Part shown: positions 1-64,000 of the stretch, in pieces
Layout of the letters: the number at the start of each line of letters is the position of its first letter
How positions within the stretch are numbered: the stretch's first letter is position 1
Assembly (NCBI RefSeq): GCF_021134715.1
Contig: NC_060023.1
Coordinates: forward strand, 8,866,001 to 8,930,000
DNA length: 64,000 bases
From: Daphnia pulex
Taxonomy: Eukaryota; Arthropoda; Branchiopoda; Diplostraca; Daphniidae
Reading direction: 5' to 3'
Position numbers and translations under genes: made by a program
The notes under the pieces: model-generated
Database searches by the model: none
What the model saw: only the letters and a program-made list of their open reading frames with translations
What the model was told of the DNA's origin: nothing

Positions 1-110
1 CTAGGCCAGGGTTAGGTAAGGGTGAGCAAATTCCTGATGTAGTAACATCCGAGCTTCCCTTTCCTTTGTCATTTCAGTGTCGCACGTGATATCTACCTGT
101 GACATTGTGT
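1..110 (+). promoter_or_regulatory. Promoter-like block, copy 1 (initiator without TATA)
   Basis: A TCAGT initiator lies at 74-78 (A at 76). It sits in a block that resembles 1760-1865: a GGTAAGGGT-like run, then TCAGTG about 53 bp later, then ACGT, then CTACCTGT. No TATA box is seen 30 bp upstream and no DPE match downstream. Reading it as a promoter rests on the likeness to the better-formed second copy. Confidence 0.3.
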
Positions 111-1798
111 GTAAATTTATTGGCCGATCGTCAAGGACATCATCGTCCGTCGTTAAGTTCCGTCTGGTTTTTTTCCTTTTTGTTTATTGAAATGTCACGG
201 ACTGTCAGATTTTGTTAATCCATGACGAACCTCTTAATTATCAGTCGATTTTGTTAAGAAAACAGTTGCCAAAAACAATTTTGAGTGGGTAAACCTTCCA
301 TATCGGTTCAAGCGAAGGTCTGTGTTCTAGTTTGTAATTTTAGCGATAGTGTTTTTGACGTTTAATCATTGTATATTCCTTGCACTCGTCTGGTTCGTTT
401 GTCACAGCATTTAATGATTTGGTCTGCCTTATCAATTTTGCTTCTTTCGATTCAGGTGAATGGTTGACTGCTGTGTATTCGTCGTTAGCATGCTTATTGC
501 CGTGTTGCAAGTCTTTTTGAAAAAACTGATATTCACGTGAATGATTTTTATTAGTTGTTTGAAAAGGCTTGACATTGTTTAACCGATCCTCGCTACTACC
601 TGTGATGCAACCTTACCTTACCTTGGGCTTTATATTAGCAAATGCTTCATTTGATAATTTGTATCATGTCTTGGTTTAACTTGTTTCGTATTATAAATCG
701 ACGTTTTATGAGTCGATTGAAGGGCTTCGTGACAACAGGATTGAAGGATCGCGTGCAAGGTTAAAGACCTTTCTGCTGATTGGGAGATGATTGTGTGGTT
801 CAAATTTGAGAAGCATGATTAAGATTCATTGTATAGAATTTTAAAAATGTGTGTTGTATCAACTACTCATTTTCGATAGGTGCTAGCACTGTATCTATAC
901 TTGGGATGTATATGTTGAGTCTGGAGAAATTTGTTTGTTACATCATTGTGTGTTGGTTTATTGCTGTCTCCATTACAGATCGATCCACTCAACAAAATTC
1001 GGGAATCGTCGTGTGTGGGACAGCATCTGGATCCATCCGCCCAGCAGTACATCCGAGTACATCTCCCGAAAACCGTGAAGGTGTTCTTATTACATTTTCT
1101 GTTTGCTGACACATTTGTTTAGAATCGAATGTTCGGAATTTTTGCGATCCTGTCTCGTTAATTATTTCAATTTGAAAGTAAAACTTGATTAGTTTTGTAT
1201 TAAATTCTAACATGTTCGAACACATGCATTTTCAAATACACGTTTGAATTATATCTACTGGATTGCATCCCTTGGATAAGTGTCGTCTAAGGTTAACGAA
1301 GATAACCTCAAAATAAAATTTAAAAAAAAACGATAATAAACTATAATGCTAAATATTTTGCACGATCAACAATAGCCGAAATAATGGCCTTCACATCTTT
1401 TATCATCACCTTCATCCTCTAAACAATTATGCATCTCAGGAGAGTCGAATACAAGTATCAACTACAAAGTTATTTTATGGCAGTTGACGGTGACTTAACC
1501 TACTCAACCACCCGACTCTATTAAATAATTAAAAAAGGCAAAGAAATTTTATCGGTTAAAGGATATGATAGGCAGCTGCAGAAACTAGTTTGTCGATATT
1601 ATAAAAAGCTGTAATATAGACACAGCAATATTCATTATTTCTATTGATTTAAACAAATAATTATTTTTGATATGAATTTGATTATTTTAACATATGAAAA
1701 TGGGGGGAGAAGGAGTTAGGCTTAGGCTACCACGGCCTACCTAGTCATGTGTTTGCCTGAGGCTGGGGTAAGGGGGTAAGGGTTGCGCAAAAATTCCG

Positions 1799-1864
1799 TA
1801 TAAATAGAGGACTTCTTCCCATGCTGTCGTCAGTGTCTTACGTCATGCCTACCTGTCCGGACCA
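1799..1864 (+). promoter_or_regulatory. Core promoter: TATA box, TCAGT initiator and DPE match
   Basis: TATAAATA is at 1799-1806 and TCAGT at 1830-1834, 33 bp from the first T of TATA to the initiator A (1832). GGACC at 1859-1863 falls at +28 to +32, the position and consensus (RGWYV) of the arthropod downstream promoter element. All three are on the plus strand with canonical spacing. No long reading frame follows; the next notable structure is the hairpin at 2580-2670, so the transcript may be non-coding. The motifs are seen; promoter activity is inferred. Confidence 0.55.
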
Positions 1865-2579
1865 CAAGTGCATCGCTTCTTTCTTACAACTTCATGAGGT
1901 AGAGTTTGAATTTTCACGAAGTGCTGGTGTCTTCTCAAATCGATGTTTTTTTTTGTTGCCATTTAATTGTGATTAGTTTAAAGTTTACTTCGTAAAGTTG
2001 ATTGTGTTCTCGCAGTTGAATTTGCTTGGGCTTTATCTTGATTGGATATTGGTTAGAATGTAATTTGATTCATGTTGTTAAGGGCTCTGCTGCCGGAATT
2101 GCCCAACTGTGACATCCTAACCGTTTAGTTATGTCTGAATGGAAGTGTCAACAATTGTGTTCGTGATTGTTCTTGCCACTTACGGAAATACGGCGACGGG
2201 GAAATTGTTAGGTAATCACAGTGGACACATTGTTAGCAGAGGTAAGACGTGGTGGATTTTTTTTAAGGATCGACTAGTGGATAGAATCTTAATTCAGGTA
2301 CGGTCTGATTAGCAGCTATTGGATTAATCAAGATCCCACGCTTTTAGTTTTTAGACACTTTATTCTTGTTTGTCTTTCAAATAACCGAAAAATTAAAGCT
2401 AGCAGCGTCCGCCAATCAAAATCACTGTTAATTTTTTCCATTTGTTAATTTAGAAAATCGATCTTAAATTTGATTTCTAATTTCCAGGTAATTCACGATC
2501 GGCAGTTAAAACATTCAACCCGGCTGGAATGTATCTCTTTTATCTAGTAAGGTTGTTGCAGCTAACTTTTTGCACTGAA

Positions 2580-2670
2580 GTGACGTCTTCCTCGTGGAGT
2601 ATAGGAGAATCCCGTATATCGTCTGTTTCACTTCGTGATTCTCCATTACTCCTATGGAGGAGGATGTCGC
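2580..2670 (+). ncRNA. Pre-miRNA-like hairpin
   Basis: A 91-nt stem-loop. Positions 2580-2593 pair with 2657-2670 without interruption; then a small internal loop; 2596-2601 pair with 2647-2652; a 2x2 internal loop; 2604-2611 pair with 2637-2644; then 2613-2614 with 2634-2635, leaving a terminal loop of about 19 nt. At least three lower-stem pairs (2581/2669, 2585/2665, 2588/2662) are G-U on the plus strand and would be A-C mismatches on the minus strand, which favours plus-strand transcription. Size, near-continuous stem and small symmetric internal loops fit a microRNA precursor. The arms match no miRNA I can recall. A TATA/initiator promoter lies about 750 bp upstream on the same strand. 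It could also be a structured element of another RNA. Confidence 0.5.
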
Positions 2671-4679
2671 AAATTATTCAACATGGCCATTCGGCCTATT
2701 TTTTTTATTTTTAGCGTTACGTTTCAATAATTTTGGACAATAGAGATTGGACGAGTTGTGTCGTGAGGCATTTTTATTGCATGTTCAAGTGGATACGGAC
2801 ATTGATGAATGCAACGATATGCGGATATGGTTATTGGCTCTGTTTCCATCCTTAAAAGGTTTTTGTGTTATTTAATATTGCGCTGCTGTTTGGAATTGAA
2901 ATATTAATCTTCGCAATGTCGTAACATAATTTTAGTTGTCGGTTCCGATCAACAAAAAAGGGCATTCAATTACTAGTTTGCGCCGCTATCTTTCGTTGGC
3001 TTGATAAGATTTTTGCGAGAACGTTTTACCCCATTTTATTGTACCTGTTAACGAGTTTTTTGAATGACTAAATATTTTGTATAACATGGACGAAGCGCTT
3101 CATTATTTTAGTTGCTTTCCTCCTCGTCCATGGATAGCGGATAAAGGAACTGTCACTCCGCGATTCCGGTTTTGTTCGAACCAGTTTACTTTTAATATAA
3201 AATCTATTTCAAAATCTATTTCTTGGTAATAAACCGTAGTTGCATTCTAGTTCGTCAGTGGACGAATTGATTGTTATTTCGCTTATCAATTCACAGAACA
3301 TTGGAAAGTTGCGCTACTTTCAAAGTTATTGAGACTTATCAATTTGACATTGATTTTCTGAATCTGCAGTCTGTTTTGGGTTTTATTTTCCACCTAATAG
3401 TTTTCCAAATTTTCACCTGCCACTCAATTTCACGATTTAATAATGCGGTCGGTAGAACAGTTCTGCCAGTAGTTCTTCAAGTTATCCCTTATCAAATATC
3501 TGTCCCACTTACTAGCAGGTTTAGCCGACTAAGTGTCTGAATAAGTGAAATTACGTCTAAATCATTTCATAATTATCGTATTTTCTCTGAGGGTCAATAA
3601 ATAGCATCAAACTAATGTGGCAGCTTCTCATACCTGATGTCTTGAAATGTTTTCGACTAAAACATTTTGTTTTTACAAAAAAATTTAGGTTAATGGAGAG
3701 CCATTTTTTTAAATCGAATTGAATTTAAAGCGAACGAAAACACTTTATTCCTAGCAGCGGCTAGGCATATCTTTCTGCGAAGAAGTTTCAATGTAAGTAG
3801 AAAAAGCAAGTTCAACATCGATCCGGTACAGTAAGTTAATTTCTTAGCCTAATTAAATATTTTTTTATCACATAAAGGGTGATGGATATTTACCTGAAGA
3901 TACGGTTCAAGCTGAAAAACAAAAAAGATAAATGATACGACTTTGATTGATCGGTACTTGAACCCGCTTGAACCGTTTATATCTATTTGTTTCAAATAAT
4001 TTAGCAATATATGTGTGGGGCTACTGGGCAATTGGACACACTGTTTTCGAACTTTCAACTGTTTGCCAGCCAAAAAAAAAAGAAATGTGCCATCTATTGC
4101 GTGCTGTAAATAAACTACTTTTTTGGCGTTTTTGATAGCGAAGGAAAACTTGAAATAACTGCTCAATGGAAATGAGGAAAAGTTAACGATTTTACGCTAT
4201 TCAAGTTTCGAATTACCTGGTATACACTAAATCGTAGTATTTATCTGTAGCTACTTTTGTAGAATATGAAGGTGCTTGCTGATAATAAAATCTATTTATT
4301 TACCTGTATATTCATTTACTTTTTTTCATGTTAGGGTTATTTTAGAAAAAATATAATGTATTTTTTTCAGTCTTTTACCTCTTTTGTAGGTGATTCAATA
4401 GATTTGAAAAGACAGTGAAACAAAACAACGGAAAAATTGCATGAAAAAATAAATGATTTGGCAACGTTTTAAAATTCAAATTCAGCCACCAGGGGGACTA
4501 CAGAGTCTGTATTGCGAAATCAATAAATCATCCAGAAATAAGTTGAGCTTGAGCATCAGGCCATCAGTGCCAATCAGCATGAGGATTGAGGAAAAACCGT
4601 TGGAAATGTTCTCGCACTCATACTTGACAGACGTCGTCAATACGCTACAGAATCTTAGTTGAAATTTCGTAAAATTTTA

Positions 4680-5045
4680 ACATTTTTCCACCACAGAATT
4701 GTTTTCTTCTTATATCAACACGGTAAGCTTTTATTTTCTCATTATTTAGTACATAATTACTAATCTAGTTTTGGTAAAATTGGTAGAAGCATCCAGTTCA
4801 TTTCCCTTAAATGTTGAAGACTGCTTCCAATTTATCTTCCTTGCAGCTGGGATTTGTTTCTACTAAAGATTAACTTTCTTCCAGCACCAAAACGGTAAAC
4901 CTTTATTCTCTCCTAATTTGGTATTAAAAATAACCTAGTTTTTTTTTTTAATTTGTAGAAGAATCGAGTTCATTTCCCACCGTGTTTGAAGCCTGCTTCC
5001 AATTTTTCTTCATTGAACTGGGATTTGTTTTATTTTTTCATCAAA
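4680..5045. repeat. Imperfect direct tandem repeat, two units of about 185 bp
   Basis: Unit 1 (about 4680-4865) and unit 2 (about 4870-5045) share in order: a CAG-ended pyrimidine tract, an ACGGTAA donor-like site, a TTTATT(T)TCTC tract, CTAGTTTT, GTAGAAG, GTTCATTTCCC, GACTGCTTCCAAT-like text and CTGGGATTTGTTT. The acceptor-like and donor-like signals recur in both units, so each could be a small exon of a non-coding transcript. It immediately precedes the palindrome at 5093. Confidence 0.5.
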
Positions 5046-5145
5046 TCAGCAGGTATTCCTTAAATGAAATTCTTCATTGTATGTGTACTAACAATGTTAC
5101 TTCTCTGAACAGAACAGATTACAGAGGGTTCAACCTACCCAAAGC

Positions 5146-5627
5146 ATGGGAAGAAAGAAGAAGAACATGGCTTCCAAAAAGAAAGCTGAGGAAGTAACAC
5201 ACCTGAATGTGAGGTACATGGCAATCCCAAAAAGAAAAGGAAGATTGATTCTTTCCTGCTTGAAATGGCAAACCAGACCGTTGACAACTTGAAGGACTTA
5301 ATCGAAGATGGATTTCAAACAATAATTGCCAACAACTGCTTGTTGGATGTAAAGCAGGCATTCGTATTCATTCCTCCATTATTTGACCCAACTATTGCTC
5401 ACCAGATCATCAATTTCCTCATCAAGAAATACCCCAACATCGACGTCTCCAAAACAGAAGAAACATCTGACTCACAACGTTTAATTTTACTCAGCATTGA
5501 GCAGCTCATTGACCTACTAGAGGCTGTTGGCGCGACGTGCGTATTTTGTGGGGATTCTAAAGTACGAAGATACGGGCTAGCTTGCTGGAATGTTGAATGG
5601 ACTACGTCTTGCGACTCCACCGGATGA
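5146..5627 (+). pseudogene. Left-arm copy of the palindrome gene, frameshifted
   Basis: This begins with the same ATGGGAAGAAAGAAG start as the right-arm copy, but about 5194-5202 reads GTAACACACC where the other copy has GATCC. The net gain shifts the frame, and the original reading stops soon after. From an internal ATG at 5265 a 120-residue frame (start MANQTVDNLKDL) is open to 5627 and nearly identical to residues 38-157 of the intact copy. It is either a pseudogene or an N-terminally shortened product that lacks the basic segment. Confidence 0.6.
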
Positions 5628-6256
5628 AGTACCAGATCCCGCCAAAACTCTGTAGTTCCGAATAGCTCTAAGAGGAAATGGCATCAAGCAAAACATCGAG
5701 AACTTTTCGTCCAGGGTCCACTCCAGATGCGAACTGCAAAATTTAAAACATTGAAGACCAGAAATTTGTTCGGAAAGCGGTGAAATTTCTTCAAGAGACG
5801 TCCACCGACTATTATCGCCTGAACAACCAAGTGTGTTCACCTCGCTCCAAGTAAGTCTTCCAATTCTTTTACAGTTGAAAATTCACGTTTGTTCCTTAAA
5901 GCAAGTTTTTCCCATTCAGATTGGGGCAAGGGAGTCTTCGGAATGGCATTGGCTTCTCGCAAATTCGTGGCTTCATACCAGCAAGCTAGCCCGTATCTTC
6001 GTTCTTAAACTGTAAAAGAATTGGAAGACTTACTTGGAGCGAGGCGAACACACTTGGTTGTTCAGGCGATAATAGTCGGTGGACGTCTCTTGAAGAAATT
6101 TCACCGCTTTCCGAACAAATTTCTGGTCTTCAATGTTTTAAATTTTGCAGTTCGCATCTGGAGTGGACCCTGGACGAAAAGTTCTCGATGTTTTGCTTGA
6201 TGCCATTTCCTCTTAGAGCTATTCGGAACTACAGAGTTTTGGCGGGATCTGGTACT

Positions 6257-6730
6257 TCATCCGGTGGAGTCGCAAGACGTAGTCCCTTCAACATTCCAGC
6301 AAGCTAGCCCGTATCTTCGTACTTTAGAATCCCCACAAAATACGCACGTCGCGCCAACAGCCTCTAGTAGGTCAATGAGCTGCTCAATGCTGAGTAAAAT
6401 TAAACGTTGTGAGTCAGATGTTTCTTCTGTTTTGGAGACGTCGATGTTGGGGTATTTCTTGATGAGGAAATTGATGATCTGGTGAGCAATAGTTGGGTCA
6501 AATAATGGAGGAATGAATACGAATGCCTGCTTTACATCCAACAAGCAGTTGTTGGCTATTATCGTTTGTAATCCATCTTCGACTAAGTCTTTCAAGTTGT
6601 CAACGGTCTGGTTTGCCATTTCCAGCAGGAAAGAATCAATCTTCCTTTTCTTTTTGGGATTGCCATGTACCTCACATTCAGGATCTTCCTCAGCTTTCTT
6701 TTTGGAAGCCATGTTCTTCTTTCTTCCCAT
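6257..6730 (-). CDS. Unrecognised basic-start protein, right-arm copy
   Basis: A 157-residue frame on the minus strand. The first 35 residues are strongly basic (GRKKN, KKKAEE, then NPKKKRKID, which looks like a nuclear localisation signal). A hydrophobic helix-rich part follows, with spaced leucine/isoleucine residues (for example LLDVKQAFVFIPPLF and IINFLIKKYPN), faintly like leucine-rich adaptor proteins. Near the end is a CVFCGDSKVRRYGLACW segment with three cysteines. I do not recognise the family. The frame may continue by splicing: the arm holds further open sequence and a donor-like CCAAGTAAGT towards the spacer. The start was chosen because the ATG has an A at -3 on the coding strand and the frameshifted copy keeps the same ATG. 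Confidence 0.5.
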   Translation of the reverse strand: MGRKKNMASKKKAEEDPECEVHGNPKKKRKIDSFLLEMANQTVDNLKDLVEDGLQTIIANNCLLDVKQAFVFIPPLFDPTIAHQIINFLIKKYPNIDVSKTEETSDSQRLILLSIEQLIDLLEAVGATCVFCGDSKVRRYGLACWNVEGTTSCDSTG

Positions 6731-6778
6731 GGTTTGTCTATGGTTGAACCCTTTGTTCTGTTCAGAGAAGTAACATTT

Positions 6779-9685
6779 GCATAACCTTTGCTTGTGGATA
6801 AATAAAACGTGTTAATAGCTTATTATCTGATTTTTTAGATCTATTTCTTGTATTTTGTTCTTTGTTTTCAACTTTTTTCAATACCAATTTTTGTATTAAG
6901 TTGATCAGTATATTATCTGCAACTAACTTAAGATTTAGAACTCATTACTAGATGTCGCCAGTGTAGTCATTGTTGTTCCTACATCGTGAAATCGAGGCGG
7001 AATGGGCGAAACAAATTGTTGCTAATTTATACTTAAAAAGTTATATTCCTGTGATTTGAATTTCCAAATTGAACTTCATATGTAATGTAGGTTTACCTTG
7101 AGATAATTTCCTTATTTTTATCATGCACCAACTTATTTCTCCAAATTCTTGATGCATAGCCTACTGTCAGTCATTCCAACAAGTTGACTTATTAGCGCTC
7201 AGTCACTTTCCATCCAATAGACCCATCATGCTGTTAAAAGCCAAAAATTCATGGTTGAAGCTCACATATATTGGAATACAAATCTGCAGAGTTAAGGTAT
7301 TTTCCCATTACTACTACCAGATCATTACAATTCAGATTTTCATGTAACTTAGGTATTTCTTGTTCATGAACCATAGGACTTTTCTGAATCTTGCAATTTT
7401 GGTGGTGTAATCTGCAACATAATGTTTTTCCATTGTGGCTTTTTCTACTTCTGTTTAGAAGGCAACCCAGCTGAGAGATAGGTAGAGTTTTATTTCTCAT
7501 AGGTAAATTTGTGTAAATTTGTAAATAATGTAGAGAATTTCATTGTCCCATTGCTGCTTAGAGTTTCAGTGACACGAAGAAGGTGAAGTGAATAACCTAT
7601 TAACCTGGAATGTGTATGCACCTGTACCAGATCTGTACATGAAAATATATATGTACATGAGTACAGATTACAATTTTATTTTTTAAATCCATATAGCCAA
7701 TAATCATTTTATTCTTTCCAGCAGATCTGCAAACAAGAATGTTATGAATTTCGTTTTGAGGTCAATGGATTTGGCGCTGGTTGCTGTTACTGGCCTTTTG
7801 CGACGTCTTGATATCAGTTTGGAATAATAGCTCTGGACTCTTGGAAATCCTCACTCATACTCAAGGTAACGTTGAAGTCAACTTATGTGAGGAGTTTTAG
7901 ATTCGTCACATTTTTTGCATGTCTTCGTTGTGTTTTTTGCATGCAAGTCAACCTGCAGACAGGTCGGCCAGTTTGTCCAGACAGGATCATTCATTCATCA
8001 TTCATAAGTATTTTTCTGAATGTTAAACACGAGCAGTAGGTCACCATTAACTTTAGTTTATTGGATGAATGTTGGAATATTTATTGACATATTTCCTTTA
8101 GATTCAACATGACTAACTGGCTAACTGCTAACTAAATAAGTGGATGAATGATATCCACACCAGGTGGCGCTAGTGTCTTCAGGAACGCTTAGCGGCCATT
8201 TTGTTCCAAGACGCAGCTGAAGTAGGTTGTTGGTTGTCACGCTCCTCACGATGAAAATTAAAAGGTATTTATTGTTAATTTTCTATTGTTATTGAATGTA
8301 AAATGTTGATGTGAAAATTTACAGGTGCTTTAGCACGTTGAAACTAATTTGCCAAATCATTCAACTCAGACTTGGAAGTGCCTGTACATTTCCGAAATGG
8401 CGTGCCTCGTGTGTCTCGCTGCCTCTTCTTAGGCGTACGTCTCATCTCATGCAACAGAAAAAAGTAATTATTTTGATCAAATGTCTTGCTAAAGTACTAC
8501 AGATTTAGTTAACATGACTAGAGAGTAGACCGATTTGCTCTGCTTCTATAGAAAGTTTGAATCAGATATCCAAGTTATTCTGTTAGTCTGCGTAGTTTTC
8601 TGTTACTCTTTGTATTCTTTTGTTATAATGAGTATGCATATGTACACAGTTGTGTTTCTCGAAACTAATTTTCTTTTCTTGAACAGGTATAACAAACACT
8701 TCTTTAACGCTGGTGGTTACCTTGTTGCAGCCAAATGGTGAAAGGTGTGACGAAGACAGATTGAGCTTTTGTATGCAGCATGCAGTTGCAGTGTAATCCA
8801 GAAGTTGCTGTGCTGTTGTAGCTGAGTTGTTGCATCTGGGTTCCTGATTTAAAAATTTTTGTGTTAGTGTTTTCATCCATGCCATATGAAATTGCTCTGC
8901 CAGTGATATTTCGTGATGCTGCTTTAAAATTTTGATCTGTTGTCTTTTGAGTTTTCATTCAATCATGCAGTATACGACTGAGGCAACCTGATCAATGTCA
9001 GGTTTGAAACAGTCGAGAACTGCTAGATAAAACAAGCTTTCTGCGCCAAACAAATAATAACTTGCATATAACTTGCATCATGTTATTATCGCGGTAGAGA
9101 AAGCGACAGGCCCCCCCCCCCCTGGGGGCCACAGGAAAAATGTATATGATGTATGTAAAATGTTATAAAAATAAATTTTGTATGCAATAAAATATTCGTA
9201 TCAATCTTTTTCGCGATAAATTTTTTTAAATCTCGTGTAAGGGGAATTTTTTTAAATTTTTTTTCAAAAACAAAAGTCTGGACTTAGCAGAAATAATAGG
9301 GTGTGGACTTTGAATTTTTAAGAAAATATTGTTGGAATTTCAATATTAGAGTTATAAAAAAAGGGAAGAGTTTAAATATTATTGAAATGTAAGAGTTTGA
9401 ATTTCTATCAGTGTATTTGGCAAGATCAATTATTTGTAAGTTTACATGCCACTCAGAAATATTTTCTCACATCATGTAATTGTCAGCAGGAGAAGATATT
9501 TAAGGAGAAAATAGAAACATGCACTTGTAATTTAAAAATCAATCTTGTATTTCAGCAATCTTTCACAAATACAGAGAAATACTTCAGAACTTAGGTAGGT
9601 CGGAGCAGTGATGATACAGTCATGAAAATTGCAATACATATGAACCTAAGTTTGGTAGTTTGGAGCAGGGCAATACTTAAATTTG
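6779..9685. other. Mostly non-coding; one possible small spliced ORF
   Basis: No recognised gene. A possible two-exon small frame on the plus strand starts with ATG at 8251 (8251-8264), skips a 60-bp GT-AG intron and runs 8325-8508. It would encode about 65 residues, basic and without a known motif. A C-run next to a G-run (about 9110-9127) could fold back on itself. The rest is AT-rich and featureless to my reading. Confidence 0.35.
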
Positions 9686-10458
9686 TCGATGTAGTAAACT
9701 AGGCAGCGTACGTAGTTGTGTAATAGGCGGCTTCTTCGGTGTAGTACTTGTGGGCTGCGGTGTTGAAGCTAGGTGTAGCGTAGGTCGTGGTCTAGTAGAC
9801 TGGAGCATCAGTGTAGTATTTCTGTTCAACGTAGCACGAAAGAGCGGCCTGTGTGTAGCAAGTCGGGACTGCGTAATACTTGGCCGCCTCAGTTGTGGTT
9901 GTGTAGATCAGGGCAGAGAAGTACTTTGCCGCTTCGGTGTAGTATTCGACCGTCTTGGTGGAGAAATCAGAGGGGAGCCTTGGTGTAGCAGCTGGGAACA
10001 GAGTAGCATTTAGGAAAATCGGTGCAATAAGTAGCTGAGAACAGAGTAATACTTAGAAGCCTCGGTGTAGTAGGATGTGGCAGCATGCGTAGTCACGTAG
10101 TACTCCGTCGCCTAGATGGAGTAGTAACTCAGGGAGAGTAATACTTCAGGGCATCAGTGTAGTGGCTCGGGGCAGCGTAAGTTGTGCTATAAAACTACGG
10201 TGCTTTGGTGGTGTAGTAATTGAAGACATCGACGCAGGAACTGGTTGTTGCGTTAGTTGTGTAGGAAGGCGGCGGCGTTGCGGTTCAGTTTCCGCCATAC
10301 CAAGGAGACATCGCTACACCAGCAGTCAACCCAGCCATCAACGATACAACACCCAACAGGAGCACGACGCCATAGTTGACTAAACATTAAATAAATTGAA
10401 ACATTAATATTAAATATTAACAGGCATATTAACAAATAGAAAAAGAATATTTACCCAT
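9686..10458 (-). pseudogene. Tyr/Thr-rich secreted protein, decayed copy A
   Basis: Exon 1 is just ATGG at 10455-10458, followed by GTAAATATTC. Exon 2 starts at 10379 after TTTAG and reads MVNYGVVLLLGVVSLMAGLT, a signal peptide, then a TGA at about codon 33 (after WYGGN). Beyond the stop the other frames still spell repeats of the YYTEAPKYY / YYTTTYAAP type, interrupted by stops and frameshifts down to about 9686. The intact family would be a secreted, tyrosine- and threonine-rich repeat protein, perhaps extracellular or cuticular; that role is inferred from composition only. It is the distal copy of a tandem array. Confidence 0.7.
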
Positions 10459-10539
10459 AATTGCGAATCGGTTACACGATGAGGAATGCAGTTGGTGACA
10501 GATAGGGCACTGCAGTTAGGGCACTTCTTTTTTCTTACG

Positions 10540-11501
10540 ACTCCTTTTACGCACAGTAATACTCCGGGACGTAGGTGTAGTAGCTCGGGGCAGCGCAGGT
10601 TGTAGTGTAGCACTTGAGCGCTTCAGTGTTGTAGTAATGCGGGGCCTCGATGGAGTAGGCAGGGGCAGCATACATAGACGTGTAGAATTCCGACGCCTTA
10701 GTGATGAAGTACTTGGAGCATCGGTGTAGTAAACTAGGCAGCATACGTTGTTGTAGGCGGCGTCTTCGGTGTAGTACTTGGAGGCTGTGGTGTTGCGTAG
10801 GCCGTGGTGTAGCGAACTGGAGCATCGGTGTAGTATTTCTGTTCAACGTAGTACGAAAGAGCAGCTTCTGTGCAGTGAGTCGGGGCAGCGTAATACTTGG
10901 CCGCCTCAGTTGTGGTTGTGTAGATCGGGGCAGAGTAGTACTTTGCCGCTTCGGTGTAGTAATCAGCGGGAGTCTCGGTGTAGCAGCTGGGAACAGAGTA
11001 GTATTTAGGAAAATCCGTGCAATATGTAGATGAGAACAGAGTAATACTTAGGAGCTTCGGTGTAGTAGGATGGGGCAGCATGCGTAGTCATGCTACGTCG
11101 CCTTGGTGGTGTAGTAACTCGGGGCAGAGTAAAACTTCATGGCGTCAGTGTGGTGGCTCGGGGCAGCGTAAGTTGTGCTATAAAACTCCGGTGCTTTAGT
11201 GGTGTAGTAGCAGAACTAGGAACACTTGAAGACCTCGTTGCAGGAACTGGTCGTTGCGTAAGTTGCTTTAGGGTAGTAAGGCGGTGGCGTTGCGGTTTGG
11301 TATCCGCCATACCAAGAAGACATCGATACACAAGTGGTCGACCCAGCCATCAACGACGCAACACACAACAGCAGCACGACCCCATGGTTAACTAAACAGT
11401 AAATAATTTGAACATAAATATTCAATAACTGGCCTATTAACAAATAAATAAAAAATATGAATTGATCCAAAACTCAATGTAACAGAAGAATATTTACCCA
11501 T
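10540..11501 (-). pseudogene. Tyr/Thr-rich secreted protein, decayed copy B
   Basis: The ATGG micro-exon is 11498-11501. Exon 2 runs from 11391 and encodes a signal peptide (MVNHGVVLLLCVASLMAG), then SSWYGGYQTATPPPYY, ending at a TAG at 11216-11218 (59 residues in all). The same frame continues after the stop with CYYTTKAPEFYSTTYAAPS, and after further stops and shifts a 115-codon frame (10734-11081) reads KYYSVPS, DYYTEAAKYYSAP and similar repeats. The preserved repeat text past several breaks marks a recent pseudogene rather than a genuine 59-residue gene. It aligns along its length with copy A. Its upstream region is cut short just before the TATA position, where it abuts the tail of copy C. 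Confidence 0.7.
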
Positions 11502-11589
11502 AATTGCGTACTGATAATATGACGAAGAATGCAGTTAGTAACGAATACTCCGCCGCAGCTGTTGCCGTGTCGGGTGTCGGAGATGCTCA

Positions 11590-12111
11590 TTGGACTGATT
11601 TCTATCGTACTTGGGCGCTTCTATGTAGTATTCGACCGTTTTGGTGGTGAACTTAGCTGGAGAATCGGTGTAGTAGCTGGAAGCAGAGTAGAAATTGGTA
11701 GCATCGGTGTAGTAGGCTGGTGTAGCATACGTAGTCGTGTAGTTCTCAAGTGCCTTGGTGGTGTAGCTCGGGGAAGAAGAATAATATTTCGGGGCTTCGG
11801 TGTAGTAGCTGCGGTAGCTGTGGTGTAATTATCTGGACCCTTGGTGTTGTAATAACCGGTTGTTGCGTATGTTGTTGGTGTAGTAAGACGGCGACGTTGT
11901 GTTTTGGTATCCGCCATGCGCAGGAGACATTAGTACACCAGTGGTCGACCCAGCCGTCAACGATACAGCAACCAAAAGCAGCAGTGCAGCACGACCAGAG
12001 CACGACGGCCTAGTTTACTAGACAATATTCAATAAAGGGCATATTAACAAATAGAAAAAAAAAGTTGAAATTGATAGAAAACTCATTTAACAGAATATTT
12101 ACCCACGATTT
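11590..12111 (-). pseudogene. Tyr/Thr-rich secreted protein, decayed copy C
   Basis: Same plan as copies A and B, but the expected ATGG micro-exon reads GTGG just before the GTAAATATTC donor at about 12100, so the start codon is lost. The signal-peptide exon (from about 12020) has an in-frame TAG two codons in, where the others have TAT or CAT. Downstream, repeat text (TGYYNTKGPDNYTT, then YYTD-type repeats) is split between frames. The TATA region upstream is degraded to TATTAAAG and overlaps the truncated copy D. Confidence 0.65.
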
Positions 12112-12214
12112 CAAATTGATAATAAGGTGAAGAATGCAGCTGGTGACTAATAATGCGATGCAGTTGTTGCCGCGTAAGAGACGTGACGGATTTCTATCGC
12201 CTTTTCTCTCTCCT

Positions 12215-12384
12215 TTAATACGATTTCTCTCGTGGTAGACATCGACGATAAACACCAAACAGCAACACAACGCCATAGTTAACTAAACAAAACACAATTT
12301 GAAAAATAAATTCTCAAATATAACTATCAACAACTAAAAACAAGAATCATTCATGATTCGAAATAAAAATGAATATTCACCCAT
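12215..12384 (-). pseudogene. Tyr/Thr-rich secreted protein, truncated copy D
   Basis: Exon 1 is ATGG at 12381-12384 with a GTGAATATTC donor; exon 2 begins at 12282 after TTTAG. It encodes only MVNYGVVLLFGVY and then, at the point where the signal peptide should continue, runs into text matching the promoter region of the next copy, ending at TAA 12215-12217 (23 residues). This looks like a recombination junction that fused the head of one copy to the promoter of the next. It is the only copy with a well-formed core promoter. Confidence 0.6.
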
Positions 12385-12469
12385 GATTGCGTACTGGTAA
12401 TGCTATGAAGAAGGCAGATGATGACAATTAAAAGGCTGAAGTTGTTGCTGTGTCGGAGATGCTCCATCG

Positions 12470-12504
12470 ACTGATTTCTTTCGTCTCTTCTCTCTCCTTT
12501 TATA
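12470..12504 (-). promoter_or_regulatory. TATA box and initiator of copy D
   Basis: On the minus strand TATAAAAG spans 12504-12497 and TCAGT spans 12474-12470, 32 bp from the first T of TATA to the initiator A. Both are perfect. They sit about 90 bp upstream of the ATGG micro-exon of copy D. Confidence 0.6.
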
Positions 12505-12584
12505 CGACTTTTTCAAACCCTGACCTCTCAACTCAAGCCTTGCGGCTATTGTACCTACTTGATAATTATGCAAAACGTCCCGTT

Positions 12585-12940
12585 CTCACCCAGCCTCTAC
12601 ACCACTGCATGACACGTTTTTCGTAATGATCTCGGTGACCTTCGAGTGTCAAGGATAATGCAAACTGCTGGCCTTTCCTTCTGCAGGTTGACGTTGCTGG
12701 GGATGGGTCTACAACAAACAAAATCAAAATGAATACCAAATGGTTGTGTAACAAAACACGTCTCATTCGTACCCAACCTCTACAGTACTGCATGACACGT
12801 TTGATAACGTAAAGTCCCCGTGACCTTCGAGCGCGAAGGAAGGACAAGGACATGCAAACTGGCCTTTCCTTCTGCAGGTTGACGTTGCTGGGGATGGGTC
12901 TAAAACAACCAATATCAAAATGAACACCAAATGGTTATTG
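12585..12940. repeat. Tandem repeat, two units of about 190 bp
   Basis: Unit 1 (about 12585-12745) and unit 2 (about 12770-12935) share CTCTACA..ACTGCATGACACGT, GTGACCTTCGAG, CTGGCCTTTCCTTCTGCAGG, TTGACGTTGCTGGGG and AATACCAAATGGTT. The repeat lies just upstream (minus-strand sense) of the copy D promoter and may have been a duplicated enhancer. An open frame across it (12566-12853) only reflects the repeat. Confidence 0.7.
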
Positions 12941-14087
12941 GCTTATGGCTTTAAAAAAACTCACTGTATACCAATTGACATTTGAGTCATTTGACTCGTT
13001 TCTTCGGTGAATGAATAAAATCTTCCATTTCATAATTCTTGCTCCTTCCACAAGTCCACATGTCTGATTGCCTTTACATGTTGTCTCCCACTTTTCCCAT
13101 GTCTTTATAATAAATAAATGAAACTAAATAATGTAATAAATCATGTAAACTAACACAACTATTAACTAAATCTCACAAAGTGGGCCTTCATAATAAATCA
13201 TATTAATCTACACATAAAATCAAGAATTTGTATAGCAATATAGTACCTACATGTAAGTTTGATTCGGATTGAAACTAAAGGACAAGATCCTAAGACCATC
13301 AACGGATCAACCTCATCAACCAAGCGCCATAACTCACTATCCACCAAACTACAACTCTCACTCAACAAGTTTTTCCTTGCTCGAATCACAGCATCAAACG
13401 ATTCTAGTCTAGATTATGTAAAACTTGCATACAATGAATAAAAAGGTGAAAAATTGCTTGAAATGCTGTTCAACTTGCACACAAGTACAACTGAAAGTGG
13501 CACTGATATCACAGTCTGTGCTGATATTTATAAAACTAAATAGGCTACAACAAACACATAAAAGCTCAATACTTTAACAACAGTTAATAACTATACATTA
13601 AGATACTTAAAATAGCACAAAATAATTAACTTACTCACCAACTTATAGACGAACGTACACCATTTTTACTTCGACTCGGTTGCTTGCCGCTAACATGTTC
13701 TACATCAACGACATCTAACTCGGTAATCCATAACCAGACATTCCCACCACATTCTATGATTCTATCTAAAAATACTTGGTCTGTTGGAAATGTTGAGTCG
13801 ATTAATTTTGTAGTGGTCTAAAAAGCATTATTGTTATGCAAGGAATGGAAAATATCTCACGTAAAAATCAGCAGCAATGCGCAAACTATTCAAAATCTAA
13901 AATCTTCCGTCGCAGTAGATATGTATTTTCAACATGCGTTTCCGCGATCAAGTGTGACGAAAGCTATAAAACTCTTCAAAGGGAAAATAACCCGATGACA
14001 TGTACAGTTAGTATCAAACATGAATATAATGGTGACATATTGAAGGACAACATTATACCAAAAATGTCGGTTGAACATGCATGATTT
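12941..14087. other. Intergenic, no gene recognised
   Basis: AT-rich sequence with short frames only (for example 13836-14084 plus), none with a recognisable domain. The 3' untranslated part of HAGH probably extends a little way into its right end. Confidence 0.4.
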
Positions 14088-15273
14088 TCATACATTGGCT
14101 TTGAATGAGTCTTTCTCAGTGCGCAAGGATTTCATCGTCTCAATAGGATCGGTTTGTTTAGCATGACTTTGAACAGAGGGTTCGTGAACGCGCATGAATG
14201 GATTGAACTGCTTTTCTTCGCTCAATAGAGAAGGAACAGTAGGTTGGGAATTTTCCCGTTGCTCTCGGGCCCAAGATATACGTTTGGAAACGAATTCATT
14301 ATTGGGTTCTACATGAAGTCCAAAAGCTAGATTTTGCAAAGAGTATTCATGACCACAGTAAACACGAGTATCATCAGGAAGAGCGCCGAGGACATTGATC
14401 AATGCATGATACATTTGATCAGCCGTTCCTTCGAAAAACCTACCACATCCTCCTTGAAAGAGAGTATCACCTAATATTGAAGAAACAATATTGAAAATAT
14501 TTACTCATTTAACCACTAGAATATTTTCAAAGTTTTACTCACCAGTGAATACTGCTGATTGTCCATTGACACTGCTTGAGGGCAAATAATAACAAATATG
14601 CCCAGAAGTGTGGCATGGTGTAAATAGACATTGAATTTCTAGGTTTCCAACCTGAAGTTTATCTCCATGAGAAACCTTCTTATTCAACGCTCCAATACGG
14701 TTATCTCCACCATATACTGCAAGCCCAGGAACAAGTTTTACTAATTCTTCATTGCCACCTGCATGATCCCTGTCATTAAAAACAAAATCCCAAACATTTA
14801 AATTAAAAATTTACTATACTAATGATAAAACAAACCAATGATGATGAGTAGTAAGAACAGTGGTCAATTTCACATTTTCCTGATTTACAATTTCAACCAC
14901 TTTGCTAGGGTTTACTGGGTCTACAATTGCAGCTTCATTTGAGCTCTCATCCACCAACTATAGTTTAAGTATGAAATGTATTTTACATGTGATAAGCCGA
15001 ATCCAAAAAGTTTGCATACCAAATACATGTAGTTATCTTGCAAAGCTGGAATGATATGGACTTTCATCTTTGAGTCAATACAAGTTTTGAGCTGGCTGTG
15101 ACTTCTTGAACCAAGGGCTCTCCAAGCAGAAACTACAAAGAATAATTTTTAAGAAAATGTTCAATTTGTTGACAAAATAATGTTCAAATAAAAACTGTAG
15201 ACGTACAGCGAAAATATGCCGCAGTTAACGCTTGCAAACACGATTCAGGTAGAAGACGAACTAGAGTATTCAT
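14088..15273 (-). CDS. HAGH: Hydroxyacylglutathione hydrolase (glyoxalase II), 303 aa
   Basis: Five coding exons: 15207-15273, 15020-15132, 14836-14957, 14543-14769, 14088-14470; phases agree and sum to 304 codons including stop. A metallo-beta-lactamase-fold thioesterase that hydrolyses S-D-lactoylglutathione to D-lactate and glutathione, the second step of methylglyoxal detoxification. Seen: the binuclear metal motif THHHWDH (H98, H100, D102, H103), split across the exon 3/4 junction; PCHTSGH; the TGDTLF aspartate near 178; and VYCGHEY in the last exon. The first 43 residues are arginine-rich and without acidic residues at the start, like a mitochondrial presequence; an internal ATG ([16 protein letters not shown]) could give a cytosolic form, as in vertebrates. 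It diverges from PDRG1 with 327 bp between start codons. Confidence 0.95.
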
Positions 15274-15600
15274 CTGTTTTGTTGTTTTTGAGCCACTTGC
15301 CGATAGCTCTTTCTCACAGAGCAGTCGACAGACAGTGTTAACACGTTAAACACTGAAATTGCGCTTGATTGATTAATGATTATCAGTTTTGAATCAAACT
15401 CTAATATTCAAGATATCATGCAGAACAGTTACAATAAAATAAAAGGTAACAAAATTACTGAAGACAGAGAAACAATACAAAATTTGGTTCTTTTGATTTT
15501 GTTCGTCAATTTTGGCAATGGGGCAAATGAATAGCAGACGATACAACAGCAAACAAGAACAATCTCTTCAAACTTTCAAACTAAACAAAAAGATTGTGCC
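15274..15600. promoter_or_regulatory. Divergent promoter region of HAGH and PDRG1
   Basis: The 327 bp between the two start codons must hold both promoters. No TATA box with proper spacing is evident for either gene, consistent with broad housekeeping promoters. Confidence 0.45.
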
Positions 15601-16053
15601 ATGGATTTCGAAAAGACACAACAGTTGATACTTCAAACTGAAGCTGCTGCCCAAGAGATTTTTATCACCAGAGACGAGATAGTAGCATTGGATTTCAAGC
15701 GCCAAAAAACACGGGAAGCTTTTCGGGCTTTGAAAAATGGCTTGGAACCTAGTGAAAAGGCATGGGTGTCGATTGGAAACATATTCGTAAAAATAAGGAC
15801 GTCCAAGGCGCAAAACTTGTTGGAACGAGGTATTTAAAATTAGCATTTAAATTTCAACAAAATTAATTCAAATTGTCGCCTTTCTCCTGCAGAGTTAAAA
15901 GAGGTTGATCAAGAGATATCTGAACATCGCAACAAGCTTAAAGAACAAGTGAAACATTTGAGAGATCTTGAAGGGAAACCAGAACTGAAAGGGTTTGATT
16001 TAAAACCAATATCTAAAGAAGCTGAGATTATAATGCAAGCACTTTCTAAGTGA
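15601..16053 (+). CDS. PDRG1: p53 and DNA-damage-regulated protein 1 homologue, 129 aa
   Basis: Two exons, 15601-15829 and 15893-16053, with a 63-bp GT-AG intron; 130 codons including stop. A prefoldin-beta-like protein, in other animals a member of the R2TP/prefoldin-like chaperone complex that helps assemble RNA polymerases and PIKK kinases. Seen: two long amphipathic helices (N-terminal part MDFEKTQQLILQTEAAAQEI; C-terminal ISEHRNKLKEQVKHLRDLEG) around a central turn with WVSIGNIFVKI, the two-helix/beta-hairpin plan of the family. Length is close to the human protein (133 aa). AATAAA at 16069-16074 follows the stop by 16 bp. TTI1, a PIKK-assembly factor that works with the same R2TP system, lies elsewhere in this window; no linkage is implied. 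Confidence 0.88.
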
Positions 16054-16068
16054 AGTCTGAATATCATC

Positions 16069-16074
16069 AATAAA
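16069..16074 (+). terminator. Polyadenylation signal of PDRG1
   Basis: AATAAA 16 bp after the PDRG1 stop. It lies on the opposite strand immediately beside the IFT140 stop codon (16075-16077), so the two mRNAs must overlap at their 3' ends. Confidence 0.6.
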
Positions 16075-19000
16075 TTATTTTCTGTGATTAATAATTTCTC
16101 TTATATCCTCTGAGTTTTCCTCTCCATTTTGGTTACCTTGTTCGAGATATAATGTTGATGACACATTTTGAATTAGGCATAATTGAGACACCATGTCAGG
16201 ATCCAAATAATTCATGAACTTTGGAACAGTTGCTTTCATCCCATTCAAAGTTTGGAGGGCTTCATTGTGCATTTGGTGATCAACATAAAGTTGGAAAATA
16301 GCAGAGTAAACATTTCCTGGTTTCAAAATGCCTAAATCCATGCTAGATGATTGTAAGATACTTTCAAACTGAGAAATTCCTTGTAGGTTTGTGGCAGACA
16401 TTTTTCTGATGTTAATGAACTGCTCCAGAAAAGCCATTTTCATATAAAGTGCTTTAGATCTTGTTGATTGACTACTTTCAGGAGTTTTGGACATAATTTT
16501 GTGCGCTTCTTTCAATGCGTTCATTGCGTTGTCGTAGCTTTGGTATTCATCAACCTCGGCCTAATAATAAGAACACATTGCCGTATCTATTTAGTTTTTA
16601 GATAAATAATAAGTTAATAACCAATAATTAATTTACAAACCTGTGCACAGGCTTCATAAAAGCCGACAAGGAGATCGGGCGATCTAGCTTTCGTGTAGAA
16701 GGTCACAATGTGTTTGACGTATTCCGGGTGGGAGCGCCAGTCGAGGGTTTGTAAATAGTTTCCAGCAAGTATATAAATATCAGGCTGCCTAGACACGTTT
16801 GCGAAGAAGACAATTCGATCTGTATCGCCTGATTTTAAGAGAGCTTTCATCGCTTGATACTAGATACAAATTTCCCATTAGTTAAAGAAATCAAACAAAA
16901 AAATAAAAACCAAAGATCAATTACTTTATCTCCTGCTTGAGTAAACTTCTTTGCCGCTAACTGGTAGTCACCCTGGCGTTGAGCAACTTCAGCCAGTTGA
17001 GTCAGCAATCGGCTGTTATTTTCCCCATTTACGAGTTGATCGGCCAACGCTTCTGTCAACGTGACATTGTATTTCAAACACATGTCAACTGCATCGGAAT
17101 TCTGTAAAATAAATTCCCTTTCAGACTTAGATTCAGACGTAGAAAATATCGAGATTCTAATCTTACCTTTCCTGCCATGGCAAGCAAATCTACAGCTGCA
17201 TCATAATGGCGATGACTTGCTAAATAATCAGCACAACGTTGCAGTGATGCAGGATTCGAGTTTTTGTCCAAACGTCGAGCTAATTCTAATACAGCTTCAT
17301 GCTGTTCCGTTCTTTGAAGGGCGCAAGAAAAATAAGCCAAACATTCACTTGTTATACATTTCATGCAAGATATTACCTAGAAGCCAAATCGAGGGCAGTA
17401 TCAAGAAGTCCAGCTTTACTGTACAGCATGACTGCTCGATCGAATCTCGGTTGGCGATCGCTGTTAGCCGATGAACCTTCAAAATAACGTGCAGCTTCAA
17501 TCATTTCTTCTTGTTCGCCCAGCATGGCGTATCGGTACAGCTGGTCATCCAGTTCGTGTTCCTATTTACAAAGAAAAAAGTCAAGTGTGCTTTCTCTCAA
17601 AAGGGGAATGATATGAATACTACATACTTTGCATAGACGGACAGCGTTACCGTAGGCGGCTGCCTGGCCAAAAAACTTCAAAGCCTCGGGAATGTTATCG
17701 TTAGCCTCGTGTTGCCGGGCGACGTGGAAGCAAGCTGCGCGGTCTTGGCTCTGTTCAGCCAACTCGGTCGCTCGATTCAAATCGCCCAAATAGCAATGAA
17801 GCCGCACAAGTGAAAGGTAGTCTCCAGCCCTGGCGTAGTGTTCTAGCGCCGTATCCATCTCTCCGCTGCTTTCCAGAAACTGAGCCCACCAACGAAGTCG
17901 TTCTCTACCGAGCAAACAACAATAACCTGATTAATAACCCCGTCACTTTACGAGGAATAAAAATTTAGAAAATGTACGGGTCTTGACTGGAAGTGCAATA
18001 ATTCTGAAGGGCGGTTGTATCTTCGAATAGCATTCGTGGGACATCAAAATGATGGGTTTGACACTTTTCGTACATTTGGAGCGCTAACGTAGTATTTCCT
18101 ACAAATAGAAAATCAATTATTTTTGAAGTGCTATAACCTAATCATGGCAGCTAATCAAGAAAAAGATTAACAAGATACGTACCTTCGCCTTCGAGATGAC
18201 GAGCGTACTCGTAGTAAGTCCGTTTCAAGTTGATTCGATCTTTAGTGTGGGCCAATTGCAACGCTTCGTCCCATCGGTTAGAAGCCTGGTACATTCGGCT
18301 AAGAAGGTCGTAGCATAAAGATTGCTCGCACATCGCTTCCGCATCTTTCTGTAAAAAATAATATGACATCATTCAATTGTTGGGTTGAATAAAAGAAAGT
18401 TAACTCAACCACTTACTATCATGCCCAACTGGACGGCAAGAACAGCTGTAATTGCATCCACTTGGCCTAAATATTTCTCCTGGGCAGATCGAACCGCCGC
18501 AGCTGCCCTGGCGCTGCCTAATTTCCCCAAGCAAATTAGGCCGACGTCCGGTCGCCTCAATTGGACGCAGCTGCGAGCTAAGCTTTCCCATATTTTCGGA
18601 CTGTATTCAAAAGTGTCGTTAGCCATGTATTTTTAAAAATGCTAACAGTCAAGTTACTTGGCAAAAGATCGCACAGCCTGATAGGCTTGCTCCACACGCC
18701 CACGTCTTAGGTGACAGCTGAATGATAACAATGCGTCGCGGGCTGCCTTATCACGGTGATCGTTCAGACTGGCCAAACTGTCTAGCAACCGCAAATGAAT
18801 TTTCGTCGCTTCATCCACAATGGCGTAGTGAGGAAGTCGGACGCCAATGAGGTCGGTTGTCATGGGCACCACGTCTTGAACCAAAAGCTCTTCCTGTTCA
18901 GTTGGAACTAAAAGCGAAACCAAACAGCTGTTCTCTTTGCCTGCGATTTGGCAAACAACAATCCGGGGTTCATCTTCATCCCAGTAATGAACTTGGAGAA

Positions 19001-21304
19001 CGCCTTGCTCCTCTGGCCATTCGGCGGCTACGTTAAAGGATTCGACCAAATTCATTGTGGTTCTCCACACGAACAATTTGGTTAGTCCTTCATCTGCCTG
19101 TCATTCAAAATTTAATTTGTTTTTAACACTTTCGTAAATAAATAAGTGGTTTACGTACATCGACTGTAAATGAGATGCAAGAGCCATCAATGTTGGTTTT
19201 CACGGAACGGAATCGCTCAAAACCAGCAACATTCGCTGTTACGTTTTTCGTGCTTATGTGTAGCTTTGGATCACTAAAATTCAAAATAATAGTTTATGTA
19301 CAAGCGAAAGGATCTTACAATGAGTAAATTAAGCTACATACCTAGTAGTCACGTCCCATAGCTTGACGTAGCCACTAGTCGATGATGCGCACAAGAAGTT
19401 ACCGAAGAGATCCAACGTTACGGGAGATCCTTCCGAGTCCATAAAGGATAGCGGGGGGCACACTACAGATCCTTGAAAATTCCGCATTTGGATCAACGGA
19501 CCCTCTAGACAGAAACACGCTGTTTTGTGAAGCCGCACCATCAAGCATTCGCATTCAAAACTTCCTGTAACGTTCAAATAGAATAATTTCGTAATGAAAG
19601 TCGAATATAAAAAGAGACAAACACTTACCAATTGCAAAAGGTTTTTCGTTGGTGGTACCTACTCCCATCTGGTAAATGACCACTTTTGCCTCTCCCCACA
19701 CTAAAAGGTGATTCTCACACAAGTCTATTCCGGAAATTCTTATTGGTAAATCCAGCTGAACAGAATTTGTTTGTCTTTGGACGGATACTACAGATGACGA
19801 AAGTTGAACGACACCAATCTAGACAAGAAAAATCCAATTGTTTTTTTAGATATTTAACCTTTTTTTTTTCTTGCAAAATACGGTAATTTACTTCGTTCCT
19901 GAAAGCGACTGATGGTTGCTGCTGGACAATTTGATAAAGGCTAGATCCATTATGTACAAAGAGATATTTTGCTCCCCAGACGGAATGTTCGATAGAACCG
20001 CCAGAGAGGCCAACCAGACCGATGAAATGCCAATCATCTTCGGGAGTGTGAATGTCGTTACGATTATTGTTGTCTCGCCAAAAGACGATGCCACCCAAAT
20101 TAGTCGCAGCGGACAGGAGAGCGTGGGTTTTATCGGGCAGGTAGGCAAGTGTGGTGAAATGTTCCGCTCCAGAGTGAAGAGTAAGCTCAGCTACGTCAGG
20201 CAGTGGCAAGAGGAAAGTATCGTTGCTTTGGCAGTTCCACAAACGGATTGTCAGATCGCCACCGGTCAGAGCAATCATATTTTTATTCAACCACGTCAGC
20301 TGAATTAATTGAGATTTCCCGCTTATTTTCACCTGAGAGAAGAAACGGAATTGATTTATTCAGAGGTTTAAAAAATAAGTAAACGCACTGTTTATGTACC
20401 GTGTTTAGAAGTTCAATGACTTTAGTTCCGTCCTTCAATTTATTTTTTCTGAAAACAGAAAGAAGTCCACCAGAAGTTAAAACACAAAGAGAATCTTCAT
20501 GGTTGACAATATTTTGAATGGCCTTTTCCATTCGAACAACTTCTGTACATGCTGGGCCATCTTGAACAGCATGATAGATAGCACCTGAATTACATCATTT
20601 TTGATAGAAAACATGTCAGATTAATGAGGTTAAAAATTTCAACCAATATTCTCACCAGAGGAGCTTCCAATGAAACTCTCCCAAGGTGGTGCAGGCAATC
20701 TAAAGCAAGTCAGTTGAGAAGGTGTGTCTTTTATATCATGTTCAGTTATCTTTTGGAAATGGTTATCTTTGGAATGATTCCAGACTGTTAGAATACCATT
20801 CTGTGGTTACGAGGAATTGGAGAGAAAAATGAAAATAAGTCTAAATGTCATTAACCATTACTTTTTCATATATTCATTACGCTATTAAGGCTTAAAAGCT
20901 GATTTTCATTTGCCCAACAGAGAAACCTAACTGGGTGTTTTTGAACAGTTGGAACTTTTATCTCCTTCAAAATTTTTGTATCCAGGATGAGGGTGTAAAT
21001 TTCCCCAATATCTGAACCAACAGTGACGACAGCAAGAGTAGGATGCCATTTGATCGATACAAGTTTAGAAGGGCTTTTCCAAGGACAGCCATGTAAAAGA
21101 GCACTCTAAAATTCCATTATAACACGCAAAGTTTATAGTAGATTACATATATTTGAACCATATTGTATTTCTCACCTCCTGGAATATGTACAGCTGGTTG
21201 TCGTCAGTTATGACAGCCGTGTAATTCAAAGTCGAATGAGAAACGAGGTCTTCCAAAACTTTTCCGTCGAGGTGAACTAACAACCTTTCTACAAAAATTG
21301 TCAT
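16075..21304 (-). CDS. IFT140: Intraflagellar transport protein 140 homologue, 1350 aa
   Basis: Eighteen coding exons traced from ATG 21304: 21176-21304, 20881-21105, 20656-20800, 20400-20584, 19892-20332, 19629-19818, 19342-19564, 19159-19273, 18658-19097, 18417-18600, 18183-18348, 17978-18098, 17628-17904, 17377-17561, 17167-17311, 16925-17101, 16641-16859, 16075-16560. Phases agree and sum to 1351 codons including stop. A core subunit of IFT complex A, needed for retrograde ciliary transport and entry of membrane cargo into cilia. Seen: an N-terminal half with WD-type strands ([42 protein letters not shown]) and a C-terminal TPR half with family blocks such as [31 protein letters not shown] and [20 protein letters not shown]. 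In a crustacean, expression should be limited to ciliated sensory neurons. The 55-bp intron after exon 9 (18603-18657 region) is unusually small. Confidence 0.95.
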
Positions 21305-22946
21305 TTTAGATTTCTTTACCAAATTACAACCAAACGGTTGCGAAAAACGTCACGAGATTCAAATATTCTAGTCCATACATTGTGTTTTCAGGAAAACATG
21401 TGTTTCCATGGAAACCCAATCCAGATGGCAACGTCGCAAAACACACCCCTGAATCCTGAAATTCAAAACGAGAAAAGGAAAAAAGGCAAAACAGATGCGA
21501 TTCAGTCACTATTTATTATTCAATAGGTAAAAAGACCTTGTTGAGAAACGAGACCGACGTCTATATGTTATGTAAGAAAAATAACTAAAACAATACAGTG
21601 GCAATCTAGTGTGTTTTGTTTTAATACAAACGACTGATAGAAATAACGCACATTGAAGAGGCTGAATAGATCGGCTTCAAACACGACACACTCAGCCCCT
21701 AAATTCGTTTTTGACATCTCGTCAGAAGTTAGGTTCCCCCCATATGACACAATTTAGCAACAACGGCAACAACATAGGCACCAAAGGTATATATATAACA
21801 TCGACGTAATAATTATATAAGAAAAGGGAGAGAGAGAGATAGAGGGGAGGGGGATGAGGAAAGCGTGACTACATGTGTATACATGTCATGCTTTGCTGTG
21901 TTAATAGGAGCACAGTGTAGATGAATTCCAACGAGGGAGATATTACATGAGACACATTATTGTAGGAATTGTAATGAAACAGCAGACACACAAGTCATTC
22001 GGTAGATAGTGGAAGACACTCTACAGCTATATGATATATCAAACTCAAATGCTTAAGACACGTACACAGCGACACATGAAACGAAGAGGGTGGCAAAATG
22101 GGAGGATATGATTTGAATCGGTACGAATCACCCGACCGCATTCTTATTTTGACCGACTTGGAAACTTGCAGATTTCGATTATCGAAAGATCATAATCCCA
22201 ACAACTCGTAGTTTTTTTTTGTTTTTTTCACCTTCAATCCACAACAACAGCAACAACAAGAGGATAGACCAAACACTGTACAAAGCACGGGAAGGTAGGG
22301 GGGAGGGGCTTGTCAGAGATGAAGAGAATGAAAATTTAACACCGATATATAAAAATCTCCAATCGAAATACGATTTACCCGCACCATGACGCTACTACAG
22401 TGCCACACAATTTTGTTTAACTTGTTTCTGTTGGCGTGTGAAGGAAATGAAAATGAATCAGGAAAATCGAAAAGAAAACAAACAATCAGTAAGCCAATGA
22501 CAAAAAGAAGAATTGACGTGATGATGACAGCGAAAAGAATTGGTTTCGCTTTGGTTAAGAACCAAAACGACACATTGAACAGCGCGGTAAATAATTAACC
22601 CCGAGAGACACAATTACAACAAAAAAAAAATTACACTCATCAATTTAATTATTTGCTTTGCATATAGTTGGCGTTTGAAGGAGAAAAAAAACTGGTGGAA
22701 TAAATCCATCGTGTGTGCGAGCGGTTCATTGTATACAGAGTGCGGAGGATATGGATTGGTGTTGACGTGCCGGTCAGAAAACCTTTTTTTTTTGTAACTT
22801 GGTCGAGATAGATTCTCATGTGTATAGCTGATTTGTGTACGTGTTATTTTCCTGTTTTTCTCCATTCTCCATGTCTACTCTTCGCGAATCAAAAAGCAGG
22901 ATACAGTTAAAAAAAGGGGAAGTCGTACGGGCCCGACATCCGTCGA
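21305..22946 (-). other. IFT140 upstream region and probable MITF-gene 3' UTR
   Basis: No coding sequence recognised. The right part directly follows the MITF stop codon and is probably its 3' UTR; a minus-strand AATAAA is present near 21510. The left part carries the IFT140 promoter and X-box. A purine-rich run (GGGAGAGAGAGAGATAGAG) lies at about 21826-21845. Confidence 0.45.
21402..21415. promoter_or_regulatory. X-box (RFX binding site) upstream of IFT140
   Basis: GTTTCCATGGAAAC, a perfect palindromic match to the RFX X-box RYYNYY-N(1-3)-RRNRAC with a 2-bp spacer, 98 bp upstream of the IFT140 ATG. X-boxes at about this distance mark IFT and other ciliary genes in nematodes, insects and vertebrates. 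The motif is seen; RFX binding is inferred. Confidence 0.75.
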
Positions 22947-25900
22947 TCATGCCGACAGCTCCATACGATCCAGCGATTCTGGACTGAGCGATTCGTCCTC
23001 TTCGGACGGCTGGTAGTTGCGATCCTGCGACAGGTCGGCGCCGCCCTGGTGGGGGTGGTGATGGTCATCCGGATGGGTTTCGAAATGGCCGATCAGATGA
23101 GTGTGAGACTGATTGGCGGAAGCGTGAGAGCTGCTAAGTAGAGGATCTCCTCTGGTCGCCTGGTTGAAATCGTCTTCCATAAAGTCGTCCAGTGACGAGA
23201 ATTCGCAAGCGACAGCCAGGCCACTTCCGCCGATCTCCGGAATCAAGTCGGGGACCTTGATCATTTCAAATTTGATTTTAGTCATAAATAAATTCAATTG
23301 TTAGGACTCATCGCGAAATATGTTTATACTTTTCGGAATGAGTTGTCGTCACGGGGCTCCGTCTTGATGTAAGGCGGAGTGGATGGCGTTAACGGGGCCG
23401 ACGTCAGGTGCGGATCGGTCCAGGTTCCTTCCGAATCGGAAGCCGGCAGCGGCAGTCCGTGCGTTTTGGCTTGGAGTTCCAGCTGCTGGATCCGGAGCAG
23501 TAGCCGCCTGTTTTGCAATTCCAGCTGCCTCTGTCGGGCCTCGTTTTGGGCCAGACGGTCGCGGTCGTGTCTCAGCCGGCGGATGTAATCCACCGAGGCT
23601 TTGAGGATGCCTCCCTTGTTCTGGCGGACGTCGCGGAAGCAGTCGTAGTACCTGCACATATCACTATAATCTTTTAAATACTAGGAAGAACTTTGCGACG
23701 AACGACTTAGTGCTACAGCAAGTCCCCCGATCATCAATCAAAATTGTTCTGGACAATCAATTGTTTATCAAATTAAATTAGACCAATCACATTGATATGA
23801 AATGCCATAATAAGTGAATGATCGAGCCACTTGAATAATTGATAAAACATGATATCGATTCTCATTTGAAATGGAAATGAACGTACGGGTCGTTACTCTT
23901 CGGTAGCAGAGTGCCCAGCTCCTTGATCCGGTCATTGATGTTGAACCTGCGCCTCCGCTCAACTGTTTAAAACAAAAAAACAAAAATAACAATTAAGACC
24001 TTTTCTGTTGATTGTTTTCCGGCTACTGGTTTCTTTTTGTTCCATCATTTACAAGGGAAGAAACAAACTGATAATAAATAATGGATGCGGACAGTACGGC
24101 GGCACACGAGCGCCGGAAGTGCGGCGCAGCAGTTACGACTTTTAATGTCTCTATCTTCTTCTTCATTTTTTGTTGTTGTTTTACATCTTAATTTATTTGA
24201 TCATTTTTATGGTTTTATGGATGAGAGCGCTATGGGAGGGATTATAGAAGGTTCAAAAGGTTGCGTCAATACAATCACGGCGGTCCTGGTTCATTTTTTG
24301 GAGTAGTTTCAGGGAGTCCGAACAGGTTCGAACGGGATGCCAACTAACGAGGCAATCAAACGGCGGACAGACAATTTCAGACGACGGCCGTGATGTCAAA
24401 CGAGAGATCTGGAGATGAGCGGGTCAGTTAGAATAATATGTTTGGCCACACAATCGACAACGGATCTTCACGGTGGACAATAAGAGAAAAACAAATGACG
24501 AATCAAGGTGAATTGTATCATGATTAGAATAGTATGATAATAATTCAGTTGGCCGCGATCTGCTTATATAACCAAAAAGTGGATTGCGCGCTGGCTGAAT
24601 CAAAGAGTGGGAAGGGAGAAGAAAGCCAAGTCGATTGTTTGTTATTTGTGACTGTCCATTGCAGAGATTGAGACGAAGAGTCTTAAGAGGCAATCGTCTA
24701 TTGACGATGAGCCAAACAAACAACTGATTAAGATCCCAATGTTGAAATGGAGAACAACAACTCGGTCCTTATTATTGACCCAAGAAATAAAAACAGGGCC
24801 TGCAACTAATTCACGCGGTTCATCTGTTCGATATTATACAAGCGACGGCGTGGTAAAACCCCACAAGTCTGTCAGAGTAAACGAAATGACGTTCAACGGG
24901 AATCCAACGGTCGTTTCCCGTAGCAACCAACTATGGTTCGACAGCTCGAGACGAAAAACAATCTGATAAATATGAGTGCTGCCCACCCATGGCAAGTTGA
25001 TTGACAAATATTCTTATCTTGATGAGTCGATGCAAGTGTGGCGACTTTACATAACCCAAAGATCAACATATTTGTTTCGTTGTCTTCCCTTGGACAAAGA
25101 CCAACAACTGTTGGAACGCTCTCTCTCAGGCCAGCACGCAATCGAAACATTCCAATACGAGACAAACGGGACACACACAACACTGATTGCCGATTATCTC
25201 TGCGCAAGTGAGAGTAGGGAACTAGTAGGTGACCTAGAAAAATTGTGGTAGACATAGAGAACAAAAAAGGTTCTTTTTCGATTGCTTACTCATGTTGTGA
25301 TTATCTTTCTTCTGGCGATCTTTGGCTAGCGCCCGTAAGTCGACTACTCCGCCGGTCGAATCACCGGCTAGCGAGGCCGACAGCCCGCCGCCGCCGGCCC
25401 CAAATTCCGTGCCGGACCCGCTGAGATCCAAGTCGACGAAAACCGAGTCGATGGATCCGCGGTGGTGGTGATGGTGGTGGTGATTGCCGTTGGAGAGATG
25501 CGAGCTGCTCCGCAACGGATGGTGGCAAGGCGACGAGGTCGGCGACGTCATCGGAGAAGTTAACGACGAAGGCGGTCCCGAGGTCAATCCCGATCCCGAT
25601 CCTTTCAATCCTGCTAGTTGGTAGTTTAGCCAATCAAAGACACGAAAAGAAGAAACGAAATTAAAAATCGGAAGAGAACCAAAGAGATTAAATTCTAGAG
25701 TCTACGTCACAGGTAAAATACACATTCACCTGTGTTATCAGCTCATAGTTCCTGATTGTCAATCAAAATTCGAATAGAATCAATATTTTTGAAACTAATT
25801 TTTTTTTTCTCTTCCACACGACATGACAATTGGACATTCCCTGGTCTCTCATAATTTATCTCTTACCAGCAGTGAAGGCTCCGGTGATGATGGGCACGTA

Positions 25901-28900
25901 ATCCACGTTATCGCTAACGGATGTCGTCGTACCCTTGCCGGGCGGCGTGCTGCTGCTGGTGTTGCCGGACGTTAGCTGTTTGGTGGTGCCTGGCAGCTCG
26001 AGCGCTGTCGGCAGTGGAACGTGATCCATGTGGTGATGTAACGTCGAGCTCAAAGTCAAAAAGTGTTCCATCAAACTGCCCGAATCGCTCACCTAGATCC
26101 GGCGACGAGACAAAAAACAAAAACAGCAAACAACACAAGACATTGAATAAGATGAAATTGACATAACGGAACTTTTGTTAATCTAAGATTCCATTTTGTT
26201 TTTTTGTTTTGTTTTTTTGTTTTGTTTTATCCGAGAAAATCAATTTCACCTCGGGCGGAAGAGTTTGGTGTTGGTGATGTTCAGATGTGGCGTCCATGAC
26301 TCGATTGCGATCAGCCTCTTCCAGACCTGCTTCCAGATTCAAAATGTCTTCCAAGAAATCGTCCGCCTATTTTAATTTATTTTGATCGAATCAAACAAAA
26401 GAAAATCGGGTCAATTAAATATCAACACAAAAACTGGTTCAACGACTATAGAGAATAAATCAATATTAATAAAAAAAAAATACTAGAAATTAGAAAATAA
26501 CCAGAAAACCGAGAAAACCCGAAATGGATTTGGTGTGTGTGGGTTTTCTCGGTAATGGCAAACAGGATCTTACGAGACACATTCTTAACTTATTTTCTCT
26601 CTTTTTCTCGCAATCGTCTCTCTGTTCTACCTGGTGGACGCTGAAGGTAGTCATGTCTAAATAAGTCGGCATGATGGTCGTTAAGCCCGCCAAACTTTCA
26701 GGAAGGCAAGCAACAACAACAACAACAACTGGATGGCAACCAAATTTGTTTCCAGTTGGCGGGTGTTTCGCCGACAGGTTTTCCCTTTTGCTCGGAAAAA
26801 AGTTTCGAGATTTTATTTCGATCCCGCGTAAGCACTCTCTCGTTTCTTCTCGGGAAATATCTTCAAGGGGGGTCACGACCCGTTCGACCAGTTCCACTCA
26901 AAATCACTACCAACACTTCCAGTCACGGCAATTGTTTCTTTCAAAGCTGTTGAAAATTACGCGCGTTGAAGAGGTCTACTAGTGGGTGACGACTTGGTTG
27001 AGAAAAGGTGCGTGTGTGCGTGTAGCCAAACAGCTCAATAAGAAGATTTGGACTCGCTGAACCCTTAGGAAAACACTTCCGAATGAACATAAAAGAAAAA
27101 GAAACCGCCCAGTGTGTGTGTGGGAATTTGGAATTAAGGGGATTACGGCGCGCACTTGCGGTGGTGGTTGCTGCGAGCACAGGAATATTCAATCGCACCG
27201 ATAGTTATCTTTGTTAGACTATCTTCTTTTTTTATTTAAAAAATTGTTTGGTTTTTTTCACTTGTTGTCTATCTCGACTTGTTGGTTCGGTCTCGAATGA
27301 GACTTTTTCTTTGGGGAGCGGAGATGTTTAACAGAAAACAACCAAAAACAATCGACAGCCAAAAGGACGACCGACGCTTCCCGGCCGAGTATCCACCCAC
27401 ATCTGGGGGGATTTCGGGGATTGGTACGATTAAGTGTAAACAAGGATCCACAATGGGAAGAAAACTACTAATAGAGCGACACAAGAATCAAGTATTAACA
27501 AGTAACTATCTCGACCACCCCACCCCTACCTCTCTCCTTGTGGGTGGGTTTTTATTTTATTTTATTTTTTTAGTCCGGGAACTTTGGTTTGGATGAGAAC
27601 CATCCGGATTCAACTCACGAAGGATGAAAAAGGGGGCATGTACACTACCTATTAGACCCCCACAGGTAAAAGAAGAAAACAAAAAAAAACAGTAGAATCA
27701 AATTCTAAAAAGCTCGTTTCTCATTTTCTACGAAATCCAAGATACAAGAGAAGATGAACCGCAATCAAATGCCGGAGGGAAAAAAAAGGGTGGGGGGAAT
27801 AAAATTATAGAAAAATTGACATTCTAGACGGGAGATGGTTCGTAAAATCTTGTGACTGGCACGCGACTTGGGACAAGACTGGCATCGTGAAATAGGATCG
27901 GGGAAAAAAAAATTTGTTTTCACATTTCGTTAATTCTTGATTTGGGTGGAATTTATTCAGTCCCTTTCTAGAGTGGCTGGCATTTGTCTAAGTGTCACAT
28001 TATCTTTGATTCCATCATTACTTTTTTTTTTAATTCGTGATTTGCTAATAAATTATTTAAGCGGCGGATTCCATTAGGAGAATGGAATCGATCCACATAG
28101 AGGCAAACTGCTGATGGATGATGACGATAAAAGTTGAATTATTTCGTTTTGTTTCTATTTTCTCCCCGATAAATCTCAAAGGAAAAAAACAAAAATAAAA
28201 CACGACTGCAATGAGGTCGTCGATCCGGTTCTTGAGATTCTTTCGGTGCAGTTTCAACCCCACGATGACAGAGAGTGAGCACACGTTTTGATTATTGCTC
28301 TGGCCGGTCATGTTCCCCAGGCTCTAACTTTTTTGTTGCAGCGCATGAGCGTTTCGTTTTATTTTTTTTTACCCATCGACAATTTCTTTTTCTTTGGAAT
28401 TTCACCCGAAATGTAAAAATATTCAAAAGAAAAAGAATTAGAAGAATTAGAAACCAGTTTGGGTGTGGCGAATGTTGTTGGAAAAAATGTACAACACCCG
28501 TTGGCAATATTTTTTGCCGTTATCGCGCAGACTTTTCTCGTAGAAAAAGAGAAAGAGGGGAGAAGAAAATGACGATGCAGAAAAATAGAGACACTTTTTT
28601 TACGGCTCGTGCCATATTTCGTCATTTTCATTCGGCAAGGATGACGGCAATATATAAGCGGCCCAAACTCGAAATGTTAGATCGCACGCGCGCGCGCCGG
28701 CAGACGATTATAAGACCAAGTCGATTGAAATTTTTTTCGGGAGAACAAATAACCGAACCGGCTCGAGTGGGATCCCGTTTTCCTTTTCCATCCCAAATGG
28801 AATCATCAGCGAGTCGGCTCACTCGCCATCACCGACATATTTTTTCACAACAGAAATTGATTTGGTGAGTAGCGCGTCGATTGAATGCCCAACGAATCGC

Positions 28901-31900
28901 ACGAGCCACTGAGATATTGTCAATTCAAACCGGCGCCAGCGGTTAGCGGAGAGAGAAATACCAAAAAGGCAGATGTATGTGTAACCTACTCTGGATCATT
29001 TGGCATTTTCCATTCGTTCTTCCAATTACTTAAGACGCGGTTAGAAAAATGCGCCGCATTTAAAAACGAAACGCAATCCCGCAGCTGCGTCAATCCAAGG
29101 TGCGAGACCCACTGTGTGTGTCGTTCGTACACGATACCTTGAGAATTCAATTCGACAAGAGTTTTCTTCATGATTAATTTTTGGGTTTTGTATTTTTATG
29201 AGAAGGGATTTTCCCCGCTGGTCATTAAAATGATCGGCCATGGAAAAACAACAAGAAAAAGGACGGGTCAGAGAGTCTCTGTTAAGTTGTCTACCTGTGT
29301 TACGTAGAGGATTGAGGGGTAGACGGCCAGCAACGAGACGGCGGCTGAGGAATAGCTTTGCCGACAACCAATCAGGCATCGTCCATTAACTCAACACACC
29401 CAAAAGTGAATTCAAAGAAAAAGCGGCCGATATCAATTCTCCGATTCTTGGTTATTCCTCCAACTGTTGTCGTTTTGGGGTCAAGAAGGGAAATGTCAAA
29501 ACCAGTCACTGTTTTAACGACCGCGAGACACACACAACCTGTTAGCTGCTACCTCCTATAGGTTTCGTGTGTCTGGCACTGGTCGGGACAGCGGCAGACA
29601 AACTTATTGCTACCGGCGCAACGTATATGTATATGTATATACTCGGTCAAATTTCCACATCATCACGAAGTCCGCCGGCGGTCTTTCTCTTGTTTAGATT
29701 TTTTTTTTTTTTACTCAGCCCCAAACGCTCGGCTCCAAGGTTCTGAGACCGTCGGCGGGGGCATGGAACAACATTACATCAATAGTACCAGCGTATACCA
29801 GCCACCAAAGATTAGGCAGGGACGACGTAAAAAGAAAAACCGGAAATAAAACGCTGTATACGTACAGTTATCGCGCAAGCATTCGACCGACGACGACGAC
29901 GACGGCCATTTGATTATCTTTGTTCGTTTTTGAAATTTTATTGGTGGGGGTTCGACCGTCATACAGTTCTAAACATTTAGTAAGTAAGTAACTGGCTACA
30001 ACTGAAAATCGTCGAGAGTCAAAAAAGTAATTCCCGATTTACTATACGGCGGGTAATGACGAATAAAGCCAGACAAAGTTCTTACGGAGCTTACGCGCAG
30101 TAGTGTAATACGTCGTACACGACAGGGTAGTGGAGAAAATTCTCTCTTATCTCGGGAATCGATCGTGATTTAGCATTCGGCGCGAGTCGAGGTAACAGAG
30201 CAAAGGTAGTCTCGAACGCTGGAAACCAGTTTCATCCTGCAGTTCAGACTTTTTTATTTTCTGTTCTGTTCTTTTCTTTTCTTTTTTATTATTATTTCTA
30301 ATTTACTAAATTATATTCGGTTAAGGCTATCAGTCAAAACATCCACGACTTGCTCTGTCGCTGCAGCCGAATCGTATATAGTAACTTCAATCAAACAATA
30401 ATACAATTAAGTCCAGAAAGAAAAGAAAAAGATTTCAAATGAAAAACCAAATCGCAAGAAAACCGGTTCAAGTGGAATTGTAGTTTCCTGACACGACAAA
30501 CAACAACAAAAGTTACTAGGTGATAACTATAAAAGCTCCCAAGAAAGAACTCGAATTCAACAACGCCAGAAAATGTCGTTTGGCTTTTAATGTTTTCTTT
30601 CGTATTAGGAAACGTCGAAACGACAACGATAATTGATTCCGATTTTTTCTACCTAACGACAAACTGTCAACTCGTCAATCTAATTCTACGCGTGTTTTGT
30701 TGTAGCTGGGCATTTCTCGAACGCCGGAATTACACGACACTCTCTCTCTCTCTCGAGTGGTAGTACCGAAATTTATGAATTTCCACAGCCGTGACGGAAC
30801 GTGCTTTACCTGAATAGGAATAACTATAAAATCAATCAATCAATTCTATATGTAGAAATACGATTGAATATGTTGAAATCAATAATACGAGTCGCTCAAC
30901 GAATTACTAACAGATTCCGATTACGTTTAGCGTCAAATAAAACAAAAAATAATTAGGGCGTCTGCGCGTGAAGAATCGTCAGAGCATAAAGAAAACGATC
31001 GTTGCACACAATTCCACGCCATAAATATATTCTATAGAAAGGTTTCCTTTTATTATTATTATTTTTTATTTTATTTTATTTATTTCATTTTTTTTTACCC
31101 AGAGCGTATTATCCGCCCGGCTTAGCAACCACTCTGAGATTAGGAAGCCCTAATACTGATGATATTATACGCATTGCATTATATCTATATCGCCCACGAA
31201 ACTGTTTTCCCGGGCTGTTTTTTAATTCAAACATTTCTGTAAAGAGCGGCCATATGGGAATACCAATGGATGTGAGGTGGACGTCAAGTAAAACCTAAAA
31301 TCCGGCTCTGACTGGTTGTGATATTTTAGTAATCCAATTGATGTGAACCAGCATTTTTGTTACTGAATTCAATTTTTTTTTTACAATCATCTTTGTGCGT
31401 GCCAGTGACGACTATGTGCTAAGCACCAGAGACGGCCAATGGTCGTCGAGATTTTTTGTGTTATCTGATCTAAGTAGTTTCTCTCTCCTACGATGTGCAG
31501 TGACGGAATGACGCTTAAATTTCATCACCGGGGCGCCGGATTGCCCAAGGCTAAAAAATCTTAAGATAATCATTTGTTCGGTCGTTTGTTAATGATCAGG
31601 AAAGGCGAGATTAAATTGAAAAAAAAAAAAAAAAAAGAATTCAAAATATGCAGCGTCAGTTAAAATTTGTTTTCCCTCCCAAGCCGGATGGAATTCGGAA
31701 AAGGGAGACGAAATCAAAGTGGAAAATATGTCAAGTAAGAGCGAAACCGAGGGGGGAGTATAGTCGATCTTTGCTAATTGATACACAAGGACTTGCTGCA
31801 CACACTGGGCTATGTGTGTGCACACCCACTTATATTCCCGGTTCATCTCTCCATTTCTCTTCTTTTTCTTCTTGTGAATCGGCACTTGGTAAATTGCCGA

Positions 31901-34900
31901 GTTGGCAAGATGACCTCAAAGAGTGTCGATAAGAAACCGAAAGAATATTGTATCGCCCAGAAAAAAAAGAAGAAGAAGAAGAGAAAATCAGATCAAATTT
32001 GTAGTACCATGGAAGAAGACGAAGGGAAAGAGAAGAGGGCGTGTTTCTCTCTTCCTTCCGCTGGCTGGCTGGTTACATTGAGCTGGAGTGTGTCAATTAC
32101 CAGCCCCGTCGAAATCAAGTTCAAACCTCACTATCGAATATGTAGGGGAGTAGAACCTGCTTATTACCATAGATTTTCCACTAGCCACTACAGGATTATT
32201 TTCGATAAAAATTTAAAACAAAAACAATTCCATTTGCCTAGAAACGAGAAACGTGGCCCTTACGGCGTCGTCTTGATTTCTACCGGCTTTCTACCGTCAT
32301 CACCGTTTCACTCCCGCCCTCTCTCTCTTGCTCCGGCCAGCCATCCGATCCGTGAGTAGAGGGCACGCAGTACACACACACACACACACATACACACACT
32401 GTATACCTAGTCTAGAAGCCGGTGACGTTGATCGAATAGCGCAGCCCGCAGGGTTACCAACAATCAACAACAACAGCAACAACAATAACAGCACACACAA
32501 AAAATGAGCTCTCTAATACACGATTCACCGGAATTTCGCCGGGATAAGTATTTTCACAGAAATGCAGAGTACAGAGCCGCCGCTAGCTTTGAGATTGTTT
32601 TTGTTTTGGTTTTCAACTTTGGGTTGTTGTTTGGTAAATAAATATGCGTACAATAAAATGATGATTGACTTTTACGTCGTCATTACGAGCAAGTTTTCTT
32701 TTTTTTTTGTTCAAAAATGATTGTCGGCTTCTGTCAATAATGACACTGCGGGTCAACCGAATGGTAATCGGATAGATATCATCGCGATAATTCTAATTTG
32801 AATGCAAACGACGCAGTGAAACAAAAAGAAATTACATTTTTGAATTTGTTTCGGCGAATGCGTCTAGAAAGTGACTAGACTTTAATGAGTTTACGTTTGA
32901 AAAAATGCTAATTATTCAACAACAGCAACAACAACAAAAAAAAGAAATAGAAGAAATATAAATTATAATCGACTTACGAATTTTTTGTTTTGTTTTGAAA
33001 GAAATAAGTAACGGGTTCCCGGCACTTTGGAATGTGTCCACTAACTCCCGAACGGGAATAATCTTCTTTTGTTTTTGTGTGTCTCTCTGAACGTCAGAAC
33101 TTGAGCAAAATTAAATTCTTCTCTTTTTTTTTTGAATTTGGCGCGTTGACTTTTTGCACTTCTCTTGGGGATTGGTTCGAATTTCCAACGATTTTTTCCA
33201 AAACAAAAAAGGAAAAACTGGTTGAAAGAAAAAAAAAATTGTTACAGATTGGTTTAGCCGGACGCCATGTTTCGCCAACGAGCTCCGGCTATGAACTGCG
33301 GGTCGCTCTCAACAACGACGGCGGTAACAACAACAACACCTCCAGCTAAAGAACGGGGGCACGAAATGACGATCAGAAACCGTTTTTTTCTTTCTTTTTC
33401 TTTCCTTCTCCCTTCTTCTTCTTCTTCTTCTTCCAGACGAGCAGACATGCAAAGAGACCACAATGAAGAACCCGAATGAAGGAGGAGAAGAAGAATGAAC
33501 AAGAACCGGCAAAGTTTTTTGTTTTTTATTTTATTATTCAACTAGAAAAACCCAGAAGAATTTTTCCTATTTGTTTTTTCTTTTATCACTGGAGAGAGAG
33601 AGAAACCCGTTTTTTCTCTGTATGTGTCTCCTCCCTTTCTTCCGCCAAGTCTACACTCACCAGCACCCTCTACCCTGACCGACGATACTGCCTTTTCATT
33701 TCGTCTGTTTCAACAACCAAAATGTTCCGTCCAAGAAAGATGGGTCTCCTTATCGGGCGGAGCAGGTCCAATCGACCAGTTCGATACACACAAGGAGATA
33801 GACAGCAGAAAACCAAACGAGATATCGACAGACACACACACACACACACTGTGTCTATATAGTAGCTTATACGTATTTCGTATACCTATTCAAATTGCGA
33901 GTCATGATTGTGAGTTGTCTCTGGGCTGGCAACTTTGCTTGCCCCATTTTCTTGATTTAGTGGGGAGTCTCTTAATCAAAAAAATATCCTGCAGGGCCAC
34001 CAGGAAATGGTGAGAGACGTCTTCCTTCTAGAACTTATCTGACGTATTAATAAGGAATACGCGGACCCAGTTGTAATAGACTTTTGTTTCATAATTGTTA
34101 CGGATTTCTTCAATCTGGCGGGGGGGGGGAGCAAAAGGCAAATGAGCTGGGGGAAATTCAAACGGTCGTTCGTGAGTCGAAATCAATTGACCAGAGTTCA
34201 ACATTGACACTCACGCCACAGTGACACGGCAAAAATCGATTGGCCCGTTTTGATCACAACCCAAAATAAAAGCAAATAAAAAAGCCAATGATCACATAAA
34301 AGAATCAACTTTCAAAGAGATAAAAAAGAAATGGGGGAAAATCGATGACAAAGATTCTTACATCATGGTGATGCTACTGAAGAATTAAAATGCCGTGTCC
34401 CGTTGGAGCGAGAGAGATTGATAATTATTCCTAGGATCAAAATCCAAAAACAAGGATTTTTTGGTTTTCCCCTTTTTCTGAATGACACTTCTCACAGACA
34501 CACACGCACACACACGGTTGGCACAGAGGAACGAAAATGTTCCACGTCGTTCGACTTCTGACGTCGTCGGTTGAGTGGCAAACGGTCGGGTCGCGGATGT
34601 TCTCGTTTCAGTCGCACAGGAAGAGCCTAGGCAGAACACAAGGAGAAAGAGGACCCTGGTTCACTTGTATTCCTTGGCTTCTTGGCTTTTAAGAGATGGC
34701 GGCAATCAAAAACGGAGAAAACGTCTTTTTTCTTTCCCTTCGCTTAAACACGACTGATCAAATTAGATACGAAAGGACACACAGCACTGCGAACGGCAAA
34801 AGCCCACAGAGAGGCATATCCGGAATGATGGAAAAGAAACAAGAAACAAAAAAAAAATCCCCAAAAAACAAAAGCCTTGAATAATAATAAAAAAAACTAA

Positions 34901-36445
34901 AAAATCTTGGAAGGACGACGCCACTGACGGCGCCGACGAGCACCGTCAACCTCACACGCTCAACTTTTGTTCGTGTCCGCGTCCGAGTCTCAATCAATAC
35001 CAAAAGCGAGCAATGGAAGCACCCCCTCTATACTTGCGGGCATTATATAGCGTCGTCGTCGCTCTCATCCATCGGAATCGCAAATATAGGAGGGGCCACG
35101 CCGACGCTATTCCGCCGACGTCTTGACTTGCGCAATGCCAACCCGGCAGAGGGGAAGCAAAAGGGGGGGGGGGGAGAAAAAGACAAGAAATAATCTCCTT
35201 TTTACGCCGTGGAGAGGGGGAGAACGAATCCGCACATTCATCATTGCGACGGATCAATTTGAGCTCAACTCGATCCGGCAGTAAAAGAAAAATTCTCTAA
35301 GGAGGGGAGGGGGGGGGGGCGGAAATTTTTCGATAACAATTGCATTACTTCCTCATTAATGTCAGAAATCTCTCTCAAACGGAAATGAACGCTAAATTAA
35401 AGCTAGGCGGAAGAAGAAGAAAAGCAGGATGTCGGTTTGGGTTTGGATGGATATTTGACTTTACCTCGGCGTCGGTCGGAGCTGCTGACGAGGAGGGATG
35501 CTGGTGGGTCACGGGGATGACGAATCCGCCGGGCGGGGCGGAATTGACCGCGGTGATGGGTCGCTGATCCATCGGACACGAATCGGACCCTTGTTGTTGA
35601 TGTCCCTGCTGGAGGAATTCGCGCACCTGGCGCTTCCGCGATTCGATGACGTGGTAGAGTGTCGGATTCTCCAGCCGGGTGCGCACCGTCAAAACTTGCG
35701 GCGGAACCGACACGGGTTCCATCACGCTCGGCTGTTGCTGAGGCGGGACGATGATGGGAATCCCCAGTTTCTCAGAAGGGCAACTGGCCGCCCTTCCGGC
35801 GGATTGGTGGAGTTTGATTAGTTCGCGCTCGCGACGCTCCTGCTGCTCCAGTTGTTGTCGCTGAAGTTGCTGTTTCAATTGGGTCCGTGACGGTTGGGTC
35901 GTCGGGGACGAGCGCGGATGCGGTGGACGTCCTGTGACCCGATCCGGCTGTAGCGGATAAGGTGGCGGTGGTTGCTTGATTGTTTCCTGAATCGCCGATT
36001 GAATATTGCCAGGCTGCTGTTCCCAAATGAATGGATCACTTTCGAGGATCATTGCCAATTCGTCGTCGATGCCAGGGCCTTTTGTCCTGTGGCACGTGGA
36101 AGTGCCCGGACTGGATTGGACTGACGACAGGGGGCTCGGCGACGGTGTTTGGAACGGCGTTGCATAAGGGCTGACGTAGGGCGAATGGTAAGGCGTTTGG
36201 TAAGGCGTCAGTCCGCCAGGATAGGGCGGAGGAGGAGCCTGACGTGGACTAAGGTAGTTGCTGGACTGGTAGATTCCGCCTTGACCGGATATGGCGTTGG
36301 GCCCGGACATGGTCACCGTGATGCTGGTATCTGATCGAGCACCACCAGCACAAGTGTAGTTGGGCTGTTCCAGTAACAAACTGCACCCGATGGCACTTAG
36401 ATCCATGAATTTAGTCTCGTCGTTCAATTCCGCTTTGACTGACAT
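22947..36445 (-). CDS. MITF/TFE-family bHLH-leucine zipper factor, 783 aa
   Basis: Seven coding exons: 35465-36445, 26250-26366, 25867-26092, 25290-25610, 23887-23962, 23330-23651, 22947-23255; phases agree (784 codons including stop). The basic region and helix 1 read [15 protein letters not shown] then [12 protein letters not shown] (about 545-573), followed by helix 2 ([14 protein letters not shown]) and a zipper, diagnostic for MITF/TFEB/TFE3. The family controls lysosome, autophagy and nutrient genes via CACGTG sites. Exon 1 has the other family hallmarks: a Q/R-rich helix at 186-206 (SRTQLKQQL...QERRERE), matching the Rag-GTPase-binding helix, and [13 protein letters not shown] at 254-266. 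An added 185-residue N-terminal part is rich in Pro/Tyr repeats ([15 protein letters not shown]). Exon 4 holds a seven-histidine run. The start is the first true ATG (36445); the open frame extends upstream without another ATG. Arthropods usually have a single gene of this family, so the vertebrate paralogue name is not assigned. Confidence 0.93.
26631..26672 (-). CDS. Alternative first coding exon of the MITF-family gene
   Basis: ATG at 26672 followed by 14 codons ([14 protein letters not shown]) to a GTAGAA donor. It joins exon 2 (26366, acidic segment [12 protein letters not shown]) in phase 0, exactly the phase used by exon 1. A transcript starting here would drop the whole 327-residue first exon, including the Rag-binding-like helix, but keep the acidic activation segment and bHLH-zipper. 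That resembles the short MITF isoforms of vertebrates. No TATA box was found upstream. Splice and phase agreement are seen; use of this exon is inferred. Confidence 0.5.
26673..35464 (-). other. Long first intron of the MITF-family gene
   Basis: About 9.1 kb between exons 1 and 2, far longer than other introns in the window. Several open frames of 100-200 codons occur on the plus strand (28275-28868, 31778-32359, 33476-33862), but their composition is that of A/T- and purine-rich non-coding DNA and they lack domains. Features are low-complexity: CA runs (about 32371-32398, 33833-33849), a GAC run (29888-29902), G runs (34119-34128, 35165-35176, 35304-35320) and TATA-like CTATATAATG on the minus strand at 35041-35050. 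Intron length and an internal first exon suggest cis-regulatory content. Confidence 0.5.
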
Positions 36446-37915
36446 GGTCGTCCGAGCGGAATCCGAGCCTTCCCGGCAGCCAATGTGGCACAACGCATGC
36501 CTCGTCTCACGATTCAGCTATCGTCTGCCAGACTCGCATCTCATTCCTCTCACTCCGCAACGTCGGAATACGAAGTTGATTGAAGGTCAACTTTTTTTCA
36601 AAAAAGGGCTCGTGTTTTGGCATATGAATCAAACACAACACCCAACCATCTCGGCGCCATTCGACGAGCTACTGGACCTCCCTCCGGATCTCTGAAAATC
36701 GAGTGGAAGAAATAAAATGTTGTTTTGAATGATTTGGATCAAATTGAAACGAAAGAGCACTTTACACAATCAGTCAAAAATATTTTGGGTTATTTCATTT
36801 CCACTTGAACAAATACACTTATTTCGATTCACACACAATCTGTCGAATTCTTTCCAACGCCAACGACTTTTTTCCTCCAATTATTTTAATATTAGAACAA
36901 GGAAGAAGATTTTGTATGCGGCCGATTTGCTCACGACCCGATCGCCGACTAACTTTGCCCACGAAAAACTGGCAAATTTGTTTGTTTTTAGTTTGAATTT
37001 TTCTTTTTCCTACACGACGCGCTTCTCATTTTCTTTCTGGTCTGGTGTTCGCCCTTTTTTTCGCAGTTGCTTCCAAATATTTTAAAACTTGGCTCAAGTT
37101 GGATGCAGTGTGCTACTATTTTGGGCGCCATACACACACACTCGCATACACACACACACACACACACACACTGCTGATGTATATTATTGGCATTCGCAGC
37201 CGCCCACTCAAGCTATTATGTTACCCGAACGGTCGAGAACGGAAATAGGAAGAAGAACAGGCGAAAAAAATGGTCTTCCACTGGTCATCATTGCCCCGAA
37301 ACACTGTCATATTAAAAAAGAGGTAGTTCATCTGGGACAAAGAGTTATGATATTTGGTGTGTCTTTTGTTGCGACACATCGTTCGATTGGGACCCTGCCA
37401 AGAACGCATTTTGAAATAGCGAAGAAAAAGCGAACTGTCCGTTTGAGAGTTGATGTATCTATTCATGTGTGCTACTGCTGTAATTGTTGGTTGACCGATT
37501 ACTTTGCGTGTGATGACACGACCTGCAGCGCGAGAGAGAGAGTCAGACTCCCCCCCAGCGAGACGAGGAAAGAGATTGGAACTTAACGCGTCAACACATC
37601 ATATCAACCTTTAATTATGTGGAAAACGAGTTTGAATTACAAAGAAGCATATACTCATAAATATGGAAAGCTGCATTCGATGTATACAAACAAGAAATTT
37701 TTCCCCAATTGAAATTCTTGTCACACGTTAGGGAATTTACTATTCGCACCGAACTTCACGCCATCTAGTTTAGCAAAAACGCACCGTTTACTAGACTCTG
37801 GCGGAATTCAACACGAACTATTAATGCCGGCATCGAAACAATTCACAGTTGCATATGTATGTGTGTTTTTGATTGCCTAAAGTTTAATTAAAGTTTTAAA
37901 ACATAAAACTCTGCA
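36446..37915. promoter_or_regulatory. Divergent region between MITF-family gene and CHERP
   Basis: About 1.47 kb separates the two start codons. It contains a (CA)n microsatellite at about 37131-37171 and no recognised gene. 5' untranslated exons of the MITF-family gene may lie here. Frames at 36729-37586 look like chance reading of low-complexity DNA. Confidence 0.4.
37131..37171. repeat. (CA)n microsatellite
   Basis: Nearly pure alternating AC/CA over about 40 bp, including an uninterrupted ACAC run of about 25 bp. Confidence 0.85.
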
Positions 37916-40556
37916 ATGGATCTACCTCGTCCTCCCGAAGGTAATAACCGTTTAAATTGAAAAATCTCCTCATCAATTTGTTCACAACAAATATTTTTAT
38001 AGACATAGAACTGCGCAACATTATTGACAAGTTAGCTCAATTTGTGGCGAGAAATGGTCCCGAATTTGAGCAAATGACGAAAAACAAACAACGAGATAAC
38101 CCCAAGTTTGGTTTCCTGTTTGGTGGGGAACTTTTCAACTACTACCAGTACCGTGTGACAACAGAGCAAGCAATTAACAAGCAAAAGTTTGTCCGAGAGC
38201 AAAGTCAACCCATGAGCTATCCAATCAACTATGGCCCACCGCCTAATACAGAACATCCCAGTTTCAATAGGAATTACAACTATGGCCCTTCTTCTGCATG
38301 GCCTAGGGCTCACCCACAGCCATCAATGCCCAATCAGATGTCATTTCCTGGACAAAATCCCATCCCTCCTCAAACAGATTTGATTGCTTTAAAAGGTGCA
38401 AAAGATGTACTCGTTGCCCAACAAACTCAACTGCAGGAACAGGTAAACATACTCCAGATCATATCAAAAATAGTAAATACTAATTGGTTTGGTTCACCAG
38501 ATCAAACAAAGTGAAAGCAACTTGGCCGCTCAACATCAAGTGACAGTGCAACAGCAGAAAAAGCAGACAGAGGAAACAGTCAAGTTGCAACACGAAAAAG
38601 AAGTCATGGAAAAAGCGTTGGCAAGTGGAATGAATTTGGCAGAGTTAGAATTGCTTTTACTGCCTATCATGGATTCTTGCACCAAAGAATCCATATCTCA
38701 GGGTAAAGCTTGGATTCTCCATCATGTGATGCAGCCTCATTCATCCTCTGATGCCATAGCACAATATCTCCTTTTCAAAACAACTCAAAGCAGTAAGTTT
38801 TCCTCTGTTGTGGCTACTTGGCATTGCCTGAGCATTTTTTTTTCTTTCTGAATCAACAGGTCAATTTACCCACAAACTTCACTTGATCTATTTGGTCAAC
38901 GACGTGTTACACCATTGTCTCCGCAAAGGACCCGACACGCTTTTAAAGACACTCGAACAAGTTGTCGTCCACATGTTTTCAAACACTAGTCTGTCTGCAA
39001 CCGACGAGGAGCAAAACGCCAAATTGCAAAAACTGGTCGTTTTGTGGCAAACGAAAAATAATTTGTTTGAGCGTGGTGTCCTGGAAAGGTTACACGCACC
39101 TTTACACATCTGGAATGAATACCACAACAGTCTAGTGGCCAAATACTCGGCAGCCGTAGCAGCTTCAACTAGCAACATTCAGCATACGTACGAAAACTAC
39201 CGCGGCCAGCATCAAGCCTTCGTCAATCATGCCAACCACCAGATTCAGCAGCTAGAGCAACAGAAACTGCAAATTGAAGAACAAATCGCGGCGGCCAATG
39301 CTTTGCAGTCTTTTAATGCACCTCATCACGCCATGCCGCCGGATTTCTTATCTCGCCCGCCGCCAGTTGCTTCCCTTAATGCCCCGCAAAACTACCCGTG
39401 TGAAGGAATTGAACCAAAGGCTCCCTACTTCGACTTACCAGCGGGATTACTCGTCCCACTGGTGAGAATGGAAGACAGCGAGTACAAAAGCATCGATCCG
39501 AAAGATATCCGCCTTCCTGCACCGCTCCCACCGTCTGAGCGATTGATTGCCGCCATTGATTTCTTCTACAGTCCTCTCTCGCACGACCGACCACGAAACG
39601 CAGATGGGTTCGTGATAGATTTCCTTTCTTGTTGGCTTATCATTCAAGCTTCTTCTTCTCAACTTTTCTCTTTCTTGTTTTTTTTTTTAGGTGGGAGCAG
39701 ATGGCTCTTTTCGAGTTTTATAAGAACAAGGCAACTGCGAAAAAGAAGAAAGAAGAAGATATTGCTCAGGGATTACGCGACATGTCGCCGCCTCGAACTC
39801 CTATCGAAGTTGTCGAGGATCATTCCCCTGAAAGAAGTGGTAAGAATGGAATCAGAAGTCCCGTGCGTCGAAGATTCCGCAGTGAGTCGCCCGAGGAAGA
39901 GCATAGAGAAGAATCGAGGCAAGCTCGATCACGATCCAGATCGCCTAGAAATTCAACAAGACGTCGCCGAAGTCGATCTAATTCAGAGTCGCCCCGTCGA
40001 GCTGCACGCTCTCGTTCTCCTACACCTAGTCGTTCGGAATCAAGATCTAATTCGCCCGTCACGATGACCGGTTTTGCGCAAAAGCGGAGCCCCACGCCAC
40101 CTTCAGAAATGTAACCAACCCCTTTTTTTTCCTTAAGTTAGGTCAATGTGATTTGGTTAAATTTGATTCGGCGTTTTGCAGTGCATCCGTGTCGTTTGCC
40201 AAAGGTTTCACGACAAAGCTGGACGAAAACAACCGAGGGCATCAACTCTTGTGCAAAATGGGTTGGGGAGGAGCTGGACTCGGCGCAAATGAACAAGGCA
40301 TAGCGGAACCCATCAAAGGAGGAGAGGTATTGATCGAACGGTACTATTTTTGTGTCAACAGAATAGCGGATTGATATTTTTCGTTCTTCAGGTTCGCGAT
40401 CGTTTGGACCAGTTCAAAGGTGTCGGTATCAATATACGTGATCCTTTTGAAAATTTCCGAAAAAGCAAAGGTCAGGCGTTCATCACGAGAATGCGCTCAA
40501 GGGCCGAAGAACGAGAAAAAGAAAAGGGCGGACCTGACGATCCTCCAACTCCATGA
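37916..40556 (+). CDS. CHERP: CHERP-like RNA-processing factor, 744 aa
   Basis: Seven exons: 37916-37940, 38003-38442, 38501-38792, 38860-39607, 39691-40110, 40182-40326, 40392-40556; phases agree (745 codons including stop). Homologue of calcium homeostasis endoplasmic reticulum protein, a U2-snRNP-associated splicing regulator despite its name. Domain order seen: SURP module (about 10-60: LAQFVARNGPEFEQM, NPKFGFLFGGE); a CID-type helical domain (about 220-350, with LHLIYLVNDVLHHC); a conserved linker (PYFDLPAGLLVPLVRMEDSEY); an Arg/Ser region (about 550-630, RSRSRSPRNSTRRRRSRS); and a G-patch (about 650-700, GHQLLCKMGWGGAGLGANEQG). The long Pro/Trp/Gln-rich middle of the human protein (916 aa) is mostly missing, which accounts for the shorter length. 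It lies head-to-head with the MITF-family gene and tail-to-tail with TTI1 (68 bp between stop codons). Confidence 0.94.
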
Positions 40557-40624
40557 GAATTCACTCACTCTACTTTTGCTTAACTCACGAAATACAGTCG
40601 ATTCGTCTATACCTTGATATCCGT

Positions 40625-43600
40625 TTAATGGTGACCTGAACAAGTAAGGGGGAACAGCTGTTTGACCAATTCTTCAGCGTTGACTGTAAATTCACTTTCG
40701 TCGTTTGTAGTACCAACCTAAGAAATATTAGATTGATTAAAAAAAATCGAGTCAATATAATCATGCACGCAATTTTACCATGATGGATCGAAAACCTGGG
40801 CGTGTTAAAGTCCGTCTAGACACCATGCTATGTAAAGTTAACCAAACGGACCCCGAGTGATATTTGGCTATGGCGACCAAGTTGTCCTTTGCTAAACTCT
40901 AAACAACAAACACGATACTCAATAGGATATTATTAAGAGCATAAGGAAGAATAGTTGCAAACCTGAAGTTCTGAAATCTGTTGGTTGCTGAGGTACAAAG
41001 AAATCGCTTGAACGATTTTACAAACTTCCAATACAGGTGGATCGATGAATTCAACTAGGGTGGCCATGGCGGATAGTACGGATTTTTGTAATTTGTACGA
41101 CTGGCTGGCAATGTGCGCTCTGCTAGATCGGCCACGACTAGCAGTAGCCTGGCTTTGCAGGAATAGCACCAATTTATGAAGAATTTCTTTGACAGCTCGA
41201 TGGCGAATAAAATCTGGGCAGCGACGAACTAATGAAAGGAAAATCTCAAACGCCTGCCTCTGTTTGAGATGTGATGTTCCCAACAGCTGATTCTTTAAAG
41301 GCTCCCAAAGTTTGTGCACTTTCGGCAAAAAAATATCTTCGTGAGAAGAAAGCACCTCTACTGATAAGCAAATGGTTTGCATCAAACTGGCGTAGAGTTT
41401 TTCTTCGGTAGATTGTGGCAATATCTTCGTGCAGCGATCCAAAATATCGGCTACAAGAGTAATTTGAGGTGGGATCACCTTTTTTTCTTCTTCGACTTCA
41501 GGATCATCGATCTGTTCCGGTTCTTCCGTATTAGCATCACAAATTTCTTCTTCTTCATTTGTTTCCAAATATGTCTCACTCAGCTTAATGTTTGCTTTGT
41601 AATCAACAATGCGCTGGATTAATTCCTCTTTTTCAAGAGTTTCGCCTTTCGATAGAGGTTTAGCGCAGGCTGGTCCGGCAGGTCTCGTGTTGTGCGCGGC
41701 TTTCGAATACAGTTCAAGTACCTGGACGTATGGAAGAGCTCGGAGAGAATGACTCTTGTCCAGTCCTTTCAAAGCATGTTCAACCATTCGTTCCAGCCAG
41801 TGTTCCATGCGAATGTCGGAAAGCATCAGTAACGCTCGGAGTAGATCAATTGCGCGCGGATATCGAACGATGTTTCGTAATTGGAAGGTCAACTGGGGTG
41901 CATAGTAGTCTGCATTCTCTTCGAGTAGCTTGGATACAGAAGTTAGACGCAATGCATCTGTCATACATTGAAGGGACCGAACTCCTGCTTCACAGAAGTC
42001 CGGATTGCCGGCTTTTTCCAACACAGGTTTCAGGGCAGTTAGCAACATGGACGAAAAGTCAGTCCCCATTTGAATCGCAGCTTCGCCGATCACCAACAAC
42101 ATCAACTGGCCCAGTATGATGTCGTTTTTATGTTCGCTGGTCGAGTGAGTAAGATAAGTTGAGTATTCTCTTATGATGGTCGTGAGAACAGGAAGATCCA
42201 TAGCAGCACCTAGAACAAGTAAAGAGCGAATAGGAGATAAGTTATTGGATAAGGATCTAGTTGAGTTGACTTTCCAAATTACCTTTTAGTACTAAAGCCA
42301 TAACATAGACTGATTCTTTATCAAAGGAATCTTTTTGTCTAACAACATCCAAGAGATAATCAGATGTATCGGCCAAGTTTCCATGACGGCCGATCGTGGA
42401 GCAGCAGGCTGCAAACTGAGAGACAACTCTGTCTTCTCGCAGGTATTGAAGACTGAATGGGTCGTCCCTTTCTGTGACTTTAGTCGGTTCAAGAGTGGCC
42501 GAGATGAGCAAACCTTTAAATAAGCGTTGCCGAAGACCACTGAAAATCAGACTTTGTTCCAAACGAGGCCCCAGCAAAGTCAGATGGCCCTGAAGTTCTT
42601 GCAAAACCACCAGCTGGTCACGAGTTACTGTAGAAAAAACGGAAAATATTATTATTTTTACAAGGCAAATATATTTAATTTGGGCCATACTTCCTTGAGT
42701 CACAATCCTTGGCAAACACGTCACAATATCATAAAGATTTTGTCTTATTGCCGAATCAAAGTTAGTTTGAGAAAAGCTCAGATTTGTGATTCGTTCTTTT
42801 GCTGCACGCTCAACTTCTGGACACTCATCAGCGGTGAACTGAACTAATTTCTTGATTAGCAAAGGCAGCGAAGGTTCCAAAGTAACTGAGCAATCCTCCA
42901 CCACACCAGCGACCAGAGAAATCATTTCAAGTTTCACTTTCCAATGCATTTCCGGATTTTTCATCATCTTCTCGAAAACCAAATGTACGTTGGTGCGGGT
43001 TTGTTGGAGCCATTGATCGTTTTCGGATTTTTCATCATTATCAAAACGGTTGTTGTTTAAAATGATTCTGATCCATTTGGAAAAAACCTCGACCGCTCTC
43101 TGAAAAAAACAAAAAAAAAACATTGTTTAATAAAAACAGAAATTTATATTTTAAAAATTCAAAAATGCCGCTGTCAATACCATAGTTAAAACGTGAGATT
43201 GTTTTATCGTTCCGTTTATAATTTTCAGCATATTTGTACATGTTCCCGGGAAGAAACCAGAAAGTGAAGAGCCCAGTCCATTGGATGGAGTGCAAGACAA
43301 CTCCATGAGGTTATCTAATGCAGAAATCCTGTTTAATGAGAGAAATTAGTTGATTGTTTTAAAAATTGATAGAAAGATGTATCAAATTTTACCTCAGCTC
43401 TTTCATTTCTTCATTAGCAGCAACCTTAAGTAAAGTGAACACTAAATGCCCTAGTAGTGGTCTACTTGCTTCTGAGAGCAACTCAAGGATAACTTCAGTT
43501 GATGCCGATTTCCATAAGGCAAGCAATGATTCTACCGTAACCAGTTTGACTTCTTCAGACTGAAAAGTTTTTTCTGAATTCAATGCAATCATTGTTTAAA

Positions 43601-44003
43601 ATGTAAATCAATAATCCAAGCCATTTAGCTTACTCTCAGTTGGGTTGACATTGTGTACAACAAGCAGAAGTTGCAGCATAAAGTCTGAAAATATTTTGTA
43701 CACCTTGACTGTTGATTTACGACAAACCTCTTGTAAACATTCACCAACGGCACAGAACATTTTTTCACTTCTGAAAAGCTTACAACATTTTTAACCACAG
43801 TAAAATTTACAGCTGAAAATGTTTTACCTTAACTCTTCATTGGATGCAATGATAAATAATGGAAATAATATATATTCTTGCAACTGCTGGATTGAGTTCT
43901 TCTCACTTTTACTGACAAGGTTTTTCAGTTTTATCAATCTCTCCACAGACGGAGTTTTCAACAGTTCAACACAGACAGGTTTAAATTTTGAAAAGTCACC
44001 CAT
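40625..44003 (-). CDS. TTI1: TELO2-interacting protein 1 homologue, 951 aa
   Basis: Nine coding exons: 43828-44003, 43634-43770, 43393-43573, 43181-43328, 42691-43099, 42283-42627, 40963-42209, 40779-40898, 40625-40717; phases agree (952 codons including stop). TTI1 is an alpha-solenoid HEAT-repeat subunit of the TTT (TELO2-TTI1-TTI2) complex, which with HSP90/R2TP matures PIKK kinases (mTOR, ATM, ATR, DNA-PK). Seen: helical repeats throughout; family segments such as VLILGEAAIQMG-like LLVIGEAAIQMGTD, FCEAGVRSLQCMTDALRLTS and the C-terminal LAKYHSGSVWLTLHSM; and an acidic loop (NEEEEICDANTEEPEQIDD) in the big exon. Human TTI1 is somewhat longer (1089 aa). The first exon (MGDFSKFKPVCVELLKTPS) matches the usual short N-terminus. 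A decayed copy of its 5' half lies at 47776-48515. Confidence 0.9.
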
Positions 44004-44632
44004 TTCAAGAATGAAACAGAAAGATAACTTTGAAAACACAAACAAATTTATATTAATTCCCACAGACCACGAAGCTGTGCTATGTCTCCATCAACTGAAC
44101 GAAAACTGAATACTGAACGAAACCCGCGCGTTATCACGTTGTCTTGTCTGCTAGTTTCATTTTTGCATAATTTTTAATCAACATTGCCAGATATTGGACA
44201 CTTTTTGCGCGGGAAGAGAGGCGGCAAATACGCGGCATGATAAATTGATAATCGCGGCAAATTCGTAACCAGTCTAGTAGACTACTAGAACTAAACTTGT
44301 AGTAGTAACTAAACTAATGATATCGAACTAAGTATATCTTTTTCATAACTGAAAAAAACAGGGTTTTTTTCACAACTCATATTCTGCTTCAACCTACTTC
44401 AACTTATGAGGAGATTGACTTTTATATACCTTGCAAACTTTAAAGTTGTAAGCATGGAAGGTAAGTTAAACATGTCACAGATTTTGCAAAAAAATTTCTT
44501 TAATTTTATACAGGAAACATGAATAAATGAGATAAAGTCATTATAATTTTTTTCATTTTATTTAGAAACAAGGTCTGTTAAACAATCAAGTGTACAAACG
44601 TTCACACTGTACGCACAAGAACAGCAGAGAGT
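44004..44632. other. TTI1 promoter side and CA1 3' flank
   Basis: No gene seen. The segment just right of the TTI1 start (about 44110-44200, with CCCGCGCGTTATCACGTTGTC) recurs at about 48450-48510 next to the TTI1 relic, so it belongs to the duplicated unit. Confidence 0.5.
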
Positions 44633-45956
44633 TTAATTAAACGGAAATTCTACAGGTGAATATTCTACATCTGAAAATGGAAGTACAGGATTTGACGGAC
44701 TTGAATATGGACAGTACATAACAACTCTATTGTGCAGCAGCTGAGTCAAACGAACATTTTCTATCAATTCATTTCCGTTTTCGTCGCGTAACAGTCTGAA
44801 CTTTGCCAACTAAATTTTAAAATTTCAAAAAAATTAAAAATTAAGTTTCTGTCATTTTCTGCCAAAGTGCCAATAGAATAAAACCGTCAGGTGAAATATG
44901 TATAGGCTACCTGTCGTTCAGAAATAGCAATCGGAGTATCAAAAATTGTCCAAATGACGCCTTCATTGCATTTTCCACTAGTTAACGAACCGTTGTATCG
45001 GAAGAAACTGTTCGTCTGGTCAGGTAGAAGATCCGACAGTGGGACAGAATATCGCAATGCATCGCTGTTTGCGATGCTGGGATCGATGATGTTATCAAAT
45101 TGTTCGAGATGGCGGAATGCAATGTTGTCTCTTGCTTGCAACTAAAGTAAAAGCAAGACATGTTAAAAATCTTACGTAGTGATACAAATTATGAACAAGA
45201 TTAAAACTATATTCAAACCTCAATCAGAATCCCCAAGACAGCTAATCCATCGTCATGAGACAGAGCTCCGTTAAAACTTCCGTATTTAGAGTTGTAATGA
45301 ACGATGTGCAATTCGGCCGGATACCTAAAAAGGTGAAAAACATTATTTAATTTATTGATCACAAATTAAAAAGCAATCTCTTACTGTGCTCCATCAATTC
45401 GGTGTTCACTACCAAATAAATGTTGGCCCCAATGAAAGTGAAGCTGAACAAAGTTGTAACGTTCTGTGAGGCCTCCACCGGTAATGAAAGGTAATTCCTC
45501 GCCCATGCCTTGCTCTTCAATCTTCAACTCAACTGTTTTATTAAATTAAAGATCATTAGAATTTAAAATCTTTTGATGTAATTTAAGAAGGCGAAACAGT
45601 CCCCTACCAGTGTGACCGTTATTCTCCAATCTCCCGGGAAAAATCAAGTCGTATTTGTGGAAAATGAATTCAGGATAATTGGCTATGATGGCTGTATCTG
45701 ATTCGAAATTGATGGGCGACTGGTGCTGGCCTCCACAATGTGATTCATGCTCTTTCCAATTTAAGAAACGGATAGACGGAATCGATTGTGGTTCCATATA
45801 CGGCTTAGCATTTCCAATTGAAAAATTTACTAATAGGTCCAATAGTAAGAACTGTCAGAAAAATGAATTAACTTTTTTTACACGAATCTGTCAGTATATA
45901 AAACTATATAGCTAATAAACGGACTAGCTTACCTTACATAACAAAGTAGCTTTCAT
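44633..45956 (-). CDS. Secreted alpha-carbonic anhydrase 1, 309 aa
   Basis: Six exons: 45933-45956, 45608-45851, 45385-45532, 45219-45324, 44911-45141, 44633-44809; phases agree (310 codons including stop). Reversibly hydrates CO2; secretion is predicted from the N-terminal signal peptide (MKATLLCKFLLLDLLVNFSIGNA is split over exons 1-2). Zinc ligands H121, H123 (LHFHW) and H145 (AELHIVHYN) are all present, as is the proton-shuttle histidine H88 (NNGHT, equivalent of His64). Cys47 (SHCGG) and Cys232 (KCNE) match the conserved disulfide of extracellular isoforms. The loop after the gatekeeper threonine (T228, Thr199 equivalent) reads TSG instead of the usual TTP. No GPI or membrane tail is evident. 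TATAAAAG is at 46023-46030 with a TCAGA initiator near 45997. Confidence 0.93.
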
Positions 45957-46022
45957 CGTCATTTCTCAACTGATAGTCGGAGGCGTCTGAGGTTTCTGAA
46001 GCAGTCTGAGGGCTTTTCGCTT

Positions 46023-46030
46023 CTTTTATA
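46023..46030 (-). promoter_or_regulatory. TATA box of CA1
   Basis: TATAAAAG on the minus strand, 33 bp upstream of a TCAGA initiator-like site (45995-45999) and 67 bp from the ATG at 45956. Confidence 0.6.
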
Positions 46031-46344
46031 TAGGGACTCCTGTGTACAGTTGAACCATACATGTTGTTGACCAATGAACATGTTATTGAACCAAAATTTA
46101 ACGTCTAAAACGTCAATTTTTTTTACTGAGCTGGGAAAATCCAGGAGCCTTAAGGCACTTCGTGTTTCAAAAGTGTTGGCAAAGTGACCACAAGACATCT
46201 CTCCGGAAATCCCTACTCCTAAAAAGATAATAATAATTAATTCCACTGCAATTCAAAAACCTGTTTTTTCCTGATTATTTCAGCTTCATTCCGGTTCATT
46301 CCGGTTTTACACGTTCAAAAGCGGGCAGAAGAATCCGAGTCCAA

Positions 46345-47400
46345 ACAAATAAACAAAGGAATTATTTCCGTGTTCAATTTGGGTGAAATACATTTGGAAG
46401 CGCCGAGAATACATTTCGAAATCCAAGAAACGAACATATTGCGCTCTTTAGCGAGCCATAAGGCAAATATTGTAAATAAATAATCATGTTGCACACACCC
46501 ATTGTTGTAAAGCTGAAAAGCAGAAGCACTTTCTTTTCTACTTGTTACTTTGCATTTGCATGCCAAATAATATTAAGAAGGAAAGGTATAGAGTATGTTC
46601 ATCAATGAAGAATAAAATTATTTTTTTAAGTTACTTAAACCTCTATCATTTACACCAAGACAGCTAACTCACCTGCATGAGGTAGAGCATCGTTGAAGCT
46701 TCCATATTTCGAATTGTAGTGAAACGATGAGTAACTATTGTAAGTTCGAACAGCTAGCTACCTTTTAAAAAGAAGCACGAAATTTTGCAAATCAATTTAA
46801 TAACTCAGTCAAAATAATATTAATCAATAGCGAGTAGCGTACACATCAAGTACGTGTTCTCTATCTTTGCCCTGATGCAAGTGGAGCACTGGAGCTATTC
46901 AAAGTTGTGACTTGTGAGGCCTCCGGCGATAATGAAATATAATTCCTCGGCCGTGTCTTGCTGTTCAATCTTCGGTTCAACAATTGCATGAAATGATAAT
47001 AAATAAAATTAAAAATATGTGGGTCCAATTCAAGGATTCCAATAGTCCCTATCTACCAGGTGTGACCGTTATTCTCCAATAATTTATCGGAAAACCAGGT
47101 CATACATTTGTGAAACTTTTTTCCAATTCGATATCGATTGTGCTGGCCTAAGTAACGTGACTCAAACTCTTTTCAATTTGAAAAACCAGAAATGGAAATT
47201 GTGGGCGTCAAATTAGGCTTGGCATTGGCAGCCGCAAAAAACATAAATAATAACCACTGTCACAAAATTAAATTACCACTTGTTTGACAAGAAGTTGACA
47301 GTGACAGATTACCTTGCACACCAACGACGCATTTTCCACCATTTCGAAATTGTCCGCCACCAACGCTTTGCTAGACAGAACTGTCGGTCATTTGGTTTCC
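46345..47400 (-). pseudogene. Carbonic anhydrase 2, relic
   Basis: Decayed copies of most exons stand in the normal order. Exon 1 (about 47313-47342) resembles CA4 exon 1, with VEKC- and SLTCQ-like sense. Exon 2 is at about 47057-47235 (AATGTGACCG- and CGATTGTGCTGGCC-like text, matching NNGHT and GGQHQSP codons). Exon 3 is at about 46851-46985, exon 4 at about 46655-46765 and a last-exon tail at about 46345-46420. Exon 5, which holds the Thr199 loop, is not found. Several frameshifts and stops are present (a broken proton-shuttle segment, a changed HYNSKYG segment). Likeness to CA4 in exon 1 and the tail suggests CA2 and CA4 were the same member of a duplicated pair. Confidence 0.7.
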
Positions 47401-47775
47401 CACGTCGTTTTTATGCTGTAATAATTTAACGGAAGATATTAAAAGACCACATATTGAGCCACATTTTCCTAGGGAATAATGAAATTCCACAGTGACCTTA
47501 AGAGTAACCTACGGCGTTTCCTGGGAAAGTGACCGTGGGCCATGGCGGAACAAAGTCAAATAATATCTGGGAAAATCTTGTACTTTTCAGTTAATTTTAG
47601 TTTTATCCAGTTTCTTTTTAATGTTGTATAGAGGTCCTGCTACGGTTGTACATTTCTTATCTTTCCTATTTTCCCTTTTGATCCCGGTCAATCGTCTCTT
47701 CTAGCTCTTTTAGAAAAAGTTGAATAGGAAACGTTGTAATAGCCTAACGTACCATTCACGAGAATATGAGAGTGA

Positions 47776-48515
47776 AGGCACCAAATAACTGAGCAATCTT
47801 TGACCACACCAGTGACAAAAGAAATCATTAATGTCAATATCCAATGCATTTTTCAAATTTTTGTCTCATCTTTTGAAATCCAAATCCTATATTTAACCTA
47901 AGAAATGTGTCGATTGTTTCAATAAAGTTTGATGATATGGAAAATGTGTGTAGCAATATTACCTCAACTTCTTCATATCTTCATTAGCAGCAACCTAAAG
48001 CAAAGCAATGTAAACTCTGATTTATCCCTTTTAGAGGTCAACTTGCATCTGAAAAACCTCAAAAATAACTTCATAATTTGCTGCAGATTTCAGAAAGACA
48101 ACCTGCAAGGATTTCACTGTTACCAGAATAGTTTCTCCAGACTGTATCATGTTTTTTAAATTTAACACAATCAAGCTGTAAATCAATTAAAAAGAGACAT
48201 TGAGACACATGAGCTTACTTTCAGCTGTGTTAACACTGGACACACAACCAGTAGAAATATCAGACCATGACAAAATCTGAAAAGATTTTGTACACATTGT
48301 CCAACCTTGACTGTTTTTTTATGATAAACTTATTGAAAGCATTGACACAGAAGCAACCACGCACAAAAAAATTGTTCTCGATAGTTTTAGCACATTTTTT
48401 TAGCACAACCACAACTGAAACCAAAAGTCCAAAACAGAACCAAAATTCCAAAGCCCGCGCGTTGTCACGTTGTCTGCTAGTTTCTTTAAAAACCAGCATT
48501 GCCAGATTATGTCGT
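47776..48515 (-). pseudogene. TTI1 5'-half relic
   Basis: Four blocks are collinear with functional TTI1: 47785-47880 matches 42875-42975 (ACTGAGCAATC, ACCACACCAG, AGAAATCATT, CCAATGCATTT); 47960-48140 matches 43390-43560 (ACCTCA, TCTTCATTAGCAGCAACC); 48240-48330 matches 43670-43735; 48450-48515 matches 44125-44190, upstream of the TTI1 start. Intron sequence is included, so this is a segmental, not a retro-, copy. Many frameshifts and stops rule out function. It lies between the CA2 relic and CA3, exactly where TTI1 stands relative to CA1. Confidence 0.75.
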
Positions 48516-48957
48516 TCAGTCGCTCGTCATTCATTCGTCAAAGAAGACGCGCGACGGCGCGAGATTATGATTTTTTGAATTGTGACTTTGCGAGAAGAAG
48601 TTATAAGATGTATAGCTAAATAAGACGTGAACTCATGAATTAGGTTTTTGAAAAATATTTATTACCTATTTTCAGATAAAAGACAGAATAAACGAGATAA
48701 AATAATAAAAAAGAGAGGGTTTGCTGATCATAGCAGTTACCGGAGGTTGCTGAGTGTGGAGAGCGGCATACAACGTCAAAGTAGCCCAATTTTGTTTGAG
48801 CGAGGGAAATGTACGATGTCAGTTAAGACGACATTATAATTTAGTAGATTAGTAAGAAGATGAACAGCTAGCGTATTGGTTATAGGACGTGGTTAACAAG
48901 ATCAAGGCTGTTAAGCCATTTTTTTTATGTCTGCGCGCAAAAGAACAACATTGTTGT
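48516..48957. other. Short intergenic stretch before CA3
   Basis: No gene recognised. It corresponds in position to 44190-44632 next to CA1, but is more diverged. Confidence 0.35.
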
Positions 48958-50295
48958 TTACTCAAGTGGAAATTCTATCGCTGAGATAAGGTCTGGTAAT
49001 GAAAGTAATGGACTTGAAGGATTTGACTGTGGACGGTACATAACAACTCGATCGTGCAGAAGCTGAGTTGACCGGACATTTTCTATCAATTCGTTTCCGT
49101 GTTCATCACGTAGCCGTCTGAACTTTGCCAACTAAATAATAAAATTTTAAAAAAAATTAGACACAATTACTCTTCTGTTAGTTTCTACCATCATCTATAT
49201 AAAACTTGACAATGTGAAACGTAAAATATTTCTACCTGTCGTTCAGAAATAGCAATCGGAGTATCAAAAATTGTCCAGATGACGTCTTCGTTACAGTCGC
49301 CAGTAGTCAACGATCCGTTGTATCGGAAGAAACTGTCGGTATTATCAGGAAGAAGATCCGACAGTGGGACAGAATATCGCAATGCATCGCTTTTTGCGAT
49401 ACTGGGATCGATGATGTTATCAAATTGTTCGAGATGTCGGAATGCAATGTTGTCTCTCGGTTGCAGCTAAGAAAGTAAAAAAAAAAATAACAATGTGATC
49501 TTACGACAAGTTCTTATCGAAATAAACTATATTTAAACCTCAATCATAATCCCAAATACAGCCAATCCATCCTCGTTAGACAGAGCTTCGCTAAAAGTTC
49601 CGTATTTCGAATTGTAATGGACCATGTGCAGTTCGGCCGGATATCTAAAATAGGAGTATAACATTATGAAATGAATTGAATCAAATTCCGTATTATGCTA
49701 TTTGATCAATTTCGCACTGTTCTCCATCAATTCTGTGTTCACTGCCAGAAAAACTTCGGCCCCAGTGGAAGTGGAGCTGAACAAAGTTGTAACGGTCCTT
49801 GAGGCCTCCACCGGTAATGAAGGGCAATTCCGCGCCCATTCCTTGCTCTTCAATTTTTAATTCAACTGTTGTTTAAAATTCCAAATGATCAGATACAAAA
49901 AAAACTATAATGCAATGCAAGGGTGCTAAATATTCCTTACCGGTGTAACCGTTATTCTCCAATCTCTCGGGGAAAACAAGGTCGTAATTGTGGAAAATGA
50001 ATTCAGGATAATCGGCGATGATGGCATCGTTCGATTCGATGTTGATGGGCGACTGGTGCTGGCCTCCACATTGTGATTCATGCTCTTTCCAATTTAGGAA
50101 ACTAGCAATGTGAGTTAGTTGCGCCATGTTGAGTTTGCCAATCGACAAATTTACTATAATAGGTGTAAAAGTGTGAACTGCCCAAAACATAAAATTTAAT
50201 CCTTTGACAGGAACTGTCAGTTAAAAAAAAAACAAAAAAACAATGTAAACAGACGCGTTTACCTTGCGCAGCAAAGAAGCTTTCTTCGTCGTCAT
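48958..50295 (-). CDS. Secreted alpha-carbonic anhydrase 3 (start uncertain)
   Basis: Exons 3-6 are clean: 49718-49865, 49539-49644, 49236-49466, 48958-49131. Exon 2 ends at 49941. Zinc histidines are present in LHFHWG and AELHMVHYN, NNGYT replaces NNGHT (the shuttle histidine becomes tyrosine), and the cysteines of SQCGG and DCNE are present. The loop reads TTGD rather than TTPP. Exons 5 and 6 are very close to CA1. The problem is the front. A plausible exon 1 (50263-50295, MTTKKASLLRK) joins exon 2 at an acceptor near 50177 out of frame, because a 2-bp insertion in CCTATTATAGTAAAT shifts the signal-peptide segment. An ATG at 50190 (MFWAVHTFTPIIVNLSIG) gives an uninterrupted 302-residue protein with a weak signal-like start. 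Either that start is used or the gene is newly damaged. Confidence 0.75.
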
Positions 50296-50780
50296 ATCTC
50301 AACTGTTGATCAGAGACTGTCGCCTTGCTTTTATTACGCTGAAACAGCTTTCATAGTACCATGAAGAGGCGTGTACATAAAATTATACCATATAAGCATG
50401 CTTGCGGAAATCTCCGCCCCCACCCTCTCCTCTTCCATAAAAAAAGTTAAGAAATAAATAAAATCCCCGGCAAATCAAGGACATGCTGGTTTTACTGTCG
50501 GATATTTGTTGTGGATACTATTTTTTTTCGTTGACCAAATTAGGTTAATCGGCTAATTCCCTAATTGCACTTTTTGTATGTGGTGATTCAGAAATCCTTC
50601 AGTTGAAATTCCTCAAATGGAAACCCACAAGCCACAACTACATAAAAGATTAAGATTAGACATTTTTAGAGGATGAAGAAAGTGTTATTGGGATGGTATT
50701 AGAACTAGAGAAATAAAAGTTGCGGTGCGGATAGCCGAATAGGAGTCAAAACTGTGCAAGCAAAGGATTAACATCTGTGT

Positions 50781-52342
50781 TTAATTTGATTGAAATACAT
50801 TTGGAAACGCTGAGAATATATTTGGAAATGAAAGAAATGGATTTGTTGGATTGAAATTCGGTTCGTAATCCATCATATCTGGGCGGTACATTACAACTCG
50901 TTCGTGCAGCAGTTGAGTCGGACGAACGTTTTGTATTAACTGATTGCCATTGTCATCACGTAGCAGTCTGAACTTTGCCAACTAAATATTTAAATTCATA
51001 TCAATAATGATGTAAAGCTTCGTCGCTTTCCTAATCTATTCATAGACAGAAATATAAGGAAATCTTACCTGTCGTTCAGAAATAGCGATTGGCGTGTCAA
51101 AAATCGTCCAGATGACATCTTCGTTGCAATTTCCACTAGTCAACGAACCATTGTATCGGAAGAAACTGCCAGTGTTATCAGGTAGAAGCTCCGACAGCGG
51201 CACAGAAAACTGCAAAGCATCGGTGTTGGTGGTACTAGGATTGACGATGTTATCAAATTGTTCCAGATGTCGGAATGCGATGTTGTCTCTCGGTTGCAGC
51301 TACCATAACAAATAGAAAAAACAATCAGGCTGAGCGCTTATTGTCTAAGTATTTAAAAAAAAATGTTGGAGTACAAAGGATAATATTTTCCGGTATAAGT
51401 ATCATAGCATATATTAATCTTGGACTTTAAAAGCCGAGCGACCAGAACAATTGGTTAGCTCTCTTTCCCTTTCTTTTGTACTCGTTGTCGTTACTTTGGA
51501 GGTGCATTTTGGGCACATTATTTTGGGCAACCTATTCATCGGCATCGGCACGCACAAGAAAAAGGCTCGAAAAAAAAGCAGACAAAAAAAGATAAGTGTT
51601 TTATTAGTTATTCAAACCTCAATCAAAACCCCCAAGACAGCTAATCCATCTGCGTGTGGTAGAGCATCATTAAAGTTTCCATATTTCGAGTTGTAGTGAA
51701 CGATGTGCATTTCGGCGGGATATCTTTTAAAAGGAAACATCAAATCACGAAAATTAGTTTGAATTCAATTGAAAATATGTGAATTAAATGGCTTACTGCT
51801 TGCCATTAATTCTGTGCTCACTGCCACGTACACTTTCGCCCCAATGGAAGTGTAGCTGTACAAAGTTGTAGCGGTCGCCCAGGCCTCCGCCGGAGATGAA
51901 AGGCAATTCCTCGCACAGGCCTTGCTCTTCAATCTTCAACTCAACTGTTGTGTAGAAAATTCTATGGGTAGCAAAAAATATTAAAAAAGTAGTGTAATTT
52001 AATTATCCATTACCAGTGTGCCCGTCGTTCTCTAATATTTCGGGAAAAATACGGTCATATTGGTGGAAAATGAATTCGGGGTAGTTGGCTAGGAAGGCCT
52101 TATTCGATTCGATATTGATGGGTGATTGATGCTGGCCTCCGCAATGTGACTCGTGCTCATTCCAATTTAGAAAACTGGCAATGGAATTTGCGGGCGCCAT
52201 ATTCGGCTTGGCAATAGTAGCCGTAAAACATGTACATGTTAACAGTAACACCTGTTCAAAAATAATTAATTAACACTTTGATTCACAAGGAGTTGACTGA
52301 CAGCGTATATACCTGGCACGTCAACGAACACTTCTCCACCAT
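50781..52342 (-). CDS. Secreted alpha-carbonic anhydrase 4, 317 aa
   Basis: Six exons: 52313-52342, 52014-52251, 51797-51944, 51618-51723, 51069-51299, 50781-50981; phases agree (318 codons including stop). The signal peptide spans exons 1-2 (MVEKCSLTCQVLLLTCTC, then FTATIA). The zinc ligands (LHFHW, AEMHIVHYN), the shuttle histidine (NDGHT) and the disulfide cysteines (SHCGG, NCNE) are present; the active-site loop reads TSGN. The last exon is longer than in CA1 and CA3 and ends in a Phe/Pro/Asn-rich tail (NPFLSFPNIFSAFPNVFQ). TATAAAA lies at 52411-52417. The intron before exon 4 is larger than in the sister genes (about 320 bp between exons 5 and 4). Confidence 0.92.
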
Positions 52343-52410
52343 TTCCAAATTGTCCGTCGTCAAAGCTGCGCTAGATACAACTGTCGCGTTTTTTGGGTTT
52401 CCCGCTTCAT

Positions 52411-52417
52411 TTTTATA
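52411..52417 (-). promoter_or_regulatory. TATA box of CA4
   Basis: TATAAAA on the minus strand, 69 bp upstream of the CA4 ATG; the same spacing is seen at CA1. Confidence 0.55.
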
Positions 52418-53301
52418 CTGTGATGAAAGCTAATGTATATTACGAGAGACCAATTTTAAGCCACTTTTCCTAGTGAATAAGGAAATTCCAGCAATCTAAT
52501 AAGGAGTAACCTACGGCGAGTCCGTGGAAAGTGGCAATCGGCCATGGCGGAAAAAAGTCGAATAATCTTTGTATCTGCGATACACACAAACTCTCGTGTT
52601 TTTTTTTTCTAGTTTTACCCGGTTTGTAGAGTAACATTTCATCTGTGCCGTGTAGAGGTTTTATGCCCTGCTATGGCACACATTTATTTGGACGTTTCTC
52701 TTCTCTCCACTTTTAGCCCAGCAGCAGCCTCAAATACAAAAAAAAAACCCTGTTTGAAAAGAAATGAATAGCAATATGGTCTTATAGACAAACTTGAATA
52801 ATGCTGTTGATAATACTTTCTATTCAGGCGTCCATCGAGCCTTAGAAGTCACCGGAGAAAGGACGGATGGGATTACGCATGAAATGTTACGCAACACAAA
52901 GGAATTATTTCAACGTCTTCCGCAAGTGATTTTAGTGGCAGAGCTTTCGCAAAACAGTAAAAAATTTCAACATAAATTTGAAACACTGCCAAAATCAAAG
53001 TAAGTTGGCCCTCGGTCGGACATGCAACTTCAAAAAACGGCAGGTTTTCCTAAAATTTAAATATGTTTTCTTGGCAAATTTCAACTCATTATATTGGCAA
53101 ACAAAGTCAATTACTATATCATACACACGGTTAGCACTGCTGATGCGTATTTATAAATGATCATGCAAACATATGTATATGTGGTCTGAATTGTTCCGTT
53201 ACCGAACCATCCTTTGCGGATGATGTGCGGATTAGATTCAATGATTGTGCAATCGACCTTCGGGTCGGAGTTGCTGAGGATCATGCTGAATGGAAGGATT
53301 T
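52418..53301. other. Spacer between CA4 and CA5 with one orphan frame
   Basis: A plus-strand open frame at 52794-53003 (69 residues, ALEVTGERTDGITHEML and LPQVILVAELSQNSKKF) has balanced, protein-like composition but no recognised family and no clear splice partners. It may be a fragment of a gene moved by the duplications. The rest appears non-coding. Confidence 0.35.
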
Positions 53302-54687
53302 TTAAAAGTTAGACTGCTGGAACTCGTTTGAGAATGGTTTGAATAAGTTTGGAAGATGGCTGGGAAAGGAGAATAATGATTGGATAGGATTGGGATCCGG
53401 CCGGTAGGTAACGACTCTGTCGTGTAGCATTTGAGTTGGACGGACATTTTTCCCTAGTGGCATCCCGTTTTCGTCGTTTAGTAGTCTGAACTTTGCCAGC
53501 TAATTTATAAATACATTTAAGAATTTAAAAACATTCTTGTCCTATTATACAGCGCTAGAAAAGTGTTACCTGTCGGACAGAAATAGCGATCGGAGTCTCG
53601 AAAACGGTCCAGATGACGTCCTCGTTGCAGCCGGGTGTCGTCAGAGAGCCGTTGTACCGGAAGAAACTTTCGGTACTGTCAGGAAGAAGATCTACTAGCG
53701 GAACTGAAAATTGCAATCGATCGCTAATTGTCCTGCTAGGATCGATGATTTTGTCAAATTGTTCGAGATGGCGGAAGGCAATATTGTCTCTCGCTTGCAA
53801 CTAAAAATAATTGATATTACATACGTAATTAGTTCTATTAAATTACGCGGGCTAATGTGGAATAATTTCTATACCTCAATAAGAATTCCTAGAACGGCTA
53901 ATCCGTCCTGATGAGGTTTTGCATCATCAAAACTTCCGTATTTCGTATTGTAGTGAACGATGTGCAATTCGGCGGAATATCTGGATCAAATTAGATTACG
54001 TAAGAACCAATATGTTGTATAATTGCTATCAATTTTTTTTTACTTTTGCCTGTTGATGGTATGTTCACTTCCCAATAAACCTTCGTCCCAATGAAAGTGA
54101 AGTTGCGCAAAGTTATAACGGTCGTCCAGACCTCCGCCGGAAATGGATGGCAAATCGTCGTCGTCGTCTTCGTTGTCGATTTTCAACTCGACTGTTCCAA
54201 ATTTACCAAAATACTTACACCATTTTTTAAACTGTGAAATAATAAAGACGAGAAATATAATCGTACCGGTATGACCGTTGTTCTCCAAGCTCTCAGGAAA
54301 AATCAAATCGTAATTTTGGAAAATGAATTTCGGATAATTCGTGACGATGACTTCTTCCGTATTGATGTTGATGGGCGACTGATGGTGGCCACCGCAATTC
54401 GACTCGTGTTCTTCCCATTTCTGTGGATCTTTACCAATCAGTGCGACAATAGTTTTAAGCAAGAAATCCTTTTATTAGCTATTCCATTAGGCTACCAAAT
54501 CAACTTACTTGTGTAATCAAAATGGGTTGAAGGGGCGCCCACTTTCGTCAGAGGACTGCCAGCCGCAAAGCCAACCATCAGCCAGAACTGCGGAGAAAAG
54601 TAAATGTCACTCGTGTTAGTTAGGTGATTAAGGAGTAAGACGCGATAATCGTCCACTTACCTTGAACAATGAAGCCACTTTCATCAT
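53302..54687 (-). CDS. Secreted alpha-carbonic anhydrase 5, 316 aa
   Basis: Seven exons: 54661-54687, 54509-54587, 54267-54428, 54044-54191, 53875-53980, 53570-53800, 53302-53499; phases agree (317 codons including stop). The signal peptide spans exons 1-2 ([19 protein letters not shown]). Here the leader is split by an extra intron compared with CA1 and CA4. Zinc ligands ([15 protein letters not shown]), the shuttle histidine (NNGHT) and cysteines (SNCGG, GCNE) are present. The loop is TTPG, the closest of the cluster to the canonical TTPP, and exon 3 carries an acidic run (DNEDDDDD). The 75-bp intron at 54192-54266 is a multiple of three and has no stop in frame. TATAAATA is at 54772-54779. 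Confidence 0.92.
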
Positions 54688-54771
54688 TTCCGAGTTGTCT
54701 GTGGTCCGGCCCGCACTCGCTTTAGCGCTGCCGCTGATTAAACTGTTGCACCTTATCGGTTAGCCGGTTGG

Positions 54772-54779
54772 TATTTATA
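54772..54779 (-). promoter_or_regulatory. TATA box of CA5
   Basis: TATAAATA on the minus strand, 85 bp upstream of the CA5 ATG. Confidence 0.55.
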
Positions 54780-55897
54780 CTGCGATGGATTGCAATTGCA
54801 GCAGGCGGCTATTCTTCAGCACTACGATGAAGCTCGACGTCCATGCAGGAAAGACCTCCCCGATGCCAAGTATCTCATTGTTTCTATCTGCTAGTGAAAG
54901 GAGGAAACCCAGGCGGATTTATTTCCTGGGAGGCTGACCATGACTGGAGATCACCTGCCGGGTTATCTGGATGTATCACAGAATGACAAGTCAGCAAAGA
55001 TTTACGAATTCGGAGTGGGCAAGCTTCAAAAAAAGAACCGCCGTATCAAGGACTTATTTTTATGAGCACAAAAATGAAATAAAAAATATTTAAAAGTTCC
55101 AAGGCTTACCGATCGAAAAAAACCATTAGCGCCTGCTGCCTAAAAGGGCGGTCGAACTCTTTCTCGTGCGTGTGCCATTTCACATAGGAAGGTAAAAAAA
55201 GGGCTCCGAATTTGTTTCAACCCTTTTTTTTTTGTGTATCCTTTTCTACTGGGATAAGTATACAAATACGTATTGCATAATAAGTGGAGATTTAAAAATC
55301 CATAAAAAAAAACCCAACGGGCTTTGATCCAAACCCTTGAGGTCACTAGAAATGGTTGCAAATCAAATAGCCCAACTGGCGTGCACGCTATTACGACATG
55401 TTAAGTGTGCGGTTGATCATGAAAATTGTAAAACACTAGGTAGTGTTTAACCCTGAGTCTATACTCGGCTGAAAGAATGGGCAATTGTATACCGTGTGAT
55501 ATTCCATTAGCGCGTGACATGTACACAAACAACCTACACGCTTGATACTATTATAACCTTGAATAAAGGTGCGCATTGCCATTCCGATAGGTAAAGTTAT
55601 CGTTGGGAAATCTAAACCATTTGCAACCCATTGTCACTGACATTTTTTTTCGATTTCCAATTCACACAGACGCACTGAAAGACCCAGGAAATAAATGTTA
55701 ATAGATAGGTTTTATTTCTGGCATTTTTGGATGTCAGGAAATGAGCAAAATTTAATTGTTTTCGTGCTGCACGTTCGTGATGTATCTATTATACTACAAC
55801 TAGAACGCCCATCTATATCTAGTCTCTCATTCATTTGAAACTATAATAGAGGGGATACTACTTGTCATAGTTAAAGTTATGCGTTCGACTCCACGGA
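54780..55897. other. Spacer between CA5 and CA6
   Basis: No gene recognised. A minus-strand frame at 55140-55361 crosses poly-A/T tracts and looks like chance. Confidence 0.4.
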
Positions 55898-57291
55898 TTA
55901 ATGATACGGTGCGGCATAAAACGTGAATGCGCTTGGAAAGGGTCTAAATACATTGGGTAAGGACGTGAAAACGTTGGGAAATAAAACTAACGGTTTCACT
56001 AATTTGGGTTTGGGACAGTAAGAAACAACTCGGTCGTGCAGGTGCTGAGTTGTACGGACGTTTTCACTCAGCGGGTTGCCGTTTTCATCGTGCAATAATC
56101 TAAACTTTGCCAACTATTCAAGCCGAAATAGAAGACAAGTGTGAGGTGCTGGATGCAATGAAAAACAGGAATGAAAATGTTGTACCTGGCGTTCTGAAAT
56201 GGCGATGGGAGTGTCAAAAACCGTCCAGATGACGTCTTCGTTGCAGTCGCCACTCGTCAACGATCCGTTGTATCGGTAGACAGTGTCGGTATCGTGAGGA
56301 AGAAGATCCACTAATGGAACAGAGAAGTGCAGGACGTCGCCGTTGACTGGGCTAGGATCGATGATATTTTCGAATTGTTCGAGATGTCGGAACGCAAGGT
56401 TGTCTCTATCTGTCAACTAAAACATATATTAAAGAAACCAGACGTTGACAACTAAATGACCAGACGTTCGACTTGAATGTTTCATACTTCTATAAGAATT
56501 CCCAAGACAGCCAATCCGTCCTCGTGAGGGATAGCGTCGATAAAATTTCCGTATTTGGTGTTGTAGTGGACGATGTGCAGTTCGCCAGCATATCTAAAAA
56601 TAGGAATGAAATATTTAAATATTTTTAAGTTGATTTAGAATAGCATCAAAAAGTAAATCACGTACGCTTTCCTATCGATAGTATGCTCGCTGCCAAATAA
56701 TGTTTTACCCCAATGAAAGTGGAGTTGCACAAAATTGTAACGGTCGGTGAGTCCACCGCCGGTAATAAAAGGCAATTCCGCGTGCAGACCTTGTTCCTCA
56801 ATTTTCAATTCCACTGGAATAAACCGAATAATACGTCAAGAACAAATGTATAACACAACTGTAAAATAAATTAGGATGTGGTGAAAGTTATATACCGGTG
56901 TGTCCATTGTTCTCCAATCTTTCGGGGAAAATCAGATCATAGTTGTGGAAACAGAATTTGGGATAATTTGTTACAACGGCTTTTGACGAATCAATGTTGA
57001 TGGGTGACTGATGCTCGCCTCCGCAAAAGGATTCGTGTTCCCTCCACATTTTTGAATCTGTGAGCATCAAATAAGTCGTGAAATAATTTTTTACAATGTC
57101 GCTTTTCTCTTTTTTTAAACTTACTTTTCTCATCAAATTGAATTGATGGTTGCTCTTTTGTCCGTTGCATTGGCGGCCGCAAAGCAGCACATAAGCAGCT
57201 TCAAGATCTGTGGAAAATATTGTGTTAGTTATGATTTTGCATTGAAATAATTATTGCGGTATCATCTCACCTTACGTGAATCTAGTTTCAT
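55898..57291 (-). CDS. Alpha-carbonic anhydrase 6, leader frame broken
   Basis: Exons 3-7 are clean: 56896-57057, 56666-56813, 56488-56593, 56186-56416, 55898-56113. Zinc ligands ([15 protein letters not shown]), the shuttle histidine (NNGHT) and cysteines (SFCGG, DCNE) are all present; the loop is TSGD. As in CA5 there are two leader exons: 57271-57291 (MKLDSRK) and 57125-57207. Read in phase, they give an excellent signal peptide ([21 protein letters not shown]), but a TGA follows before the donor. The second leader exon is 83 nt where 82 (or 79, as in CA5) would keep the frame. So there is a single-base error in this copy or this assembly, or an unusual splice. Core domain intact; expression as a secreted enzyme doubtful. 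Confidence 0.75.
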
Positions 57292-57335
57292 TTTTTCAAC
57301 AGCGGCCGTCCCGGGTTCCAGACAGAATTGACATA

Positions 57336-57372
57336 ACTGAAGAACATCCTGGTTCCTCGACGTGCTTTTATA
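57336..57372 (-). promoter_or_regulatory. TATA box and initiator of CA6
   Basis: TATAAAAG at 57365-57372 and TCAGT at 57336-57340 on the minus strand, 34 bp apart, 45 bp upstream of the ATG. The promoter is well kept although the leader frame is broken. Confidence 0.6.
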
Positions 57373-58443
57373 CTGTAAAGAATGTCAGTTATGCCGTCTA
57401 GTAGGCTTCAATCTAAGTTCTACAGTGAAAAGAACAAATAAAAGGCCCATAGTGAAAGAGTGAACTCAACAACTTGAACAGCATTTCCCAGTAGGCTGGA
57501 GATCACTTGATCCTTCTTCAATTCCAGAAAATTTGCGGATCATTGTGATTTCATAACACCCCGAATGACTTTGAGTTTAAAAAATATTGTTCGCACGAAA
57601 TAATTGAATCTGTTACCCGCAACACACCATCTCACGACTTTCGCTTATTTATTTCACCGACTATAAAGAAAGCGAGGTCTATACTTCCATATACGTCCGT
57701 CTCCATCCATTCATGTTGAATGACTTTGAATGACTCATTAATTCAACAAGTTTACAATAGAAAAAAAGCTTTCTCAAATAACTTTGTGGGTGACATGAGG
57801 TACCGCGCACCGTGTCAGTGTGTGGACTTAAAAATAATGACTACGATTTGTCAAAGTCCGCACGTACTCAAAACCAACCACCTTATTGAGAGTGCAAGAC
57901 ATCAGTGGCAACGACCCAACAGACCTATGATGCAACTACTTGTTTTGTTAAAAGAAGAGAAGAGAAGTTTCAACGCGTCATTTCGAGAGTTGTTTTCACA
58001 AAAACATGTAAAAAAAAAATTGAACACTATGTTGTATAACGACTACTTTCTCCGAATAAACAGACGATCCCCAAATGGTTGACGTGATGCCCTTGTGGAC
58101 TAAAGGAATTTGAGCTTCTTCTTCTTGAAACTGTGCAGATGTTTACAAGAGATTAGTTTATCGGAAAAGATTATGTTTCAACCTCGGGCAAAGTGTTTTT
58201 CAAAACTACAAATGCGGTGCAAAGACTTGGGAATGAACGTGAATAGATTGTCGCTATTTTGTATTTCACGAAGGAGAAAGTGAAAAACAGAATTGATCTT
58301 ATACAGGATTGAGTATTAGAAATGCGTGACCAAAAAAAGGTGCACAGGCAGGCTATAGTGGAAAACTATTGGCTATAAGTACCAATTTTCTAACCAAAGT
58401 GACTACTGTGGATGGAAAATTTAAAGGTAAAAGAAATTTCAGT
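57373..58443. other. Intergenic, no gene recognised
   Basis: One plus-strand frame of 120 codons (57720-58082) has no domain, no splice context and K/N-rich composition at its end; I do not call it a gene. Confidence 0.4.
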
Positions 58444-59612
58444 TCAAGGTTTGTGTGCCATTAGAAGAACATATTTGAATTTGAAATTGATGTCAACCTC
58501 GTGCGGTTCCTGAGTAGATCCTAAGGCTTTCAGGCAGCTACGAAACAACATAAAAATATTCAAATGTCTGACTACCGAATACTTAAAGAGTAATCTTACT
58601 TGTTTGCAAATTCCTCCAGAATTCCTTTTCCAGCTGCTTCTCCGTTGACTTCACAGTAATTGTTGTATATGCACCACGACGAGAAGAAGTTCATCAAATC
58701 GGACAGCTTTCGACATTCGTCGACATAAAATACCTCTCTAAAGAAACGCAATAAGGTTAACTGCCCGAAATTAATAAGGTAAACACATTTGTATAAATTA
58801 CCGGACAAAGTCTTCATACGGAATGGTAATGGATTTGTACTCATTATCTACAATGCTGACTCCTTTAGCCCAATAATCGCGAAGACGAACTCTGTAAAAC
58901 TAAGTTTGAAAAATCGAACTTGTTAAAAACTGTAAAAAGGGGATCAATCGGCAAGCGAAAGTTCTTACCAATTTCATGGCTTCTCCGAGCTCTTCCGACG
59001 CGGTAGGGTGAACGAACTCCAGCAAAGGGACATAGGCTGCGATGGCGACAATACCGTTTGAGCATAAAATTCTGTCTGACTCCTTGAAAAAGGCCGGAAG
59101 GTCGAACCAATGGGCGGCAACGCAGGCATTAACGAGCTGTACCGATCCGTCTTCGACAGGGCACTGCTCTGCAGGACTGGCTCTGTTTGGTCGTGTTAAA
59201 CGAGGAATTAAAAAAATGTAAAACAAATAAAAAATAAAATTGTGATTGAAATAATTACACGAATTCGATGTTGGAAGGATGATTTCGGGATTTGGCTACT
59301 TCAATCTGAGAGGCACTGATGTCTGTGGCAAGAACTTTTTGAAAATGCGAAGATAAAAGTAGAGAGCACTGGCCACTTCCGCATCCCGCGTCCACACATA
59401 AGGACAAATCTCCAGTATACTTTTAGGAAAAAAACAGACGACAAATTATTAGACAATAATGTAAGAATTAACAGCTAGTTTTACTGTACCTTCTCTTTCA
59501 GAAATTCCACGATCCTGTCAGCCAGTTGCGCCGGTGGCTTTGGCCGGAAGTCAATGTAACGAGACGCAAGAACAGAACTCTCGTAGCCGCGCTGAGACCA
59601 TTCTTTAGCCAT
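58444..59612 (-). CDS. Class I SAM-dependent methyltransferase, 275 aa
   Basis: Six exons: 59490-59612, 59259-59419, 58969-59182, 58802-58899, 58600-58737, 58444-58537; phases agree (276 codons including stop). The N-terminal part (SSVLASRYIDFRPKPPAQLADRI) and motif I (LCVDAGCGSGQCS, about 48-60) mark a small stand-alone methyltransferase of the Methyltransf_11 / trans-aconitate-methyltransferase-like group. An acidic residue at the end of strand 2 (VLATDIS) would bind the SAM ribose, and ACVAAHWFDLPAFFKE follows motif III. The family is widespread in animals, but its substrate is unknown to me, so no activity beyond SAM-dependent methyl transfer is claimed. The donor of exon 2 was set two bases inside the more obvious GTGTAA because only that choice keeps the frame. 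Confidence 0.88.
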
Positions 59613-60201
59613 TCTTTTTGGCTTTGTGAATCGGTCAAGACTGAAGTCAGTGGTCAAATCGAACGAACTTTATACCATTTCTGACTGTCTTGACCTGTTG
59701 GCCTCTGGCGTACAATAAAACGAGTCTGGAAGCGAGTGACAGGCACATTTCTCTTCACGTCCTTCGCTGAATGTCGTTGGGTCTTGGAAAGAAGAGGCTG
59801 CCCTTTGCGATGAAGGTTTGATAACAGTTAAAAGTTCAGCTGGTTCATAGAAAGAGATAAGGGTGCTGCTGTTTCCATCACTTGTCAACCCGGCCGTATT
59901 TTTCTCAGGGGAAATCTTAGCTGTCTGCATCCTTTATAGCTCATAGGTTTCGTATAGCTGCTAAAAATGCCAAGTCATTGGGGAAATATCACTTCAAACA
60001 AGTTGTTTTTAAAACAGAGGAGGATTCTAGAAAGAACTGTTAGATGTTATCGGGAAAAGCCTCCCTCTTTCTTTAAGTGTTCGAAGCGAGCGGTGATTTT
60101 TTAAGTTGTCCTTGTTTGATGATGATTTATTTACAAATACATTACAGTACCTTGGAATTTTAACGCAAATTGTTATATTAAGCGAAATGATGCATCACCT
60201 T
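59613..60201. other. Spacer between methyltransferase and GTF3C3
   Basis: An 86-residue minus-strand frame (59670-59930, MQTAKISPEKNTAGL) ends 58 bp before the methyltransferase ATG. It is Ser/Thr-rich with no known domain, and could be an upstream ORF in the methyltransferase leader or chance. Nothing else is seen. Confidence 0.35.
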
Positions 60202-63200
60202 TCAAATAGTGATGTACTTGTCCAGGTACATACGAGCAATATCGTTTCCAGAATTGGAAAAATCAGCCGACCGATAGATGAGTGATAAATTAAAGGCGAT
60301 TTCTTTAGATAAGTCGAATACATGGGCTTTCTCTCCGTGTGTGACGCTTGGCTTGTGTTGCAGGGCTTTTTTGCTAAAAACAAAAACATTTTTTGAGTAC
60401 AAAAGAACAGCGAAATGTTATATAATACAAGTAAACAACCTTATATAACAATGTTATATAATACAAGTAAACAACGTTATATAACAGTGTTATATAATAC
60501 AAGTAAAATGGGACTTACTAAAAGTCCAGAGCATGACTTAGAAGGCCAAGCTGATGCATTCCTCGGCCGATGTTGTAGTAAACCTCTTGACAGTCCCCTC
60601 TTGATTTCAGATAGGCATCGAAGAAAGAGGATGCTTGGGTAACAAGGGAATGCTTTCCGCTAGAAAACTTTTGACACGTCAACTGAATCAACACAATGGC
60701 AGAAAGCAGCAAAAACAACGGATTGTTGGGCTCTATTTTGCACGCCGACATATACTCATCTAAGCAATAGTAAGGGGAATGAAGTTAAATGAAAATTCAT
60801 CCAAATTTTGCTTTGCCATCTTACCTAAGGCGTACTTGTATGTACCGCTGGCAACACAGGCGTGACCATTCAAAACACTTAGACAGACATGTTCGGGGTG
60901 TTTCAGAAGAAGTCGCACAAGAAAACGATTGTACCGCACATCGTCCCCTCGCATGATAACCTGTTCAAATGAAAACGTCGAGTCAATTATAACGAACGAT
61001 AGTAAATACAAGATAGTCTCACCTGAATCATGAGATTCCAAGCTCTATGGTTGTATAAGTTGTTACGTAAGAGCAAACCACGGGCTAGGTTATAAGCATA
61101 ATAGGAGTCGCCTTTAGCTAAACACACTTGAAGGGTGATAAACTGGATTTCTCTGCAAATTTCTCTCTTCCTTCTGAAAAGCGGTGACGTAAGAGCCGTA
61201 AAACAGATTCGCTCCAGCTCCACCAGACGTTGCTCCTTGAACAGGTATTCGCACGTTAACCGGAGAAGTCGATACTCTTCTTCCAACTCGATCGACGATG
61301 CTCCAAACTCCAATTCTTCGTCGTCCGAATCTTCATCCGCCGACTCCCACCCTACTTTTTTGGCGCCGCACGCTTTGTACACTTCGTCCTTGGATTTAAT
61401 ATTCCTGGCGTGGCGCATCATCAGCAATTTGTAAGCCGCAATGAACTGATTCATTTTTCCTTCTTTCAAAAGCAAGAGGCACTTGTGATGCAAAACGCTG
61501 GCTTCAATCCGAGTAGCTTCCGAGTCTTGCGTTACAGCTTCCAAAGCTTCTTCGTGGCGACCTGTTAACGCGGAAACGATTAGACTGGAAAACGTTTAGT
61601 GGTTTTAAGATAGTTATACCTAATTTGGTGAGCAATTCTGCTAGAGATATCCTAGCATCCTCACTTGATGGGACTAGATGAATAACATGTCGGAATGCCA
61701 CAATTGCTTCGTCTGCCCGATCCAGAGCATTGAGACAGTTTGCATATTTCAGCCAAACCGCAGCTTGAGAAAAGGATGTGCTTTGAGTTAGGACCTCCAG
61801 CAATGTCCTGTAAGGAAAAGATAAATATGAGAATTCGAATGTTGCAAAATAATTACTTTCGGATTTCTCTTACAAAGCTTGTTGATGGAACTCCTTTTCT
61901 ACCAGGGCTTCTGCAACGTCGAGGTAGATATCTCCAAAACTTTCGACGTCATGCTCCATAAATGTTTCGATTAAAGGAAATGCAAATTCTTGTTTGTTAG
62001 AGTAAACCAAGGCAATGCACAGTTTGCTGAGAATGTCCAATGGCAGCTCTTTCGTCAGTTCCATAGATTCCGTTTCTTCGAGATCAATTTCGTCGATTAT
62101 CTTGTTGTTGAACACTAACCCACAATGTCTATTAAGAGTCTGTAAGTGCAATTAGATTGAATTCATTATTTAAGTGAATCAAGTAATAGGTAACGGTTGA
62201 AAGAGTCTGCCGTACTTTTATGACATCGAGATAATGTTTTGTCGAGATCTGAAGTTCCAATAAGAGGTTAAAATGCTCCATTTTGAAATTATCTGCGCAG
62301 GTGACAAGAGCGTTACTGAGAGCTCTACGCGCTGAATGCAAGTGACCACTCGCAAAGTACATCCGGGCAATTTTTTCAGCAAGCTCGACCCATTCATTTT
62401 TCTTCTGTTCATCTTCCGGTTGGACACCTCGCAACATAGTCAGGAAAGCTTTCAACTGCTCTTTTTCAGCGCCAATTGATTCCAACACATTGCAGCGACT
62501 GAAACAGAAAGAATAAAACACATATGAAATAGTATTGCATAATTAGATTCTCTGGTGTTCTTTACTATTGATGAATTTGAAGATTTGTAGGGTCAGCTTG
62601 AACAGCTTTGGCAAGGCATTTCATTGCCTGCACCTCATCTCTTCGATTCAAACACACCTGAAATAGAGCGAGAAATTTTAGTATTGAAGTAGAAGATATC
62701 GGCATTCGGACGAATTTGATTTTCTATAAAAAAAAAGCTGCTTTTTAGATCTTAATTATTTTACCTCGGCTAATCGTAACCATTCATCGGCCTCTTGAGG
62801 AGCTAAATATGCAGCTATTAAAGATAACTGGTATGACTTTTCAAAATCTCCCTGGTCCTCATAGAACATGCTCAATGTTTGAAAAGGTTCAGCATAACTT
62901 GGGGCCTAAAAATTTAAGGAAAGGGAAAAACAATTATACTAGCAAAACACCAACAAGTTTATAATGAGTTTACCTGTCTAATTACTTCCTTACAGAGGTC
63001 CATGGCATCTTTCTTCTCACCCCTTGCATATCTCAAGTTTGCTTCACCCATGAGACCTTTGTATTGGAAAAATTCAAAGTTGCAGGCCATTATTGTAAAC
63101 ACATATTAAACAAAAAAAGAATATTTGGTTACCTTGTAAATTTGCTGGAAGTCTTTTTGTAACTCTAGTGCATTTTCTCTTTTTCACTGGGGTTGTAGGT

Positions 63201-63811
63201 GGTTGCTGTGAAAAACTCGTAGAACTGCCGCCAGCAAAATTTCCTTTAGACTCGGGTATAAGTGCACCACTCCCTTTGTGTTCACTTGATTTTAGTTTCT
63301 GTTTAGCTTGAACTTTGGAAGATCCTTCAGGAAGATATTCTGGGTCATTTTGGTTTCTTTCCAGCGCTTCTTCTTCATCATCTGTATCAGATGAGTCTTC
63401 CATGCCAGACTCGGAACCATCTGAGTTTTCTACTCTTGTCATGAAGTCTTGAAACGATACTATTCCTTCCAGATAACCACCAGTAATAGCTATTTGTTCC
63501 TCATCTGGATTTAGAAGATCAGCATCATCAGTATTTGCTGGTCCATCATCATCTACTTCTTCCACTTCATAGTGATCAGGGAAACTTTGTCTTGAGCTGT
63601 CATCGTCATTATTGACTGATTCCATTAGTTCAAGTTCAGAAATCATGTCTTCCTCTGAAATGTTTATGTAGGCGATTTCGTACAAGCCATTTTCTGCCAA
63701 ATGTAAAGGTGTTTCTTCATTGATGAAAGTAACTCCTGAACTATCACAAGAAGCCACAACTTGAACATCTGGAAGTAGCTGTGGTTTCACTTCTTCGTCT
63801 CTGCTCTCCAT
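60202..63811 (-). CDS. GTF3C3: TFIIIC subunit 3 (tau-131/TFIIIC102 homologue), 939 aa
   Basis: Eleven exons: 63133-63811, 62974-63056, 62765-62905, 62566-62657, 62216-62498, 61874-62139, 61620-61807, 61023-61561, 60825-60960, 60519-60759, 60202-60373; phases agree (940 codons including stop). A TPR scaffold subunit of TFIIIC, the factor that binds A/B boxes and recruits TFIIIB for RNA polymerase III at tRNA and other genes. Seen: a long acidic, disordered N-terminus (about 1-210); then tandem TPRs with family-diagnostic text (GLMGEANLRYARGEKKDAM, FYEDQGDFEKSYQLSLIAAY, GDIYLDVAEALVEKEF, VLNGHACVASGTYKYALG, NIGRGMHQLGLLSHALDFY); and the C-terminal EIAFNLSLIYRS segment. Start: MESRDEEVKPQ is the first ATG of the open frame. 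An acidic run (DEDSDDEELEFG) interrupts the TPR array in the 61023-61561 exon. Confidence 0.94.
60415..60508. repeat. 36-bp tandem repeat in the last GTF3C3 intron
   Basis: Units at 60415-60450, 60451-60486 and a partial third at 60487-60508; each has GTTATATAATACAAGTAAA. Units 1 and 2 differ at only one or two bases. Together they fill about two thirds of a 145-bp intron, just beside the donor at 60513-60518. Confidence 0.85.
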
Positions 63812-64000
63812 CGTGAAAAAATTTAAAAAAAATTCGATTAGAGTGAAAGTCAATAGCAAGAACAATTTTTCTTCAATTGTTAGATTGAAAAGAACGGTTT
63901 CGTTTAAACGCTACTTCAAGACCGGTCGAAGCACACGTTTTGTTCACAGTTCACACGAAAAGCGCGAAACAGACGACGAGCATGCGACGAGACGTTAATG
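63812..64000. other. GTF3C3 upstream flank at window end
   Basis: Presumed 5' UTR/promoter of GTF3C3. Too short to judge whether another gene begins here. Confidence 0.3.

Follow-up and report, generated by a model that had tools for sequence, protein, structure and literature searches.

Does the stem-loop at 2580-2670 of this stretch of the Daphnia pulex genome belong to a microRNA gene? The window, that is, the whole stretch of 64,000 nucleotides analysed here, had been read from its letters in an earlier note, which described about 30 pairs in a 91-nt stem-loop with a 19-nt terminal loop and proposed a possible lineage-specific microRNA. The description is borne out by folding. On the plus strand the 91 nt form exactly 30 pairs (14+6+8+2) around a terminal loop of 19 nt at 2615-2633. 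Counted from the base, the lower stem of 14 bp is followed by a 2x4 loop and a helix of 6 bp, then by a 2x2 loop and 8 bp, and the last 2 bp lie beyond a 1x1 mismatch. The internal loops had been called small and symmetric, which is true of the 1x1 and 2x2 interruptions but not of the 2x4 loop, which is asymmetric. The same plus-strand stem appears in surrounding folds of 171, 251, 351 and 501 nt, and in the 171-nt fold its immediate flanks are unpaired. The minimum free energy is -45.6 kcal/mol, compared with -23.3 +/- 3.0 kcal/mol for 200 dinucleotide shuffles (z -7.43), none of which folds as well, so that the comparison with shuffled sequence proposed earlier as a check comes out in favour of the hairpin. 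The coordinates of the hairpin, its predicted products and the upstream motifs are collected in Table 1.

Table 1. Features of the candidate locus, in window coordinates
Feature	Position	Strand	Basis
TATA box TATAAATA	1799..1806	+	sequence; composite pattern search
Initiator TCAGT, presumed start A1832 (+1)	1830..1834	+	sequence; spacing to TATA and DPE
DPE GGACC, +28 to +32	1859..1863	+	sequence; composite pattern search
Hairpin, candidate primary microRNA stem-loop, 30 pairs	2580..2670	+	folds
Lower stem, 5' side, uninterrupted 14 bp, partner 2657-2670	2580..2593	+	fold
Predicted 5p product, begins with U, 12 bp above base	2592..2613	+	predicted from fold and general Drosha/Dicer geometry
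Terminal loop, 19 nt	2615..2633	+	fold
Predicted 3p product core, 22 nt	2636..2657	+	predicted from fold
Lower stem, 3' side	2657..2670	+	fold
CNNC motif (CAAC), 19 nt past predicted 3p end	2679..2682	+	sequence; motif named in the excerpted text of PMC6298569

The orientation of a transcript had been deduced from G-U pairs that would be A.C mismatches on the other strand. Three G-U pairs are present (2581-2669, 2585-2665 and 2588-2662), all of them in the lower stem, and the mirror case, an A.C mismatch, does not occur in the stem. The minus strand also folds less well (-33.1 kcal/mol, z -4.6). The direction of the argument thus stands, but only three pairs are informative, and a result of three against none has a chance of 1/8 under no strand preference, which makes the wobble argument for the plus strand weak. 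These counts bear on a first alternative, a short local inversion whose complementary arms are starting to decay and are not processed into a microRNA. Decay would give A.C as often as G-U, so that three against none tells, weakly, against such a duplication; that just three G-U pairs argue for a plus-strand RNA at all tells in its favour. Genomes also contain many more hairpins than microRNAs, a general consideration on the same side.

Rarity was assessed on both strands of 264 kb, made up of the window and twenty stretches of 10 kb that were hand-chosen at round coordinates, one of them (L002) adjoining the window. Hairpins with 26 bp or more were kept, and of 4,835 raw and 1,442 filtered predictions 893 remained once overlaps had been removed; z was taken from 30 shuffles of each. 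The candidate ranks fourth by z among the 893, and the three above it (L003, and L019 on both strands) are tandem-repeat DNA as judged by eye. MicroRNAs from the genome itself provide a stricter comparison. Seven loci were used as controls, five of them above the Rfam cut-offs (bantam, mir-8, mir-1 and two copies of mir-2) and two below (mir-7 and a third mir-2 copy, from the cluster); these microRNAs mark the genome as that of an arthropod. Trimmed alike as single hairpins, they reach z values of -2.5 to -6.9, mir-1 ranking highest at -6.9, against -7.5 for the candidate. In an untrimmed comparison, with the candidate cut to 93 nt and the controls carrying 16 nt beyond the Rfam match, the values were -2.1 to -6.3 against -8.3; the gap therefore shrank with like-for-like trimming. 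Because microRNA loci of the same genome spread over such a range, stability alone discriminates poorly. It is enough to say that the hairpin is not a product of chance, yet it is no proof of a microRNA. That the candidate exceeds all seven controls would equally suit an inverted duplication, young inverted repeats being very stable. Against a duplication, the stem is as long as that of a microRNA, with mismatches and wobbles distributed over it, and no repeat was found around the hairpin; we regard it as rather unlikely, though as a serious competitor.

In size and energy the candidate comes close to one of the genome's mir-2 copies: its arms measure 35 and 37 nt (36 and 40 in mir-2), and it has 30 bp (33), 83% of the arms paired (87%), a loop of 19 nt (23) and -45.6 kcal/mol (-45.1). 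It shares with canonical animal primary microRNAs a single stem-loop of about 30-35 pairs with small loops, and differs from bantam, mir-2, mir-1, mir-7 and mir-8 in lacking a family match and in lacking a mismatch within the 14 bp of the lower stem. Other hairpins were seen during these comparisons. A perfect 21-bp mir-2-like hairpin (L039, G000:C8:1419779-1419836, minus strand) lies outside the mir-2 cluster and below the Rfam cut-off; its z of -10.0 is stronger than that of the candidate, and it was not counted among the controls. The window holds a second non-repeat hairpin of microRNA-like appearance at 8954-9035 on the minus strand (27 bp, 6-nt loop; z -6.2, or -3.8 with flanks). At L007, at least nine of the 45 best hairpins are copies of one element, about 80 bases long and able to form a hairpin; most are spaced by about 830-860 bases.

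The candidate appears to be single. A DNA search of the 133,188,837-base genome (13 contigs), which skips very common words, returned only the hairpin itself, and no second copy or repeat of the region 1650-3600 was found. There is thus no sign of a transposon, and a transposon or MITE hairpin, which would be expected in multiple copies, is not supported. With up to three mismatches allowed in the arms, one other site resembling the 3p arm appears (L025); it was dismissed as a paralogue because no comparable hairpin forms there. The arms contain no known microRNA seed that we recognise. The earlier statement that no conserved arthropod microRNA matches agrees with Rfam, in which no family exceeds its gathering threshold anywhere in the window. 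A permissive Rfam search of 1-5000 gave only a manA-II match over the hairpin (18.7 bits, E 9.8). At 3889-3995 there is a weak match resembling MIR171 (E 0.36), which was set aside, having an 11-bp stem, a long loop and a z of -2.2 with flanks. An H/ACA snoRNA was likewise rejected on inspection: the ACA at 2681-2683 sits 11 nt beyond the stem, and no large internal pocket is present. Exact matches to the 3p arm in viral contigs and to the 5p arm in prokaryote genomes numbered zero, although little was to be expected of either search.

In literature text, six long strings and six strings of 11-13 letters from the arms gave no occurrence as a microRNA. The long strings occur in no paper. Short arm strings do recur, in 11 papers with one string each: 10 contain UCUCCAUUACU, and one, on Clostridioides difficile, contains GATTCTCCATTAC. 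Two of these 11 name miR-26b-3p in the title, and no title names a crustacean; an arm string and vertebrate miR-26b-3p likely share a run, which is judged to be chance given its short length and the number of all known microRNAs. An earlier report of the candidate is possible in sources beyond Rfam and the main literature texts. The Rfam let-7 model had no match in the genome, which may be due to the length of the D. pulex let-7 precursor, given as 179 nt in the excerpted text of PMC6828783. Table 4 of the same paper lists novel Daphnia magna microRNAs, and none of its ten mature sequences has a run of more than six letters in common with the hairpin; they resemble the candidate, as read here, in being lineage-restricted within the same genus (PMC6828783).

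A promoter with TATA box, initiator and DPE had been placed about 750 bp upstream on the plus strand. Its letters are confirmed, and the presumed start at 1832 lies 748 bp upstream of the hairpin on the same strand. No second triple of this kind occurs in 528,000 strand-bases, and shuffled sequence gives a mean of 0.1. This rarity is somewhat flattered by the search pattern, which was written after the site had been seen and whose upper limit of TATA-to-initiator spacing the site just reaches. The TATA box and initiator alone occur 11 times in the same 528,000 strand-bases, against 4.6 in shuffled sequence. TATA boxes usually lie at about -31, and that of the 1832 start is slightly further out, at -33.

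This promoter may serve another gene. The hairpin could then be a structured piece of an exon or intron, for instance of a small secreted-peptide gene, and would be incidental or have a cis effect on splicing, stability or translation. Just downstream of the promoter, a frame of 34 codons (2139-2240) has a hydrophobic start resembling a signal peptide and runs into a strong splice donor, AGAG|GTAAGA (2242); acceptor-like sites follow at 2487 and 2714, and a frame of 74 codons (2490-2711) is open through the hairpin. The codon scores of these frames are 0.6 and -3.0 bits, respectively, on a scale trained on 2,374 codons of the window, while three Pfam-supported exons, themselves part of the training set, reach 0.12-0.18 bits per codon. 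A small protein gene between promoter and hairpin is therefore unlikely from its codon usage. The hairpin itself scores 0.1, -8.6 and 0.2 when read in each of the three frames of the plus strand. Within 1-5000 the scores nowhere exceed the cut-off for a coding stretch, and T-rich DNA yields hydrophobic frames by chance. The splice-like sites and open frames speak for a transcript of another gene and the codon scores against it; as a source of the hairpin it is improbable.

The wider surroundings bear on the earlier remark that no protein gene lies near. It stands as far as Pfam is concerned: the scan covered 23 of the 52 frames in the window with 110 aa or more. They include every one of the nine with a start before 14,000, and none of these nine contains a Pfam family. 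The first Pfam-supported exon, HAGH, is at 14.1 kb on the minus strand, and in the 10 kb to the left of the window, where 9 of the 20 frames with 90 aa or more were scanned, no match over the cut-off was obtained. It does not stand for coding-like frames, which are present at 5202-5537 (plus strand) and 6347-6772 (minus strand), nor for the small frame at 2139. Beside the first of these, an inverted repeat is visible by eye within 5560-6000, the sequence at about 5560-5590 recurring reverse-complemented at about 5978-6000; it is perhaps a mobile element.

A microRNA would need to be cut from the stem. For the mature duplex, a minimum of about 16 pairs is usually asked, with no large bulge. The predicted duplex (2592-2613 with 2636-2660, on guessed cut sites) has 16 pairs and the 2x4 loop inside it; with overhangs of 2 nt, this loop would make the 3p product 24-25 nt long, ending at 2660. 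The excerpted text of PMC6298569 names a stem of about 35 bp as a determinant of Microprocessor and a stable single hairpin as a criterion, and the candidate has about 35 stem positions and folds better than shuffled sequence. Sequence helpers of Drosha in the same excerpt are a basal UG, an apical UGUG, CNNC and a mismatched GHG, not all of which are needed (PMC6298569). The candidate gives a mixed picture: the CNNC motif of Table 1 is nearby, but a mismatched GHG is absent from the lower stem, the UGs at 2576 and 2581 are off the expected -14 by 2-3 nt, and there is no apical UGUG, a UGU at 2624-2626 sitting centrally in the loop.

As to the machinery, an RNase III gene on contig 4 is, judging from its protein sequence, a Drosha, with E values of about 1e-132 to solved Drosha chains and 1e-18 to Dicer, and the genome is on this ground taken to encode Drosha. 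Among the RNase III-domain matches listed, 11 of 20 lie at about 3.1-6.5 Mb of contig C12, most with internal stops (introns or broken copies), and are possibly a family of Dicer-like genes.

A stem-loop may also feed Dicer without Drosha, as a tailed mirtron or a short hairpin-siRNA. Like 3'-tailed mirtrons, the candidate has GT at the start of the hairpin (2580-2581) and an AG, at 2714, closing a downstream polypyrimidine-rich tract (2696-2714). It differs from them in its Drosha-type lower stem and its length: mirtron hairpins measure about 60 nt, which 91 nt with a 14-bp lower stem exceeds, and the donor would fall inside the stem. Compared with the usual hairpin-siRNA precursors, the candidate is far shorter. 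Either origin is very improbable.

The reading that we prefer is a lineage-restricted primary microRNA, and from sequence and fold we give it about an even chance. RNA polymerase II would start at the upstream promoter, near 1832, and the plus-strand transcript would fold at 2580-2670. Drosha would crop the long lower stem some 11-14 bp above its base and Dicer would remove the 19-nt loop. An Argonaute would then take one arm, either the 5p arm starting near 2592 or the 3p arm starting near 2636, and the loaded arm would repress mRNAs by seed pairing with putative targets. Counted for the microRNA are the z of the fold and its stability in wider folds, its rarity, a size and energy like those of mir-2, the stem of about 35 bp and the promoter triple, as well as the Drosha gene and conserved microRNAs of the genome, the single copy and the low codon scores of the hairpin. 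Counted against it are the missing GHG mismatch, misplaced UG and central UGU, the asymmetric 2x4 loop with its long 3p product, the duplex of 16 pairs and a z beyond all seven controls, as a young inverted duplication would have, together with the post hoc promoter pattern, a promoter that is possibly another gene's, just three strand-informative pairs and arms that are named as a microRNA in none of the papers searched. The lineage-specific microRNA of the earlier note fits the structure, orientation, promoter motifs, single copy and absence of an Rfam match, and is partly supported overall. More specifically, and with doubt somewhat outweighing confidence, the locus may be a microRNA gene that is specific to Daphnia and so far undescribed, with no protein host gene and with a TATA/Inr/DPE promoter of its own; its well-paired stem would reflect a recent birth.

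Even if true, the candidate would leave ideas of microRNA function unchanged. If it is expressed, a model crustacean would gain a new microRNA whose promoter is easy to recognise and which would be useful for studying the birth of microRNA genes and how they gain promoters of their own.
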